Below, one piece after another: positions 1 through 64,000 of a stretch of 64,000 bases of DNA. The notes below the pieces were generated by a model, which was given only the letters and a program-made list of their open reading frames with translations, was not told where the DNA came from and did no database searches. Both the position numbers and the translations under genes were made by a program. Position 1 is the stretch's first letter; each line of letters starts with the position of its first letter. Origin of the DNA: Pseudomonadales bacterium (GTDB lineage Bacteria > Pseudomonadota > Gammaproteobacteria > Pseudomonadales > Ketobacteraceae); assembly GCA_020062665.1 (NCBI GenBank), contig JAGUVW010000008.1, positions 62,001 through 126,000 on the forward strand. The letters run 5' to 3'.

Positions 1-885
1 CCGATCCATGCCCACGATGCGCAGGGATTCACCGCCTTTCACCGCGTCAATGTGGCGTTGCAGGTTGTCCACGAACGGCGCCAGGTTGAGCAGGCGCGCA
101 CCCGGCGGCAGGGCCGTGCCGAATTCCGGCATCTGGGCAGGCTGGCTGCAGTGCGCATGCAGGGTGTAGGCGTCCTCGCCGGCCTCGGCATTGTCTGCCG
201 GCACAAGCTCGGCGAAGCCGGCAAAACGCATCAGATAATCGTGGCAGCGCCAGTGTTCTTCCGGCGCGAGGGAGTAGGGTGAGCACAGGCCCAGCAGAAT
301 GATCTGCTTGTATACCTGCTCGATCATCACCTGGCGACCATCGGGCGTTTGCAGATCGGTCTGATGCTGTTCGATGTCCCGTGCGGCGAAATACAGGTAG
401 TGCACTTCGCGCCAGAACGACGGCTTCAGCATGCGGCCCCGGTTGCAGGAAAACAGCGCGAAGTGATGCAGGTAATTCAGTGCCATGTACAGAACCAGCG
501 CCACACCGTTGGGGCGCTTGTTGCGGGCCAGGGTGTCGTGCACCAGATGCTTGAAGCCGATGGCCAGTTCGCGCAGGAATTCCAGCAGATTGTCCAGTTC
601 GCCGGGATGCAGTTCGCGGGCGAAGGGGCCCTGTTCGAAGTGGCGGCGGTAATGTTCCGAAAAGCGCAGAAAGGCATAGTGGAACGGCCGCAGCAGCTCC
701 AGGCGCTTGGCCGGCGGCATCGAAAACCGGTTGAAGGCATGCAGGCGGCGGTGGGCAATCAGCAGGGCCGAGGGAATGTCCGCATAGGGCAGGTCGCGGA
801 TTTCGCTGGCGAGCTTGCGGCTGTCCGTGTCGAGAAGCAGATGTTGCGTCTTTTCAGTAGACGGAACCTGCAATGGACTGTTCAT
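1..885 (-). CDS. Unrecognised protein, C-terminus cut by window edge
   Basis: A frame open without stops from an ATG at 883-885 down to base 1 encodes at least 295 residues. I translated it by reading the complement; it is not covered by any complete reading frame. The protein looks soluble and mostly helical, with many Leu, His, Arg and Glu residues (for example RRLHAFNRFSMPPAKRLELL near residue 50) and no signal peptide or membrane segment. The style resembles the N-terminal halves of large PilZ or cyclic-di-GMP effector proteins of Pseudomonas relatives, but that is a weak impression and the diagnostic C-terminus lies outside the window. It is divergent from the hydrolase at 1048. Confidence 0.7.
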   Translation of the reverse strand, partial: MNSPLQVPSTEKTQHLLLDTDSRKLASEIRDLPYADIPSALLIAHRRLHAFNRFSMPPAKRLELLRPFHYAFLRFSEHYRRHFEQGPFARELHPGELDNLLEFLRELAIGFKHLVHDTLARNKRPNGVALVLYMALNYLHHFALFSCNRGRMLKPSFWREVHYLYFAARDIEQHQTDLQTPDGRQVMIEQVYKQIILLGLCSPYSLAPEEHWRCHDYLMRFAGFAELVPADNAEAGEDAYTLHAHCSQPAQMPEFGTALPPGARLLNLAPFVDNLQRHIDAVKGGESLRIVGMDR

Positions 886-1047
886 GACGTCGGATCCCTC
901 GCTTGTCATACGCTGCTCAGACTGATGCCTTATTGGGTTATAAAAAATCGGGTGACTGGAACGGGGATTCAGGGTGGAGTTGGCTTGACTGAGGCATTCC
1001 TGCTGTGCGAATCAGTGTATTCACACCTGATCCATCGGGGTTCCAGT

Positions 1048-2016
1048 ATGAAAAATGTACAGCAAAGCCGGCTGCCGTGGAAAGAGATTAAAACGCAAGT
1101 CCTACAAATTGTCTGTGAAAAAAGAACATTCAGCGGGCACCTTTTCGGCGAAACGGGGCCGCTGGTGGTGATGGTGCATGGATTTCCCGATGATTATCTG
1201 ACCTTTGCCGAGCAGGTGCCGGCACTGGTGGAAGCCGGTTACCGGGTGCTGCTTCCCGTGCTGCCTGGCTACGAAGAATCCAGTGTCGATCCGGACGGAC
1301 GCTATTTTCTGCCGGAACTGGTCTGGTGGCTGGTGAGCTGGCTGGATGAATTGAAGGAAGACAAGGTTCATCTGGTGGGGCACGACTGGGGTGCAGTGAT
1401 TGCCTGGCTGGCGGCGGCCCGTTATCCGGAGCGCTTTCATACCCTGACCGCCATCGCGATTCCGTCCCTACGCCACATGGCGCAGGCGATCCGGCATCAT
1501 CCCACTCAGCTGCTCAAGTCCTGGTACATGGGTTTTTTCCAGCTGCCCGGCGTGGCGGAAGCGGCCGTCGGCGCAGGGAACGGCTGGCTGATCCGGCGGC
1601 TCTGGCGCAACTGGTCTCCGGGCTGGAACGGTGCGCCGGAGCATGTGGATCGCATTTGCCGGCTACTGCAACAGCCGGCCATCCGGCAGGCGGCGCTGGG
1701 CTATTACCGCAGCCTGTTCCGGGTGATGGATGCCACGCACCGCGAAGGCCGATCCTGGTTGCGTCAGTCGGTCGCGGTGCCCACCCTCATGATCACCGGC
1801 GCGCGGGACGGTTGCATGGACACGCACCTGTTCGACACTGCGCTGGTGGACGCGGATTTTCCCGCCGGTGTGGAGCTCTACCGTTTGATGGGCGCCGGTC
1901 ACTTCTGCCATCTGGAAAAGCCCGCACTGGTGAATCGCAAGTTGTTGCAATTCCTGAACGATAGCGTGGCCAGCCCGACCCGCCCGCAGCGTGAACTGAG
2001 CAGGCATTTGGGATAA
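1048..2016 (+). CDS. Alpha/beta hydrolase, epoxide hydrolase / haloalkane dehalogenase type
   Basis: This 322-residue protein has the alpha/beta hydrolase fold hallmarks: an oxyanion-loop motif VHGFPDD near residue 44 and the nucleophile elbow GHDWGA near residue 112, where the Asp is the nucleophile. An Asp nucleophile flanked by Trp is typical of soluble epoxide hydrolases and haloalkane dehalogenases. A late acid (ITGARDGCMD) and a final GAGHFCHLEKP supply the expected Asp and catalytic His. The frame stays open upstream to 349, but similarity to the family begins only after the ATG at 1048, and the upstream part is antisense to another gene. Substrate cannot be told from sequence. It lies just before fumarase on the same strand, 55 bases apart. 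Confidence 0.85.
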   Translation: MKNVQQSRLPWKEIKTQVLQIVCEKRTFSGHLFGETGPLVVMVHGFPDDYLTFAEQVPALVEAGYRVLLPVLPGYEESSVDPDGRYFLPELVWWLVSWLDELKEDKVHLVGHDWGAVIAWLAAARYPERFHTLTAIAIPSLRHMAQAIRHHPTQLLKSWYMGFFQLPGVAEAAVGAGNGWLIRRLWRNWSPGWNGAPEHVDRICRLLQQPAIRQAALGYYRSLFRVMDATHREGRSWLRQSVAVPTLMITGARDGCMDTHLFDTALVDADFPAGVELYRLMGAGHFCHLEKPALVNRKLLQFLNDSVASPTRPQRELSRHLG

Positions 2017-2071
2017 AATGCCGCCACTTTTCACCACCCCACCCAGCCGTACCACGAGAGAGGAGCGGGCC

Positions 2072-3589
2072 ATGGCCGTCATTCGCCAGGACGATTTCAT
2101 TCAGAGTATTGCCGACAGTCTGCAATACATTTCCTACTACCATCCCCTTGATTTCATTCAGGCTGTCCACGAAGCCTACCTGCACGAAGAATCCGTTGCT
2201 GCCAAGGATGCCATGGCGCAGATCCTGGTGAATTCCCGCATGTGCGCCGAAGGCCATCGCCCCATCTGCCAGGACACCGGCATCGTCACTGTATTTTTGA
2301 AAGTGGGGATGAATGTGCGGTGGGACGCGAAGATGAGCGTCACCGACATGGTGAATGAGGGCGTCCGTCGCGCTTACTTGAACCCGGATAACGTGCTGCG
2401 CGCCTCGATCCTGTCCGACCCCGCCGGCGCCCGCAAGAACACCAAGGACAACACACCGGCCGTCATCCACTACGAAATCGTCGAAGGTGACACCGTTGAC
2501 GTGCAGATCGCAGCCAAAGGCGGCGGTTCCGAAAACAAATCCAAGATGGCCATGCTCAACCCCAGCGACAGCATCGTGGATTGGGTGCTGAAAACCGTTC
2601 CCACCATGGGCGCCGGCTGGTGTCCGCCGGGCATGCTGGGCATCGGCATCGGTGGCACGGCGGAAAAAGCCATGGTGCTGGCGAAGGAATCCCTGATGGA
2701 GCCTGTCGATATTCACGAACTGAAGGCCCGCGGCCCGCAAAACCGCATCGAAGAGCTGCGTCTGGAACTGTTCGAGAAGGTGAATGCGCTGGGCATCGGC
2801 GCCCAGGGTCTGGGTGGCCTCACCACCGTGGTGGACGTGAAAATCCTCGACTATCCCACGCACGCGGCATCTCTGCCGGTGGCCATGATTCCCAACTGCG
2901 CGGCCACCCGTCACGTGCATTTCACCCTGGATGGCAGCGGCCCGGCGGAACTGGACGTACCCAAGCTGTCCGACTGGCCGGAAGTGGCCATGGCCGGCGG
3001 CAACAAGGCGAAGAAGGTGAACCTGGATACGGTCACCCAGGCAGAGGTGGAAAGCTGGCAGCCCGGCGACACCCTGCTGCTGTCCGGCACCATGCTCACC
3101 GGCCGCGATGCCGCCCACAAGCGCATGGTGGACATGCTGAACAAGGGCGAAAAGCTGCCGGTGGATTTCAAGGGCAAGTTCATTTATTACGTTGGCCCGG
3201 TCGATCCGGTGCGCGATGAAGTGGTTGGCCCCGCTGGCCCCACCACCGCCACCCGCATGGACAAGTTCACCGAAACCATGCTGGCCAAGACCGGCCTGCG
3301 GGGCATGATCGGCAAGTCCGAGCGCGGCCCCACCGCCATCGAAGCCATCAAGAAGCACAAGGCCGTCTATCTGATGGCCGTGGGGGGTGCTGCCTATCTG
3401 GTGTCCAAGGCGATCCGCAAATCCCGCGTGGTAGCGTTCGAGGATCTGGGCATGGAAGCCATCCACGAATTCGTGGTGGACGAAATGCCGGTCACCGTGG
3501 CGGTGGACAGCACCGGTGTGTCCGTCCACAACACCGCCCCCAAGATCTGGCAGGCCAAAATCGGCAAGATCCCGGTGTCCGCAAGCTGA
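2072..3589 (+). CDS. fumA: Fumarate hydratase, class I (iron-sulfur)
   Basis: A 505-residue single-chain class I fumarase that interconverts fumarate and malate in the TCA cycle using an oxygen-sensitive [4Fe-4S] cluster. N-terminal alpha-domain features include CAEGHRPICQDTGIVTVF around residue 70 and the glycine-rich KGGGSENKSKM stretch; NCAATRHVHF lies near residue 278. The C-terminal beta-domain has GPTTATRMDKFTE and a late GGAAYLVSKAI. Start chosen at ATG 2072 because AGGAG lies just upstream (2061-2065) and the sequence from MAVIRQDDF fits the family. fumA, fumB and ttdAB-like names are used inconsistently for this class, so only the class is certain. A strong terminator follows. Confidence 0.93.
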   Translation: MAVIRQDDFIQSIADSLQYISYYHPLDFIQAVHEAYLHEESVAAKDAMAQILVNSRMCAEGHRPICQDTGIVTVFLKVGMNVRWDAKMSVTDMVNEGVRRAYLNPDNVLRASILSDPAGARKNTKDNTPAVIHYEIVEGDTVDVQIAAKGGGSENKSKMAMLNPSDSIVDWVLKTVPTMGAGWCPPGMLGIGIGGTAEKAMVLAKESLMEPVDIHELKARGPQNRIEELRLELFEKVNALGIGAQGLGGLTTVVDVKILDYPTHAASLPVAMIPNCAATRHVHFTLDGSGPAELDVPKLSDWPEVAMAGGNKAKKVNLDTVTQAEVESWQPGDTLLLSGTMLTGRDAAHKRMVDMLNKGEKLPVDFKGKFIYYVGPVDPVRDEVVGPAGPTTATRMDKFTETMLAKTGLRGMIGKSERGPTAIEAIKKHKAVYLMAVGGAAYLVSKAIRKSRVVAFEDLGMEAIHEFVVDEMPVTVAVDSTGVSVHNTAPKIWQAKIGKIPVSAS

Positions 3590-3616
3590 GTCATTTCTGC
3601 ACAACCGTTCAGCGTC

Positions 3617-3646
3617 AAGCCCGCACCTTGTTGCGGGCTTTTTTTT
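3617..3646 (+). terminator. Rho-independent terminator after fumarase
   Basis: A 9-bp perfect stem, 3617-3625 pairing with 3632-3640, has a six-base loop and is followed by eight T residues counted from the end of the stem. It sits 28 bases after the fumarase stop. Confidence 0.9.
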
Positions 3647-3788
3647 CGCAAAAATCGCGGCCTTGGCTATGCTGGGAAAAGGGCTAACCGATTTGGTTTA
3701 GTCCTTTTCAGGCACCGTTGCGGTCTGCCACAAGGGTCTATACTGACTTCTAACGGTGTTCGCATGGGTGCATGATGTAAGGAGCAGC

Positions 3789-4154
3789 ATGTCCATTCCT
3801 TTATTGATTTGTGATGATTCCGCCATGGCGCGCAAGCAGGTGGTTCGCTCGCTGCCAGAAGGCTGGGAAGTCGATGTCACGATGGCTGCCAACGGGGCCG
3901 AGGGGATAGAAGCCATTCGGGCCGGCAAGGGCGAAATGGTGTTTCTGGATCTGACCATGCCGGAGCTGGATGGCTATGGCGTGCTGGAGAAAGTCAAAAA
4001 CGAGGGTCTCAAGTCCATCATTATCGTGATTTCTGCCGATATCCAGCCGGAAGCCCGCGAGCGGGTCATGAAACTGGGCGCCCTCGATTTCATCAAAAAG
4101 CCTGTAGATGGGAAGAAGTTGCAGGATGTGCTGAAGAAGTACGGACTGATATGA
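3789..4154 (+). CDS. Single-domain CheY-like response regulator
   Basis: A 121-residue stand-alone receiver domain. Acidic pocket residues D9 and D10 (LICDDS), the phospho-acceptor D54 in FLDLTMPELDG, the switch Ser in VISAD and the conserved Lys in FIKKPVDGK are all present, so it should be phosphorylatable. There is no output domain. The start at 3789 has an AAGGAG ribosome site seven to eight bases upstream; an upstream in-frame start at 3756 lacks one. It is the first gene of a three-gene operon: its stop overlaps the start of a CheC-family gene by four bases. A possible promoter element TATACT lies at 3739-3744. The cognate kinase is not in the window. Confidence 0.93.
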   Translation: MSIPLLICDDSAMARKQVVRSLPEGWEVDVTMAANGAEGIEAIRAGKGEMVFLDLTMPELDGYGVLEKVKNEGLKSIIIVISADIQPEARERVMKLGALDFIKKPVDGKKLQDVLKKYGLI

Positions 4155-4786
4155 ACGAAACTCTGGCGTTATCAGAAGATCAGCGGGATTGTTTGCAGGA
4201 AGTGGTGAACGTTGCCATGGGACAGGCGGGCGATTCTCTGGCGCGCTTTCTGGAAGTGTTTATCAATCTGTCCGTTCCCCGCATCCGGCTGGTGCAGCGT
4301 GACGAGCTGCATCAGGAGCTGGAAACCATGGTGGGCGGCCCGCACGTGCGGGTGTCCGGCGTTACCCAGGGCTTCTACCAGATGGACAGCAGCAAGGGTA
4401 TTCGTGGCGAAGCCATCGTGGTATTCACCGACACCTCGTTCAAGGAGCTGGCAGATCTGCTGGCCTACGACGGCGAGCTGAGTGTTGAAGCAGAAAAGGA
4501 ATTGCTGCTGGATGTCACCAACATTCTCAACGGTGCCTGTCTGAATGGCATCGGCGAGCAGATCGAAGCCGACCTCGGCTTTTCACCACCCACCATTTTG
4601 GGCCAGCACGTTCAGGTCAGCGGTTTGCTGGAACATGAAAAGGTGAGCTGGGATCATGCCCTGCTGGTGGAAATTTCCTACACACTGGAAGATCGCTCCT
4701 TCAGCTGCACTATGTTTTTGCTGATGCCGGGCGAATCCATCCAGGTGGTCAAGACCGCGCTGGATCGCCTGCTGGAAGAACTCTGA
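4151..4786 (+). CDS. CheC/CheX-family phosphatase-like protein
   Basis: This 211-residue protein has a CheC-type active-site helix, E17-x-x-N20 in EVVNVAMGQAGDSLA, and a second related helix with D121 and N124 (DVTNILNGACLNG). CheC family proteins dephosphorylate phospho-CheY, so the overlapping upstream gene is the obvious partner. The second helix has Asp in place of the usual Glu, so one or two active sites may operate. ATGA overlap with the receiver gene (4151-4154) and direct TGA-GTG contact with the diguanylate cyclase gene downstream imply translational coupling. No CheD gene is nearby, and no flagellar chemotaxis operon is visible, so the role is probably in second-messenger control rather than classical chemotaxis. 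Confidence 0.88.
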   Translation: MNETLALSEDQRDCLQEVVNVAMGQAGDSLARFLEVFINLSVPRIRLVQRDELHQELETMVGGPHVRVSGVTQGFYQMDSSKGIRGEAIVVFTDTSFKELADLLAYDGELSVEAEKELLLDVTNILNGACLNGIGEQIEADLGFSPPTILGQHVQVSGLLEHEKVSWDHALLVEISYTLEDRSFSCTMFLLMPGESIQVVKTALDRLLEEL

Positions 4787-5758
4787 GTGACCGAATTCGC
4801 TCCCTCGCAGCAACTGCTTGAGTTCATTGTCGACCGCATCAACGTCGGCGTCTTCATCGTCAACGAACAGCTCGAAATCCAGTTCTGGAACAAGTTCATG
4901 TCATCCAACAGCGGCGTGGATGCCAGCCAGGTGATTGGCAAGCCGCTGTTCGACTGCTTCCCCGATTTGCCGCAGCGCTGGTTCGCCAAAAAGGTGAGCA
5001 GCGTGTTCATGCTGAAGAATTTTGCCTTCACTTCCTGGGAGCAGCGGCCCTACCTGTTTCCATTTCGCCACAATCGCCCGGTCACCGGCGGCATGGAATT
5101 CATGTGCCAGGATCTGACGCTGATGCCCATCAAGAATGAGGCGGGCGACGTGGAAAATGTCTGCATCATTCTGTTCGATGTGACGGACGCGGCGATCTAC
5201 CGCTCCATGCACCAGGCCGCGATGAAAAAGCTGGAGATGGTGAGCCGGGTGGATGGCCTCACGCAGCTGTTCAACCGCAGTCACTGGCAGTCGCGGCTGG
5301 CGGAGGAGTTCAGTCGTGCCGGGCGTTATTCGGCGCCGCTGTCGCTGATCATGTTCGATCTCGATCACTTCAAATCGGTGAACGATACCCACGGCCACCT
5401 GGGTGGTGACGCCGTGCTGGTGCAGGTGGCGGGGCTGATCAAGGCGGCGCTGCGGGATACGGATATTGCAGGCCGATACGGTGGTGAGGAATTTGGCATC
5501 GTGTTGCCCAACACCACTGCGGAAGGCGCACGCGTGGTGGCGGAGCGGTTGCGCAACACCATTCAGGCCACGCCGGTGCCCTATGACAAGATCCAGATCC
5601 CGGTGACAGCGAGTCTGGGGATTGCCGAGTTTTCCCTGAAGGTGAAAGACGCCGAGGAATTCATCGCCAACGCCGATGCGGCACTGTATGAGGCAAAGGA
5701 ATCCGGCCGCAACAGGGTCATCATTTACGAGCAGATGGTGCGGGAAAACAGCGCCTGA
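4787..5758 (+). CDS. PAS-GGDEF diguanylate cyclase
   Basis: A 323-residue soluble protein starting at a GTG directly abutting the cheC-like stop. Residues about 10-130 look like a PAS sensor domain (VGVFIVNEQLEIQFWN at its start, ILFDVTD at its end). Residues about 155-320 are a GGDEF domain: DGLTQLFNR, MFDLDHFKSVNDTHGH, and the catalytic loop GGEEF at residues 232-236. An RDTD motif five residues before GGEEF matches the RxxD inhibitory I-site, so product feedback is likely. It should make cyclic-di-GMP from two GTP. Being third in the receiver-CheC-cyclase operon suggests the phosphorelay controls its activity or localisation. Confidence 0.94.
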   Translation: MTEFAPSQQLLEFIVDRINVGVFIVNEQLEIQFWNKFMSSNSGVDASQVIGKPLFDCFPDLPQRWFAKKVSSVFMLKNFAFTSWEQRPYLFPFRHNRPVTGGMEFMCQDLTLMPIKNEAGDVENVCIILFDVTDAAIYRSMHQAAMKKLEMVSRVDGLTQLFNRSHWQSRLAEEFSRAGRYSAPLSLIMFDLDHFKSVNDTHGHLGGDAVLVQVAGLIKAALRDTDIAGRYGGEEFGIVLPNTTAEGARVVAERLRNTIQATPVPYDKIQIPVTASLGIAEFSLKVKDAEEFIANADAALYEAKESGRNRVIIYEQMVRENSA

Positions 5759-5770
5759 AAGGGGCGTCTG

Positions 5771-6361
5771 TCAGTACTTCACAAACCAGTACCGTTCCCA
5801 CGCATTGAACACTCTTTCCGGATACCAGGTTTTCCCCAGGCTGCCGTTGTAACGCGCCAGCGCCCGCATCAGGTTGCCGTCTTCCCGCTGCAGATAAGCG
5901 CTGAGAATCGCACAGCCGTAACGGATATTAGTGGCGATGTCGGTGAGATTGTCGGTGGATTTGCCGATTTCCTCGCGCCAGAACGGCATCACCTGCATCA
6001 GCCCCTGGGCGCCGACTGACGAGATTGCGTAGCGGTCGAACAGGCTTTCCACATGCATCACCGACAGCACCAGTTCCGGTTTCAGCTTGAAGCGGTGGGA
6101 TTCCTCGTGCACCAGGCGCAGGATGCGCAGGCGTTCATCCGGATCGGGCACATAGCGTTGCAAGCGACCGGACATGTCCACCAGCCAGACTTCGGCATCG
6201 AAGCGGTCCTTGAAGCTGTTGGCCTGGTCGATGGTTTCCCGCAATAGTTGGCGCATGTCCTCGTCCGGCCGCTCAGTGGTGGACGCGAGCACCGGGTGGG
6301 TACTCGCGGCCATCACCAGGGCGGCGACAAGCAGGGATTTCCAGAGGACAGGACGTTTCAT
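5771..6361 (-). CDS. Lytic transglycosylase, SLT family, secreted
   Basis: This 196-residue protein starts with a signal peptide (hydrophobic LLVAALVMAAST, cleavage near ALAS-like PVLAS). The SLT domain has the catalytic Glu in HVES, followed by the family motif SSVGAQGLMQVMP and the ARYNGS motif near the C-terminus. It would cleave peptidoglycan glycan strands in the periplasm, forming 1,6-anhydro ends. It is small compared with Slt70 or MltC, so it is a minimal transglycosylase domain with a short N-terminal helix region. It lies 10 bases after the proS stop on the same strand and may be cotranscribed with proS. It converges with the cyclase gene. Confidence 0.9.
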   Translation of the reverse strand: MKRPVLWKSLLVAALVMAASTHPVLASTTERPDEDMRQLLRETIDQANSFKDRFDAEVWLVDMSGRLQRYVPDPDERLRILRLVHEESHRFKLKPELVLSVMHVESLFDRYAISSVGAQGLMQVMPFWREEIGKSTDNLTDIATNIRYGCAILSAYLQREDGNLMRALARYNGSLGKTWYPERVFNAWERYWFVKY

Positions 6362-6371
6362 GCTGCGAAGT

Positions 6372-8099
6372 TTAGATAGGGCGAATCCGCTCCAGCAAGA
6401 ATGCCGTCACAGATCCGGCCGGTACTTCTTCCTTGTCGGCGGCGCGGCGGTATTTGTATTCGAACTTGCCTTCCTCCAGGCCGCGATCGCTGATGACGAT
6501 GCGGTGGGGAATGCCGATCAGTTCCATGTCGGCGAATTTCACGCCGGGGCGCTCCTTGCGATCGTCGTACAACACTTCGATGCCGGCGGCGGTGAGTTCC
6601 GCGTAGAGTTTGTCGGCGGCGGCCTGCACAGCGGGGGATTTCTGCTGGTTGAGCGGCACCAGCGCCACCTGGAACGGTGCCAGGGCGTCGGGCCAGCAAA
6701 TGCCTTGTTCATCGTGATTCTGCTCGATGGCGGCAGCTACCACGCGGGTCACGCCGATGCCATAGCAACCCATGGGAATGATGTGGTTCTTGCCGTTTTC
6801 GTCCAGCACGCTGGCCTTGAGCGCAGCGCTGTACTTGGTGCCGAGCTGGAAAATATGGCCCACTTCGATGCCGCGCTTGATGATCAGTGTGCCCTTGCCA
6901 TCGGGGCTGGGATCACCGTTGACCACGTCGCGCAGATCCGCCACTTCAGCAAAGGTGCAGTCCCGATCCCAGTTCACGCCAGTCAGGTGGAAACCGTCTT
7001 CGTTGGCACCGCAAACGAAATCCGCCATGTTCACCACGCTGCGATCGGCGATCACCGGGATTTTCAAACCGATGGGGCCGATGGAGCCGGGCGCGCAGCC
7101 GATGGCGGCTTTTACGTCCGCATCGCTCGCCATCACCAGGGGCGAGGCCACCAGCGGGTGTTTCTCGGCTTTGATCTCGTTCAGCTCCTTGTCGCCGCGC
7201 AGCAGCAGCGCCACCAGATTTTTCTGCTTGGGATCGTCGCTGGCGCCGTGAACGATCAGGGTTTTCACGATGCGATCCGCCGGCACATTCAGGAACGCGG
7301 ATACTTCTTCGATGCTGTGCTTTTCGGGCGTGGCAACCTTGGCAATGGATTGGCTGGGGGCCGGGCGGCCGGGCCCGATCACCAGCGCTTCGGCCATTTC
7401 GATATTGGCGGCGTAATCACTGCTGTCGCTGAAGGCGATGTCATCTTCGCCGGAATCCGCCAGTACGTGGAATTCATGGGAACCGGTGCCGCCGATGCTG
7501 CCGGTGTCGGCCAGCACCGCCCGGAAATCCAGGCCCAGCCGAGTGAAAATCGCGGTGTAGGCGGTGTGCATGGCGTCGTAGGTCTGCTGCAGGGATTCCT
7601 GGTTCATGTGGAAGGAATAGGCGTCTTTCATGATGAACTCGCGGGAACGCATTACGCCGAAGCGGGGGCGGATCTCGTCGCGGAATTTGGTCTGGATCTG
7701 GTAGAAGTTGCAGGGCAGCTGTTTGTAGCTCTGGATATTGTTGCGCACCATGTCGGTGATGACTTCCTCGTGAGTGGGGCCCAGCACGAAGTTGTTGTCA
7801 TGGCGATCCTTGAAGCGCAGCAGTTCCGGGCCGTAGCCCTCGATCCGCTTGGATTCCTGCCACAGTTCGGCCGGCTGCACCACCGGCATCAGCACTTCCT
7901 GGGCACCGGCGCGGTTCATTTCCTCGCGCACCACCTGCTCCACTTTACGCAGCACCCGCAATCCCGACGGCAGCCAGGTATAAAGGCCCGACGCCAGTTT
8001 GCGGATCAGGCCCGCCCGCAGCATCAACTGGTGGCTGATGACGACAGCATCGGAAGGCGTTTCGCGGACGGTGGCCAGCAGATATTCAGAGACTTTCAT
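6372..8099 (-). CDS. proS: Prolyl-tRNA synthetase
   Basis: A 575-residue class II aminoacyl-tRNA synthetase that charges tRNA-Pro. The start [15 protein letters not shown] matches the family N-terminus, so ATG 8097-8099 was chosen over an in-frame ATG 30 bases upstream. Class II motif 2 region [17 protein letters not shown], the YbaK-like editing insertion (about residues 220-400, containing HGASDD and GANEDGFHL) and the C-terminal anticodon-binding domain ([20 protein letters not shown]) are all present in the order of the bacterial-type enzyme. Length matches E. coli ProS (572). A sigma70-like promoter lies 40 bases upstream (8140-8168). Confidence 0.98.
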
Positions 8100-8139
8100 G
8101 GAGAGGGGATTCCTTGGGTGAGTCGGCAAAATTCGCCCG

Positions 8140-8168
8140 ATTTTACGGCTTGTAGGCGCCTATCACAA
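8140..8168 (-). promoter_or_regulatory. Candidate sigma70 promoter for proS
   Basis: On the minus strand TTGTGA (8163-8168) and TAAAAT (8140-8145) are separated by exactly 17 bases, about 41 bases upstream of the chosen proS start. Confidence 0.5.
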
Positions 8169-8301
8169 TCGAAGGGGCAGGGCAGTGAGAGAGTGGGGGA
8201 CGAAAAATGCGCCTGGACGCAAAGAACACCGCTGACAAAAGAAGGGGAAGCATTGCTGCACGACACGCCAGAACCGGCGCGGGTATTAAAGAGGGATGCA
8301 A

Positions 8302-8326
8302 CAAAAAGGGGGCTTGTGGCCCCCTT
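8302..8326 (-). terminator. Terminator after the HU-like gene
   Basis: An 8-bp stem (8306-8313 with 8319-8326) and short loop; on the minus strand it is followed by a T-run (complement of the A-run at 8303-8307). It lies 14 bases after the HU-like stop. Confidence 0.88.
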
Positions 8327-8339
8327 CCAGATCGACCGA

Positions 8340-8780
8340 TTACTTGTCGGCCATGTCCTTCAGTTTCTTCAAAGGACGGATCTTGATTTTACGGCTGGCC
8401 GGCTTGGCCTTGAATGTGGTTTCTTCGCCGGTGAAGGGGTTGATGCCCTTGCGCGCCTTGGTGGCCGGCTTGTTGATCACCTGGATCTTCAGCAGACCTG
8501 GCAGCGTGAACTCGCCCACGCCTTTTTTGCTTACGTGTGCTTCGATCACAGCGCTCAGTTCCTCGACCACGCCCTGAACCTGCTTGCGGGACAGCGCAGT
8601 GGCTTCCGCAATGTGGGTCAGAACCTGGGTTTTGGACATGGCTTCAGAAACTTTTACAGCTTTCTTGGGAGCGGGAGCTGCTTTGGGAGCGGCTGCCTTT
8701 TTGGCGGGCGCTTTTTTGGCAGCAGGAGCGGCTTTCTTGGCAGCAGGTTTTTTAGCAGGAGCTTTTTTCTTCGCAGGCAT
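8340..8780 (-). CDS. HU/IHF-family DNA-binding protein with histone H1-like tail
   Basis: A 146-residue basic protein. Residues 1 to about 45 are almost only Lys, Ala and Pro (repeats such as AKKAPAKKAA), like histone H1 C-terminal tails and the AlgP/HctB-type bacterial proteins. Residues about 48-146 form an HU-like domain: MSKTQVLTHIAEATALS, then GVGEFTLPGLLKIQV and the DNA-intercalating arm GINPFTGEETTFKAKP. A true HU of E. coli is 90 residues with no tail. The gene has a good ribosome site (AGGAAG), its own promoter (8881-8909) and its own terminator. Expected role is nucleoid compaction or architectural DNA bending. Confidence 0.92.
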   Translation of the reverse strand: MPAKKKAPAKKPAAKKAAPAAKKAPAKKAAAPKAAPAPKKAVKVSEAMSKTQVLTHIAEATALSRKQVQGVVEELSAVIEAHVSKKGVGEFTLPGLLKIQVINKPATKARKGINPFTGEETTFKAKPASRKIKIRPLKKLKDMADK

Positions 8781-8880
8781 GGTTGCTTCCTATGATTGTC
8801 GTTATGTGCCCGGCCTTGCCACTGCAACGTCGCAGTGCGGTGACTGGATTTTGCGGCGGTAGCCCGAACAGTCGCCGTCA

Positions 8881-8909
8881 ATTATTGATCCGAATTTTGG
8901 CGCTCGCAA
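8881..8909 (-). promoter_or_regulatory. Candidate sigma70 promoter for the HU-like gene
   Basis: Minus-strand TTGCGA (8904-8909), 17-base spacer, AATAAT (8881-8886), about 100 bases upstream of the ATG. Confidence 0.5.
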
Positions 8910-8966
8910 GTCGAAAAATGCGATTTTTCCCTGAATTTATAGGGTCTGGCGCAAAAAAAGTGAAAA

Positions 8967-10115
8967 TTAAGGCTGATTTTGCAGTCGGCGCGCCACTTCA
9001 TTGAAGACTTCTACCCATTCCGGATCGAAATGAGTGCCGGAACAGCGGTTGATTTCGAGGATCGCGCGCACGAACGGACGCTTGATTTTTTCGCTGTAGG
9101 CGCGCTCGTGCATGCGGGCGTCAAAGGCGTCGATGATGGCCATGATTTTCGCGCCGGGGCAGATACGCGCGCCGGGAATTTTGTCGGGATAGCCCTGGCC
9201 ATCGTGGTGCTCGTGATGCTCCTTCACGATCAGGCTGGCCTGATTCCAGCGCGACAGCGGCTTCAGCAGTTGCGCGGCGGTGAGGGGGTGTTGCCGGAGC
9301 AATGCCATTTCCTCTTCATTCAGGGGTGTGGTTTTGTGCAGGATCTCGATCGGCAGAAACGCCATGCCCGCATCGTGCAGATAAACGGCCACGGCAAGCT
9401 GATCGGGTTCCACTGGCTTGCCGGCGTGCTGGTTCATCGCCAGCGCCATCTGCAGCAGGCGCGCGTTGCGGCCGTTCCAATAGTGGGAGCGCTCTTCCAG
9501 TGGCTGTATTAAATGTTGGAAGAAGTGCAGGTCGTCGTTCAGCGCGATTTGGTATTCGCGCAGGATGTCCATTTCCTGGGGTTGGGCGGCCAGCGAAGGA
9601 AGGGGTTGCGTGGACACCGCCGGAAGCGCGGTATCGTCCAGTCGGGTGGACGGTTCCATCTGCTGCATCACTTCCACCACCAGGCGGCTGCGTTCGGTGC
9701 GATCCACTTCCGCAATGCGGCTGATCTGCTGGCACAACCGATCCAGATCGCTGTCGCTGAGTGGTAGCGGCTGCTGGGCGAGGCGGGCTTCCACCATCAG
9801 CTTGGTCTTGTCCATCGCCAGCATGATCACGTCGCTCAGCGAAGCATCGTAGGCCAGGCTGTGTTTGCGCACTGCGTCCAGCACGTCCTCGACGCTCTGG
9901 ATCAGGGGCGTCAGATCCTTCAGCCCCACGTACACCAGATTGCCTTTAATGGTGTGCACCGAGCGGAACAGGGCGTTGAGCAGATCCGTGTTGGCAGGAT
10001 CGTGTTCCAGGTCGATGAGGGTGTTTTCGCAGGATTGGTGTGCTTCCCTGAAATCCAGGAAAAAGTCGTCCATCAGATCCCGGTTGAAGTCGTCGTCCTG
10101 TCGTGAAGTGGCCAT
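8967..10115 (-). CDS. HPt domain fused to HD-GYP-type phosphodiesterase domain
   Basis: A 382-residue soluble protein. Residues about 10-110 form an HPt phosphotransfer domain with the phospho-acceptor His54 in VHTIKG. After a linker, residues about 225-375 form an HD-GYP domain: VYLHDAG supplies the HD dyad, LLRQHPLTAAQLL a further metal His, and EHHEHHDGQGYP matches the HHExxDGxGYP signature. HD-GYP proteins hydrolyse cyclic-di-GMP. The Lys that usually follows HDxG is Met here, and the first helix His is not obvious, so activity is uncertain. Start at 10113-10115 is preceded by AGGAG; an upstream in-frame ATG gives a poor N-terminus. Phosphorylation of the HPt domain probably controls the output. 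Confidence 0.88.
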   Translation of the reverse strand: MATSRQDDDFNRDLMDDFFLDFREAHQSCENTLIDLEHDPANTDLLNALFRSVHTIKGNLVYVGLKDLTPLIQSVEDVLDAVRKHSLAYDASLSDVIMLAMDKTKLMVEARLAQQPLPLSDSDLDRLCQQISRIAEVDRTERSRLVVEVMQQMEPSTRLDDTALPAVSTQPLPSLAAQPQEMDILREYQIALNDDLHFFQHLIQPLEERSHYWNGRNARLLQMALAMNQHAGKPVEPDQLAVAVYLHDAGMAFLPIEILHKTTPLNEEEMALLRQHPLTAAQLLKPLSRWNQASLIVKEHHEHHDGQGYPDKIPGARICPGAKIMAIIDAFDARMHERAYSEKIKRPFVRAILEINRCSGTHFDPEWVEVFNEVARRLQNQP

Positions 10116-10185
10116 GGCCTGGCTCCTGCGCGTGGGGGATTCCGTAAGTATAGAAGTGGCCCCAGACCCTGCCGGGGAGCGGCTA

Positions 10186-10214
10186 CTGCGCAAACGACGC
10201 TAACCCGTTATAAT
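10186..10214 (+). promoter_or_regulatory. Candidate promoter for fmdB-aspS-yebC
   Basis: A perfect -10 hexamer TATAAT at 10209-10214 lies about 100 bases upstream of the zinc-ribbon gene. The -35 region (around 10186) is a poor match, so an activator or a weak promoter is possible. Confidence 0.45.
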
Positions 10215-10312
10215 GTGGCCCCTTTTTCCGGTCGGCAGAAGCGGTGTCCTGATCTGTCGTCAAAATGTCATTGATTTCAATGTTTTGAGAAGTAGAGTTG
10301 GAGGCTTTGCCG

Positions 10313-10600
10313 ATGCCGATCTATGAGTACGAGTGCCAGTCCTGCGGCCATCACCTGGAAGTGATCCAGAAAATGAGCGACGCCGCGCTGAAGGATTGCC
10401 CCCAGTGCGCCCAGGCCACGCTGAAAAAATGCATCTCTGCGCCTGGCTTCCGCCTGTCCGGCGGCGGCTGGTATGAAACCGATTTCAAAACCGGCACCAA
10501 AAAGAATCTGACGGACAAGGGGGGGGATTCTTCCTCTGCGTCCAGTGGTGGTTCCGCCGGCAGCAGCGCCGGATCGACTTCCAGCCCGGCGGCCAGCTGA
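10313..10600 (+). CDS. FmdB-type zinc ribbon protein
   Basis: A 95-residue protein beginning MPIYEYECQSCG, the standard FmdB/CxxC zinc-ribbon start; the two pairs CQSC and CPQC should bind one zinc. A region FRLSGGGWYETDFK is also typical. The last 25 residues are Ser, Gly and Ala only, a low-complexity tail. The function of this family is not settled; in Pseudomonas relatives it regularly precedes aspS, as here (45 bases). Start at 10313 rather than the in-frame ATG at 10298 because the family begins with MPIYEY. Confidence 0.9.
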   Translation: MPIYEYECQSCGHHLEVIQKMSDAALKDCPQCAQATLKKCISAPGFRLSGGGWYETDFKTGTKKNLTDKGGDSSSASSGGSAGSSAGSTSSPAAS

Positions 10601-10645
10601 TCCGCCCCCTTAATACTTCATTTAAAAGACACAGGTAATAGTGAT

Positions 10646-12418
10646 ATGCGAAGCCATTATTGTGGCCACCTCAACGAATCCCACATCGACCAGACCGTAA
10701 CCCTGTGCGGCTGGGTGCACCGTCGCCGCGACCACGGCGGGGTGATTTTCCTGGATCTGCGTGATCGCGAAGGCATTGCCCAAGTGGTGTTCGATCCCGA
10801 TACCGTTGAGGCGTTCGCACTGGCTGAACGCGTGCGCAGCGAATTCGTGCTGAAAGTCACTGGCCGCGTGCGTCTTCGCCCCCAGGGTACCCAGAATACC
10901 GAAATGCCCACCGGCATGATCGAAGTGCTGGGCAAGCAGCTGGAAATCCTCAACACCGCAGAAACGCCGCCGTTCCAGCTCGATGAACATACCACCGTCG
11001 GCGAAGACGTCCGCCTCAAGTACCGCTATCTGGATTTGCGCCGCCCCGAAATGCTCGAGCGCCTGCAGTTCCGCTCCAGAGTCACCACCGCCATCCGCAA
11101 TTATCTGGATGAAAAAGGCTTCCGCGATGTGGAAACCCCGATCCTCACCCGTGCTACGCCAGAAGGTGCTCGCGATTATCTGGTGCCGAGCCGTACGCAC
11201 CAGGGCAGTTTCTTTGCGCTGCCGCAGTCGCCCCAGCTGTTCAAGCAGCTGCTGATGGTGGCGGGCATGGACAAGTATTACCAGATTGCCAAGTGCTTCC
11301 GCGACGAAGACCTGCGTGCCGACCGCCAGCCTGAGTTCACCCAGATCGATATCGAAGCTTCCTTTATTAATGAGGAAGACATCATGGGCGTGGCTGAAGG
11401 CATGGCGCGCAAGCTGTTCAAGGATCTGCTGGGTATCGAGTTCGGCCCGTTCCCGCGCATGCCGTATTCCGAAGCCATGTCCCGCTTCGGCAGCGACAAG
11501 CCCGACCTGCGTATTCCGCTGGAGCTGGTCGACGTGGGCGATCTGATGAAGCAGGTGGATTTCAAGGTATTCAGCGGCCCGGCCAATGATCCGAAAGGCC
11601 GTGTGGTGGCGCTGAAAGTCCCCGGCGGCGGCACCATCAGCCGCAAGGAAATCGACGACTACACCAAATTCATCTCCATTTATGGCGCGAAGGGTCTGGC
11701 CTGGATCAAGGTGAATGAAATCGCCAAAGGCATCGACGGCCTGCAGTCGCCGATCGTGAAGAACATGGCCAATGTCGTGATGGAGATGATGCAGCGTCTG
11801 GAAGCCAAAGACGGCGACATCATCTTCTTCGGTGCCGACAAGGCCAAGGTGGTGAACGAGTCCATCGGTGCGCTGCGGATCAAGCTGGGCCACGACCTGA
11901 AGCTGTTCACCTGTGAATGGGCACCGCTGTGGGTGGTGGATTTCCCCATGTTCGAGGAAACGGACAACGGCGGCTGGACTCCGTGCCACCACCCGTTCAC
12001 CGCGCCGTCCTGCCCGGTGGAAATGCTGGAATCCGATCCGGGTGCCGCGCTGTCCCGCGCTTACGACATGGTGCTGAACGGCACCGAGCTGGGTGGCGGT
12101 TCCATCCGTATCCACCGTCCTGAAATGCAGAAGGCCGTGTTCCGTGCTCTGAAAATCTCCGACGACGAAGCCAACGAGAAATTCGGCTTCCTGCTGGATG
12201 CGCTGAAATTCGGTTGCCCGCCGCACGGTGGCCTGGCCTTCGGTCTGGACCGCCTGATCATGCTGATGACGGGTGCTTCCTCCATCCGCGATGTGATTGC
12301 GTTCCCCAAAACGCAAACTGCGGCCTGCGTGATGACTCAGGCGCCGTCGCCGGTGGATCCGAAGCAGTTGCGGGAAGTGGGTATCCGGTTGCGGGAAGAA
12401 AGCAAACCCAAGGAGTAA
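10646..12418 (+). CDS. aspS: Aspartyl-tRNA synthetase
   Basis: This 590-residue class IIb synthetase charges tRNA-Asp. The N-terminal OB-fold anticodon domain ([19 protein letters not shown]) is followed by the class II core: motif 2 [16 protein letters not shown], the bacterial GAD insertion (about residues 280-420) and motif 3 [13 protein letters not shown] near residue 535. Length equals that of E. coli AspS. The C-terminal [12 protein letters not shown] is typical. It is followed after seven bases by yebC. Whether it is discriminating or non-discriminating (Asp plus Asn) is not evident here. Confidence 0.98.
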
Positions 12419-12425
12419 TCCGATC

Positions 12426-13175
12426 ATGGCGGGCCATTCCAAATGGGCCAACACGCGCCACCGCAAGGCGGCGCAGGACGCCAAGCGCAGCAAGATCTTC
12501 ACCAAGTTCATCCGCGAAATCACCGTCGCCGCCCGCACTGGTGGCGGTGTGATCGACGACAACCCCCGTTTGCGGCTGGTGGTGGACAAGGCTCTCACCG
12601 CCAACATGTCCCGCGACGTCATCGAACGTGCCATCAAACGCGGCGTGGGTGAAGACGACGGCGCCCACATGGAAGAACTCACCTACGAAGGATATGGAGT
12701 AGGGGGTGTGGCAGTGCTGGTGAATGTCATGACGGACAACCGCAATCGCTCCGCCAGCGACGTGCGCCATGCCTTCACCAAGTGTGGCGGCAATCTGGGT
12801 ACCGACGGTTCTGTTTCCTACCTGTTCAGCAAGCGCGGCGAAATCTTTCTGGAACCGGGTGTCGATGAAAACAAGGTCATGGAAGTGGCGCTCGAATCCG
12901 GCGCCGACGATATCGTCAATCTACCCGATGGCAGCATTGAAATCGTCACGCCATGGGAAATTCTCGGCAAAGTGCGTACAGCTCTGGAGCAATCTGGCAT
13001 CGCGGTGGCTCATGCCGATATCAATATGGCGCCGTCGCTACACGTGGATATGGACGAAGATACGGCGGCCAAAAACCTCAAGCTGATCGACATGCTGGAG
13101 GATCTGGACGACGTGCAGGCGGTGTTTACCAATGCCAATTTCACCGCTGAGCTGATGGAACAGATCAGCGGTTGA
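12426..13175 (+). CDS. yebC: YebC/PmpR family translation or transcription factor
   Basis: A 249-residue protein with the invariant N-terminus [19 protein letters not shown] and the acidic, cavity-forming middle and C-terminal domains ([20 protein letters not shown]). YebC proteins have been described both as transcription regulators and as factors relieving ribosome stalling. It lies seven bases after aspS, as part of the same operon. In many gammaproteobacteria yebC is followed by ruvC; here two small genes intervene before ruvC at 14511, an insertion into that familiar order. Confidence 0.96.
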
Positions 13176-13225
13176 TCCAGGCATTCTCTGCGGGTCTGTC
13201 TTGCAGGTAAGTGATCCAGACAAAC

Positions 13226-13262
13226 AAAAAGCCCTGCGCAGAATGCTCTGGCAGGGCTTTTT
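13226..13262. terminator. Bidirectional terminator between yebC and the glycine-zipper gene
   Basis: Stem 13226-13237 pairs with 13251-13262 (12 bp including A/T flanks), giving a T-run on both strands. The convergent genes end at 13175 and 13287. Confidence 0.85.
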
Positions 13263-13286
13263 TGTCAGCCGACGATGATCAAGCTA

Positions 13287-13847
13287 TCAGGACTGCGGTA
13301 CAGGTGCATATTGAGCTGCCGGAGGTGTCAGCACCAGTTGGCCATCTTTCAGCGGAATCTGCTGACCCGGATCGTATGACATGCGTACCACCGCTTCCTT
13401 GTCCTTCAGGCGGTAGGTCACGTCATAACCCACGATCTCGTCCTGTTTGTCGTACACCGTTTTGCAGCGCTGTTCCACGGTTTGATACGTGTCGTTCTTC
13501 TGCATGTTGTTCTGGATACGGTCACCGGCGTAGCCACCGGCCACGGCACCGGCCACAGTGGCCACTTTCTTGCCGCTGCCGCCGCCTACCTGGTTACCCA
13601 GCACACCGCCAACCACGGCACCGATTGCCTTGCCGGCAATCCGGTTCTCGTCCTGCACCGGACGCTGGCGGGTCACGGTCACGTCACGGCATTCCTCGCG
13701 GGGAATTTCGACGGTCTTGGTGACGGCCACGGTTCGTACCACGTCCGCGTGGGTAGGTTCCTTCAACAGCTGATAGCCGGAAATCGCGCCACCGGCGGTG
13801 GCAACGCCCACACCCAGTACTGTACCTACGATCATCGACTTGTTCAT
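13287..13847 (-). CDS. Glycine-zipper 2TM envelope protein
   Basis: A 186-residue protein with an N-terminal hydrophobic export segment (MIVGTVLGVGVATAGGAISG) and a central glycine-zipper region about residues 70-105 (GKAIGAVVGGVLGNQVGG, then VAGAVAGGYAGD), the signature of Rick-17kDa/SlyB/YmgG-like outer-membrane or envelope proteins. There is no lipobox Cys, so the N-terminus is either a cleavable signal or an inner-membrane anchor. The rest has charged segments (CRDVTVTRQRP, YDVTYRLKDKE) of unknown role. Ribosome site AGGAG is present. The role in envelope integrity is inferred from family context. Confidence 0.85.
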   Translation of the reverse strand: MNKSMIVGTVLGVGVATAGGAISGYQLLKEPTHADVVRTVAVTKTVEIPREECRDVTVTRQRPVQDENRIAGKAIGAVVGGVLGNQVGGGSGKKVATVAGAVAGGYAGDRIQNNMQKNDTYQTVEQRCKTVYDKQDEIVGYDVTYRLKDKEAVVRMSYDPGQQIPLKDGQLVLTPPAAQYAPVPQS

Positions 13848-14161
13848 AAAGGTTGTGCTCCTATCGGTCTTGCTTTGGATGTCTTTACAGGTGGCACAGT
13901 CTAAACATTTTTCAACTTAACGCCGCCTGAACAGCTGCAGATTTGTGATCTTGCTCGCGCACAAACGCCTGTTGGGTGGGCAGTCGCGATCCCACGGGTT
14001 CAAAAAATGCGCATTCGCCGTCATCGGAAGTCCGCCATGTACCCGATTCGGGGCGGTACTATTTCATAACGTCCACCCCGGGGTCGCCCATAGACTGTGC
14101 ACATCAAAGGGACAGTCTGGTGCTGGAGCGCGCCAGGCTGAACGGACAGAGGAGATCAACA
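13848..14161. other. Intergenic region, 314 bases, divergent
   Basis: It separates the divergent glycine-zipper gene and a small membrane-protein gene. No convincing extra gene or paired -35/-10 boxes were found; promoters for both genes must lie here. Confidence 0.4.
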
Positions 14162-14344
14162 ATGAAAGCGCTCAATATCCTGGTATTCGGACTGATTGCG
14201 GTACTGGCTGTCGTCCTGGTGTTGTTTGTGAATTCATCGGATATGGTGCGCAACCTGGCAGATCATTCCATCGCATTCCTGTTTGCGATTGGCATACTCG
14301 GACTCGTCGGTGCTCGCGAGAAAACGCCTACCCCCCAGGCGTAA
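14162..14344 (+). CDS. Small membrane protein, 60 residues, LapA-like in appearance
   Basis: A 60-residue protein with two hydrophobic stretches (LNILVFGLIAVLAVVLVLFV and a second one, HSIAFLFAIGILGLVGA) joined by a polar loop. It has an AGAGGAG ribosome site ten bases upstream and its own terminator, so it is a genuine transcription unit. I cannot assign a family. Topology with short loops resembles small inner-membrane proteins. An in-frame extension to 13976 has no ribosome site and a non-membrane composition, so was not used. Confidence 0.75.
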   Translation: MKALNILVFGLIAVLAVVLVLFVNSSDMVRNLADHSIAFLFAIGILGLVGAREKTPTPQA

Positions 14345-14352
14345 CCCCCTCA

Positions 14353-14379
14353 GCGGCATCTTCGGATGCCGCGTTTTTT
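14353..14379 (+). terminator. Terminator with UUCG tetraloop
   Basis: 8-bp stem 14353-14360 with 14365-14372, closed by a TTCG tetraloop and followed by six T residues. It lies nine bases after the 60-residue gene and isolates it from ruvC. Confidence 0.92.
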
Positions 14380-14510
14380 CGGTCCGCCTTCCCTCCAGTC
14401 GCCAGAGCCCACCCATCACCGCGATATAACTGAAGAAAATCAAGTGACAGCCGCGTGCGTGCTGCTAGACTAGCTCGCAGTTCATACAATCAAAGGCGGC
14501 ACTCATCCCC

Positions 14511-15035
14511 ATGGCGGTTGTGCTCGGCATCGACCCAGGTTCCCGGATCACCGGTTATGGCGTCATCAGCGCCGAAGGTTCCAGGCTCATCTATATCGAC
14601 AGCGGCTGCATTCGCACCGAATCCGCGCGGGATCTCAGTGAAAAACTCGACATGATCTGCCGGGGCATTGATCAGGTCATCCGGCTTCATTCGCCTACCG
14701 AAGTGGGCATCGAACAGGTGTTCATGGCCCGCAATGCGGATTCTGCTCTCAAGCTGGGGCAGGCGAGGGGAGCGGCCATCGTGGCATGCACACTCAACAA
14801 CCTTCCTGTGCACGAATACTCTGCCCGCCAGGTCAAGCAGTCCGTGGTGGGCACCGGGGCGGCGGACAAAACCCAGGTCCAGCACATGATCCGCCATCTG
14901 CTCAATCTGACCCAATCCCCCCAGGCCGACGCAGCGGATGCCCTCGGTGTAGCCGTTTGTCATACCCACATGAACCAAGGCATGATCCGTCTGGCGGGCG
15001 CCCGCAAGATCCGGCGTGGCCGACTTCGACTGTGA
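14511..15035 (+). CDS. ruvC: Holliday junction resolvase RuvC
   Basis: A 174-residue endonuclease that cuts Holliday junctions. Starts [19 protein letters not shown], containing the first catalytic Asp in IDPG; GIEQVF provides the catalytic Glu near residue 66, and [13 protein letters not shown] near the C-terminus the last two Asp. It has the RNase H-like fold. It starts a long plus-strand run ruvC-ruvA-ruvB-ybgC-tol. A possible -10 TACAAT is at 14485-14490 but with no clear -35. Confidence 0.97.
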
Positions 15036-15046
15036 CAGGACTTTCT

Positions 15047-15661
15047 ATGATCGGACGACTCAAGGGCACGCTTCTGGAAAAACAGGCGCCGCGGCTGCTG
15101 CTGGATGTGAATGGCGTTGGTTATGAAGTCGAAGTCCCCATGACCACGCTCTACCGGTTGCCGGAACTGGGCCAGAACGTCACCCTTCACACCCATTTCG
15201 TGGTGCGGGAGGATGCCCAGCTGCTGTACGGGTTCTTCGAAAAGGCCGAGCGTGAACTGTTCCGCCAGCTGATCAAAGTCAACGGCGTCGGTCCCAAAAT
15301 GGCTTTGGCGATACTCTCCGGCATGGAGGGCGCCGAATTCGTCCGCTGTGTGCAGGACCACGACATCAACACCCTGGTGAAACTGCCGGGCGTCGGTAAA
15401 AAGACCGCCGAGCGTCTGCTGGTGGAAATGCAGGATCGCCTGAAGGAATTCAGTCAGTGGTTGCCACAGTTGCCGTCCACCATGCCGACGACGGGCAAAC
15501 GGACTGAAAAAATTGAAATTTCAGAAGCCGAAAGTGCCCTGATTGCGCTAGGATATCGGCCCCAGGAAGCGGCCAAAGCTATCGCCGCCCTCAATACCGA
15601 GGGCCTGCGCAGCGAAGACATCATCAAGCAGGCCCTGCGGAACATGGTCAAAGCGTCCTGA
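15047..15661 (+). CDS. ruvA: Holliday junction branch migration protein RuvA
   Basis: A 204-residue protein starting [12 protein letters not shown], with an OB fold (about 1-63), a double helix-hairpin-helix DNA-binding region ([16 protein letters not shown] and [14 protein letters not shown], about 75-140) and a C-terminal RuvB-binding domain ([17 protein letters not shown]). RuvA binds the four-way junction as a tetramer and positions RuvB motors. An apparently longer open frame upstream (from 14786) is the ruvC region in another frame and was rejected. It starts 11 bases after ruvC and ends six bases before ruvB. Confidence 0.98.
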
Positions 15662-15667
15662 TAAAAC

Positions 15668-16720
15668 ATGATCGAATCTGATCGCATCATTTCACCCAGC
15701 GCCCACAAGGAAGATGCCCACGACCGGGCCATCCGTCCTACCCGCTTGTCCGAATACACCGGGCAGGACGCCGTGCGCGAGCAGATGGAGATATTCATCT
15801 CCGCCGCGAAAGGGCGGGGCGAAGCGCTGGATCACACCCTGATTTTCGGCCCGCCCGGCCTGGGCAAAACCACCCTGGCCAACATCATTGCCAACGAAAT
15901 GGGCGGCAGCCTGAAGAGCACCTCCGGCCCGGTACTGGAAAAAGCCGGTGATCTGGCGGCTCTGCTGACCAATCTGGAAGAAGGCGACGTCCTGTTTGTG
16001 GACGAAATCCACCGCCTGAGCCCCATGGTGGAAGAAATCCTCTACCCGGCGATGGAAGACTACCAGCTCGACATCATGATCGGCGAAGGCCCCGCTGCCC
16101 GCTCCATCAAGATCGATCTGCCGCCTTTTACCCTGGTGGGTGCCACCACCCGCGCCGGACTGCTTACGTCGCCGCTGCGCGATCGTTTCGGCATCGTTCA
16201 GCGTCTGGAATTCTATTCGGTGGAAGAGTTGACCCGCATCGTGACCCGGTCCGCCGCCATCCTGGGTGTGCATATGGAAGCGGAAGGTGCTTTCGAGATC
16301 GCCCGCCGCAGTCGGGGAACTCCCCGCATCGCCAATCGTTTGTTGCGTCGGGTGCGTGATTACGCCGAAGTGAAAGGCGATGGACGGGTGAACGGCGATA
16401 TTGCAGGGCGTGCGCTGGACATGCTGAAAGTGGATTCCCACGGTTTCGACACGATGGATCGCCGTCTGCTGCTGACCATCATGGAAAAGTTCGACGGCGG
16501 CCCGGTGGGGCTCGAAAGCCTGGCTGCCGCCATCAGCGAAGAATCCGGTACGCTGGAAGATGTGGTCGAACCCTATCTGATCCAGCAAGGCTTCATCATG
16601 CGGACGCCGAGGGGCAGGGTAGTGACCCGGCAGGCCTGGCTCCATTTCGGCCTCAATCCCCCGGCCAGCCTTGCTGCCAGTCCCACCGCCGCGACGCAGG
16701 ATCTGTTCAGCAATGAATGA
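15668..16720 (+). CDS. ruvB: Holliday junction branch migration ATPase RuvB
   Basis: A 350-residue AAA+ helicase motor. The N-terminal [12 protein letters not shown] motif is followed by Walker [11 protein letters not shown], Walker [10 protein letters not shown], sensor 1 GATTRAG, and a C-terminal winged-helix domain ([12 protein letters not shown]). It drives branch migration with RuvA and RuvC, encoded just upstream. The last eight bases overlap the start of ybgC (ATGAATGA), so translation of the recombination genes and the Tol cluster is physically linked. Confidence 0.98.
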
Positions 16721-17147
16721 ATTTTCCCTGCCGGTCCGGGTCTATCTGGAAGACACAGATGCCGGTGGCATCGTGTATTACGTGAATTACCTGAAGTTCA
16801 TGGAGCGGGCTCGCACGGAACTGCTGCGTAGCCTGGGATTTGAATTCGCCCAGCTCGGCAACGACGGCTTGCAGTTCGTTGTGCACAGCGTGAATGCCAA
16901 TTATCGCAAGCCGGCCCGCATGGACGACGAGCTCACAGTGACTGCATCGGTGCAACAATTGGCGCGCACCTACGTGGTGTTCCAGCAACGGGTTCTGCGT
17001 GGCGACGATCTGCTGTGTGAAGCGCAGGTGAAAGTCGCCTGCGTCGATACCATTCATCTGAAACCGGCCATCATGCCGCTGCCGGTGAAGACGCAATTTT
17101 CCCTGGCCCACCTCAAGGGCCCCGATCAAGCCGAAGGAGACAACTGA
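16713..17147 (+). CDS. ybgC: Tol-Pal-associated acyl-CoA thioesterase YbgC
   Basis: A 144-residue hotdog-fold thioesterase. The motif [22 protein letters not shown] includes the catalytic Asp and typical Tyr/His-like surroundings of the 4-hydroxybenzoyl-CoA thioesterase branch. YbgC hydrolyses short or medium acyl-CoA and is the first gene of the tol-pal operon in many gammaproteobacteria. Start 16713 matches the domain start ([16 protein letters not shown]) and overlaps ruvB by eight bases; an in-frame earlier ATG at 16671 lies within ruvB. Confidence 0.94.
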
Positions 17148-17149
17148 AC

Positions 17150-17839
17150 GTGGAATCCATGTCCATATTGAGTCTGATTGCCAATGCCACCATCGTGGTG
17201 AAGTTGGTCATGCTCACATTGCTTTCATTGTCCATCGTGTCCTGGTACATGATCTGGCAGCGCCAGTCCATCATGTCGAAAACCCAGCGTGCGCTGGAAA
17301 ACTTTGAAGAGCGCTTCTGGTCTGGCATTGACCTCAGTCGTCTGTTTGTTCAGGTCAACTCCGACCCGAACCCCAACAGTGGCCAGGAAAACATTTTCCG
17401 CGCCGGCTTCAAGGAATTCGCCCGTCTGCGCAAGAACGTCAACAGTGATCCCGATTCCGTGATGGAAGGTACCGAGCGCGCGATGCGCGTAGCGCTGCTG
17501 CGGGAACAGGAAAAGCTCGAAGCCAATCTGTCGTTCCTGGCGACAGTCGGTTCCACCAGCCCGTACATCGGCCTGTTCGGCACCGTGTGGGGGATCATGC
17601 ATTCGTTCCTGTCCCTGGCCAATCAACAGCAGGCAACGCTCGCGGCAGTTGCACCGGGTATCGCCGAGGCCCTGATCGCCACAGCCATCGGCTTGTTTGC
17701 CGCCATTCCCGCCGTGGTGGGTTACAACCGTTTCTCCGCTATGGTGGATCGACTGCTCCACAGCTACGAAACATTCTCCGACGAGTTCTCCAGCATTCTG
17801 CATCGCAAGGCGCACTCCGGTGACGCCGACGACAAATAA
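17150..17839 (+). CDS. tolQ: Tol-Pal inner-membrane motor protein TolQ
   Basis: This 229-residue protein is the proton-driven stator of Tol-Pal. Three membrane helices: residues about 8-30 (NATIVVKLVMLTLLSLSIVS), and two after the cytoplasmic loop (TVGSTSPYIGLFGTVWGIMH and IAEALIATAIGLFAAIPAV). The GLFGTVWGI and EALIATAIG motifs are the ExbB/TolQ/MotA signature. It starts at GTG 17150 with AAGGAGA nine bases upstream; the in-frame ATG at 17159 would leave the ribosome site too far. It is followed by tolR, 20 bases away. Confidence 0.96.
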   Translation: MESMSILSLIANATIVVKLVMLTLLSLSIVSWYMIWQRQSIMSKTQRALENFEERFWSGIDLSRLFVQVNSDPNPNSGQENIFRAGFKEFARLRKNVNSDPDSVMEGTERAMRVALLREQEKLEANLSFLATVGSTSPYIGLFGTVWGIMHSFLSLANQQQATLAAVAPGIAEALIATAIGLFAAIPAVVGYNRFSAMVDRLLHSYETFSDEFSSILHRKAHSGDADDK

Positions 17840-17859
17840 GCCGGAAAAAGACTGCTGAC

Positions 17860-18303
17860 ATGGCCCAGAAAAAGAAAACCACCGTTCGTCGCAAGCCGGT
17901 CTCCGAGATCAACGTGGTGCCGTACATCGACGTCATGCTGGTGCTGCTGGTGGTCTTCATGATCACCGCACCCATGATGACGGCCGGCGTCAAGGTTGAT
18001 CTGCCTGATGCCGATGCCAAGCCCATGGAGCTGCCCAAGGACGAAGAATTCATCATCGTCTCCGTGAATGGCGCCGGGCAATATTACCTGAGCGTCGGTG
18101 GCGATACCCAGCAGCCCAAGCCCATGGAAGAAATCGCTGACATGGTGGGCAAGATCAAGCGCAACGCGCCGCAAACACCTGTCCTGATGGAAGGGGATCA
18201 CCAGGTGGAGTATGGGCGGGTCGTGCAGATGATGGTCGCGTTGCAGAAGGCGGGCGTGAATGACGTCGGCCTGGTAACCGAAAGCCCGGCTCCGGAGCGC
18301 TGA
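17860..18303 (+). CDS. tolR: Tol-Pal inner-membrane protein TolR
   Basis: A 147-residue protein with a short cytoplasmic start, one membrane helix carrying the proton-channel Asp (YIDVMLVLLVVFMITAP) and a periplasmic domain ending in a TolR-like fold (EYGRVVQMMVALQKAGVNDVG). With TolQ it couples proton flow to TolA movement for outer-membrane constriction at division. It is 147 residues, close to E. coli TolR (142). Confidence 0.97.
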   Translation: MAQKKKTTVRRKPVSEINVVPYIDVMLVLLVVFMITAPMMTAGVKVDLPDADAKPMELPKDEEFIIVSVNGAGQYYLSVGGDTQQPKPMEEIADMVGKIKRNAPQTPVLMEGDHQVEYGRVVQMMVALQKAGVNDVGLVTESPAPER

Positions 18304-18308
18304 TCGCG

Positions 18309-19112
18309 ATGTTCGAACGGCTCGATCTGTCGGCCCTCATCAAGTCGGTACTGGTGCATCTGGGCGTCATCAGCATGTTCTTTTTCAGCTGGAAATCCGC
18401 TGAGGATGTAGTGCTGCCCAAAGCCATGCCCCAGCACGTTACGGCCGTGATCATCGAGAAAAAGCCCCAGCCGCCAGCGCCGCAGAAGGCAGCTCCACCG
18501 CCACCGAAAAAGCCAGAACCGCCCAAGCCAGAACCCAAAAAGCCTGAGCCCAAGAAACCGGAACCCAAGAAGCCTGAGCCCAAGAAACCGGAACCCAAGA
18601 AGCCTGAGCCGAAAAAGCCTCAGCCCAAGAAACCGGAACCCAAAAAGCCCGAGCCCAAAAAGCCAGAACCGAAGAAACCGGAGCCCAAGCAGGAATCGGT
18701 GGACTTCAGCGATATACTCAAGAGCGAAATGAAGCAGCTCGACAAGTCGCCGCCGAAGAAGGTGGAGCCCAAACCGGCGCCAGCAGCGGCTGCCACGTCC
18801 ACCAGCGACAAAGAGCAGGATGAAATCCAGGAGTTTATCGGTCTGATTCAGCAGACGATCTCCCGCAACTGGGTGCGACCACCCAGCGCGCGCACTGGCA
18901 TGGTGGTGACACTGCGGATCAATTTGCTGCCCGGCGGTGAACTGAATGATGTGAACATACTCAAAAGCAGTGGCAACGCAGCTTTCGATCGATCCGCCCT
19001 GGCGGCGGTACAAAAGGCGGGTCGCTTCCCTGTTCCGGAGGATCCGATCAAATTCAATCGCAATTTCCGCACCCTCAATGTGCGGTTTGCGCCAGATGAT
19101 TTGCTTTACTGA
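18309..19112 (+). CDS. tolA: Tol-Pal energy-transducing protein TolA with a KPEP repeat
   Basis: A 267-residue protein: a single membrane helix near the N-terminus ([15 protein letters not shown]), a periplasmic rod, and a C-terminal TonB-like domain (about residues 165-267) that binds Pal/TolB. The rod here is a five-residue repeat EPKKP (about ten copies, residues about 74-127) instead of the long Lys/Ala helix of E. coli TolA, which has 421 residues. A short Pro/Lys-rich rod is more TonB-like. It sits within tolQRAB-pal, so its role is clear from position. Confidence 0.93.
18531..18690 (+). repeat. In-frame tandem 15/30-bp repeat in tolA
   Basis: Repeats of a 15-bp unit coding EPKKP, with codon choice alternating (aaaccggaa then aagcctgag) to give a 30-bp higher period. 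One unit has Gln for Glu. Tandem repeats like this can change copy number by slippage. Confidence 0.85.
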
Positions 19113-19135
19113 AACACGCGGAGTCAGAAAAGACC

Positions 19136-20419
19136 ATGTTCGTTCGTTATTTCCTAGCCGTTTTTTTGGCGCTGGCCTGCGCAGCGGCACGCGCAGAACT
19201 GACTATCGAGATTACCAAGGGGATGGATAATGCTGTCCCGATCGCGATCGTGCCCTTCGGCTGGGCCCAGCCCAACCGGTTGCCGGAAGACGTGTCTGCC
19301 ATCGTTTCGGCAGATCTGCATCGCTCCGGCCAGTTCAAACCGCTCGACAGGGCGGACATGCTGAGCCGCCCCACCGAAGCGTCCCAGGTGTTTTATCGGG
19401 ACTGGAAAGTGCTGAAAACAGAGTACCTGGTGATCGGCAAGCTGATACCCGTTGATGGCGGGCGTTACCGTGCCGATTTCCAGATCTTTGATGTATTCCA
19501 GCAGCGACCGATCAAGAGCGCGTCGGTGACCAGCACCAACCTGCGGGCGTTGGCCCATGGTGTCAGCGACATCATCTATCTGACGCTGACCGGCATCCGT
19601 GGGGCATTCTCCACCCGTATCCTCTACGTCACCATGGAACGGATGGGGCCTAAGAAGCAGCGCTACCGCCTGTACGTGGCCGATGTGGATGGTCACAACG
19701 ATCGCATCATTCTGGAATCACCTGAGCCCATCCTGTCGCCGACCTGGGCACCTAATGGCCGGCACGTGGCCTATGTGTCATTCCAGAGCACTCGCCCTTC
19801 TATTTATATCCAGGATACGGTGACGGGTCGGCAGCAGAAGATCACCGGCTTCCCGGGCCTGAATGGCGCACCTTCGTTTTCCCCTGATGGCAAGCAGTTG
19901 GCGATGGTGCTGTCGAAAGACGGCAACCCGGAAATCTACATCATGACGCTGGCCAACGGACAATTGCGCCGGTTGACCAACCACTATGCCATCGATACCG
20001 AGCCCACCTGGTCGCCGGATGGGCAGAGCATCCTCTTTACCTCCGAGCGCGGTGGCTCACCACAAATTTATCGCCAGCATATTGCAAGTGGAAAGGTGGA
20101 ACGATTAACATTCGACGGCAATTACAATGCGCGTCCAGCATTGACTCCAGATGGTCGTTTCCTTGCTATGGTTCATCGATCAAACGGTGTTTTCCACATA
20201 GCGGTGAAGGATCTGGTGCGGGGGACATTCAATGTCCTGACCGAAACGGATCTGGATGAGTCGCCCAGCATTGCCCCCAACGCCAGCATGATTCTCTACG
20301 CCACGCTCCATGGTGGTCGTGGGGTGTTGTCGGCTGTGTCGCTGGATGGCAGGGTCAACGTTCGGTTGCCGTCCCGTTATGGCGATGTACGGGAACCCAG
20401 CTGGTCGCCGTTTTTGTAA
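19136..20419 (+). CDS. tolB: Tol-Pal periplasmic beta-propeller TolB
   Basis: This 427-residue protein has a Sec signal peptide ([15 protein letters not shown]) and then the TolB N-terminal domain (about 22-150) and a six-bladed beta-propeller. Propeller repeats show WSPDG and FSPDGKQLA-type motifs (for example [18 protein letters not shown]). It binds Pal and TolA in the periplasm. Length matches E. coli TolB (430). Confidence 0.97.
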
Positions 20420-20499
20420 AAAAATTGATTGCAGCCTGTTTTAATTCGTTCACCGAATCTTTAATATTCGCGAGGATTTCTACTCGCAGGAGTTAACTT

Positions 20500-21006
20500 A
20501 TGTCAATCTTCACTCGTAACCACCTTGTTGCCTTGATCGCTGCTGCTTCTATCGCTGGTTGCAGCTCCACTCCGGAAGACACCTCAGGTTCCGCTCCGGT
20601 GAGCGATACCACTTCCTATGAAACCTCAACTCCTGCATCCAGCGCTTCCCAAAGCGATCCTGCGCTGCAGGGCCGGGTTGTGTACTTCGATTTCGACAAG
20701 TACGACATCCGCTATGATTCCGAAGCCGTTCTGAACGCTCACGCTGCTTACCTGTCCGCACGTCCCGCTGCCCGCGTACGTGTAGAAGGTCACGCTGACG
20801 AGCGCGGCACTCGCGAATACAACATGGCTCTGGGTGAGCGTCGTGCCAAGGCTGTTGCAGCTTACCTGGCTTCCAAGGGTGCTTCTTCCAGCCAAATCGA
20901 AGTGATCAGCTATGGTGAAGAGCGTCCGGTTGCTCTGGGCCATGAAGAAAGCTCCTGGGCTCAGAACCGTCGCGCTGAACTGCAGTACACTTCCGAAGCG
21001 CCTTGA
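20500..21006 (+). CDS. pal: Peptidoglycan-associated lipoprotein Pal
   Basis: A 168-residue lipoprotein with lipobox IAGCSS (Cys near residue 21), a Ser/Thr-rich linker, and an OmpA-like peptidoglycan-binding domain (about residues 60-168) with FDFDKYDIRYDSE, GHADERGTREYNMALGERRA and RRAEL. It tethers the outer membrane to peptidoglycan and to Tol. The 80-base gap after tolB is AT-rich and ends with AGGAG, suggesting extra promoter or processing signals that raise pal expression. The stop overlaps the cpoB start (TGATG). Confidence 0.97.
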   Translation: MSIFTRNHLVALIAAASIAGCSSTPEDTSGSAPVSDTTSYETSTPASSASQSDPALQGRVVYFDFDKYDIRYDSEAVLNAHAAYLSARPAARVRVEGHADERGTREYNMALGERRAKAVAAYLASKGASSSQIEVISYGEERPVALGHEESSWAQNRRAELQYTSEAP

Positions 21007-21872
21007 TGCGTAAGGTAGTACTGGTTCTTCTGGCAGCAGCTATCGCCGTTCCGGTGGTAGCTGCTCCTCCCTATGAGCCCTACCCGGGCACAAAGCGCAG
21101 CTCCGGCAGCGCCTCCTCAAGTTCATCATCGTCCAGCGCTTCCCAGCCCCCCGCCACTACCTATGGCTCCGGTGTAAAAACCTATGGGATAGGTGGTTCG
21201 GACGCCGAATTCGACTACAAACCTGCAGCTTCCACCTCAGCAGCCAGTTCCGGCGTGCCTTCATCCAATTGGGATACCTATTCCCAGATGCAGCAGATGC
21301 AGCAGGAAATCCAGACCCTTCGAGGCACGGTTGAACAGCTGTCAAATGAGCTGGAGCTGATGCGTAAGCAGGCCCGTGAGCGCTATCTGGATCTGGATAC
21401 CCGCATCAACCAGTTGCGGGGTGGCAGTGCAGCTGCCGTGCCGGTCGCTGCAGGTGGTGAAGCAGCCGAAAGCGTCGCGCCGGCATCAGCCAGTGCAGAT
21501 GATAAAACCCTGTACGACCAGGCCAGTGACCTGCGTCGCCAGCAAAAATTCGATGAATCCATCGCTGTGATGGAGGATCTGCTGAAGCGTTCTCCGGATG
21601 GCATGTATGCACCCTACTGTGAGTATTGGCTGGGTGAGATGTACATGGTGGTAAAGCCGGTTCAGCTGGACAAGGCAAAAGCCCATTTCATTACCTTGAT
21701 CGGCAATCATGGCGATCACGTCAAGGTACCGGATGCGATGTACAAGCTGGGTAAGCTGTTCGCCAGCCAGGGTGAGAAGGCCAAGGCCAAGGCCACGCTG
21801 AATGAACTCGTCAAGAAGCATCCCGACAAGCCGGCAGCCAATCTGGCCAAGGATCTTCTTAAAACATTGTAG
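21006..21872 (+). CDS. cpoB: Cell division coordinator CpoB (YbgF), TPR protein
   Basis: A 288-residue periplasmic protein. Signal peptide at residues 1-20 (VVLVLLAAAIAVPVVAA), then a Ser/Gly-rich linker, a coiled-coil trimerisation segment (MQQMQQEIQTLRGTVEQLSNE about 95-125) and C-terminal TPR repeats (TLYDQASDLRRQQ to the end). CpoB coordinates peptidoglycan synthesis with Tol constriction. It is coupled to pal by the TGATG overlap; the apparent TTG start three bases earlier was not used. It is the last gene of the Tol cluster. Confidence 0.95.
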   Translation: MRKVVLVLLAAAIAVPVVAAPPYEPYPGTKRSSGSASSSSSSSSASQPPATTYGSGVKTYGIGGSDAEFDYKPAASTSAASSGVPSSNWDTYSQMQQMQQEIQTLRGTVEQLSNELELMRKQARERYLDLDTRINQLRGGSAAAVPVAAGGEAAESVAPASASADDKTLYDQASDLRRQQKFDESIAVMEDLLKRSPDGMYAPYCEYWLGEMYMVVKPVQLDKAKAHFITLIGNHGDHVKVPDAMYKLGKLFASQGEKAKAKATLNELVKKHPDKPAANLAKDLLKTL

Positions 21873-21949
21873 ACGCTTCTGTCTCGCTGTTCTTGAGCGC
21901 GCTCTGCCCCTCGGTTAACATGACGTCCCTTTTGATGTCGGGGTGACCC

Positions 21950-22594
21950 GTGTCCCAGCTTCGCATTACCGAGATCTTTCATTCGCTTCAGGGTGAGGCC
22001 CGTACGGTTGGCTTCCCCACCGTTTTTGTGCGCCTTACTGGTTGTCCGTTGCGCTGTCAGTACTGTGATACCAGCTACGCTTTCTCGGGTGGAGAGCTTC
22101 GCACTATTTCCGAAATCCTTTCCCAAGTGGCTGAATTCAAAGCACGTTTTGTTACCGTCACCGGGGGGGAACCTCTGGCGCAGCCGGAATGTCTGCCGCT
22201 TTTGACGGCCCTGTGTGACGCGGGTTATTCGGTTTCGCTGGAAACCAGCGGCGCCCTCGATATCAGTGCTGTCGATGGGCGGGCGAGTGTGGTGATGGAT
22301 CTGAAAACGCCGGATTCAGGCGAGTGCCATCGCAACCTGTACGCCAACGTGGATTATTTGAAGCCACTGGATCAGGTGAAGTTTGTTATCTGCAGTCGCA
22401 ACGATTATCAGTGGGCGCGGTTGAAACTGGATGAGTTCCATCTGGCTGGCAGGGTGGACGACGTGCTGTTTTCGCCGAGTCACGGGCAAGTCAGTCCTAC
22501 TGAGCTGGCAGAGTGGATTCTGGAGGATCGGTTGCCGGTGCGTTTTCAGATCCAGCTGCACAAATTGCTGTGGGCCGACGAGCCGGGGCGCTGA
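21950..22594 (+). CDS. queE: 7-carboxy-7-deazaguanine synthase QueE
   Basis: A 214-residue radical-SAM enzyme that makes 7-carboxy-7-deazaguanine in the preQ0/queuosine pathway. CRYC-like cluster motif CPLRCQYCDTSYAF (CxxxCxxC) near residue 28 holds the [4Fe-4S] cluster, followed by TVTGGEPLAQPE for SAM binding. The start at GTG 21950 gives SQLRITEIFHSLQGE, the family N-terminus. Product feeds QueC, encoded four bases downstream. Placement of queE/queC after cpoB is a familiar Pseudomonas-like arrangement. Confidence 0.96.
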   Translation: MSQLRITEIFHSLQGEARTVGFPTVFVRLTGCPLRCQYCDTSYAFSGGELRTISEILSQVAEFKARFVTVTGGEPLAQPECLPLLTALCDAGYSVSLETSGALDISAVDGRASVVMDLKTPDSGECHRNLYANVDYLKPLDQVKFVICSRNDYQWARLKLDEFHLAGRVDDVLFSPSHGQVSPTELAEWILEDRLPVRFQIQLHKLLWADEPGR

Positions 22595-22597
22595 AGA

Positions 22598-23281
22598 ATG
22601 AGTACCATCAAACCGAAAGCCGTGGTGCTGTTGTCCGGGGGGCTCGATTCGGCCACCTGCCTAGCCATTGCCCGCGACCAGGGTTTTGATTGCTTCGCCA
22701 TGAGCTTTGACTACGGGCAGCGACATGAGTCTGAACTGCGTGCTGCCAGGAATGTGGCCGAGGCGATGGGTGCTGCGGCGTTCAAGGTCATCCATATCAA
22801 CATGGGCGATATCGGTGGTTCGGCGTTGACCGATCACTCCATTGCCGTACCCGAGACGCCCACAGAAGGCATTCCGGTTACCTACGTGCCGGCGCGCAAC
22901 ACGGTTTTTCTTTCGCTCGCGCTGGGCTGGGCTGAAGTGCTGGACGCCGACGCCATCTTCATCGGCGTGAATGCGGTGGATTATTCCGGTTATCCTGATT
23001 GCCGTCCGGCGTTTATCAGCGCTTTTGAGAGCCTGGCCAATCTGGCAACCAAAAGGGGCGTCGAAGGCCGGCCAATCCGGATTCAGGCGCCTTTGTTGCG
23101 TCTGACCAAGGGCCAGATTATCGAGATGGGCACTCGCCTGGGGGTGGATTACAGCCTGACGGTGTCTTGCTACCAGGCCGACAGCGAGGGTCGGGCCTGC
23201 GGTCGCTGTGACAGCTGCCGGTTGCGGCGAGCAGGCTTTGAGCAGGCCGGTTTGCAGGATCCCACCCGATATCGCGTATGA
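22598..23281 (+). CDS. queC: 7-cyano-7-deazaguanine synthase QueC
   Basis: A 227-residue ATP-dependent enzyme converting 7-carboxy-7-deazaguanine to preQ0. The PP-loop [11 protein letters not shown] near residue 12 binds ATP; zinc-binding cysteines lie in [17 protein letters not shown] near the C-terminus. [13 protein letters not shown] is a typical family motif. The two genes supply queuosine for tRNA and possibly DNA deazapurines; no dpd modification genes are nearby. Confidence 0.97.
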
Positions 23282-23407
23282 GTTGGCCGATTCGGTTGAT
23301 CAAAAAATCCCCCCAGTTTTCAGCGAGTTTTTGCCGCGTCGTTCTTTGTAAAGGGATAACTTCAAAAATAATTATAAAAATCAAGATCATAAAATTTGAA
23401 AAAAGGC

Positions 23408-23435
23408 TTGTGCTTAAGAATTAAATCAGTAATAT
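23408..23435 (+). promoter_or_regulatory. Candidate promoter for tRNA-Lys
   Basis: TTGTGC at 23408-23413, 16 bases, TAATAT at 23430-23435, followed by a GC-rich stretch (cgcacccg) before the tRNA start at 23447. A GC-rich discriminator is typical of stringently controlled stable-RNA promoters. The upstream 80 bases are very AT-rich. Confidence 0.5.
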
Positions 23436-23446
23436 ACGCACCCGTC

Positions 23447-23522
23447 GGGTCGTTAGCTCAGTCGGTAGAGCAGTTGGCTTTTAACCAATTGGTCGATGGT
23501 TCGAATCCATCACGACCCACCA
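23447..23522 (+). tRNA. tRNA-Lys (anticodon UUU)
   Basis: A 76-base cloverleaf: acceptor 5-prime GGGTCGT pairs with ACGACCC, the D-arm contains GCTCAGTCGGTAGAGC, the anticodon loop CTTTTAA has TTT at 23480-23482, the T-arm has GGTTCGAATCC, and the encoded 3-prime CCA ends at 23522 (discriminator A). It decodes AAA/AAG. Terminator follows at once. Confidence 0.97.
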
Positions 23523-23527
23523 AATTC

Positions 23528-23555
23528 AAGGGCTGCAGCAATGCAGCCCTTTTTT
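23528..23555 (+). terminator. Terminator after tRNA-Lys
   Basis: Ten-bp perfect stem 23528-23537 with 23542-23551, GCAA loop, followed by T-run. Confidence 0.93.
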
Positions 23556-23604
23556 ATTTCCTGTCTCGCCCTCATATCGTAAAAAATGCAAAAAGGGTTC
23601 TTTC

Positions 23605-23632
23605 CTGCCGGACATAGTCGCTGTGGTATGAT
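23605..23632 (+). promoter_or_regulatory. Candidate extended -10 promoter for nadA
   Basis: TATGAT at 23627-23632 is preceded by TG with one base between (extended -10), 61 bases before the nadA ATG; a weak -35-like CTGCCG is at 23605-23610. Confidence 0.5.
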
Positions 23633-23692
23633 TTTGCCCTTATTGCCTGCTGCTGGCTGGTTGTTGCCAGGATCTACAAGAGGTTGTTTGCA

Positions 23693-24748
23693 ATGAACAA
23701 TGCAGTAATCGAGATGGTTCGTTCCCACTTGCATCAGGGTGATCAGCCGCCCATGAGTGAGGAGGCCAAGGCAGGTTACCGCAGCCGTATTAAGGAACTG
23801 TTGCAGCAGCAGAATGCGGTTCTGGTGGCGCATTATTATACCGATGCCGAGCTGCAGTCCCTGGCCGAGGAAACCGGTGGTTGCGTGTCGGATTCCCTGG
23901 AAATGGCGCGCTTCGGCAAGGAGCACCCGGCTAAAACGCTGATCGTGGCCGGCGTCAAATTCATGGGCGAAACCGCCAAGATCCTGAGCCCTGAGAAAAC
24001 CGTGCTGATGCCGACGCTGGAAGCGACCTGCTCGCTGGATCTGGGCTGCCCGGTGGAGGCGTTTGCCGCTTTCTGCGATCAGCATCCGGAGCGGGAAGTG
24101 GTGGTGTACGCCAATACGTCGGCAGCGGTGAAGGCCAGGGCAGATTGGGTGGTGACATCCAGTATTGCTGTGGATCTGATTGATCACCTGCATGGCCAGG
24201 GTAAGAAGCTCATCTGGGCGCCAGACAAGCACCTGGGTGCTTACGTGCAGAAACAGACCGGTGCTGACATGCTGCTTTGGGACAGCGCCTGCATCGTGCA
24301 CGAGGAATTCAAGGCCAAGGCACTGCAGGATCTGCTGAAAGCCAATCCCGGTGCTGCCATCCTGGTTCATCCGGAGTCGCCGGAATCCGTCGTCGCCATG
24401 GCGGACGTGGTGGGTTCCACTTCACAACTGATCAATGCAGCCAAGACCCTTCCCAATGAAACCCTGATCGTTGCCACCGACCGGGGCATCTTCTACAAGA
24501 TGCAGCAGGTTGCGCCGGGCAAACGCCTTATCGAAGCACCTACGGCCGGTAATGGCGCCACCTGTCGATCCTGCGCCCACTGCCCGTGGATGGCGATGAA
24601 CACGCTCGAATCGCTCGCGCACGAACTGGAGCATCATGAAAATGAAATCCAGGTTGATCCTGCGTTGATTGAGCGTGCGATGGTGCCGCTCAATCGCATG
24701 CTGGAGTTCGCGCGCAACAACAGGAAGGCGGTGAAGGGTAACGCCTGA
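23693..24748 (+). CDS. nadA: Quinolinate synthase NadA
   Basis: A 351-residue [4Fe-4S] enzyme condensing iminoaspartate with dihydroxyacetone phosphate to quinolinate for NAD synthesis. [18 protein letters not shown] near residue 45 is a family motif; cluster Cys appear in TCSLDLGCP and in [16 protein letters not shown]. The start at ATG 23693 has AAGAGG about ten bases upstream; the in-frame TTG at 23684 is less likely. No nadB or nadC is in the window. Confidence 0.97.
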
Positions 24749-24754
24749 CGTCCG

Positions 24755-26206
24755 TTAGAAATTCAGGTCGTTGAGTGATGCCCGCATTTCCTCCATGCGC
24801 GCGTTGATGCGGGCGGCGGTCTGAAACTGCTTTTCGGCCAGAGGCAGTGCGTATTGAAGCTGCTCAATGGCGCTCATGGTTCGACCGTGCAGATAATAGT
24901 ATTCGGCCTTGGCCTGATAAACCCCGAGACGGTCGTTGCTCTTGCCGTGTGCCTCGGCCAGCAGGTTCCACAATAGCGGCAAGGTTTCGCGCTGTGTCAG
25001 CTGATAGCGCAGAATATTGATAGCTTCATCTTCCTGCTTGATCTTGATCAGCGACGACGCATACAGGGTCGACAGCACAAAATTATCCGGGCTGTATTTC
25101 AGCGCGCCTTTCAGCAGGGTTGCTGCTTCGTCGTAGCGTCCCATCTGTCCCAGAATTTCTGCCTTGGTAGCGATATAGGTGATGCGCTGGGGCCGGTATT
25201 CCACCAGCTGGTTGATGTTTTTCAGGGCGAGATCGAGCTGGTTTGCCTTGCGATAGGCGCAGGCCAGTCCGTATTCGACAGCTTCCAGTATCTGCGGACT
25301 GTTCTTGCGCTGGGTTTGCAGATCCAGAATGGTGGCGTTGGTGTCCTGGGCAAACAGAATCTGCGCGCGCATTTTCATCAGCGCAAATTCCAGGGAGGTG
25401 CTGTTGGGGCGTGATGGCAGCTGGGCGGCGCGGGTGCGGGCATCGGTGATCCGCGATTCGGTGACCGGGTGAGTGAGGAGAAATTCCGGTGGCAGGGTGC
25501 CGTAGTATCGCATGCTGCGCTGCAGGGCTTCGAAGAAGTCCGCCATGGCGCCGGGATTCATGCCGGAGCGGGCCAGTGTCTGCATGCCAACCCGGTCGGC
25601 TTCCTGTTCGTTGCTGCGGCTGAAGCGCAATTGGGATTCGATGGCGGCGGCCTGGGTGGTGGCCAGGGCAGCCATGCCCGCATCGCCACCGGCAGTTGCG
25701 GCGATGGCGACGCTGGCGAGCAGGGCGGCCAGGGTTGCCCACGAGGTGTTCTGCGACCGTTCCAGCGCTCTGGCGAAATGGCGTTGGCTGAGGTGCGCCA
25801 ATTCGTGCGCGATGACCCCGGCCAGCTCATCTTCGCTGCGCGCATTCAGCAGCAGGCCGCCGTTGAGCCCCATGACACCGCCAGGTACTGCAAAAGCGTT
25901 GATATCCGGACTCTGGATCACCACCATTTCGATCTGCGGATTCTGCAAATCGCTGTTCGACGCCAGCCGGTAAACCAGTTCATACAGATAGTCGTGAATC
26001 AGGGGATCCTGGATGATGGGAGCCTGGGCTCGTAGCTGCCGCAGCCAGGCACGGCCTATCCTGTACTCCTGTTCGGCGCTGATGACCGACGATGAGGCGT
26101 CGCCCAGCTTGGGCAGTTCGTCAGCAGAAGCGTGGGTGTGCACCAGCCACTGGCTGCTTGCCAGAACCAGCCAGATAATCGTTCGGATCCAAAACTGCAG
26201 ATTCAT
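24755..26206 (-). CDS. BepA-like M48 periplasmic metalloprotease with TPR
   Basis: A 483-residue protein with a signal peptide (IRTIIWLVLASSQWLVHTHA), an M48 peptidase domain with zinc motif HELAH at residues 134-138 (AGVIAHELAHLSQRH) and the third ligand Glu in SNEQEADRVG, and C-terminal TPR repeats (about 290-480). It closely follows the BepA/YfgC design (E. coli BepA 487 residues), which handles LptD and BamA assembly quality in the periplasm. It converges with nadA with a six-base gap and is divergent from a TusA-family gene. Confidence 0.93.
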   Translation of the reverse strand: MNLQFWIRTIIWLVLASSQWLVHTHASADELPKLGDASSSVISAEQEYRIGRAWLRQLRAQAPIIQDPLIHDYLYELVYRLASNSDLQNPQIEMVVIQSPDINAFAVPGGVMGLNGGLLLNARSEDELAGVIAHELAHLSQRHFARALERSQNTSWATLAALLASVAIAATAGGDAGMAALATTQAAAIESQLRFSRSNEQEADRVGMQTLARSGMNPGAMADFFEALQRSMRYYGTLPPEFLLTHPVTESRITDARTRAAQLPSRPNSTSLEFALMKMRAQILFAQDTNATILDLQTQRKNSPQILEAVEYGLACAYRKANQLDLALKNINQLVEYRPQRITYIATKAEILGQMGRYDEAATLLKGALKYSPDNFVLSTLYASSLIKIKQEDEAINILRYQLTQRETLPLLWNLLAEAHGKSNDRLGVYQAKAEYYYLHGRTMSAIEQLQYALPLAEKQFQTAARINARMEEMRASLNDLNF

Positions 26207-26406
26207 AGGAAGCGGGTCGGTCGTACGGGAATGCGGATGACGCTGCGCGAGGTAAATGCGGCTCTATTCCTGTGACAGGTTAGCAGATGTTTTTGAGCAC
26301 ACAAAAGCAAAAATATCATTTACTTACTGTAGGTCGGGTAGGAAATGGGACTAGGCTTGTATATAGTTCGACCGCAATATCATGCAAGAGTGCCAGCCGG
26401 ATTTCG

Positions 26407-26649
26407 ATGAGCATCACCGTAGAATTGGACGCCCGTGGATTGCAGTGCCCACTACCGTTGCTGAAATTGAAGCAGCAGCTGAACAAGCTTGCGCCTGGCG
26501 ATCGTGTTGTTGTGCAAACCACTGATGCCGGTTCTGTGAGGGACTTTCAGGCGTTCGCCCAGCAGGCGCAGCACCAACTGCATGAATATCGTGAAGCGGG
26601 TGGCGTATTTCATTTCCTTATCGAAAAAGGGCAGCAGGGCCATTCGTAA
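26407..26649 (+). CDS. TusA/SirA family sulfur-carrier-like protein
   Basis: An 80-residue protein with the family motif LDARGLQCPLPLLKLKQ; the Cys in the CPxP motif is the persulfide-carrying residue. TusA relays sulfur for tRNA 2-thiouridine, but paralogues have other roles, so I give no symbol. The start at 26407 begins MSITVELDARGLQCP; a longer frame from 26287 has unlikely composition. Its stop overlaps the start of the permease by one base, so the two are coupled. Confidence 0.88.
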   Translation: MSITVELDARGLQCPLPLLKLKQQLNKLAPGDRVVVQTTDAGSVRDFQAFAQQAQHQLHEYREAGGVFHFLIEKGQQGHS

Positions 26650-27743
26650 TGCTTCAGTTTTTCAATGATCTCTACAAACAGTACTTTTCCGACCAGGAAG
26701 CCATACTGCTGATCATTCTGCTGGCGCTGGGTCTGACCATCATTGTGACCATGGGATCGGTGCTGGCGCCTGTACTGACTGCCATCGTGCTGGCTTACCT
26801 GCTGCAGGGTCTGATTACATTCCTGACCGGTCGCAAGGTACCCAAAACGGTGGCCTTTCTCTCTACCTATCTGTTGTTTCTGGCCGCGCAGGCGGCGTTT
26901 CTGTTCCTGTTGGTGCCGCTCGCCTGGGGTCAGTTGGTGCGGCTGGTGAACGAGCAGTTGCCGCGGGTGCTGGTGGAGTCCAACAGCTTCCTTAACAGCC
27001 TGCCAACCCATTATCCGGAGCTGGTCTCCGCAGACACCGCCAAGGAATTGAGCGGATTTACCACGCAATCCATCACCGGCCTGGTGCAGTCCATTCTGAG
27101 TTTCTCGCTCTCCAACTTTGAAAATTTCATGGGGTTGCTGATCTTTCTGGTGCTGGTGCCGCTGCTGGTATTTTTCTTCCTCAAGGACAAGGATCGCCTG
27201 GTGGCCTGGGCCGTGGGCTTCCTGCCGGAGGAGCGGCCGTTCATCTCCCGCGTTATGACCGAGATGGATATCCAGATCTCGAATTACGTGCGGGGCAAGG
27301 CGATCGAGATCCTGATCTGCGGCGTGGTCACCTACGTCGGTTTTGCTGTGATGGGTGTGAATTACGCGGCGCTGCTGGCGGTGCTGGTAGGGATTAGTGT
27401 GGTGGTGCCCTACATCGGCGCAGTGGTGGTGACAGTGCCGGTGGCACTGGTGGCTTACTTCCAGTTTGGCTGGGGGTCGGAATTCATGTGGGTGATGGTT
27501 GTGTATGGCATCATCCAGGGGCTGGATGGCAATGTGCTGGTGCCGCTGCTGTTTTCCGAAGCGGTGAACCTGCATCCGGTGGCCATTATCACGGCAGTGC
27601 TGGTGTTCGGTGGGTTCTGGGGAGTCTGGGGGGTGTTTTTCGCGATCCCGCTCGCTACGCTGGTCAAGGCGATCATTTCATCATGGCCCCGGCGGGAGCA
27701 GCCGGCCAATTCCACAGAGTGGCTGGAAATCGAGGAAGACTGA
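26649..27743 (+). CDS. perM: PerM / AI-2E family membrane permease
   Basis: A 364-residue protein with about eight membrane helices (AILLIILLALGLTIIVTMGS near the N-terminus; several in 255-340). It has typical AI-2E transporter family motifs such as LLVFFFLKDKDR and GISVVVPYIGAVVVTVPV. The substrate of this family varies or is unknown. Start TAATG overlap with the TusA-like gene suggests cotranslation, an arrangement seen in related genomes; TusA plus PerM may be linked by redox or sulfur, but this is inference. Confidence 0.9.
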   Translation: MLQFFNDLYKQYFSDQEAILLIILLALGLTIIVTMGSVLAPVLTAIVLAYLLQGLITFLTGRKVPKTVAFLSTYLLFLAAQAAFLFLLVPLAWGQLVRLVNEQLPRVLVESNSFLNSLPTHYPELVSADTAKELSGFTTQSITGLVQSILSFSLSNFENFMGLLIFLVLVPLLVFFFLKDKDRLVAWAVGFLPEERPFISRVMTEMDIQISNYVRGKAIEILICGVVTYVGFAVMGVNYAALLAVLVGISVVVPYIGAVVVTVPVALVAYFQFGWGSEFMWVMVVYGIIQGLDGNVLVPLLFSEAVNLHPVAIITAVLVFGGFWGVWGVFFAIPLATLVKAIISSWPRREQPANSTEWLEIEED

Positions 27744-27748
27744 GCCGG

Positions 27749-27772
27749 CAAGGCGGCCAAACTGCCGCCTTG
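27749..27772. terminator. Hairpin between convergent perM and bcp
   Basis: 9-bp stem 27749-27757 with 27764-27772, six-base loop, nine bases after... the perM stop and before the bcp stop; T-runs are short, so it is a weak bidirectional terminator. Confidence 0.5.
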
Positions 27773-27781
27773 TCACTGAAT

Positions 27782-28252
27782 TCACTCGCAAGCTTCGGCT
27801 GCTTCCAGCACCTCTTCCACGTGACCATTCACGCGAACCTTGCGCCATTCCTTGCGCAGAATGCCTTTGGAGTCGATCAAAAAGGTGCTGCGTTCTACGC
27901 CGGGGATCTGCTTGCCATACATGTTGATGGGCTGAATCACCTCGAACATCCGGCACAGATAGGAGTCGGTGTCAGAAATCAGTTCGAAGGGCAGGCTGTA
28001 TTCCGCCTTGAACTGCTCGTGGGACTTGAGGGTGTCCTTGGATACGCCGAACACCAGAGTCTTGGCCTTTTTGAAGTCCTCGTGGAACTCCTTGAAGTCC
28101 AGTCCTTCGGTGGTGCAGCCGGGGGTGTTGTCCTTGGGGTAAAAATAGAGGACGACTTTCCAGCCCTGCAGCCGGGAAAGCACGATGTCTTTGTTGTTGG
28201 TTGCCTGTGCTGCGAAATCTGGAACCGGTTTGCCTGTTTCTACGGTTGCCAT
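27782..28252 (-). CDS. bcp: Bcp/AhpC-family peroxiredoxin (PrxQ type)
   Basis: A 156-residue cytosolic peroxidase. The active site is DNTPGCTTEGLDF, with the peroxidatic Cys in TPGCT. In E. coli Bcp a second Cys five residues on forms the resolving disulfide; this protein has Leu/Asp-containing GLDFK there instead, so it is a 1-Cys or atypical 2-Cys enzyme. Other Cys are in YLCRMF and the C-terminal EACE. The gene lies between gcvR and convergent perM. Confidence 0.92.
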   Translation of the reverse strand: MATVETGKPVPDFAAQATNNKDIVLSRLQGWKVVLYFYPKDNTPGCTTEGLDFKEFHEDFKKAKTLVFGVSKDTLKSHEQFKAEYSLPFELISDTDSYLCRMFEVIQPINMYGKQIPGVERSTFLIDSKGILRKEWRKVRVNGHVEEVLEAAEACE

Positions 28253-28307
28253 TGACTCCTCCTAAGCCCGTCTTTTCTTTTTGTGGGTGGGTGTGCGTTA
28301 CTCGCCA

Positions 28308-28835
28308 TTAGCGGCGGGGTTCAATCGTTGCGTCGAGATTGCGTTCATCACAGAAGGCAATGAAGGCGTCTTTCAGTCCGGCGATGGTCACAGTGCCCGG
28401 AATGTTCACCGTCATTTCCAGGGAGAACATCGGTGTGCCCGTGTGGGCTGCAGCATAGGCGCCGGTTTCCATTTCTTCGATGTTCATGTCCCGCGAGCTG
28501 AAGAATCCGGCAATTTCGGTCACGATGCCTGGATGGTCGATGGCAACCACTTCGATCCGGTAGGGGCGGGAACTGGCGCCAGCCTTGCGAGGCTGAGTGC
28601 GCTTCAGGATAGTAGTCAGGCCCAGGCGGTCGGCAGTGGCGTTCAGCGCGGCCGATGCGGACTCGATGGCGTCAGGCTGGCCGCTGATCATCATCAGCAG
28701 GGCGAACTCGCCGCCCAGCACCGTCATTCGGGTGTCGAGAATATTGCACTGGTTCTGGGTCGCCACTTTGGAAAGTGCGTTGATGATGCCCGGCTTGTCC
28801 TCGCCAATGGCGGATATGACCAGATATTCCTGCAT
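28308..28835 (-). CDS. gcvR: Glycine cleavage system transcriptional repressor GcvR-like (ACT-ACT)
   Basis: A 175-residue protein made of two ACT domains: residues about 5-75 (ISAIGEDKPGIINALSKVA) and 90-170 (VEVVAIDHPGIVTEIAGFF). The order and the xPGI motifs match GcvR, which binds glycine and regulates GcvA. The start MQEYLVISAIG at 28833-28835 fits the family; a longer in-frame ATG was not used. It is transcribed towards bcp with a 55-base gap; gcvR-bcp adjacency upstream of dapA is known from Pseudomonas relatives. Confidence 0.88.
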   Translation of the reverse strand: MQEYLVISAIGEDKPGIINALSKVATQNQCNILDTRMTVLGGEFALLMMISGQPDAIESASAALNATADRLGLTTILKRTQPRKAGASSRPYRIEVVAIDHPGIVTEIAGFFSSRDMNIEEMETGAYAAAHTGTPMFSLEMTVNIPGTVTIAGLKDAFIAFCDERNLDATIEPRR

Positions 28836-29104
28836 TCTTTTTGTCCTGTGTGCCGCCCGGAATCCAAAAAATCCCTGCCCTGATGGAACCAAAAACGGCG
28901 CTTGAGTGACCAAAATTAGGCTTGGAATGAGTTTAGCATCGGTATCTGGGAACAACTAGCTGAAAATGCTACGAATATTGAGAAGATTGCCGCGCGCTTG
29001 CCGAGTATGTGCCAGACGTGCCCCAAACCCCTTGCCAGCTTGTTATTACCCTGGTGCATCAGTACCATAGCCGTTTGCCTGAATGGGTGGAGACCTACTT
29101 GAAC
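28836..29104. other. Divergent intergenic region between gcvR and dapA
   Basis: 269 bases; no hidden gene or strong hairpin noticed. The in-frame extension of dapA to 29009 lacks family similarity. Must hold promoters for gcvR-bcp (minus) and dapA-bamC (plus). Confidence 0.4.
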
Positions 29105-29980
29105 ATGATAACAGGAAGCATTGTGGCGTTGGTGACGCCAATGCACGCGGATGACAGCATCGATTGGGATGCCCTGGCGCATTTGATCGACTGGCATATT
29201 GACCAGGGTACCAGCGCCATCGTGGCAGTGGGTACGACCGGGGAGTCCGCCACGCTGGACGTGGATGAACACTGTGATGTGATCCGTTTTTCCGTGGAGC
29301 GGGCCGGTGGCCGCATTCCCATCATCGCTGGCACCGGTGCCAACAGCACTCGCGAAGCCATCGACCTGACCCGCGAAGCCAAATCAGTCGGCGCTGATGC
29401 CTGTCTGCTGGTGACACCCTACTACAACAAGCCCACCCAGGAAGGCCTCTATCGTCACCACATGGCCATCGCCGACGCAGTGGCCATTCCCCAGATGCTG
29501 TACAACGTTCCAGGTCGCACTGCTTGCGACATGCAACCGGAAACCGTTGCCCGTCTGTGTACCCACCCCAATATCGTGGCTATTAAGGAAGCCACCGGCG
29601 ATCTGAATCGTGGCCGCAGGATTCTGGAGCTCTGTGGTGACAACATCGTGCTCTACTCCGGTGACGATGCCACTGCGATGGATCTGATTCTGCTGGGTGC
29701 CAAGGGTAATATTTCCGTCACCGCCAACGTGGCGCCGCGAGCCATGGCCGACATGTGTGCGGCAGCGTTGGCCGGCAATCGTGCCCGCGCAGCCGCCATC
29801 AACGAGCCCCTCCAGGATCTGCACAAGGATCTGTTCCTCGAAGCTAATCCCATCCCCGTAAAATGGGCGCTGCATCGGATGGGTCTGATCGGGCCGGGCA
29901 TTCGCCTGCCGCTGACCCCGCTGTCCGACAAATTTCATCAGCCCGTGGAGTCCGCGCTGCAGAAAGCGGGTCTGCTCTGA
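29105..29980 (+). CDS. dapA: 4-hydroxy-tetrahydrodipicolinate synthase
   Basis: A 291-residue TIM-barrel lyase making the first committed intermediate of lysine/diaminopimelate synthesis from pyruvate and aspartate semialdehyde. [13 protein letters not shown] is the family N-terminus; GTTGESATL binds pyruvate, [10 protein letters not shown] carries the catalytic Tyr, and VAIKEATGD the Schiff-base Lys near residue 160. It is 20 bases upstream of bamC, an established gene pair. Confidence 0.97.
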
Positions 29981-30000
29981 TCCTGCCGGTGGAGAAACCG

Positions 30001-31062
30001 ATGCAATCATTTCGACTGATAGCCCTGGTTCCGCTTTGTCTGGGTCTGATGGGGTGTTCCTATCTGTTTGGCGAGGAAGGTCATTTTCGCGAACGGGCCA
30101 TGGACTACAAGCGCGCTGACAGCATTGCGCCCCTGAGCGTTCCCGACGACATGCAGAGCAAAGAGCTCAAGCAACGCTATCCCATTCCCGCCGTGGGCAA
30201 GGGTAATTTCTATGTCCCCAAGGACAGCGACGATCTGCCCAAGCCGCAGGCGCTGGTGAATGTGAACGAGGATGCCGGGGTGGAATTGCGCGGGGATGAT
30301 GATCGCCACTGGCTGGTGGTGAATCAGCCGGCAGATAGACTCTGGCCGCAGGTGAAGGAGTTTCTGGTGTCCAACGGCTTGATGGTGGACGTCGAGAATG
30401 CTGACCAGGGTGTGATGGAAACCCGCTGGCTGAAGCCGCGTCCGCGCGAGGAAGAGCAAGGGTTCTGGGCCGGTGTCTGGGATTTTTTTTCCTGGGGTGA
30501 GGACAATGTCCGCGAACGTTTCCGGCTGACGTTCAAGCCCGAGGCGGGTGGCACAGTCATCGACATCAATCATGTGCAGACGCGCAAGGGTGAGGACGCG
30601 TTGCCCCAGGCGGCCGACGTCGATTGGTCGGACGAGCCCGAAGATCCTGAGCTGGTACTGATCCTCTACAACGAGTTGCTGGATTTTCTGGGTGAGGGCG
30701 GACGCCGGGTAGGCTTCTCGGTACTGTCGCAGGATCTGACCGCGTTGCCCAAGTTCGTGATGACCTGGGATGGCAATGGCTACCCGGTGTTGGTGATCAA
30801 CCAGGATTTCAATCGTGCGTGGCAGGATGTCGGTCTTGCGCTGAGCAAGGCGCGCATCGAGGTGGAGGATCTCGATCGCAGTCTGGGCATTTACTACCTG
30901 CGCAAGAATGATCCATCCGACGATGAAGAAAAGCCGTTGCAGTTGCGAGTGGCCCGTTCTGAAAGCGGCATCCAGGTGTCGGTGCAGTATGACGATGACA
31001 CGCTTGCACCCAAGGAGGAATCTGCCGCGGTGCTCAACCGTCTGCGCGAGGGACTGGAATAA
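30001..31062 (+). CDS. bamC: Outer-membrane assembly lipoprotein BamC
   Basis: A 353-residue lipoprotein: signal peptide, lipobox LMGC (Cys near residue 16), an unstructured N-terminal region that contacts BamD, then two helix-grip domains (about 95-215 and 225-345) with motifs such as VEDLDRSLGIYYL. Start at 30001 is the first residue with a proper signal; an in-frame extension to 29863 overlaps dapA. BamC (NlpB) follows dapA as in E. coli and Pseudomonas. Confidence 0.92.
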   Translation: MQSFRLIALVPLCLGLMGCSYLFGEEGHFRERAMDYKRADSIAPLSVPDDMQSKELKQRYPIPAVGKGNFYVPKDSDDLPKPQALVNVNEDAGVELRGDDDRHWLVVNQPADRLWPQVKEFLVSNGLMVDVENADQGVMETRWLKPRPREEEQGFWAGVWDFFSWGEDNVRERFRLTFKPEAGGTVIDINHVQTRKGEDALPQAADVDWSDEPEDPELVLILYNELLDFLGEGGRRVGFSVLSQDLTALPKFVMTWDGNGYPVLVINQDFNRAWQDVGLALSKARIEVEDLDRSLGIYYLRKNDPSDDEEKPLQLRVARSESGIQVSVQYDDDTLAPKEESAAVLNRLREGLE

Positions 31063-31896
31063 GTGCGCTTTGCCTCCATTGGCAGTGGCAGCCAGGGCAA
31101 TGGCACGCTGATTGACAATGGCGGTGAAGGAACGCTACTGCTGGATTGCGGATTTTCCGCTCGGGAAGCCCGCAATCGCATCGCAGAAAAATCCCTGCTG
31201 CCGGCTGATCTGGCGGGCATTCTGGTAACCCACGAGCATGGCGATCACAGCAAGGGGGTGGCGACACTAGCCAATTCCTTGCGTCTTCCCGTCCATTGCA
31301 CCTGGGGTACCTACCAGTCCGCGCTGATGGGGCGGCTCGACGAGGCACTGTTTCATCGCATTGATGCAGATAGTGTTTTTTCCCTGGCGGGCCTCGACAT
31401 TCAGTCTGTGGCAGTTCCCCACGACGCTCGTGAACCCTGTCAGTTTGTGTTTTCATCTTCCCGATTTCGTCTGGGTATTCTCACCGATGTGGGCTCGTTC
31501 AACCGTGCCATGGTGGCGGCATATCAGGCCTGTGACGGGCTGATGCTCGAGTGCAATCACGACTTGCGCATGCTGGCCGATGGGCCTTATCCTGCGCAGC
31601 TCAAACGCCGGGTGGCCGGACATTTCGGTCACCTCAACAACCAGCAGGCAGCGGACTTTCTTCGGCAGGTTGCCCATCCGCGATTGCAATGTCTGATCGC
31701 AACCCACATCAGCCAGAAGAACAATACCCGGGCGCTGGCCATCGACGCGCTGCAGCAGGCGCAGGCCGGCGGGGATTTCGCCATTCAGGCAGCCAGTCAG
31801 GACAACGGCTTCGACTGGATTACGCTCCAGCCTCGCTCCAATGCGATTTTGTCATCATCCGCTGAGCGGCAACTGGCGCTGGATCTGGAAACTTGA
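31063..31896 (+). CDS. Metallo-beta-lactamase-fold hydrolase, YycJ-like
   Basis: A 277-residue cytosolic protein starting at GTG immediately after the bamC stop (TAAGTG). VRFASIGSGSQGNGT and LLDCGFSAREA are typical of the YycJ/WalJ-like family, and THEHGDHSKG is the HxHxDH metal motif; further ligands are in LTDVGS and ECNHD. Family members act as exonucleases or hydrolases of unknown substrate. Its position between bamC and purC is common in gammaproteobacteria. Confidence 0.88.
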   Translation: MRFASIGSGSQGNGTLIDNGGEGTLLLDCGFSAREARNRIAEKSLLPADLAGILVTHEHGDHSKGVATLANSLRLPVHCTWGTYQSALMGRLDEALFHRIDADSVFSLAGLDIQSVAVPHDAREPCQFVFSSSRFRLGILTDVGSFNRAMVAAYQACDGLMLECNHDLRMLADGPYPAQLKRRVAGHFGHLNNQQAADFLRQVAHPRLQCLIATHISQKNNTRALAIDALQQAQAGGDFAIQAASQDNGFDWITLQPRSNAILSSSAERQLALDLET

Positions 31897-31932
31897 ACAG
31901 TTAACAAGCACGACTCCGAAAGGTGAAGAGAG

Positions 31933-32646
31933 ATGGAAAAGCGCGAAGAGCTTTACAAAGGTAAAGCCAAGTCGGTGTACAAGACTGACGATCCGAACGT
32001 TTACGTAATGCTGTATCGCAATGACACCTCTGCCTTTGACGGCAAGAAAGTCGAGCAGCTGGATCGCAAGGGCATGGTGAACAACAAATTCAATGCTTTC
32101 ATCATGCAGAAGCTGGAAGCGGCCGGCATCGAAACCCACTTCATCAAACTGCAGAATGACACCGAGTCGCTGGTGAGGAAGTTGCAGATGCTTCCGCTGG
32201 AGTGTGTGGTGCGCAACATTTCCGCCGGCAGCATCTGCAGACGTCTGGGTGTGCAGGAAGGCCTGGATCTGAACCCGCCCACGTTCGAATTCTTCCTGAA
32301 GAATGATGCCCTGGGTGATCCCATGGTGAACGAATACCATATCCGCAGCTTTGGCTGGGCTGACCCTGCTCACGTGGAACGGATGAAGGAACTCACCTTC
32401 AAGGTGAACGAAGTGCTGAAGCAGCTGTTCCTGGATGCCGGCATGCTGCTGGTGGACTACAAGCTGGAATTCGGATTGTATGAAGGCCGCGTGATGCTGG
32501 GCGATGAATTCACCCCGGATGGATGCCGCTTGTGGGACAAGGACACCCGCAAGAAGCTGGACAAGGATCGCTTCCGCCAGGGCCTGGGGAGCGTGGTGGA
32601 ATCCTACGAGGAAGTAGGACATCGCCTGGGCGTCAAATTCGACTGA
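31933..32646 (+). CDS. purC: SAICAR synthase PurC
   Basis: A 237-residue ATP-grasp enzyme that joins aspartate to CAIR in purine synthesis. Motifs: YKGKAKSVY at the start, [15 protein letters not shown], and [20 protein letters not shown] near residue 180. Length equals E. coli PurC. AAGAGA upstream acts as ribosome site. Terminator at 32667-32697. Confidence 0.98.
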
Positions 32647-32666
32647 TCGACTCCGCCGCGAATGCC

Positions 32667-32697
32667 AAAAAGCCGCTCCTGCCGGGGCGGCTTTTTT
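32667..32697 (+). terminator. Terminator after purC
   Basis: AAAA plus a 6-bp GC stem (32671-32676 with 32687-32692) and following T-run of six; it also gives a T-run on the minus strand for the convergent beta-barrel gene. Confidence 0.88.
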
Positions 32698-32706
32698 GTT
32701 GTGGGC

Positions 32707-33471
32707 TCAAAAGCTGAAAACCACTGCCGCATAGTTTCCATCCATGGTGACATCGGCTTCCAGATCCTCGATGTCGTCCGCATCCAGCTGCATTTTGCGG
32801 TAGCCCACCTCAAGACCAAGGCCGAATTTGAACAGATACCCTACCTTGGCCCACAAATCGTAGAAATTCGTTCCGTCGTAGCCTGCCCAGTTGATGTCGC
32901 CCGCCACGTACAAGCCGCTCAGCGGTAAATCGATCTGCCCCTTGGCATACAGCAGTGGCGTGGTGAATTCCATGTCCAGCACCGCAGTCACGCGGGTGTT
33001 GAAATAGGTAGCCTGGGACTGGATGCCGCCGTCGAACTTCCGGGCCGTAATGCCCAGATCCAGGTTCAGCCAGTTGTCCAGCACTTCGTAGTACAGCGTC
33101 AGATCCAGGTGGCTCAGATCCAGTTCGTTCATCACTTGGGAGCCGGCGGGAAAGATTACGCCATCGAACACGATGTTGCGGCTCAGCCGTGAAGCTGAGG
33201 ACTGTTCCATTTCGGTTCGGGCCACTTTCAGATTCGGCAGAATGGGGATGCCATGCTCGATGCCGATGTACCAGTAGGTACCCGCATCACCGGACAGATT
33301 CAGATCCTCTTCCAGATCGATCGTTGTGCCGTTGTCGTTGAGATCGCGGAATGTGCCGGAGGTGTCAAAGTCGATGCTGCCGCCGCCTGCATAAATGCCC
33401 AGCAGCGTGCTGGCCTGGAGCGGGGCGGACAGCAATGCAAACAGCATGATGATCAGTGTGTGCGTTTTCAT
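32707..33471 (-). CDS. TIGR04219-type outer-membrane beta-barrel protein
   Basis: A 254-residue protein with a signal peptide (TLIIMLFALLSAPLQA) and alternating hydrophobic/aromatic strands ending in AAVVFSF, a terminal Phe as in many barrels. It resembles the TIGR04219 family of small outer-membrane proteins. DWLKF-like inner motifs include NLDLGITARKFDGG and YEVLDNWLNLDLG. The start at MKTHTL 33469-33471 gives the signal; an ATG 30 bases upstream was not used. Function unknown. Confidence 0.82.
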   Translation of the reverse strand: MKTHTLIIMLFALLSAPLQASTLLGIYAGGGSIDFDTSGTFRDLNDNGTTIDLEEDLNLSGDAGTYWYIGIEHGIPILPNLKVARTEMEQSSASRLSRNIVFDGVIFPAGSQVMNELDLSHLDLTLYYEVLDNWLNLDLGITARKFDGGIQSQATYFNTRVTAVLDMEFTTPLLYAKGQIDLPLSGLYVAGDINWAGYDGTNFYDLWAKVGYLFKFGLGLEVGYRKMQLDADDIEDLEADVTMDGNYAAVVFSF

Positions 33472-33600
33472 ATCGAATCCCTGATGGTCGTGCGTGGACA
33501 ATCCGTCGATTCAATTAAAGCACAGATGTTGATGGAGGGCGGGAAGAGCACCGATTTGCGCGCCCGCTGCGAAACGTGGCGCCGCAAATCGGGTGAGCGG

Positions 33601-34035
33601 TCAGGCGTAGGATTTGGCGAGTTTGTGCAGTCCGCTGCTGATCACTTTTTCCAGCACGGTTTTCAGCAAAAAGCCGGTGAAGGGAATACCCAGTTTCATG
33701 TCGAACTGGATGGTGTAGTGCAGGTGGGTTTTGCCGTTGCTTTCGCTGAACACCATGCGGCCCAGATGATTCTTGATGGGGCTGCCTTTGGTAACGGTGT
33801 ACTCGATCAGTTTGTTGGGCTCGAAGCCGGTGACGGTTTCCTCGAAATCCGCCAGCGGAACAGGTGTCAGCCGGCGCACGGAGCCAATCCCGTTCACATT
33901 GCCCTTGCCATCTTTGATCCGCTTCACTTTGGCGCCGAGCACTTTGCCCATCTTTTCATGGTCGGACAGTTCAGCAAAAACGGTACTTACCGGCGCGTTG
34001 AAGGTCTCGTTCATCTGGATAAAATTTTTCGCCAT
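33601..34035 (-). CDS. SRPBCC (START-like) family protein
   Basis: A 144-residue lone lipid-binding-like domain: NFIQMNETFNAPVSTVFAEL is the usual N-terminal start, and the C-terminal helix LKTVLEKVISSGLHKLAKS closes the cavity. Such proteins bind hydrophobic ligands or act as cyclases; the exact role is unknown. It lies 28 bases after the saccharopine-dehydrogenase-like gene on the same strand, so the two may act on the same lipid. Confidence 0.85.
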   Translation of the reverse strand: MAKNFIQMNETFNAPVSTVFAELSDHEKMGKVLGAKVKRIKDGKGNVNGIGSVRRLTPVPLADFEETVTGFEPNKLIEYTVTKGSPIKNHLGRMVFSESNGKTHLHYTIQFDMKLGIPFTGFLLKTVLEKVISSGLHKLAKSYA

Positions 34036-34063
34036 ATCGAACTCCTGGTCAGTTATATCAACA

Positions 34064-35287
34064 TCAAATGGTTCTGAACTGGATGCCGGCTTTTTGCAGG
34101 CGGGCGATCAGCGCTTCGCCCATCGCTGTGCCGGTGGTGACGATGCCGTATGCCTCTGGCAGATTCTTGTCCAGCGCGAGGCAGAGTGCGGATTCCGCCA
34201 GCATCTTCGCGGTTTCACCGTAACCGGGGTCACCTCCGCTCACTTCGGTCCAGACGTGCAGGCCGTCCGCTTCACCGGTGAAATGCACCTTGAACCAGGA
34301 CTTCTGCCGCTGCGACGGGCTGGGTCCCTGGCCGGGATCTTTCACCTTGAGCAGTTTTTCCTTGCCGAACTCAAATTGCGAAAGCACGACCAGGGCGCCG
34401 GCACCCGCGATGCCGGCCAGTCCCTTGGGCAGACTGCGCGTGAGAATGTAATGGCCGTAGGCAAAATCCGGCCCGTATTCCTTGCGACCACTGGCGGTGC
34501 GTTTCACCACCTGCGGATCGATGGAGGGAAATGGAATCGCCCACGACGTATAGGATTTGCAGTACTTGATGATAGGACTCAGCACGCGGGTGCGACGGCG
34601 ATCGGTGGGGCGGGTCTTGGCCTGCTGCTGCCACACCTTGCGCTTTTTGCCATATTCCCGCAGGCGGGAAAACTGGGTGATGGCAGAATGCCAGGTGCCG
34701 CCGGAAAACGTGCCTTCCGCCTGGATGAAACCTTCGATCTTGACCGGCACCTTGCCGGCACGCTCCGGCCCCAGCAACTGGTTGAGCTGCTGCAGCGTAT
34801 ACAGCGCTCCCAGATCGTGTGGAATGCTGTCGAATCCACAGGCGTTGACGATCTTGACGTGTTTTTCCTCGGCTTTCGTCTGGTAGTCGTGAATCAGTCC
34901 ATCGACGAATTCCGGTTCGCCGGTGAGATCCACGTAATGGGTGCCGGCTTCGATGCAGGCTTTCACCAGCGGTTCACCGTAGTTCAGATACGGGCCGACG
35001 GTGGTGATCACTACGCTGGATTGTTCCGCCATGCGTTTGAGACTGTCGTAGTCCTGCGTGTCGGCCACGACAATGCTGACGTCCGCCTGTGGATTCAGCG
35101 CGATTACTGCGCGTTTGCATTCTTCCAGCTTTGCACTGTTGCGTCCGGCGATCGCCCACTTCAGGTGCGGGCTGTCGCTGCAGGTGGCCAGATACTCCGC
35201 AGTGATTCGCCCCGTAAACCCGGTGGCACCGAAAAGCGTGACGTGAAAAGGCCGTGCGGCGGCCTTTGGCGCCTTCGATTTGCTCAT
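34064..35287 (-). CDS. Saccharopine dehydrogenase-like oxidoreductase (enoyl reductase type)
   Basis: A 407-residue protein with N-terminal NAD(P)-binding GATGFTGRITAEYL motif, the form seen in Rv2449c/Rv2953-like trans-acting enoyl reductases rather than lysine-pathway enzymes. VVADTQDYDSLKRMA and TVGPYLNYGEPLVKACIEAG are typical. It most likely reduces a lipid or acyl intermediate. It is divergent from the CBS-domain gene across a 355-base gap and followed closely by the SRPBCC gene. Confidence 0.85.
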   Translation of the reverse strand: MSKSKAPKAAARPFHVTLFGATGFTGRITAEYLATCSDSPHLKWAIAGRNSAKLEECKRAVIALNPQADVSIVVADTQDYDSLKRMAEQSSVVITTVGPYLNYGEPLVKACIEAGTHYVDLTGEPEFVDGLIHDYQTKAEEKHVKIVNACGFDSIPHDLGALYTLQQLNQLLGPERAGKVPVKIEGFIQAEGTFSGGTWHSAITQFSRLREYGKKRKVWQQQAKTRPTDRRRTRVLSPIIKYCKSYTSWAIPFPSIDPQVVKRTASGRKEYGPDFAYGHYILTRSLPKGLAGIAGAGALVVLSQFEFGKEKLLKVKDPGQGPSPSQRQKSWFKVHFTGEADGLHVWTEVSGGDPGYGETAKMLAESALCLALDKNLPEAYGIVTTGTAMGEALIARLQKAGIQFRTI

Positions 35288-35642
35288 TGTTTTCCCCTGT
35301 AAGCCAGTAAGTCACTGAAAAGTTGAGGCGGTAGAGTAAGCCGGATGAATTACAACTTTCAACCGCTTCCTGTGAAGAGAATAGCAGTGTTCCCAAAGCG
35401 ATTTTGCCGCGATAGAAAAAATCAACGGACAGCATATAAATGATTCATTTTATTGCAATGTGCGCTGCGATTAGTGTGTGGAGCAGGTTGTTGTCATCCG
35501 CCAGGTAGGGTTGCCGATGGCGCCAAAATAGTTGTGTACGGCGATAACCTGTGCGAAGGTTGGGAATGAGCGGAGCCGTCAGTACCCTCAGGATCCAACA
35601 ACGATATGACAAGGAATTGGATTGCCTGACTCAGGAGGGCAT
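35288..35642. other. Intergenic region of 355 bases, divergent
   Basis: No gene is supported here; base composition is more AT-rich than neighbours in the centre (35400-35460). No clear paired promoter boxes or terminator seen. Confidence 0.35.
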
Positions 35643-36080
35643 ATGGTTGAAAAGACAGTGGTAGTTCGTGACTGCATGAGTCGCAAGGTCGTCAGCTTCG
35701 ATGTGAGCGACGATGTGGGCGATATTGTCGCGGTTTTGCTGGAGCACAAGATCACCGGCGCGCCGGTTCTGAATGCGGACAAGCAGGTCATCGGTTTTAT
35801 TTCGGAACAGGATTGCATCAAGGAAATGCTCAATACGGCGTTCTATTGTGATCTGACGGCTACCGCCGCAGACATCATGAAGACCAACGTGGTGACAGTG
35901 GATCCCTATATGCCGATATCCGAGCTGGCAGAACAGCTCAACACCAACAAACCGAAAGTGTATCCGGTGGTGGAAGAAGGCAAGCTGGTGGGTATCATCA
36001 GTCGTTCTGACGTGCTGCAGGCGCTTTACGATGCCAGCGTCCGTTGCCATCACCTGACCGATAAAAAAATCGCCATCTGA
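35643..36080 (+). CDS. Two-CBS-domain protein
   Basis: A 145-residue protein composed of a tandem pair of CBS domains: VVVRDCMSRKVVSFDVSDD starts the first and MKTNVVTVDPYMPISELAE the second; KLVGIISRSDVLQAL is a typical CBS strand-helix unit. CBS pairs bind adenosyl ligands and regulate partners. There is no fused enzyme. A perfect AGGAGG lies six bases before the start (35632-35637). Partner unknown. Confidence 0.92.
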   Translation: MVEKTVVVRDCMSRKVVSFDVSDDVGDIVAVLLEHKITGAPVLNADKQVIGFISEQDCIKEMLNTAFYCDLTATAADIMKTNVVTVDPYMPISELAEQLNTNKPKVYPVVEEGKLVGIISRSDVLQALYDASVRCHHLTDKKIAI

Positions 36081-36096
36081 CTCTGTCTGCGTCCCA

Positions 36097-36121
36097 GCGA
36101 CCGTCACTGACGGGCGGTCGC
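36097..36121 (+). terminator. Possible weak terminator after the CBS gene
   Basis: Seven-bp stem 36097-36103 with 36115-36121 and an 11-base loop, 17 bases after the stop; no long T-run. Confidence 0.35.
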
Positions 36122-36203
36122 GGTTGTGCCTGCTTCTGTTTTCCTTATACTGCGACGCACGCGGCCGACTTGGGTCGCGGGTTCTTCATTTGCGTCGGTT
36201 ATC

Positions 36204-36860
36204 ATGTCCACGATCTCTGTTCCCCATATCCTTGATAACGCCATCGTCAGGCCTCGCTCGCTTCCGCTGGTGCCGGAGTTGCAGCTCTACCTGATGACGG
36301 ATCACTATCCCACGCATTCCCTGCAGCGGGATGAGTATGCGCGCCTTATGCAGAAGCCACCTTACTGGGCGTTCTGCTGGGGTGGTGGTCAGGCACTGGC
36401 GCGCTGGATACTGGACAATCCGCAGCAGGTGGCGGGCAGGGCGGTGGTGGATTTCGGCGCCGGTTCAGCCGTGGCGGGGATCGCGGCAGCCCGTAGTGGC
36501 GCAGCCTCCGTTCAGGCGATCGACATCGATTCCGATGCGCTGCAGGTGAGCCTGCTCAATGCTGCCCTGAACGGTGTGCAGTTGACGGTGGCGGATCACA
36601 TCGAAGAATCCCGTGCGTCCCTGCTGCTGGCGGCGGACGTGGGATACGAAGATGCCGGGTTTGCCGCTGTCGTCCATCATATCGAGTCTGGTGGTCAGGC
36701 CATTGTCGCGGAATCCCGCCTGCGCAACCTGCACGAACGGTTTCCAGCGCTGGTGCTGCAGGCCCGTTTTCATGTGCGCACTTTTCCGGATCTGGAGGAG
36801 TCCGGGATGTTTGACGACGTGCACATTTACACCACGGCCTTGAACACAAAAATCCTTTAA
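36204..36860 (+). CDS. Class I SAM-dependent methyltransferase, PrmA/METTL-like
   Basis: A 218-residue protein with a SAM-binding motif VVDFGAGSAVAGIAAA near residue 82 and IDIDSDALQVSLLNA next. The upstream PPYWAFCWGGGQALARW motif resembles the N-terminal region of electron-transfer flavoprotein beta-subunit lysine methyltransferase and nicotinamide methyltransferase-like proteins. Substrate unproven. The start was chosen at 36204 (MSTISVPHILDN), where the domain begins. Confidence 0.85.
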   Translation: MSTISVPHILDNAIVRPRSLPLVPELQLYLMTDHYPTHSLQRDEYARLMQKPPYWAFCWGGGQALARWILDNPQQVAGRAVVDFGAGSAVAGIAAARSGAASVQAIDIDSDALQVSLLNAALNGVQLTVADHIEESRASLLLAADVGYEDAGFAAVVHHIESGGQAIVAESRLRNLHERFPALVLQARFHVRTFPDLEESGMFDDVHIYTTALNTKIL

Positions 36861-37033
36861 ATTCCAGTCGTTACAAAGCAAAACAAAACTACACACAATC
36901 CACGCAGGATCCTCACTTATTAAATGAGGGGCGTCTGCTATATTCGTTTTGGCCTGAATTTACACAATTTATGTCGATTCCTTCGTGCTGGATTACCAGC
37001 ACTCATCATCCAAACCAGGTGGAGTTAGCCTGA

Positions 37034-39295
37034 ATGTTGCGGGACGCATCCAGGGAATATCTGATGGCAGTCCAGGGCAATGCGGGTGGTCAGGCATTGG
37101 CAGGACGAGACCGCATGCTGAGTGACACCTACAGTCAGGAAGATATCCGGAATGGATTTCGTGCCGAGATACGCTCGCAGAAGCTGAGCGTTGGCGAGCG
37201 CTTGACCATGTCGCTGTCCGCATTTCTTGCCGTTGCCATCCCGGTGGGATTTCTTGCCTTGGTCGGGCTTTCTCTGATCGTCTGGATTACGTCAACCCTG
37301 TCCTATCTGCGCGAACCGGCTACCAGCCTGTGGTGGGCGTCGGCGCTGGCCTTGGGCAATGTATTTCTGGTGGGGTTTGTGGTGGCGATGATCCGGCGTC
37401 TGGTGCTGATCGGGCGCCAGCGCAAGGAGTTTCTGACCGTCAGCGCCCAGGAACAGCCGGAGCTGCACGCCTTTGTCAATCATATTGCAGATTTGCTCGG
37501 CGGTCCGCTGCCCAGCGCTATCAAGCTGGATGCGGAGGTGGGACTGAATCTGCGCCCCGCTGCTTGGCGCAATGCCGTCATGGGTGTCGGCCCGGAAATC
37601 GTGATTGGTCTGCCGCTGCTGTATGGACTGAGTGCCCGCCAGCTGTCCGGCGTCATTGCCCACGCCTACGCCGGTTATACCCGGGAGGCCCGCGCGTTCG
37701 GATACCCCCTGATCTGTGGTGTGGATCGCTGGCTGTTTGCCCAGTCGGGTGTGGCCCGCTCGGCCACTTCGGTGAATGGAAAGTTCTCGTCGCTGGGGCA
37801 GGACACCTCGGCGCGCTTTCGGCATGTGCTGCGCAGTTTTGATTTTCTGGCCCAGGGAACCTTTTTCCTGCTGTATCGTTTGGTGTCCGCCATTACCTTC
37901 GTGGTTAGTCGCCGGATCGACATGATGGGCGACCAGTTCTCTTCGCGCATCGCCGGTTCCACCGAATTCCGTTCCACCCAGTTCCGTCTGCGCTCCCTCT
38001 ACTACGGACAGCAACATGCCAACCGCGAGTTGATCAAGAGCTGGCGCAACAGCAAGCTGTCGGACAACTTCCCGGCTCTGGTGGTTGATCACGCTGATGC
38101 GCTGCAGTTGTCCCTGCGGCCGCGGCTGATTCAGGAGATGGAAGAACTGGTGACGCCCATGACCCGCAGCCGGATCGTCGATCTGGGGCGCATCGTGAAT
38201 GTGGAGCATTACCAGGATGAGGGCGCCTGCTATCTGCTGGGGTCTGCGGCCACGCTGGTGCGTGACATGGCGACGCTGGCCCGCAAGGTGTCTGTCGATC
38301 ATTATCGGGACATGGGGATTCACAATCCTGACCTGGCATCCACCACCAAGAGTGCCTTGCTGCCCATGGCGGAGCGTGAGCGGGCGCATCGCAGTGAGGT
38401 TTTTGGCGGGCTGGAGCGCAGTGGTCGCATTCTGCGCGTTGAGGATTTTGACGCCTTCACCCATCTGGATCTGTCATTGCGCAAGGCCGAGCTGGCAGAG
38501 CTGGATGAAAAACTGCGGCACGACAGCGCGGTGATCTGGCATCTGGCGGATACCTTCCGCAATTTCGACAGCCGCAAGAATCTGCTGCACATCCGCAAGG
38601 TGATCGAGGAATCCCAGCACGCCGATGCTGCCGTGGTGCGCGACATCGAATTTCAGTGGCTGTCCTTGATCAAGGAACAGAGCGAGGTGAAGGCAGAGCT
38701 GGTGCAGTACGAGAGCCTGCTGGCGCGCAAGATCGCCATCGCCCTGTCGATGGGGCTGGAAGACAGCGTCCTTCAGCAACAGTTCGGCCTCGACCAGGCA
38801 GGTTTGCGGTCGCACCTGCTGCGACTGAGTGATGCGCTGACCTTCCTCAATCGCGGATTTGAATCCCTGCAGCGGCTGCGCACCTACACCCAGATCCTGG
38901 GTCAGCTGATGGTGTGCACTGCCACGGAAAGCGACAGCCGCGTCAAACCGGTGCAGGAAGGCCTGCTGGAGCGTTACCAGAAATACGTGCTGCTGGAGCT
39001 GGGCAGTGTGCTGAATATGGTGGCGCCGGTGGCTCACCCCATGATGGCCTATGCCATGCAGACAGCGGACAGCTTGAAGACAAAAGCCTCTGGCATGGAG
39101 CCGCCTACCATCGGCGAGGTGATTCGGATCGAAATCGCCGATCTGGACTCTGCCTCCACCTGTCCCGAAGCGGGCCATCGGGTCGCAACCGCCGTGGTGC
39201 AGTACATCGAGAGCCTGAACGAGCAGCTGCAGGATCGGGTCAGCCTGCTGGTTGCGCGCACCGAATCTCGTCTGGTGTCGACGCTGACGTCCTAA
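37034..39295 (+). CDS. Large membrane protein related to M48 peptidases, zinc motif apparently lost
   Basis: A 753-residue protein. Two membrane segments near the N-terminus: residues about 60-90 (LSAFLAVAIPVGFLALVGLS) and 97-125 (WWASALALGNVFLVGFVVAM). The region from about 140-340 follows the layout of the M48 membrane proteases (VGPEIVIGLPLLYGLSARQLSGVIAH region), but where HExxH is expected it reads HAYAG (residues 210-214), lacking the catalytic Glu and second His. The last 400 residues are mainly helical with many RxxL and charged repeats, so a scaffold or regulatory role is likely. ATG at 37034 has GGTGGAG upstream. Confidence 0.72.
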   Translation: MLRDASREYLMAVQGNAGGQALAGRDRMLSDTYSQEDIRNGFRAEIRSQKLSVGERLTMSLSAFLAVAIPVGFLALVGLSLIVWITSTLSYLREPATSLWWASALALGNVFLVGFVVAMIRRLVLIGRQRKEFLTVSAQEQPELHAFVNHIADLLGGPLPSAIKLDAEVGLNLRPAAWRNAVMGVGPEIVIGLPLLYGLSARQLSGVIAHAYAGYTREARAFGYPLICGVDRWLFAQSGVARSATSVNGKFSSLGQDTSARFRHVLRSFDFLAQGTFFLLYRLVSAITFVVSRRIDMMGDQFSSRIAGSTEFRSTQFRLRSLYYGQQHANRELIKSWRNSKLSDNFPALVVDHADALQLSLRPRLIQEMEELVTPMTRSRIVDLGRIVNVEHYQDEGACYLLGSAATLVRDMATLARKVSVDHYRDMGIHNPDLASTTKSALLPMAERERAHRSEVFGGLERSGRILRVEDFDAFTHLDLSLRKAELAELDEKLRHDSAVIWHLADTFRNFDSRKNLLHIRKVIEESQHADAAVVRDIEFQWLSLIKEQSEVKAELVQYESLLARKIAIALSMGLEDSVLQQQFGLDQAGLRSHLLRLSDALTFLNRGFESLQRLRTYTQILGQLMVCTATESDSRVKPVQEGLLERYQKYVLLELGSVLNMVAPVAHPMMAYAMQTADSLKTKASGMEPPTIGEVIRIEIADLDSASTCPEAGHRVATAVVQYIESLNEQLQDRVSLLVARTESRLVSTLTS

Positions 39296-39918
39296 CCCAG
39301 ATAACCCGACGCAATCTCGTCTAGCATGGCGCGACCTTCCGGTGGCAGGAACGGCGCGATCAGCGACATCACCTGATACACCCCGTGCCCCAGGTCTTCC
39401 AGCTCGGGGTTGTCCCCCAGGTTACGGATCTGCTGATAGTTCATCCAGTAAGTGCCCATGATCACCACGTTGGTGGCCAGAGTCTCGATCTGGTGTTCGT
39501 CGATCTCCATCAGGCCGGCGTCGCGCATGCTGGTGATCACTGTCCGGCAGCTTTCCGCCTTGCGATCCAGAATCCGGTTGAAGCGTTTCTGCAGCTTCTC
39601 GTTGCGCTCCAGAATGGTGGCCAGATCCCGGTACAGAAAGCGGAACTCCCAGATTTTTTCGAAGATCAGATGGATGTACATCCAGTAATCCATGATCTCG
39701 AAGCCTTCCTCCTGGGGTGTCTGCAGCACATCGAGCATGCTGGTCTCGAACTGCTGGAACAGCTCGCCGATGATCTCGTCCTTGTTGCGGAAGTGGTAAT
39801 AGAGGTTGCCCGGACTGATATCCATTTCATTGGCGATATCAATGGTGGTGACATTGGGTTCACCACACAGGTTGAAGAGTTCCAGGCTGGTTACCAGAAT
39901 GCGGTCGCGTGTCTTCAT
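39292..39918 (-). CDS. TetR family transcriptional regulator
   Basis: A 208-residue protein with an N-terminal helix-turn-helix (TTIDIANEMDISPGNLYYHFRNKDEI; DNA recognition helix ending NLYYHF) and a ligand-binding C-terminal domain. SPGNLYYHFRNKDEIIGELF is the classic TetR motif. It is convergent with the preceding gene, stop codons overlapping by four bases. The target is not obvious; the lipid-like genes on either side or GAPDH are candidates. A similar AcrR/FabR-like layout would fit lipid metabolism, but this is speculation. Confidence 0.93.
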   Translation of the reverse strand: MKTRDRILVTSLELFNLCGEPNVTTIDIANEMDISPGNLYYHFRNKDEIIGELFQQFETSMLDVLQTPQEEGFEIMDYWMYIHLIFEKIWEFRFLYRDLATILERNEKLQKRFNRILDRKAESCRTVITSMRDAGLMEIDEHQIETLATNVVIMGTYWMNYQQIRNLGDNPELEDLGHGVYQVMSLIAPFLPPEGRAMLDEIASGYLG

Positions 39919-40078
39919 GCCGTAGCCGGCTATTCCTAATTGGTTTTTGTTCGATCCGTACTACTAAAGATTACGCCACCCCTGGGGGGAAGTCATTAAA
40001 CAGGTGGGCGGAATCGGCATTTCAAGTGGTTGAATTTGATCATGATCGCTCTTGACTGCGCTGACCGTCAGGGCGTGA
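39919..40078. other. Divergent intergenic region TetR/GAPDH
   Basis: 264-base gap in total to GAPDH; the GAPDH promoter lies at its end. No palindrome clearly typical of a TetR operator was found by eye. Confidence 0.35.
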
Positions 40079-40107
40079 TTGATAAATGAATGCTTTGAAA
40101 AGATAAT
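40079..40107 (+). promoter_or_regulatory. Promoter of the GAPDH gene
   Basis: TTGATA (40079-40084), 17-base spacer, GATAAT (40102-40107): both five of six matches, 76 bases upstream of the GTG start. Confidence 0.7.
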
Positions 40108-40182
40108 AGGCGCCCCACAAGCATGGCCCCTGTCCGCATGCGGCTCAGCGGCTCGTTCGGTAACTGGAAAAGGTAGCGTTCC

Positions 40183-41628
40183 GTGACAGATCAGACCAAA
40201 CAACACCTGCAATCCTGGGTCAATCGTGAAGCCCTGGCTGAATCCATGATCCCCATGATCGGCAAGCTGTATCGCGAGCACAATGTGGTGACGTCGGTCT
40301 ACGGTCGCCCCATCATCAATCGTTCTGTCATCGACATCATCAAGGCTCACCGCTATGTGCGCCAGTTGCAGGGCCAGCCCCTGGATGTGTCCGAAAGCTA
40401 TCCCGTTCTGCAAGCGCTCACCAAGCTGAACCTGGGTCCTGCGCGCATCGACATCGGCAAACTCTCCACCAAATACAAGCTGGAAGGCAATGGCCTGTCC
40501 GTGGAAGACTTCGTGCGTCGCGAAGTGGCGGACGCGCTGGACCCGACGCTGACACCTGCCTTCAAAGGGCGTGATGTGGTGCTGTACGGTTTCGGCCGCA
40601 TCGGCCGTCTGGTGGCTCGCATTCTGATCGAGAAGGCTGGCGGTGGAGAAGCGCTGCGTCTGCGTGCCATCGTGGTTCGTCAGGGCGGTGCCGAAAACGA
40701 TCTTATGAAGCGCGCCAGCCTGCTGCGTCGTGACTCTGTGCACGGCCCCTTCCGCGGCACCATCACCGTCGACGAAGCCAACAGCGCCCTGATCGTCAAC
40801 GGCAACTATATCCAGGTCATTTATTCTGACTCACCTGACAGCGTTGACTACACCCAGTACGGCATCAAGGACGCCATCGTGGTGGACAATACCGGCAAGT
40901 GGCGCGATGAAGCGGGTCTGGGCAAGCACCTGAAGTGCCCCGGCGTCAGCCAGGTGGTGCTCACCGCGCCCGGCAAGGGCGAACTGAAAAACATCGTGAT
41001 GGGTGTGAACGACGACCTGATCAGCAGCGACGACCGCATTCTGTCTGCCGCCAGCTGCACCACCAACGCCATCGTGCCTGTTTTGAAAGTGATCAACGAC
41101 AAGTTTGGCATTGCGCATGGTCACGTTGAAACCGTTCACTCCTACACCAACGACCAGAATCTGATCGACAACTATCACAAGGGTGACCGTCGTGGCCGCA
41201 GTGCTGCGCTGAACATGGTGATCACCGAAACCGGCGCCGCCAAAGCTGTTGCCAAGGCACTGCCGGAGTTGAAAGGCAAGCTCACCGGAAACGCAATCCG
41301 GGTGCCGACGCCGAACGTGTCGCTGGCGATTCTGAATCTGAGCCTCAATACGGAAGTCACCAAGGACGATCTGAACAACAGTCTGCGTCAGGAATCCCTT
41401 GATGGTCCGCTGCGCAAGCAGATCGATTACGTGAAGTCTCCTGAAGTGGTATCCACAGACTTCGTGGGCTCCCGTTCCGCGGGTGTGGTGGATGCCGAAG
41501 CGACCATCGGCAATGGCAACCGCTGCGTACTCTATGTGTGGTACGACAACGAGTTCGGTTACAGCTGCCAGGTGGTGCGCATGCTGCAGAAAATGGCGGG
41601 CGTCAATTATCCTGCCTTCCCCAAGTGA
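40183..41628 (+). CDS. gap: Glyceraldehyde-3-phosphate dehydrogenase, long N-terminally extended form
   Basis: A 481-residue enzyme, about 130 residues longer at the N-terminus than the usual 330. The Rossmann motif VLYGFGRIGRLVARI is followed by the catalytic AASCTTNAIVPV (Cys near residue 292) and the substrate loop. The N-terminal extension is helical and of unknown use. Long forms like this accompany nqr operons in Pseudomonas relatives; they may be NADP-dependent or gluconeogenic. GTG start at 40183. Function: interconverts G3P and 1,3-bisphosphoglycerate. Confidence 0.95.
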   Translation: MTDQTKQHLQSWVNREALAESMIPMIGKLYREHNVVTSVYGRPIINRSVIDIIKAHRYVRQLQGQPLDVSESYPVLQALTKLNLGPARIDIGKLSTKYKLEGNGLSVEDFVRREVADALDPTLTPAFKGRDVVLYGFGRIGRLVARILIEKAGGGEALRLRAIVVRQGGAENDLMKRASLLRRDSVHGPFRGTITVDEANSALIVNGNYIQVIYSDSPDSVDYTQYGIKDAIVVDNTGKWRDEAGLGKHLKCPGVSQVVLTAPGKGELKNIVMGVNDDLISSDDRILSAASCTTNAIVPVLKVINDKFGIAHGHVETVHSYTNDQNLIDNYHKGDRRGRSAALNMVITETGAAKAVAKALPELKGKLTGNAIRVPTPNVSLAILNLSLNTEVTKDDLNNSLRQESLDGPLRKQIDYVKSPEVVSTDFVGSRSAGVVDAEATIGNGNRCVLYVWYDNEFGYSCQVVRMLQKMAGVNYPAFPK

Positions 41629-41640
41629 TGTTATCGCCAA

Positions 41641-41694
41641 TCCTGCAGGGCGTTCGCCCTGCAGGAGAAGACATAGGGCAGCGCAAGCTGCCCT
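41641..41694 (+). terminator. Two tandem hairpins after the GAPDH gene
   Basis: First: 10-bp stem 41641-41650 with 41657-41666. Second: 8-bp stem 41675-41682 with 41687-41694 closed by a GCAA tetraloop. Neither has a long T-run, so they may stabilise mRNA as well as terminate. Confidence 0.55.
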
Positions 41695-41772
41695 TCGTGC
41701 TTTCAATGACTTATCTCAAGATTGCCACAAAAATCTGCCGCTGGCCGCGTCGGATAAAATCCGGTTCTCAAC

Positions 41773-41801
41773 TAGCCAATCCGTGTGATCCACTTTATAA
41801 T
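41773..41801 (+). promoter_or_regulatory. Candidate nqr promoter
   Basis: Perfect TATAAT at 41796-41801, 17 bases after TAGCCA (41773-41778). It implies a leader of about 280 bases before nqrA. Confidence 0.5.
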
Positions 41802-42088
41802 CCGCCGCAAATTTAAGGGTTGAGGGGCTGGGCGTTGCCTGGTTTTTCGCAAATGCACCTTCGGACGTAAGAGGAGAATCCGAACGACAAGCGCGTGTTG
41901 ATATTCTGGATATGCTGATCGCTTCGATGCTGTAACCGGCTTCGCGCCTCGTTGTTCTGTCTTTTACGTTCTGTCCGAGCTGTCCCCGAGTCTCGTCCCT
42001 TTGATTTCGTGTCTAAACTGAACGGAATGTTCGGCCTGTGCCGGATATTCTTCCACGCGACAATTCAATATCAAAACGGTTAGGGGCT
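41802..42088 (+). other. Long leader region before nqrA
   Basis: About 280 bases with no gene that I trust; the T-rich stretches and several short inverted repeats are compatible with a structured 5-prime leader. A ribosome-site-like GAGGAG occurs near 41871 but no clear short ORF follows. Confidence 0.35.
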
Positions 42089-43423
42089 ATGAGAAAGATC
42101 AAACGAGGTCTGAATCTCCCCATAAGCGGCGCACCGAAGCAGATCATCGAAGATGGTCCTACCATTCGGACGGTTGCCGTACTGGGTAATGATTACGTGG
42201 GCGTGAAACCCACCATGCTGGTCAAGGTGGGTGACAAGGTCAAGCGAGGGCAAGCCCTGTTCGCCGACAAGAAGTGCGAGGGGGTCAAGTTTACCGCTCC
42301 GGCTTCGGGCACCGTCTCTGCCATTCATCGTGGCCACAAGCGTGTGTTGCAATCGGTGGTGATCGATGTGGAAGGCGACGAGGCTGAAACCTTTGCCGCT
42401 TTTGCACCCACCGAACTGAGCAGGCTGGGCCGCGCCCGGGTTGAAGAAAGCCTGCTGAATTCCGGCCTCTGGACGGCGCTTCGCACCCGTCCCTTCAGCA
42501 AAATCCCCGCACCGGGTTCTGAACCGAATTCCATTTTTGTCACCGCCATCGACACCAACCCTCTCGCGGTTGATCCTGCTGTCGTGATCAAGGAAGACGC
42601 GGTTGCGTTCCAGCAGGGTCTGGATGTGCTTTCCAATCTGTCCAAGACGGTTTACCTGTGCAAGGCCGCCGGCGCCAAGATCGGTGGCAATGGCATCGCG
42701 AAGGAAGAAGAGTTTGCCGGCCCCCATCCGGCCGGATTGCCGGGTACTCACATTCATCTGCTGGATCCAGTGAGTATCAAGAAGACCGTTTGGCACATCA
42801 ATTATCAGGATGTGATCGCCATCGGCAAGCTGTTCACGACCGGCAAAGTCTGCAGCAAGCGCGTGGTTGCGCTGGCCGGCCCCCAAGTGACCAATCCCCG
42901 TCTGATCCGCACGTTGGTGGGCGCCAGTCTGCAGGAAATTACCGCAGGACAGTTGCAGTCCGGTGAAAATCGCGTGATTTCCGGTTCTGTGCTGTCTGGC
43001 ACCACTGGCCATGGCCCCTTCAATTTCCTGGGGCGTTATCACCTGCAGGTGACGGTGTTGCGTGAAGGTCGTGAACGCAACGTGCTGGAATACCTGTGGC
43101 CGGGCAAGGAAAAGCATTCCGTGATGAACACCTTTCTGTCCAAGCTGACGCCCGGCAAACTGTTCTCGTTTTCCACCACCACCAACGGCAGCCCCCGTGG
43201 CATGGTGCCTATCGGCGCCTACGAGAAAATCATGCCGCTGGACATCCTGCCCACCCAATTGCTGCGCGCGCTGATCGTCGGTGACACCGAAGCTGCGCAG
43301 GAGCTGGGGTGTCTGGAGCTGGATGAAGAAGATCTGGCGCTGTGCACCTATGTGTGCCCCGGCAAATACGAGTACGGCCCGATTCTGCGGGACAATCTGA
43401 CTCGCATCGAGAAGGAGGGTTGA
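42089..43423 (+). CDS. nqrA: Na+-translocating NADH:quinone reductase subunit A
   Basis: A 444-residue peripheral subunit, starting [16 protein letters not shown], which binds quinone. Typical motifs include [18 protein letters not shown] and the C-terminal [16 protein letters not shown]. The start was set at 42089 because the in-frame ATG at 42038 adds a non-homologous piece. It is first of a tightly packed nqrABCDEF operon; nqrB begins three bases after its stop. Confidence 0.97.
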
Positions 43424-43426
43424 TTC

Positions 43427-44629
43427 GTGATCCGCAAATTATTCGACAAGATTGAACCGCATTTCGAAAAGGGTGGCAAATACCACAAGTATTACGCCGT
43501 GTACGAAATGTTCGACACGTTCTTCTTCAGTCCGTCGTCCGTTACCCACAGTGCTGCGCACGTGCGGGACGGTATCGATCTGAAGCGGATCATGATCACA
43601 GTGTGGCTGTGTACCTTCCCCGCGATGTTCTTCGGCATGTACAACGTCGGCGCCCAGGCGCTGGGTTACATGGCAGAGAACAATATCACTGCGCAGGGCG
43701 ACTGGCGCTTCTTCTTCACTGATCTGCTGATCGGTTACAACCCCGCCAGTATCTGGGATTGCTTCATTTATGGCGCAATGTATTTCCTGCCGATCTACGC
43801 GGTGACGTTTGCTGTGGGGATTGCGTGGGAAATCCTGTTCGCGGTGAAGCGCGGCCACGAGGTGAACGAAGGTTTCTTCGTGACGTCGGTGCTGTTCGCG
43901 TTGTCCTGTCCGCCTACCGTGCCGCTGTGGCAGGTGGCGCTGGGTATTTCTTTCGGCGTGGTGCTGGGCAAGGAAGTGTTCGGTGGCACTGGCAAGAACT
44001 TCCTCAATCCTGCGCTGACGGGCCGTGCGTTCCTGTTCTTCGCCTATCCTGCCAGCATGTCCGGTGATGCGGCCTGGACGGCGGTGGACGGTTTCTCTGG
44101 TGCCACGGCGCTGAGCGTTGCCGCCTCCGGTGGCATGGAAGCGCTGCAGGGTCAGTTGACCTGGATGGATGCTTTCATTGGCAACATGCAGGGTTCCATC
44201 GGCGAAACATCGGCGCTTGCGTTGCTGATCGGTGGTGGTTTGCTGGTGCTGACGGGCATTGCGTCCTGGCGCATCGTGGCGGGTGTCTTTGTGGGCACAG
44301 CGGCCATGGGCATGCTGTTCAATGCAGTGGGCAGCACGACCAATCCGATGTTTGAAATTCCATTCTACTGGCACTACGTGCTGGGTGGCTGGGCGCTGGG
44401 TACCTTCTTCATGGCGACGGATCCGGTGTCCGCATCCATGACGGACAAGGGCAAGTTCATCTTCGGCGCCCTGATCGGGGTGATGGTGATGTTGATCCGT
44501 GTGGTCAATCCGGCGTTCCCGGAAGGCATGATGCTGGCGATTCTGTTCGGCAACCTGCTGGCACCCACGATCGACTATTTCGTGATCCAGGCAAATATCA
44601 AGCGGAGGCTCGCGCGCAATGTCCAGTAA
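43427..44629 (+). CDS. nqrB: NQR subunit B
   Basis: A 400-residue subunit with about ten membrane helices that carries covalently bound FMN and riboflavin. The FMN attachment motif SGAT is seen in [11 protein letters not shown], with Thr at residue 227. GTG start with AAGGAGG upstream. Overlaps nqrC by 11 bases. Covalent FMN attachment requires ApbE, encoded downstream. Confidence 0.98.
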
Positions 44630-45431
44630 TGATTCAACCGGAAAAACTCTGCTGGTTGCGGCGGCGCTGTGCGTATTCTGTTCCATCTTCGTTTCGTACG
44701 CAGCTGTAGCCCTCAAGCCTGAGCAGATCGCCAACAAGCAGCTGGACAAGAATCGCAGCATTCTGGCCGCTGCGGGATTGCTGGAACCCGGCAAGAAGAT
44801 TGCCGATCTGTTCAAGCGGGTGGAAGTGAAGATCGTCAACCTGGAAACAGGTGAGTATCTGACTGAAGCCAACGCCACGACAGATTGGGAAAAGGCGATT
44901 GTTGCCAATCCTGCCGCTTATGATCAGCGCAAGGCGGTGAAGATTCCTGCCCAGAGCGTGGTGCTGGATCCGGCGGTGGATATCGCCAGCATCAAGCGCC
45001 AGCCCAAATACGCCACGGTGTACCTGGCCAAGGACGAGCAGGGCGAGGTCGAAACCATCGTGCTGCCGGTCAGCGGGTATGGTCTGTGGTCGACGCTGCA
45101 CGGCTTCCTGGCGCTGAAAACCGACCTGACCACCGTGGTGGGCCTCGGTTTTTATGAACACGCAGAAACGCCTGGCCTGGGTGGTGAAGTGGACAATCCC
45201 AAGTGGAAGTCCGTCTGGCCCGGCAAGAAAGTGTTCAACGAGGAGGGCAAGATCGATATCCAGCTCATCAAGGGCAGTGTCGATCCTGCAAGTCCCAAGG
45301 CGGCCCATCAGGTCGATGGTCTGGCAGGTGCGACGCTGACCAGTCGCGGCGTATCGAATCTGGTCAATTACTGGCTCGGCAGCAGCGGCTTTGGGCCGTT
45401 CCTGGCCAAACTGAAAGAGCAGGGGGTGTAA
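44619..45431 (+). CDS. nqrC: NQR subunit C
   Basis: A 270-residue subunit: N-terminal membrane anchor ([21 protein letters not shown]) and a periplasmic FMN domain with attachment motif LAGATLTS, Thr at residue 239. It shuttles electrons across the membrane in the complex. ATG at 44619 lies inside the end of nqrB. Confidence 0.97.
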
Positions 45432-45434
45432 GCC

Positions 45435-46100
45435 ATGGCTTCTGAAACCAAGAAAATCCTTTTTGGACCCGTACTTCAAACCAACCCCATCGCCTTCCAG
45501 GTGCTAGGTATCTGCTCGGCGCTGGCGGTGACCAGCAACCTGAAAACCACGGTTGCCATGTGTATCGCCCTGACGCTGGTCACGGGTCTGTCGAGCTTCT
45601 TCATCAGTTCGTTGCGCAATCACATTCCGTCGAGCATCCGGATCATCGTGCAGATGACCATCATTGCCTCGCTGGTTATCGTGGTGGATCAGTTCCTGCG
45701 TGCCTACGCCTACGCCATCAGCAAGCAGATGTCAGTGTTCGTGGGGCTGATCATTACCAACTGTATCGTGATGGGGCGCGCCGAAGCGTACGCCATGAAG
45801 AATCCGCCGGTGCAGAGCCTGTTGGACGGTGTGGGCAATGGCCTCGGTTACAGCGCCATTCTGCTGTCACTGGGTGTTGTGCGGGAGTTGTTCGGTTCCG
45901 GCAAATTGTTCGGCATCGAGATCTTCAAACTGGTCAACGATGGCGGCTGGTATGTGCCGAACGGCATGATGTTGCTGCCGCCGAGTGCGTTCTTCCTGAT
46001 CGGCTTGCTGATCTGGGCGATCCGCACTGCAAAACCCGAGCAGGTCGAGCGCAATGAATATCAGCTCGCACCCCAGTCCAAAGCGCTGGCCGCCCACTAA
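45435..46100 (+). CDS. nqrD: NQR subunit D
   Basis: A 221-residue membrane subunit of six helices, pairing with NqrE around an intramembrane iron centre. It begins [21 protein letters not shown] and contains [20 protein letters not shown], the Cys-containing helix that holds iron. It lies three bases after the nqrC stop. Confidence 0.97.
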
Positions 46101-46112
46101 GGAGAGACGAAA

Positions 46113-46724
46113 ATGTTGGAGCATTATTTGAGTCTGCTCGTCAAAGCCATCTTCGTCGAGAACATGGCGCTGGCGTTCTTCCTGGGGATGTGTACGTTCA
46201 TCGCCGTTTCCAAGAAGATGAAAACGGCCATCGGCCTTGGCATCGCGGTGACCTTTGTTCAGGCCATCACCGTACCCGCCAACAACCTGATCCTGAACTA
46301 TCTGCTCAAGGAAGGTGCGCTGGAGTGGGCTGGCCTGGGCAGTGTGGATCTGACATTCCTGGGATTGCTCAGCTATATCGGCATGATTGCCGCCATCGTG
46401 CAGATCCTGGAAATGTTTCTGGACAAGTATGTGCCGTCCCTCTACAACGCGCTGGGTGTGTTCCTGCCGCTGATCACGGTGAACTGCGCCATTCTGGGTG
46501 GCTCCCTGTTCATGGTGGAACGCGACTACACCTTTGGTGAAAGCGTGGTGTACGGCATTGGTTCCGGCGCAGGCTGGGCGATTGCCATCGCGGTATTGGC
46601 CGGCATTCGTGAAAAGCTGAAGTACAGCGATGTGCCTCCTGGTCTGCGTGGCACTGGCATCACGTTCATCACGGTGGGACTGATGTCGCTGGCGTTCATG
46701 TCGTTCTCCGGCATCCAGTTGTAA
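46113..46724 (+). CDS. nqrE: NQR subunit E
   Basis: A 203-residue membrane subunit homologous to NqrD, with six helices. [14 protein letters not shown] and [11 protein letters not shown] carry the two Cys that bind the iron site with NqrD. An AGGAGAG ribosome site precedes it. Also related to RnfA, but the operon makes it NqrE. Confidence 0.97.
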
Positions 46725-46745
46725 CAGGCGAGAGGGGTCATTCAC

Positions 46746-47958
<1,213 letters not shown>

Positions 47959-47975
<17 letters not shown>

Positions 47976-49014
47976 TCGCCGCGCACGTTCCTGGTTGCAA
48001 TTCGTCACGGTCTGTCTGTTGTGGACAGCCCTGGCGGGTTGCAACTCCGCCACTGAACCCGATGTGTTCGAGTTCAGTGGCGCCACCATGGGAACGACCT
48101 ATTCCGTAAAAATCACCGATCTTCCCGAAAACCTGCTGCCCCAGCAGGTGGCTGACCGCATCCAGATGACCCTGGACGACGTCAACCACAAGATGTCGAC
48201 CTATCAGCTGGATTCCGAACTGTCGCGCTTCAACCAGTTGCCTGCGGGCGGTGTGATGGTGTTTTCCGCCGACACGTTTTTTCTGTTGCAGAAATCCCTG
48301 GATGTCTGGCGCCGCAGTCAGGGTGTGTTTGATGTTACGGTGGGGCCGCTGGTGAATCTGTGGGGCTTTGGGCCGGAAGGTCGGCCCGACCGGGTTCCGG
48401 ATGAGCAAGCCCAGCGCGAGGCCTGGAAGCGGGTCGGCGCGGAATCGCTGGTGCTGTATCCGGACACGCTCAAGGTAGAGAAGCGCAAGGATCTGTATGT
48501 GGATCTGTCGGCCATTGCCAAGGGCTTCGGTGTCGACAAGGTGGCACAGGCGCTGGAGGAGATGGGCATCCGTCGCTACATGGTGGAAGTGGGTGGCGAA
48601 ATCCGGGTAGGTGATCCGAAGTCACCCCAGCGTCCCTGGCGTCTGGCGGTGGAAAAGCCGGTGCCGCAGCTGCGCGAGGTGCAGCTGGTGGTCGAGGTCA
48701 GCGACCTGGCCCTGGCCACTTCCGGTGACTATCGCAACTATTTTGAGCAGGACGGCCGGCGCTATTCCCACACCATTGATCCGCGTACTGGCCAGCCGAT
48801 CCAGCATAAGCTGGTGTCGGCAACCGTGATTGCGGCCACCTGCGCCGATGCCGATGCCTGGGCCACCGCGATGATGGTGCTGGGGCCGGAGCAGGGGCTG
48901 GCGGTGGCCGACGCCCAGAATCTGGCGGTGTATATGCTGGTGAAAACCGATTCGGGGCTGGAGGCCAGGCATAGCCGGGCTTTCGCCATGTATTTGCCGC
49001 CGGCGCTGAAGTAG
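47959..49014 (+). CDS. apbE: FMN transferase ApbE (lipoprotein)
   Basis: A 351-residue lipoprotein: signal with lipobox LAGC near residue 27 and a flavin transferase domain: ATMGTTYSV near the start, [18 protein letters not shown], and the DPRTGQP motif near residue 265. It transfers FMN from FAD onto the Thr of NqrB and NqrC. Start: ATG 47959 (17 bases overlap with nqrF) or GTG 47941; neither has a good ribosome site, so reinitiation from nqrF is likely. Confidence 0.94.
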
Positions 49015-49047
49015 ACTGGCTATAACCTGATGCAGGAGTGAATTCCC

Positions 49048-49293
49048 ATGGCAACCTTCGTAGTGGCAACCCTGTTGTTTCTGTTGGTATTCGCGGCGAT
49101 GGCGGTGGGCGTGATCTTTTCGAACAAGCCCATCAAGGGATCATGCGGCGGCCTGAATAACATCGGCCTGGGCAGTGGCGAGTGCGAAATCTGCGGTGGC
49201 AACCGTGACAAGTGCGACGAGGCCAATGGTCGCAATCAGGATGACAAGCCTGGCAACACCTCTCTGGCGTACGACGCTACCCGCAAGTCCTGA
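49048..49293 (+). CDS. nqrM: NQR maturation protein NqrM
   Basis: An 81-residue protein with one N-terminal membrane helix ([20 protein letters not shown]) and a Cys-rich patch of four Cys (SCGG, GECEIC, KC). DUF539/NqrM is needed to assemble the NQR iron centre. It lies 33 bases after apbE. Small and easily missed but a clear family member. Confidence 0.93.
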
Positions 49294-49363
49294 TTTCCCG
49301 TTTCGGGACCGCGCTTCTTTTCTATACTTCAAGGGATTCCCATTTTCTGCAGGTCAGTGAACC

Positions 49364-50761
49364 ATGCCGACGCAGTATGATCTGGTTGTGATTGGAGCGG
49401 GGCCGGCCGGAGAGGGCGCCGCCATGCGCGCCAGCAAGACCGGCATGAATGTGGCCATGGTGGACGAGAAGCAGCAGGTGGGTGGCAACTGTGCCCATCT
49501 GGGCACCATACCTTCCAAGGCTTTGCGTCACGCAGTCAAGCAGATCATCACCTTCAACACGGATGCGCTGTTTCGTGACATTGGTGAGCCAAGATCGTTT
49601 TCCTTCCCCAAGGTGTTCAAGCGTGCGGAGAATGTCATCGCCAAGCAGGTGAAGCTGCGGGCGTCGTTCTATGGTCGCAACCGGGTGCGGGTGTATCGCG
49701 GCCAGGCGCGCTTTACCGGGCCGAACACGGCGGAGGTGGTGAAGTCCGACGGCTCCATCGAAACCCTGATTGCCGAGAAATTCGTGATTGCCACCGGATC
49801 GCGACCCTACCGGCCGGGGGATGTGAATTTCGATCATCCCCGGGTGTACGACAGCGACACCATCCTGCAACTGCAACATACGCCCCGTAAGATCGTGATC
49901 TACGGCGCCGGTGTGATTGGTTGCGAGTATGCGTCGATTTTCTGCGGGCTGGGCGTGCGGGTGGAACTGATCAACACCCGCGAACGTTTGCTGGATTTTC
50001 TGGATCATGAAATCTCGGACGCCCTGAGTTATCACTTGCGTGACATCGGCGTGCTCATCCGTAACGGTGAGGAATACGAGCGGGTAGAGTGTCGCGCGAG
50101 TGACGTGGTGGTACATCTGAAATCAGGCAAGATGGTGCGCGGCGATGCGTTTCTGTGGTGCAACGGCCGCACAGGCAATACCGACCGGTTGAATCTGGCA
50201 GCCTTGAATCTGGTGGCCGATCACCGGGGTCAGCTGGAGGTGAATGACCGGTATCAGACAGCGCAGCCCCACGTGTACGCGGCTGGGGATGTGATCGGCT
50301 GGCCCAGTCTGGCGAGCGCTGCTTATGACCAGGGCCGTTCTGCCGGCGCGGCGGTGGCGGAGCTGGAGGATTTCTATCTGGTGCAGGATGTGCCGGCGGG
50401 CATTTACACCATTCCGGAGATCAGCTCACTGGGAAAAACCGAGCAGCAGCTGACGCAGGAGCAGGTGCCCTATGAAGTGGGGCAGGCATTTTTCAAAACG
50501 TTGGCCCGTGCGCAGATTACCGGCGAAACCGTTGGTATGCTGAAAATCCTGTTCCATCGGGAATCTTTGCAGATCCTGGGAATCCATTGTTTTGGCGACC
50601 AGGCGTCGGAGATCATTCACATCGGTCAGGCGGTGATGAATCAGCCCGGTGAGCAGAACTCGATTGAGTATTTTGTGAATACGACCTTCAACTACCCCAC
50701 CATGGCCGAGGCCTATCGCGTCGCCGCCCTGAATGGTTTGTATCGTGTGAACAGTTTCTGA
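49364..50761 (+). CDS. sthA: Soluble pyridine nucleotide transhydrogenase SthA
   Basis: A 465-residue FAD flavoprotein of the pyridine nucleotide-disulfide family that moves hydride between NADPH and NAD+. [15 protein letters not shown] binds FAD; the redox-active disulfide site reads [13 protein letters not shown], where the second Cys is missing, as in other SthA enzymes. [14 protein letters not shown] is the NAD motif and the C-terminal dimer domain is intact. An upstream TATACT (49323-49328) may give it its own promoter. It overlaps the next gene (TGATG). Confidence 0.96.
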
Positions 50762-51150
50762 TGATTCGATTACCACTTTCGCAACACCGGCTGGTGTGGC
50801 TGTACCGGTTGGCGTTGCTGGCCGCTGTGGCGGCAATTTCATGGCTGGCATTTACGTCGGTCAGTGTGCGACCGGCCCAGCTCACTTCCGACAAGTTCAA
50901 CCACGCACTTGCGTTTTTTGTGCTGGCATTTCTGGTGGATAACGCCTTTCCCCGCATGCGTTTTCTCTGTGTGAAAATCTGGCCGCTGCTGGCCTATGGC
51001 ATCGCCATTGAAATCATCCAGCGCTATGTGTCGAGGGATTCTTCCTGGCTGGATCTGGTGGCGGACGGCGTGGGCATCGCGTTGTACTGGCTGCCGCGAA
51101 AATGGTTGCGGCAGGTGGTGGTGGGAAGACAGCAACTCGACCTGCCGTGA
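50761..51150 (+). CDS. VanZ-like small membrane protein
   Basis: A 129-residue protein with three or four membrane helices. The motif TSDKFNHALAFFVLAFLVDNAFP with the later IEIIQRYVSRDSSWLDLVADGVG matches the VanZ-like family (DKxxHxxAF and DLxANxxG). Function in proteobacteria unknown. Coupled to sthA by a one-base overlap. Confidence 0.85.
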   Translation: MIRLPLSQHRLVWLYRLALLAAVAAISWLAFTSVSVRPAQLTSDKFNHALAFFVLAFLVDNAFPRMRFLCVKIWPLLAYGIAIEIIQRYVSRDSSWLDLVADGVGIALYWLPRKWLRQVVVGRQQLDLP

Positions 51151-51168
51151 TGTTGGGTGCGCGGCGTG

Positions 51169-52119
51169 CTATTCGAACAGCGCCGGCAGATCCACGGAAG
51201 GGCGTGAGGGTGGAAAGGTGGCGCCTGTCACCTTGAAATTCGGATCGGTGCAGTCCCGTGTGAGCGGGCCCATGTAGGGAACATTGCTGGGGTCGAACAG
51301 GGCTTTGACGATGGGAACCGGACTGTTCTTCTGGCGTTTGGTGACGATTGCGGTTTCGTTGCTGGCCAGCTTCACCCAGGTGCCAGGCGGATAGACGCCG
51401 ATCGCTTTGGCAAAACTCAGCAGCAGTCCTTTCAGGCGCGGATCTTCATCATTGTTCAGGTGGGCCAGCGCTTCCCGTGCGAGTACCGGCTTGCGATAGG
51501 CGCGATTGTCGATGCGGGCGGTGTAGACCTCGCACATGGACACCACCAGCGCCAGTTCCGAAATATCCTTCGCCAGCAGATGATTGGGATAGCCGCTGCC
51601 GTCCGGCCGCTCGTGATGCTGGCGGATGGCCTTGGTGACATTCGGATCGATGAAGCCGGCAGCTTCCATCAACTGCGCGCCCTGCAGCGGATGCTTCTGC
51701 ATCTTGGCGCGCTGGGCGTCGGTGAGCTTGCCGTCCATGCTGTTGAGCAGCACCTGGAATTCATAGAAAGTGATGTTGCAGCAGAGCACGGCCTGGATCA
51801 GCGCAGTCTGACGCTTTTCATCCAACCCGTGCTGCTCGCTGAACAGGTGAGCCAGGATCGCGCCGTAAATGGGTTGTTTCAGTGGCGACTGCTGTTTGGA
51901 CAGATGGATGGCGGCGATGGCAGCGTCGGGCCGGGTGTCGGCAATCCTGAACAGCGTCCCCATCAGGTTTTGCATCATCTCCTGACATTTTTCGTGGCGG
52001 GATTTGATGGCGGTGTACAGATCCGACAGTACCGGAATCTGCTTGTCCAGCTGGATGAAAGGATCGTATTTGTCGCCCGCAGGCTGGTTCATAAGTGAAA
52101 ACATCCGGTTTTCAAACAT
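51169..52119 (-). CDS. HD-GYP-related protein with degenerate HD dyad
   Basis: A 316-residue soluble protein with a recognisable HD-GYP C-half: HHERPDGSGYP near residue 170, and a preceding helix region. Where the HD dyad of an active enzyme should be, the sequence reads LCCNITFYEF (about residue 113), with no His-Asp pair. The C-terminal 60 residues (LRNDEDP-like NNDEDPRLKG and a TGATFPPSRP tail) are unlike the enzyme core. So it is probably a cyclic-di-GMP binder or regulator rather than a phosphodiesterase. GGGGA lies upstream of the start. Confidence 0.8.
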   Translation of the reverse strand: MFENRMFSLMNQPAGDKYDPFIQLDKQIPVLSDLYTAIKSRHEKCQEMMQNLMGTLFRIADTRPDAAIAAIHLSKQQSPLKQPIYGAILAHLFSEQHGLDEKRQTALIQAVLCCNITFYEFQVLLNSMDGKLTDAQRAKMQKHPLQGAQLMEAAGFIDPNVTKAIRQHHERPDGSGYPNHLLAKDISELALVVSMCEVYTARIDNRAYRKPVLAREALAHLNNDEDPRLKGLLLSFAKAIGVYPPGTWVKLASNETAIVTKRQKNSPVPIVKALFDPSNVPYMGPLTRDCTDPNFKVTGATFPPSRPSVDLPALFE

Positions 52120-53196
52120 TTAATCCCCAGTATAGACGATCTCGCCTGCTGCAAGCCGGTTCAGATAACGATGACGTTCATCGGCGCTTTGCTCCGCCAG
52201 TGCGCGGCAGCGCTGATAGAAGGTGGGGAAGTTGCGGCCGCTCTGTTCGAACAGGGCGCGGAAACCGGGTTCCAGTTGATGATAGGTGGCCACGGTGCTG
52301 AGCTGGGCGTTGTTGAGGGGGCCGGCGAACCAGCGGTCGTAGCCGGCGAAACCGTTCCAGCTTGCTTTGAGCGTTGCATAATCCTGGCGCAGCTGGTTTT
52401 CCAGTGCGAGCTTGCCGGCGCGTTTTTCTGCGTCGGACTTGTCACTGCTGAAGAGGGCCACACGTTCAGCCCGGTTCTTCAGCACCAGCGCCAGAAATTG
52501 CTGCTGGCGCTGCTCTGCTTTTTGGTAACCGTCCTGCAGGTGTTGCAGTCCGGCCGCTTCGATCCAGAGTTCGATGCCGATGTTTTCCACGGCGGTGGCG
52601 AAGCTTTCATTGAAGGTGGAATCGCCGGGCAGGTAGACGGTGCGGTGGGCCAGCTCATGGAACAGCAGGCCGGCCAGCGACAGGGAATCCCGCTGCACGA
52701 AGGTGTTGAGCACGGCGTCGTCGAACCAGCCCAGAGTGCTGTAGGCGGCGATGCCACCCACGTAAGTGTCGAGACCTTGCCCGGAAAGTTTTTCTGCAAA
52801 CGCGTTGGCATCGGCTTCGGCGAAATAGCCCCGGTAGGGCACGCAGCCGGCGATGGGAAAACACCAGGTTTCGTTCTGCAGGGACAGGGCCGGCGTCGCA
52901 AACACGTTCCAGACCACGAACGGCCGTTCCAGGTCGGCGTAGCTGGCGTAGTTGTTCCCCATATCCAGGTGCAGAGTGTCGCGGGCGAAGGCGCGGGCCT
53001 TGAGCACGTACTCCAGTTGCTGCTTGAGCGCGTCCGGCGTGGCGGGATTGGCAATCAGATCGTCGATGGGTTGGCGTCGCTGCAGCAGATCCATCTGGCC
53101 TTTGGCGGCCTGCCAGTAGAACGGCAAATCACAGCCGGCGAGCAGGAGCGCCAGCAGGCTCGTCAGCAGGGCCAGCAGGTGCTTCAGCCGTGACAT
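52120..53196 (-). CDS. Putative aminopeptidase lipoprotein (M-type zinc motif)
   Basis: A 358-residue protein with a signal and lipobox LAGC near residue 22. Zinc motif HELAH at residues 180-184 (LLFHELAHRTVYLPG), with a downstream Glu in NESFATAVENIG. It matches the putative aminopeptidase family PF10023. GLDTYVGGIAAYSTLGWFDD is characteristic. Its stop touches the start codon region of the following gene on the strand. The start, at ATG 53196 or 53202, overlaps the end of the phosphodiesterase gene, implying coupling. Confidence 0.85.
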   Translation of the reverse strand: MSRLKHLLALLTSLLALLLAGCDLPFYWQAAKGQMDLLQRRQPIDDLIANPATPDALKQQLEYVLKARAFARDTLHLDMGNNYASYADLERPFVVWNVFATPALSLQNETWCFPIAGCVPYRGYFAEADANAFAEKLSGQGLDTYVGGIAAYSTLGWFDDAVLNTFVQRDSLSLAGLLFHELAHRTVYLPGDSTFNESFATAVENIGIELWIEAAGLQHLQDGYQKAEQRQQQFLALVLKNRAERVALFSSDKSDAEKRAGKLALENQLRQDYATLKASWNGFAGYDRWFAGPLNNAQLSTVATYHQLEPGFRALFEQSGRNFPTFYQRCRALAEQSADERHRYLNRLAAGEIVYTGD

Positions 53197-53921
53197 TCGC
53201 ATCCGCTGTGCAGGTGTTGCAGCATCAGGCTGGGCACGTCGGTGATGATGCTGTCCACGCCCCAGTCCTGCAGGCGTCTGGCGATGTTCAGGTTGTTGAC
53301 CGTCCACACGGAGAATTCGATGCCGATATCCTGGGCGGTGGCCACCATGCCTGGTGTTACACGGTGATAGTTCATCGCCAGCAGATCGCAGTGGTACAGA
53401 TGACACATGGCCAGGGGATCGCGGGTGAAGCGTTCCGCCACATAACCCCGGCGAATCTCCGGCGCGCGCTGGTGCATGATGGCCAGCATCTGGGTGTCCA
53501 TGGAGGTGACGGTGGCCACATCGAGCAGATCAAACTCGTCCACCAGCTCCGCGATGCCGGCAGCGATGAGGTGCAGGTCGGGCACGTGGGTTGTTTTCAC
53601 TTCCAGCTGGATGCTTTCCAGTTCCGGCCATTCCTTCAGAACGTCCCGCAGCAGCGGCACCGGGGTGGTGTCTTTCCAACTGGAAAAATTCGCCGCTGCG
53701 TTGAGGGCAGCCATTTCTGCAGCCGACATTTCCCGCACTGCGCCCTTGCCGTTGGTGGTGCGGTTGACGGTGGTGTCGTGGATCACCACCAACTGGTTGT
53801 CGCGGGACAATCGCACGTCCAGCTCCACATGATCGATGCCCAGGGAACGCAGGTGGCGGAACCCTGCCAGGGTATTTTCCGGCGCCTCGCGGCGGGCGCC
53901 CCGGTGACCGATGATGCGCAT
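53184..53921 (-). CDS. Glycerophosphodiester phosphodiesterase
   Basis: A 245-residue cytosolic GDPD enzyme: IGHRGARREAPENTLAGF contains the catalytic His and Glu; HDTTVNRTTNGKG has the second His; EVKT is next. It cleaves glycerophosphodiesters to glycerol-3-phosphate. It is closest to UgpQ-type cytosolic forms (no signal peptide). The C-terminal tail ends GCECHG, rich in Cys/His. Start at MRIIGHRG. The PA2990 homologue in Pseudomonas holds the equivalent place, as I recall. Confidence 0.93.
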   Translation of the reverse strand: MRIIGHRGARREAPENTLAGFRHLRSLGIDHVELDVRLSRDNQLVVIHDTTVNRTTNGKGAVREMSAAEMAALNAAANFSSWKDTTPVPLLRDVLKEWPELESIQLEVKTTHVPDLHLIAAGIAELVDEFDLLDVATVTSMDTQMLAIMHQRAPEIRRGYVAERFTRDPLAMCHLYHCDLLAMNYHRVTPGMVATAQDIGIEFSVWTVNNLNIARRLQDWGVDSIITDVPSLMLQHLHSGCECHG

Positions 53922-53935
53922 GGTTTGTGAAATCC

Positions 53936-54853
53936 TCAGGGTTTCAGGAAACGGTGCTGCAGGCCGCCATAGGCATCGATGCGGCGGTCGCGGAAATAGG
54001 GCCACATGCGGCGCAGATATTCGGTGCGCCCCAGCTCCACATCCGCCAGCAGATACTGTGCGGTGCTGGCATCGCCTTCCGCCAGAATGTCGCCCTGCTG
54101 GCCGCTGATGAAACTGCCGCCCCAGAACATGATGCCATCGCTCTGGTCGGACGGATCCAACTCATGGCCCACCCGGTTGGCCACGATCACCGGCAGGTGA
54201 TTGGCCACGGCGTGAGAGCGCTGGATCAGGGTCCAGGCGTTTTTCTGCCGGGCCTGCTCCGCGTCGGTGTCGTTCGGGTCCCAGCCGATGGCGGTGGGGT
54301 AGAGCAGCAGTTCCGCGCCGGCCAGGGCCATCAGGCGGGCTGCTTCCGGGTACCACTGATCCCAGCACACCAGCACGCCGAGTTTGCCCACGCTGGTCTG
54401 GATCGGTGTGAAGCCGCTTTCGCCAGTAACCCGGGTGGCATCGCCGGGGGTGAAATAGAATTTTTCGTAGAAGGCCGGATCATCCGGGATGTGCATCTTG
54501 CGGTAGAAGCCGGCCATGGAGCCATCTTTCTCGAACACCACGGCGGTGTTGTGGAAGACGCCGGGGGCGCGCTTTTCGAACAGGGAGCCCACCAGCACGC
54601 AGTTGTACTGCTTGGCCCAGCGGGAAAGCGTCTGTGCGCTGGGGCCGTCGAGGGGCTCCGCCAGATCGAACAGGGACTGGTCTTCCACCTGGCAGAAGTA
54701 GTGGGTGCAGTGCAGCTCCTGCAACAGCACCAGTTCCGGTTTGCCTGCTTCCACCATCTGTTTCAGCAGACGCTCGGTTTCTGCCAGGGATTTGGCCTTG
54801 TCGGGCCAGGCGGGTTGCTGGATGAGGCCGACGCGCAGGGATTTGTTGGTCAT
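53936..54853 (-). CDS. aguB: N-carbamoylputrescine amidase
   Basis: A 305-residue nitrilase-superfamily enzyme that converts N-carbamoylputrescine to putrescine. The catalytic triad Glu-Lys-Cys is in LLQELH, RKMHIPDDP and VCWDQWYPE. The start was set at ATG 54851-54853, with AAGGTG before it. It forms an operon with aguA upstream, 21 bases apart. Confidence 0.95.
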   Translation of the reverse strand: MTNKSLRVGLIQQPAWPDKAKSLAETERLLKQMVEAGKPELVLLQELHCTHYFCQVEDQSLFDLAEPLDGPSAQTLSRWAKQYNCVLVGSLFEKRAPGVFHNTAVVFEKDGSMAGFYRKMHIPDDPAFYEKFYFTPGDATRVTGESGFTPIQTSVGKLGVLVCWDQWYPEAARLMALAGAELLLYPTAIGWDPNDTDAEQARQKNAWTLIQRSHAVANHLPVIVANRVGHELDPSDQSDGIMFWGGSFISGQQGDILAEGDASTAQYLLADVELGRTEYLRRMWPYFRDRRIDAYGGLQHRFLKP

Positions 54854-54874
54854 GGGCACACCTTTTTCAATTCG

Positions 54875-55903
54875 TTAAAACTTCACTGTACCTTTCGGCA
54901 ACTGCATCGTCGCGCAGTGGGGGCCGCCGTACTGCTTGATCAGGTTTCCGCCCGGTACCGGCAGCAGGCGTTTCCCAGGGAAACATTCCTGCAATGTCGC
55001 CAGTGCGGCCTTGTCCTGCGGGCAGCCGAACACCGGCACAATCACACTGTTGTTGACGATCAGGAAGTTGATGTAGCTGCCGGGCAGGCGCTTGCCGTTT
55101 TCATCGAACTGCGGCGCGGGAATATGGATCGCGTGCAGCTTGTAGGGTTCCCCGTTGGGCTGGCGGAAGGCTTGCAGTTCTGCCTCCATCGCCTGCAGGT
55201 GTTCCGTGTGGGGATCGTCCTGCTCGCGGCAGATGGCGTAGACGATGGTGTCGGCGCTGGTGAAGCGGGCCAGGTTGTCGATGTGGCTGTCGGTGTCGTC
55301 ACCGAACAGGGCGCCACGGCTCAGCCACAGGCAGCGCTGCAGGCCGAGTTTTTCCAGCACATAGGCTTCGATCTGCGCGTCGGAAAAATCGTTGTTGCGA
55401 TTGCTGTCCAGCAGGCAATGGGTGGTGGTGAGCAGGGTGCCCTGGCCGTCGGTCTCGATGCTGCCGCCTTCCAGTTCGAAGTCCAGCGTCGTCAATTCAC
55501 CACTCCAAACCGACGCGATGGAACGGTTAATCTGGTTGTCCAGGTTGGCGTCGTACTTGTCGCCCCAGCCGTTGAAGCAGAAATCCAGCAGCTGCACCTG
55601 GCCATTCCGGCCCAGCGTAATCGGGCCGTAATCCCGACACCAGGTATCGTTGTAGGGCGCGGTCACCAGCAGCGGTTTGTGCTCGCAGCGGTTGCCCAGT
55701 TGACGCAGGATCAAATCCCGGTGGGCCTCATCCTGACACAGGATGATCGGTGGCACTTCGCGGGCAATGGCCACGGCCAGTTCCACATAATCCTGCTGAA
55801 TGGCGGCCAGCCAGGATTGCCAGTCGGTGGATTCGTGGGGCCATGCCATCAATACAGCAGCCTGCTCGGCCCATTCGGGCAGCAGGGAGAAAGATTTGGT
55901 CAT
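54875..55903 (-). CDS. aguA: Agmatine deiminase
   Basis: A 342-residue enzyme converting agmatine to N-carbamoylputrescine. Catalytic features: the Asp/Glu in ELEGGSIETDGQGTLLTT, the His in DSHIDN, and the nucleophile Cys in GGPHCATMQLP near the C-terminus. It acts with AguB in the arginine-to-putrescine route. The promoter is not clear; a 69-base gap separates it from the upstream small gene. Confidence 0.96.
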   Translation of the reverse strand: MTKSFSLLPEWAEQAAVLMAWPHESTDWQSWLAAIQQDYVELAVAIAREVPPIILCQDEAHRDLILRQLGNRCEHKPLLVTAPYNDTWCRDYGPITLGRNGQVQLLDFCFNGWGDKYDANLDNQINRSIASVWSGELTTLDFELEGGSIETDGQGTLLTTTHCLLDSNRNNDFSDAQIEAYVLEKLGLQRCLWLSRGALFGDDTDSHIDNLARFTSADTIVYAICREQDDPHTEHLQAMEAELQAFRQPNGEPYKLHAIHIPAPQFDENGKRLPGSYINFLIVNNSVIVPVFGCPQDKAALATLQECFPGKRLLPVPGGNLIKQYGGPHCATMQLPKGTVKF

Positions 55904-55972
55904 CTGTCGAGTGGGGAAACGTAGTGGATTCGGGGCGGAAAATAGCGGAATTCCGCCCCGGGGGAAAGTGAA

Positions 55973-56260
55973 TTATGGGGCCGGATGCAGGACGCTGTGA
56001 ATGACCTTGTCGTTCTCGAAATACACGGTGTAAGCGTTGTAAATCCAGCGGCTGATGGGTGGGGCGCCCACGGCGGCGACTTTCTGGTTGGGTTCGCCGA
56101 ACTTGCTGCTGACCTGATCCATGCTGAGGCCGGTTTTGGGGCGGGGCACGTTTTGGTCTGCGCCCTGCTGGCCGGCGGGTACGGCCACGTCTTCGGCCAG
56201 CGTCAGAGAGGACAGTCCGGCAGCAATCACAAACATCAGGGGCTTCAGCATTTTATTCAT
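55973..56260 (-). CDS. Small secreted protein of unknown function
   Basis: A 95-residue precursor with a signal peptide (LKPLMFVIAAGLSSLTLA) and a mature domain GLSMDQVSSKFGEPNQKVAAVGAPPISRW ending with VYFENDKVIHSVLH. The FGEP/VGxPPI/RWxY order resembles the SmpA/BamE-like fold. Family name not recognised. The start at ATG 56260 is preceded by GAAAGG; an in-frame longer frame to 56356 has no signal and was rejected. It lies upstream of aguA on the same strand. Confidence 0.8.
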   Translation of the reverse strand: MNKMLKPLMFVIAAGLSSLTLAEDVAVPAGQQGADQNVPRPKTGLSMDQVSSKFGEPNQKVAAVGAPPISRWIYNAYTVYFENDKVIHSVLHPAP

Positions 56261-56321
56261 GGTGATACCTTTCTGGGTATTCCGTTTAAATTTAGTTATA
56301 GCAGACAAATCCTTGCTTTCG

Positions 56322-56906
56322 CTATTTATTTGGCCCGGATTTTTGGGCCTGTTCACGAATCGTCTGTGACTCGCGGCGACGAATATGACGCACGATCAGC
56401 TTGCGGTCCTGCTCCAGCAAAACCGAGAACTCCACCCCGACCCGGTAGAGGGTGGGCTGGTCGTCGATCTTCTCGCAGGTGCGCACCTGGCCGATGGCGG
56501 CGATGCTGGAGTAGCTGGGGAACAGCATGACGATCAGGTGCAGGTAGGAACCGGTGGCCAGCGGCGAGCTGTTGTAGAACGAGATCCCGCCTTCGCTCAG
56601 GTTCACGGTTTCCTTCTGGGCGAGTTCCTTGTCGTGGCTCACCACATAGCGGGCCAGCAGGTCGATTTTTTCTTCCAGGGCTTTCAGATAGCTGCCCAGG
56701 GCGCGGTTATAATCGCCCACCTGGCGCAACAGGTCGCGACTTTCATTGTCTATTGCCTGCAGCTGGCTGATCAGCAGCGCCTGGCGGGGTACGTTGTAGC
56801 GATCGCTGTAGGGATCGTCGGAAATCAGGTGCTTCTCGATCGGGGTTCTGATCAGGTGCACCCGGTCTTCCATGCGGTAGAAATCGCGCCGTTCGTGTTC
56901 GGACAT
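56322..56906 (-). CDS. PilZ-domain protein
   Basis: A 194-residue protein starting MSEHERRDFYRMEDRVHL, an RxxxR-like start typical of PilZ (c-di-GMP binding) proteins; the central helices (KALEEKIDLLARYV region) precede the PilZ domain with NLSEGGISFYNSSPL, close to the D/NxSxxG motif. GGAGG lies upstream. In Pseudomonas the same gene precedes lolCDE (PA2989, as I recall). Whether it binds cyclic-di-GMP is not proven. Confidence 0.88.
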   Translation of the reverse strand: MSEHERRDFYRMEDRVHLIRTPIEKHLISDDPYSDRYNVPRQALLISQLQAIDNESRDLLRQVGDYNRALGSYLKALEEKIDLLARYVVSHDKELAQKETVNLSEGGISFYNSSPLATGSYLHLIVMLFPSYSSIAAIGQVRTCEKIDDQPTLYRVGVEFSVLLEQDRKLIVRHIRRRESQTIREQAQKSGPNK

Positions 56907-57015
56907 GGGTGGAATCCTCCGGCCATATGAAAAAAGTGTATCAGAAATCTGGAAACACCCTGTGCCCCTGTGGCGCGGATAGTATTGACCTTTTGCCTGT
57001 GGTTTAATGCGCGCC

Positions 57016-58251
57016 ATGTTCAGACCTGTCTCCCTCTTCGTCGGATTACGCTACACCCGCGCCAAGCGGCGTAATCACTTCATTTCCTTCATATCCCTCA
57101 CCTCGATCCTGGGCCTGACCCTGGGTGTGATGGTGCTCATCGTTGTGCTTTCTGTCATGAACGGCTTCGATCGCGAGCTGCAGCGCCGCATTCTGGGCAT
57201 GGTGCCCCAGGCCAGCGTGCTGGGTTACCGGCCCTTCGAGGACTGGCAGGGCATGGTGCAGCGGGCGGAAAGCCGGCCCGATGTGGAAGGCGCAGCGCCG
57301 TTCATCCAGATCCAGGGTCTGCTCAGTAATAAGGGTGTGGTGGACAGCGCGTTCATTACTGGTGTGTCGCCGGTAGACGAAGCGCGGGTGTCGATCTTGC
57401 CCCAGCATATGGAAGTGGGCACGCTGAATGATCTGATCCCCGGCGAATTCAATGTGATCCTGGGCAGCGCTCTGGCCCGCAAGCTGGGTCTGGCCATCGG
57501 TGACAAGGTCACCCTGGTGGTGCCGGAAGCCGCGATTACGCCCGCCGGTGTGGTGCCGCGCTTCAAACGTTTCAATCTGGTGGGCATCTTTCATGTGGGT
57601 GCTGAACTGGATGGTCTGGTGGGCTTCATTCATCTGGAAGACGCCGCCGTGCTAGGCAAGATGAAAGGGCAGGTGGAAGGGGTGCGGCTGAAAGTGGACA
57701 ACCTGTTCCGCGCCGGTGCCATTGCCTGGGATGTTGCGTCCAATGAGGAAGGCCGCTTCTACGCCTCCGACTGGACCCGCACCCACGGCACTCTGTTCAA
57801 CGCGATCAAGATGGAGAAGACCATGATGGCCCTGCTGCTGTTGCTGATTGTGGCGGTGGCGGCGTTCAACATCGTGTCCAGCCTGGTGATGGTGGTGACG
57901 GACAAGAAAGGCGACATCGCCATCTTGCGCACCCTGGGGGCGTCGCCGGGCACAATCATGGGGATCTTCATGGTGCAGGGCAGTTTCATCGGCGTGCTGG
58001 GTACGGTGAGTGGAACGGCCCTGGGTGTGCTGATCGCGCTCAATATCAGCGACTTCTTCGCCTGGCTGGAGCGCACCTTCGAAACCCACCTGTTCGAACA
58101 GTATTTCGTGAATTACCTGCCGTCGGAGCTGCGTTGGGAAAACGTGGTGTTCGTTGCTGGCATGGGCTTTCTGATGAGTTTCCTGGCCACCCTGTATCCC
58201 GCCTTGAAAGCGTCCAAGGTGCAACCGGCGGAGGCGCTGCGCTATGAGTAA
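57016..58251 (+). CDS. lolC: LolC/LolE-type lipoprotein-release permease
   Basis: A 411-residue membrane component of the Lol ABC exporter, moving lipoproteins from the inner membrane to LolA. The start [19 protein letters not shown] is the family start; an ATG nine bases upstream is also possible. Helices: residues about 22-50, then three near 275-300, 315-350 and 375-400. The domain between is the periplasmic domain. Only one such permease gene is here; a separate LolE is not seen, so the protein may work as a homodimer like LolF. lolD overlaps its end by eight bases. Confidence 0.93.
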
Positions 58252-58942
58252 TGCCGTGCTGGAATGTCGCAATCTGGTGAAGTATTTCGACGAAGGCCCG
58301 GAGCGGGTCGAGGTGTTGAAGTCGATCAATTTCGTGCTGGAAAAAGGTGAACTGGCGGCCATCATCGGCAACTCCGGCTCCGGCAAGACCACGCTGCTGC
58401 ATCTGCTGAGCGGGCTGGATGTGCCGTCCTCCGGCGAGGTGCTGATCAACGGCCGCGACTTCAGCGCGCTGAGCGACAAGGAGCGGGGCTTCGTCCGCAA
58501 CCAGCACATCGGTTTCGTCTACCAGTTTCACCATCTGCTGCCGGAATTCACCGCGCTGGAAAACGTCTGCATGCCGCTGTTGCTGCGCAAGGAGCCGTTG
58601 CCGCAGGTGAAGAAGGCCGCCACCGAGATTCTGGAGCAGGTGGGGCTGGGGCATCGGATTTTGCACAAGCCGTCGGAGCTGTCCGGCGGTGAGCGTCAGC
58701 GGGTGGCCATTGCCCGCGCGCTCGTGACCAAGCCTGCCTGCGTGCTGGCAGACGAACCCACAGGCAACCTGGATACGCACACTGCGAAGGACATTCAGGC
58801 ACTGATGCATGAACTCAATCGTACCCTGCAGATTTCGTTTCTGATCGTGACCCACGATCTGGGTCTGGCGCGGCAGGTGGATCGCGTTGTGCGAATGGAA
58901 GACGGGCATCTGCTGGATGCCTCGGCAGACGAATTGCTCTGA
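58244..58942 (+). CDS. lolD: Lipoprotein-release ATPase LolD
   Basis: A 232-residue ABC ATPase. Walker [10 protein letters not shown] near residue 43, Q-loop YQFHHLLPE, signature LSGGERQR, Walker [11 protein letters not shown] and H-loop IVTHD. It powers lipoprotein transfer with the permease encoded upstream, with which it overlaps. This ATPase belongs to the MacB/LolD/FtsE group. Confidence 0.97.
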
Positions 58943-58951
58943 CGAGTGCCG

Positions 58952-59491
58952 TTATTCCGATGAGTGGGTTGCCTTGCGCGCCTTGCGTCGGGCGGCCCGC
59001 TCCTTGATATGGTTGATGACGTGCAGTCGCCACAGCAATCGCACCACCAGATAGGCCAGTCCGCCGAAGAAGAAGGCGCTGACGGTGCAGCCCACCAGCA
59101 GCGGCTGGCCCACATTCATCAGGTCGGCGGCGAGGGTTTCCAGATTGAATTCCGTTAGATTGATGTCTGGATTTTTACCGGTCAGCCACAGCCCCAGCTT
59201 GTAGCAGGCAAAGTAGACGGGCACGTAGGTGAAGGGATTGGTGATCCAGGTGGAACCGAAAGCCACCGCCAGATTGCCGCGCAGAACCACCGACAGGGGA
59301 ATGGCAACCAGCAGCTGCAGGCCGGGCGGCATGAAGGCGGAAAATACTCCGGCAAATATTCCCGCCGACACTGAGCGGCGGTTGAAATGCCACAGATTGG
59401 GTTCCCTGATGCGAGGTCCCAGCTTCGCCACCCAACGGTTGTGCATGACCGTATGGGAATCCGGCATGTACTTTTTGAATACTTTCTTCAA
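58952..59491 (-). CDS. DUF2062 membrane protein
   Basis: A 179-residue protein with a basic N-terminus and three membrane helices (VSAGIFAGVFSAFMPPGLQL; TYVPVYFACYKLG; FFFGGLAYLVVRL). DUF2062 motifs WHFNRRSVSAGIFAG and MPPGLQLLVAIPLSV are seen. Function unknown; it lies between lolD and comEC, as in Pseudomonas (PA2985-like). It is divergent from comEC. Confidence 0.88.
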   Translation of the reverse strand: MKKVFKKYMPDSHTVMHNRWVAKLGPRIREPNLWHFNRRSVSAGIFAGVFSAFMPPGLQLLVAIPLSVVLRGNLAVAFGSTWITNPFTYVPVYFACYKLGLWLTGKNPDINLTEFNLETLAADLMNVGQPLLVGCTVSAFFFGGLAYLVVRLLWRLHVINHIKERAARRKARKATHSSE

Positions 59492-59620
59492 GGGGACACT
59501 TCGCTAGGTAGCCGTCGGCGGCCGTTATTATGCAGATAAGATGCCGATAACTCTAGCAGGCTCCGGTTAAATATCATTCGTGTCAATGGATCTAACACGC
59601 TGCTTTGTAATAATTTTTTC

Positions 59621-61867
59621 ATGATGAATGCGGTCATCCTGTTGCTGCCCTGGACGGTGGTGCTGGTTTTGTTGCTGGAGCCTGCTGTCCGCCTGGCGGG
59701 GGTTGGAGTGTGGGGCGTGCTTGCGGGTTCCCTCCTATGGCTGGCGGCGGGATGGGGGCCGCTCAGGCCGTGGCTGAGTCTTCTGCGACCCTGGCTGGCG
59801 CTGTGCGTCATCCTGCTGGGTGGCTGGCAACTGGCGCAGCTGGCCCAGGCCCGCTTTGCGCCCTGGGCATTGTCGTTTGACCAGGCCTACCGGGTGGAGG
59901 GCGCGATTGACGGCCTGCCCGAACAGGATCGTTTCGGCACCCGGCTGCGGCTGAAAGTGGACTGTGTTTCTTCGGTGGAGACGACCTGCGATCTCTACCA
60001 GCGGCGGCATCCCTTCTGGCCCTTGCTGGTGGACGTGACGGCCGGCACGGACAAATGGCCGCAGCCGCCGTTGCCGGGTCAGCGCTGGCGCTTCGTCACT
60101 CATGTGGCGCCGTCCCATCAGCAGGATCCCTTCGATTCGTTCAATCTGGCGCGCTGGCTCAAATCCAGTCATGTGGTTGCCCGCTTCAAACTGCAGTCCT
60201 CTGATACGGCCTTGCAACTGGATGAACATACGGCGCCGGTGCAGATGGCGCGGCTGAAACTGCGTCAGGCCGTGCAGGCGTTTCAGGAACAGGCGGGGGC
60301 ACAGCCGGGATTGTCTGGCCTGCCGGTGGTGCTTGCGCTGATCACCGGCGATCGCGCGTTGATGACCCAGGAGCACTGGCGGATCTTCAACAACACCGGT
60401 ACCACCCATCTGGTGGCCATTTCCGGCTCGCATATCATGCTGGTGACAGCGGTGGTAGTGGGGTTGTTTCATCTGCTGTTGCGGCGCTGGTTGTGGCTCA
60501 CCCAGCGGGTGCCCTCGCTGACGGTGGCGATGCTGCTGGGGTGGCTGGTGGCGATTGCGTACGGTGGCATCGCCGGGCTGGGATTCCCGGTGCAGCGGGC
60601 GCTGATCATGCTGTCGATGGTGGTGCTGTTCAAAGGGTGGGGGCGGGCGCAGCCGCTCTGGCTGGCGTGGAATCTGGCGTTTTTTCTGGTAGTGCTGTGG
60701 GATCCCATGGCGGTGTTTTCCATCGGCTTCTGGCTGTCGTTCATCGCGGTGTACTGGATTCTGTGGGTGAGCGGCGGCAGTGTGCTCAAAACCAGCAAAT
60801 GGCTGCTGTGGGCGCGGGTGCAGTGGGGCATTTTCCTCGGGCTGGCGCCGGTGCTACTGTGGCAGTTGCAGAATCTGTCGCTGGTGTCCGGGGGCACCAA
60901 TGCCTTTGCGATCCCCCTGATCGGGCTGGTGCTGACGCCGCTGTCGCTGTTGTGGGCGCTGTGCTGGAGCGTGCTGGGCGAAAGCGCAAACTGGCTGCTG
61001 TGGCCGGCCAAGTGGCTGGCCGAAGGTGCGATCTGGCTGCTGCAGTGGTGCGCCGATACGCCGGTGAGCGTGCTCACAACCACGCCTCATTCTGCCGGGG
61101 CAATGTTGCTGGCATTGCTGGGCGTGGTGTGGCTGTGCACAGCGGGGATTCCCGCACGCTGGCTGGCACCGCTGCTGCTGTTGCCGTTGGTGTTGCCGGC
61201 GCCGTCGCAGCCGGGCTTGCGTGTCATGGCAGGTACGACCTCGCCGCGTGTATTGATCGAAGGCGGCCATTCCCTGCAGATTGTGTCGGCGTCGGAATGG
61301 CCGCGCCTGGACACCCGCTGGCAGCAGAACTGGCTGCGCTACTTGGGAATGGCGCCGCCGGGGCCCGATGTGCCAGTGCGTGGAGCTGCCGAATTCTGGA
61401 ATGCGCCCCACTGGGTGCTCACCACGCTGGAACTGAATGCGAACGGGCTGGGGATTCGGCGTGTGGCCGCGCAGGCATTCGTGGATCTGTGCCGTGGGAA
61501 CGGGGAGGCAACGACTTCGCTGCGCTGGCAGGTGTTGCAGCGTCACGCCAAAAGTGGCCGCTGCACGTTGTTGCTGCACTGGCAGAACGAGCGGCTGTTG
61601 CTGCTCGACGCGCCAGGCCTGAAGGATCAGCAAGCGCTGCTGGATCATTTGCGTCAACAACCGCCGCTCACCCATGTATTGCTGCACCCGCGTCAGCAGG
61701 ATCGCTGGCTGCCGGAACTGCTGGCATTCTGGCGGCAGGAAAAAGTGCAGCTGCTGCTCACTCAATCTCCCGAAGAGCACTGGCGTCAGCCCTTCGACAG
61801 CGCTGGCCTGACTGTGCAGGTACTGGCAGAATCGGGGCCGGTGTTCCTGGCGCCTGCTTCACCTTGA
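59621..61867 (+). CDS. comEC: DNA uptake channel protein ComEC/Rec2
   Basis: A 748-residue inner-membrane protein. The N-terminal domain (about 20-210) is the OB-like DUF4131; the middle (about 225-510) is the Competence domain with many helices, carrying NTGTTHLVAISGSHIML; the C-terminal part (about 540-748) takes the place of the metallo-beta-lactamase domain, but no HxHxDH motif is present. Start ATG-ATG at 59621; the region before is AT-rich. ComEC imports single-strand DNA in natural transformation. Other com genes are not in the window. Confidence 0.9.
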   Translation: MMNAVILLLPWTVVLVLLLEPAVRLAGVGVWGVLAGSLLWLAAGWGPLRPWLSLLRPWLALCVILLGGWQLAQLAQARFAPWALSFDQAYRVEGAIDGLPEQDRFGTRLRLKVDCVSSVETTCDLYQRRHPFWPLLVDVTAGTDKWPQPPLPGQRWRFVTHVAPSHQQDPFDSFNLARWLKSSHVVARFKLQSSDTALQLDEHTAPVQMARLKLRQAVQAFQEQAGAQPGLSGLPVVLALITGDRALMTQEHWRIFNNTGTTHLVAISGSHIMLVTAVVVGLFHLLLRRWLWLTQRVPSLTVAMLLGWLVAIAYGGIAGLGFPVQRALIMLSMVVLFKGWGRAQPLWLAWNLAFFLVVLWDPMAVFSIGFWLSFIAVYWILWVSGGSVLKTSKWLLWARVQWGIFLGLAPVLLWQLQNLSLVSGGTNAFAIPLIGLVLTPLSLLWALCWSVLGESANWLLWPAKWLAEGAIWLLQWCADTPVSVLTTTPHSAGAMLLALLGVVWLCTAGIPARWLAPLLLLPLVLPAPSQPGLRVMAGTTSPRVLIEGGHSLQIVSASEWPRLDTRWQQNWLRYLGMAPPGPDVPVRGAAEFWNAPHWVLTTLELNANGLGIRRVAAQAFVDLCRGNGEATTSLRWQVLQRHAKSGRCTLLLHWQNERLLLLDAPGLKDQQALLDHLRQQPPLTHVLLHPRQQDRWLPELLAFWRQEKVQLLLTQSPEEHWRQPFDSAGLTVQVLAESGPVFLAPASP

Positions 61868-61961
61868 ATAGCAGAATGCGACCTGTCCCGCACTGGCATT
61901 CCGCAAAAGCGGTACACTGTGCTACAGTGAAAATCATTTAAAAAATAGGAGATTACAGCGC

Positions 61962-62597
61962 GTGCTTGAGTTCATTAAAGCCGGTGGGCTGGTGATGTAC
62001 CCCATCATCCTGTGTTCAGTGATCGCCCTCGCCATCATCGTGGAGCGTCTGTGGGTGTTGCGGGTGAACCGGATCAGCCCTCGCAATCTGATGGCGCGGG
62101 TGTGGGGCTGGGTCAAGAACAGTCAGCTCGATGGCAAGAAGGTGAAGGAGCTGCGCGATTCCTCTCCGCTGGGGCGGGTGCTGGCCACCGGGCTGCTCAA
62201 TGCCAAGCACGGTCGCGACATCATGAAAGAAGCTGTCATCGACACCGCCACCCACGAAATCCATGAAATGGGACGCTTCCTCAATCTTCTCGGCACCATC
62301 GCTGCCATCGCGCCGCTGATGGGATTACTCGGCACCGTGTTCGGCATGATCAAGGTGTTCAATGCCATCGTGTTGCAGGGCGCCGGCAATGCGGCGGTGT
62401 TGGCCGGCGGTATTTCCGAGGCGCTGTACACCACGGCAGCGGGCCTGGTGGTAGCGATTCCCGCGCTGTTCTTCCATCGTTTTTTCTGCCGTCGCATCGA
62501 TGAGATTTCAGTGCTGATGGAGCAGGACGCCATCAAACTGGTGGATGTCATTCACGGCGATCGCGAAAACGAATCTGCTGACGGTGGCAAGTCGTGA
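61962..62597 (+). CDS. exbB: ExbB/TolQ-family proton channel protein (second set)
   Basis: A 211-residue protein with three helices: N-terminal (IKAGGLVMYPIILCSVIALAI-like, shortened), then APLMGLLGTVFGMIKVF and SEALYTTAAGLVVAIPALFF. The GLLGTVFGM and EALYTTAAG motifs mark the ExbB/TolQ family. GTG start with TAGGAG upstream. It is separate from the tolQ at 17150. Its stop overlaps the next start by two bases. Confidence 0.9.
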   Translation: MLEFIKAGGLVMYPIILCSVIALAIIVERLWVLRVNRISPRNLMARVWGWVKNSQLDGKKVKELRDSSPLGRVLATGLLNAKHGRDIMKEAVIDTATHEIHEMGRFLNLLGTIAAIAPLMGLLGTVFGMIKVFNAIVLQGAGNAAVLAGGISEALYTTAAGLVVAIPALFFHRFFCRRIDEISVLMEQDAIKLVDVIHGDRENESADGGKS

Positions 62598-63007
62598 AAT
62601 TTCCGCGCCAGCCGGTGGAGCCGGTCGATGTCAACCTGACGCCGCTGATCGATGTGGTGTTTCTGCTGCTGATTTTCTTCATGGTGTCCACCACCTTCAC
62701 CCGTGAGCGTGAACTGACGGTGGAATTGCCGGAAGCCAGCGCCGAAGCCGCCGTGGAAACCACCGAACGGGTGGAGATCGAAATCAATGCGGAAGGCGAG
62801 TATGCCGTGAATACCCAGCGCCTGGTGAACCGCAACAGCGAGACGCTGAGCAAGGCCATCAAGGATGTGTCTAAGGGTGATACCAAGTTGCCGCTGATCA
62901 TCACTGCCGACGCCAGCACGCCCCATCAGGCCGTGGTGACAGCGATGGACGTGGCGGGCCAACTGGGCTTTTCCCATCTGCGCATCACCACGCGCCAGCC
63001 GGAATAA
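62594..63007 (+). CDS. exbD: ExbD/TolR-family protein (second set)
   Basis: A 137-residue protein with an N-terminal helix carrying the proton Asp (PLIDVVFLLLIFFMVSTTF) and a periplasmic domain. GTG start overlapping the exbB stop. The pair powers an unidentified partner; no TonB-like gene is adjacent. The neighbour lpxK suggests a link with outer-membrane biogenesis, but this is inference. Confidence 0.92.
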   Translation: MKFPRQPVEPVDVNLTPLIDVVFLLLIFFMVSTTFTRERELTVELPEASAEAAVETTERVEIEINAEGEYAVNTQRLVNRNSETLSKAIKDVSKGDTKLPLIITADASTPHQAVVTAMDVAGQLGFSHLRITTRQPE

Positions 63008-63022
63008 CAGGCTGAGCTTTTC

Positions 63023-64000
63023 ATGAACGATGCCCTCCAGCGTTTTTTCGATCGCGTCTGGTATGGTGAACGTTCCCTTTCTGCAATGTTGCTGTCACCG
63101 CTCGCCGCGCTGGTGGGTGCGCTGACAGCGCGCAAGCGCCGGCGTTATCTGGATGGTGTGGCCCACGTGGTGCGGCCGACCATTCCGGTGATTGTGGTGG
63201 GAAATCTCACTGTCGGCGGCACCGGCAAAACGCCGCTGGTGATCTGGCTGGTGCAGCAACTGCAACAGCACGGCTATCGACCCGGCATCGTGACCCGCGG
63301 TTACGGTGGCAAGGCGCCTCATTATCCCTATCTGATCCAGCCCCGGGATTCCGCCACGGTGACAGGTGATGAACCGTTGCTGCTGTTCCGGCGCACCGGC
63401 GTGCCAGTGGTGGTCGATCCGCGTCGTGGTCAGGCAGCGCTGGCGTTGCAGGATCAGACCGATTGCGATGTCATCATCAGCGACGACGGCCTGCAGCACT
63501 ACGGGTTGGGTCGCACGTACGAAATCGTCGTACTGGATGGAACCCGTGGCCTGGGCAACGGGCGGCTGCTTCCGGCGGGGCCGCTGCGGGAATCGCTTGA
63601 TCGGCTGCGAAACGTGAACGCGCTGGTGATCAATGGATCGCCCCGGCACTCCTCCTTCGGGCATGTGCCGCGCCATGACAGTTTTGCGCTTTCGGTGGAG
63701 CCCGGCGCGTTCGTGTCTCTCGACCTGCAAAAAACAGCGACGACAGATGAACTGCGTAACCGGACGGACTGGGTGGCCGTAGCCGGCATCGGCAATCCCG
63801 AGCGTTTTTTTGTCACGCTGGAACAGCTGGGCCTGCAATTTCGCAAAGCGCCCTTTCCCGATCATCACGTCTATGTGCCAGACGATTTTGCGCCGTTTGC
63901 CGGCGCGCCGATTCTCACCACCGAAAAAGACGCTGTAAAGCTGCAGGGCCTGGGCCTGCGTGGCTGGTACCTGCCCATCGACGCCCGCGTCCAGCCCGGT
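63023..64000 (+). CDS. lpxK: Tetraacyldisaccharide 4'-kinase LpxK (3' end cut)
   Basis: An open frame from ATG 63023 to the window end gives 326 residues; the family has about 330-345, so only the last residues are missing. Walker A is GNLTVGGTGKTP near residue 60, followed by TRGYGGK and DDGLQHY; VAGIGNPERFF is typical later. LpxK phosphorylates the lipid A precursor. It is 15 bases after exbD, and a possible kdsB or msbA neighbour would follow outside the window. Confidence 0.96.
   Translation, partial: MNDALQRFFDRVWYGERSLSAMLLSPLAALVGALTARKRRRYLDGVAHVVRPTIPVIVVGNLTVGGTGKTPLVIWLVQQLQQHGYRPGIVTRGYGGKAPHYPYLIQPRDSATVTGDEPLLLFRRTGVPVVVDPRRGQAALALQDQTDCDVIISDDGLQHYGLGRTYEIVVLDGTRGLGNGRLLPAGPLRESLDRLRNVNALVINGSPRHSSFGHVPRHDSFALSVEPGAFVSLDLQKTATTDELRNRTDWVAVAGIGNPERFFVTLEQLGLQFRKAPFPDHHVYVPDDFAPFAGAPILTTEKDAVKLQGLGLRGWYLPIDARVQPG

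Follow-up and report, generated by a model that had tools for sequence, protein, structure and literature searches.

The stretch of DNA analysed here (the window, 64,000 nucleotides of contig JAGUVW010000008.1 from a member of the Ketobacteraceae) carries an uninterrupted reading frame at 37034-39295 (+), running from an ATG at 37034 to a TAA at 39293-39295 and comprising 753 codons plus stop, for what we refer to as the pseudo-M48 membrane protein. The ATG is preceded by a purine-rich GGTGGAG and matches the Met starts of the orthologues L002-L004 (MLRDAS, MLPDAS, MLQDAS). Residues 210-214 read HAYAG (codons CAC GCC TAC GCC GGT, 37661-37675, +), a degenerate form of the HExxH motif of M48 proteases, and a motif scan of the whole 753-residue protein found no HExxH, HxxEH or HxxxH anywhere. 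A preliminary description of the locus had reported a 753-residue protein with HAYAG at this place, and the intact frame and the codons agree with it. Judging by translations, the gene order in the window is a CBS-domain gene, a methyltransferase, the pseudo-M48 gene, a convergent TetR gene, GAPDH and nqrA-D.

Hydropathy averaged over 19 residues peaks at residues 65-83 (2.62) and 102-120 (2.23), and both peaks fall within helices of the predicted structure, giving a first membrane helix at residues 53-92 (37190..37309, +) and a second at residues 99-128 (37328..37417, +); two membrane helices ahead of a catalytic-type domain had been proposed in the preliminary description. Weaker peaks start at residues 181 and 273. 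The M48-like (gluzincin) domain that follows, approximately residues 129-440 (37418..38353, +), was delimited by profile alignment (hhalign) to HExxH-intact relatives and by modelling with structural alignment. It contains the HAYAG motif, the third-ligand site, in which ExxxD has become DxxxD (D296 and D300; 37919..37933, +), and the former active-site plug segment (residues 361-409; 38114..38260, +), a plug having been defined for BepA in PMC7950410. The catalytic-type domain of HtpX faces the cytoplasm. The same orientation is probable here, given the basic residues that flank the helix pair, ahead of the first helix and behind the second. Residues 446-753 (38369..39292, +) form a C-terminal part that is helical in the full-length model and whose alignment extends into other long relatives. 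The preliminary description was right about the presence of this part and wrong about its length, which is approximately 310 residues instead of 400. The orthologue of gamma proteobacterium HdN1 lacks it, so the C-terminal part is not always needed.

The relation to M48 had been the acknowledged weak point of the preliminary description, and searches with the window protein by itself returned little: no Pfam or NCBIfam model reached its cut-off, PF01435 was not among the weak Pfam matches, and a PDB sequence search gave nothing significant. PADLOC matched none of the six proteins tested, and a PDB profile search with the pseudoprotease family gave nothing useful. A contig search with the single protein found no relative, and the same search with an alignment as query found 11. 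Among the more distant relatives are L018, L019, L020, L015 and L021, in which the motif at the HAYAG position is HEFGH or HEYGH. L020, a shorter protein of the same branch encoded on contig 48 of the window's own genome, matches Peptidase_M48 at 1.8e-12, above cut-off, and five of the 13 rows in the alignment of orthologues and relatives match PF01435 (best E 7.5e-14). The broken members tested (the window protein, L009 and L014) gave no PF01435 match, so that annotation by family models would miss them. When the 14 orthologues were aligned as a profile to the five HExxH-intact relatives just named (L018, L019, L020, L015 and L021), hhalign gave a probability of 99.7% (E 3e-27) over 561 columns, and a PDB search with the profile of the intact relatives led to Ste24p (E 1.3e-5).

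Structure prediction used AlphaFold2 with input alignments of 12 pseudoprotease-family members only. The full-length model had a mean pLDDT of 73 and a pTM of 0.48, and a model of residues 45-445 reached 76 and 0.74; in the latter, pLDDT is below 50 at residues 372-399, in the plug stretch. Foldseek placed Ste24p first for the model of residues 45-445, at a non-significant E of 0.23. Structural alignment was then run on Foldseek's 631 candidates, and in the best 50 rows considered, rows 1-18 are all gluzincin metallopeptidases (M48, M56 and related) with Z of 5.0-7.8; the first row of another kind stands at rank 19 (Z 4.9). The 18 entries represent eight proteins: Ste24p, ZMPSTE24, BepA, HtpX, BlaR1 (which we take to be an M56 protein), abylysin, selecase and 3c37. 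Ste24p aligns over 191 residues (Z 7.8, rmsd 7.9), BepA over 171 (Z 6.7, rmsd 5.1) and HtpX over 89 (Z 6.1, rmsd 2.9), Z values of only 5-8 being modest and, as the tool itself warns, of a size that can be common. With the full-length model, Ste24p comes third (Z 7.9), behind two helical ABC-transporter chains that align to the C-terminal part; a resemblance of that part to ABC transporters (Z up to 9.0) was discounted as a common helical arrangement. Modelling thus supports a gluzincin fold for the domain, which we accept because the domain model ranks cleanly and its rmsd is small for HtpX, selecase and abylysin. An M48 fold is therefore present in the prediction, and the profile alignment, the structural ranking and a loss of the motif shared by all 14 orthologues together strengthen the relation that had been read by eye. 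We consider it very probable that the gene encodes a catalytically dead M48 homologue.

The extent of the loss was assessed by comparing site residues in the 14 orthologues with those of 11 chosen HExxH-intact relatives. The first His (H210) and the Asp of ExxxD (D300) are present in every sequence of both sets (14/14 and 11/11), as is the plug Arg (R386). Four further residues of the intact relatives, each found in 11 of 11, are missing from all 14 orthologues: the catalytic Glu is replaced by Ala (13) or Gly (1), the second His by Gly (14), the third-ligand Glu by Asp (14) and the plug His by Arg (14; R380). The plug Pro, also found in 11/11 intact relatives and 0/14 orthologues, has given way to Ile (8) or Val (6). 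The motif itself reads HAYAG, HAFAG, HGYAG, HAFSG or HAYGG, and because the site is broken in the same way in all 14 orthologues, HAYAG is not a sequencing accident. The preliminary description had claimed the loss of the catalytic Glu and the second zinc His and had proposed a comparison of the motif in orthologues; both residues are indeed gone throughout, and the loss extends beyond them to the third zinc ligand and the His of the plug.

Four residues coordinate zinc in BepA, namely H136, H140, E201 and H246; the last of them belongs to the plug, whose motif HPX4R is conserved across PF01435 (PMC7950410). By alignment, only the first of these four coordinating residues would be kept here, the others corresponding to Gly, Asp and, in the anchored alignment of the plug, Arg. 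The anchors are R386 and A405, which are invariant in all 13 rows of the alignment of orthologues and relatives, and the plug so aligned reads R-(I/V)-V-D-L-G-R, with R380 (38171-38173, +) opposite the plug His. Shifting the plug by six residues gives (T/S)PX4R, with P375 and R380, and His is absent in either register. Replacement of the plug His by Arg is likely and not certain, because the six-residue shift also gives TPX4R and the model, with its low pLDDT in this stretch, does not fix the position of R380.

In thermolysin, the first His of HExxH is held by an Asp located four positions downstream of the ligand Glu, a contact that joins the two active-site helices. H210 and D300 are presumably the counterpart of that pair, and since both are kept, the brace between the two helices would be kept as well, and with it the fold, while catalysis is lost. 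The replacements at the site suggest that proteolytic activity has indeed been lost.

Matches were found in 17 of 57 whole genomes searched (own, family and order). Of the 15 genomes searched from the window's family, 14 have an orthologue, and the genome without a match is 54% complete. Among 390 genomes of the order, a profile search matched 28, namely the 14 with orthologues and 14 with distant relatives only; among 369 genomes of the class it matched 11, of which one is the window's own and ten carry distant relatives. Orthologues occur, among other records, in Ketobacter sp. (a genus that the NCBI taxonomy assigns to the Ketobacteraceae), gamma proteobacterium HdN1, strains 42_54_T18 and 45_16_T64 and isolate Ch67. 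Across the orthologues, identity to the window protein spans 61% to 32%. The frame is full-length in 13 of the 14; that of HdN1 has 438 codons only (L032 6911-8200, 430 codons from the chosen Met) and encodes the domain alone.

The gene is under purifying selection. For three close pairs, NG86 gave dN of 0.042-0.062 and dS of 1.0-1.06 (ratio 0.04-0.06), and YN00 gave dN/dS of 0.06-0.09; in five other pairs dN was 0.066-0.306, and NG86 dS, at 1.2 to 2.4, lay beyond the reliable range. Conservation is highest in the former plug segment and not in the HAYAG helix. Across all 14 orthologues 26 of the 49 plug positions are invariant, compared with 7 of 22 in the helix, and across the 13 full-length orthologues the counts are 29/49 and 9/22, with 27/308 in residues 446-753.

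Genomic place is conserved along with the sequence. In the loci of 11 named records, the TetR gene follows in 11/11, GAPDH in 10/11 (at the remaining locus the contig breaks off before it), the CBS gene is present in 10/11 and the methyltransferase in 5/11. HdN1 has its 438-codon frame followed by TetR and GAPDH in the usual order, and from nqrA-D the stretch searched there holds only an nqrB-like match, 33% identical. No operon partner was found among these 11 loci, TetR being convergent and the methyltransferase present in only five. Across 19 other loci of the branch and five of the 11, no gene beyond the family itself is common throughout; genes of two clusters, resembling signalling proteins, recur in up to five of these 24 loci. 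In genome G020 (L181 8099-16779), a GAPDH gene 65% identical to the neighbour of the pseudo-M48 gene lies approximately 5.4 kb from the intact relative L015, with two genes between, possibly a remnant of an ancestral position common to both. Among 18 further loci checked, none showed such a GAPDH, L185 having one at 35%. TetR relatives in other families lie near a frame of IWLAGLGAY type, which we take to be phasin-like, at eight of 16 loci read (L098-L103, L105 and L108), and the one at L105 also adjoins a GAPDH gene.

The loss of HExxH is wider than these orthologues. The motif region was read in 40 aligned sequences of the branch, 12 more distant HExxH-intact relatives being left out of the count; they comprise the 14 orthologues, 13 HExxH-intact sequences and 13 others without HExxH (L016, L056, L017, L073, L074, L076, L083, L136, L137, L140, L143, L148 and the weak match L153), with motif forms that include KEFAF, REFAF, HELGY, HMLGG, HEASM, QALGI and HALGH. 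A tree of 38 rows, calculated without the motif columns, places the 14 orthologues in one group (100/100), and a separate tree also groups them (100). In both, the neighbour of this clade is unsure and several long branches meet. Mapped on the 38-row tree, intact and broken states need at least four changes, three of them forced by well-supported branches. Repeated loss of HExxH in the branch is suggested by this and is not counted, because long branches meet and because profiles that include broken members bias the sample towards broken ones. In L140 (genome G326), which has HALGH, ExxxD and HPADQQR, the catalytic Glu is the only site residue missing, and this protein may show the loss at an early point. 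Genome G489 encodes two long relatives, L073 (HELGY) and L083 (HMLGG), both broken. Many long relatives (such as L072, L073 and L048) carry an extra N-terminal domain of approximately 80 residues that the pseudoprotease is without and that has no Pfam match in L072 or L073. One profile (A6) matched 213 of 341 genomes of the order, many of the matches listed covering this domain only, which seems to occur on many other proteins.

Taken as a whole, the findings are best explained by an inner-membrane M48 pseudoprotease that is probably a non-catalytic binding protein, a reading to which we give a probability of roughly 0.6. A role other than cutting, such as protein binding, is probable because close relatives keep the same altered site; binding in particular is indicated by a fold that is kept while catalysis is lost, by strong selection and by a conservation that is strongest in the plug covering the old groove. 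Two N-terminal membrane helices would anchor the gluzincin-fold domain, a membrane client or partner could be bound by the old substrate groove together with the conserved plug segment, and the C-terminal helices might recruit or position another component. Taken alone, this role as an adaptor or client-holding protein in the inner membrane is plausible, at somewhat less than an even chance. The preliminary description had likewise suggested that the pseudoprotease could act as a regulator, chaperone or scaffold. A bolder version, speculative and rather unlikely as a whole, would have this large gammaproteobacterial branch of membrane M48 proteins repeatedly become pseudoproteases since binding is its main job; in the Ketobacter-type version zinc would have been replaced by R380, which would pair with D296 and latch the plug shut, making the plug a new working surface.

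The protein could conceivably be dedicated to regulating an active M48 paralogue, via mixed complexes or by competing for substrate. The window's own genome offers candidates, with nine PF01435 matches of which eight have HExxH (a control; one lies in a 173-residue frame), including the same-branch L020. However, a close active paralogue of the L020 type occurs in only three of the 14 pseudoprotease genomes and is therefore no general partner; HtpX- and BepA-type proteins could still serve, and we consider regulation of this kind unlikely overall. One M48 domain of this genome (HELAH and HPVTESR, in a 502-residue frame) is encoded within the window at 25430-25990 (-), approximately 11 kb upstream of the pseudoprotease, and is probably BepA-like. 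The ninth PF01435 match (L070, contig 83 near 1682) is a C-terminal M48 half in one frame with recombinase-like sequence, and the 173-residue frame (L068, contig 50 near 140463) is an N-terminal M48 half with HExxH; the two may be halves of a single M48 gene that a mobile element has interrupted.

Less likely again is a cryptic metalloenzyme of altered activity, which would bind metal through a rebuilt site (for example H210 with D296, D300 and another invariant acid, C399 or H423). Candidate ligands are available, given that H210, D296, D300, E311, E368, E370, D383, E391 and C399 are invariant in 14/14 orthologues and H423 and H594 in the 13 full-length ones. Yet those 14 share only one invariant His and one invariant Cys, the general-base Glu is gone, and the protein has no zinc-binding motif of the HExxH, HxxEH or HxxxH type elsewhere. 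That the protein is no M48 relative, its likeness being due to chance, would fit the lack of a family-model match and the non-significant Foldseek result, but is very improbable in view of the structural ranking and because HExxH-intact relatives align across the sites, with five of the 13 aligned rows matching PF01435. Least credible is that the gene is decaying and about to disappear, as the short frame of HdN1 might suggest, against which stand the full-length frame in 13 of 14 orthologues, the low dN/dS and the conserved plug segment and genomic place.

The preferred reading, a non-catalytic binding protein, can be set against known systems. With M48 proteins of the HtpX/Ste24 type (PF01435) the family shares two membrane helices before a gluzincin domain, the order of HExxH helix, ExxxD helix and plug, and the retained first His and ExxxD Asp; it differs in the four site residues replaced in 14/14 and in the added helical C-terminal part. 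In BepA, too, the third ligand is followed by a plug segment, with a downstream Arg that aligns to R386, but the H136, H140, E201 and H246 of BepA correspond to H, G, D and (likely) R here (PMC7950410), and a TPR domain stands where the pseudo-M48 protein has its C-terminal part. The M48 proteins treated in the relevant parts of PMC8621943 and PMC7804941 carry the full site residues (HExxH). The HExxH-intact gammaproteobacterial relatives, both long (L015, L048, L049, L052, L072 and L149) and short (L018-L020), belong to the same branch by profile and tree, and the C-terminal part aligns at least with that of L015; in contrast to the pseudoprotease they keep HExxH, ExxxD and HPX4R, and many have the extra N-terminal domain.

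Pseudoproteases are already a known kind of protein, and the pseudo-M48 family fits it, with catalytic residues missing in a maintained gene. To our knowledge, most of those described so far belong to other families and to eukaryotes. iRhoms, inactive ADAMs and FtsHi likewise have a protease fold without catalytic residues and belong to other families (for FtsHi, PMC8197885). By term search, "M48" and "Ste24" are absent from the main text of one review (PMC11266112). A literature search on inactive or pseudo M48 proteins and on Ketobacter M48, with most subscription journals outside its coverage, returned nothing recognisably on this family among the matches listed. A family-wide bacterial M48 pseudoprotease, together with the intact and further broken relatives of its branch, offers a natural series in which to study the role of the M48 membrane scaffold once proteolysis is gone.
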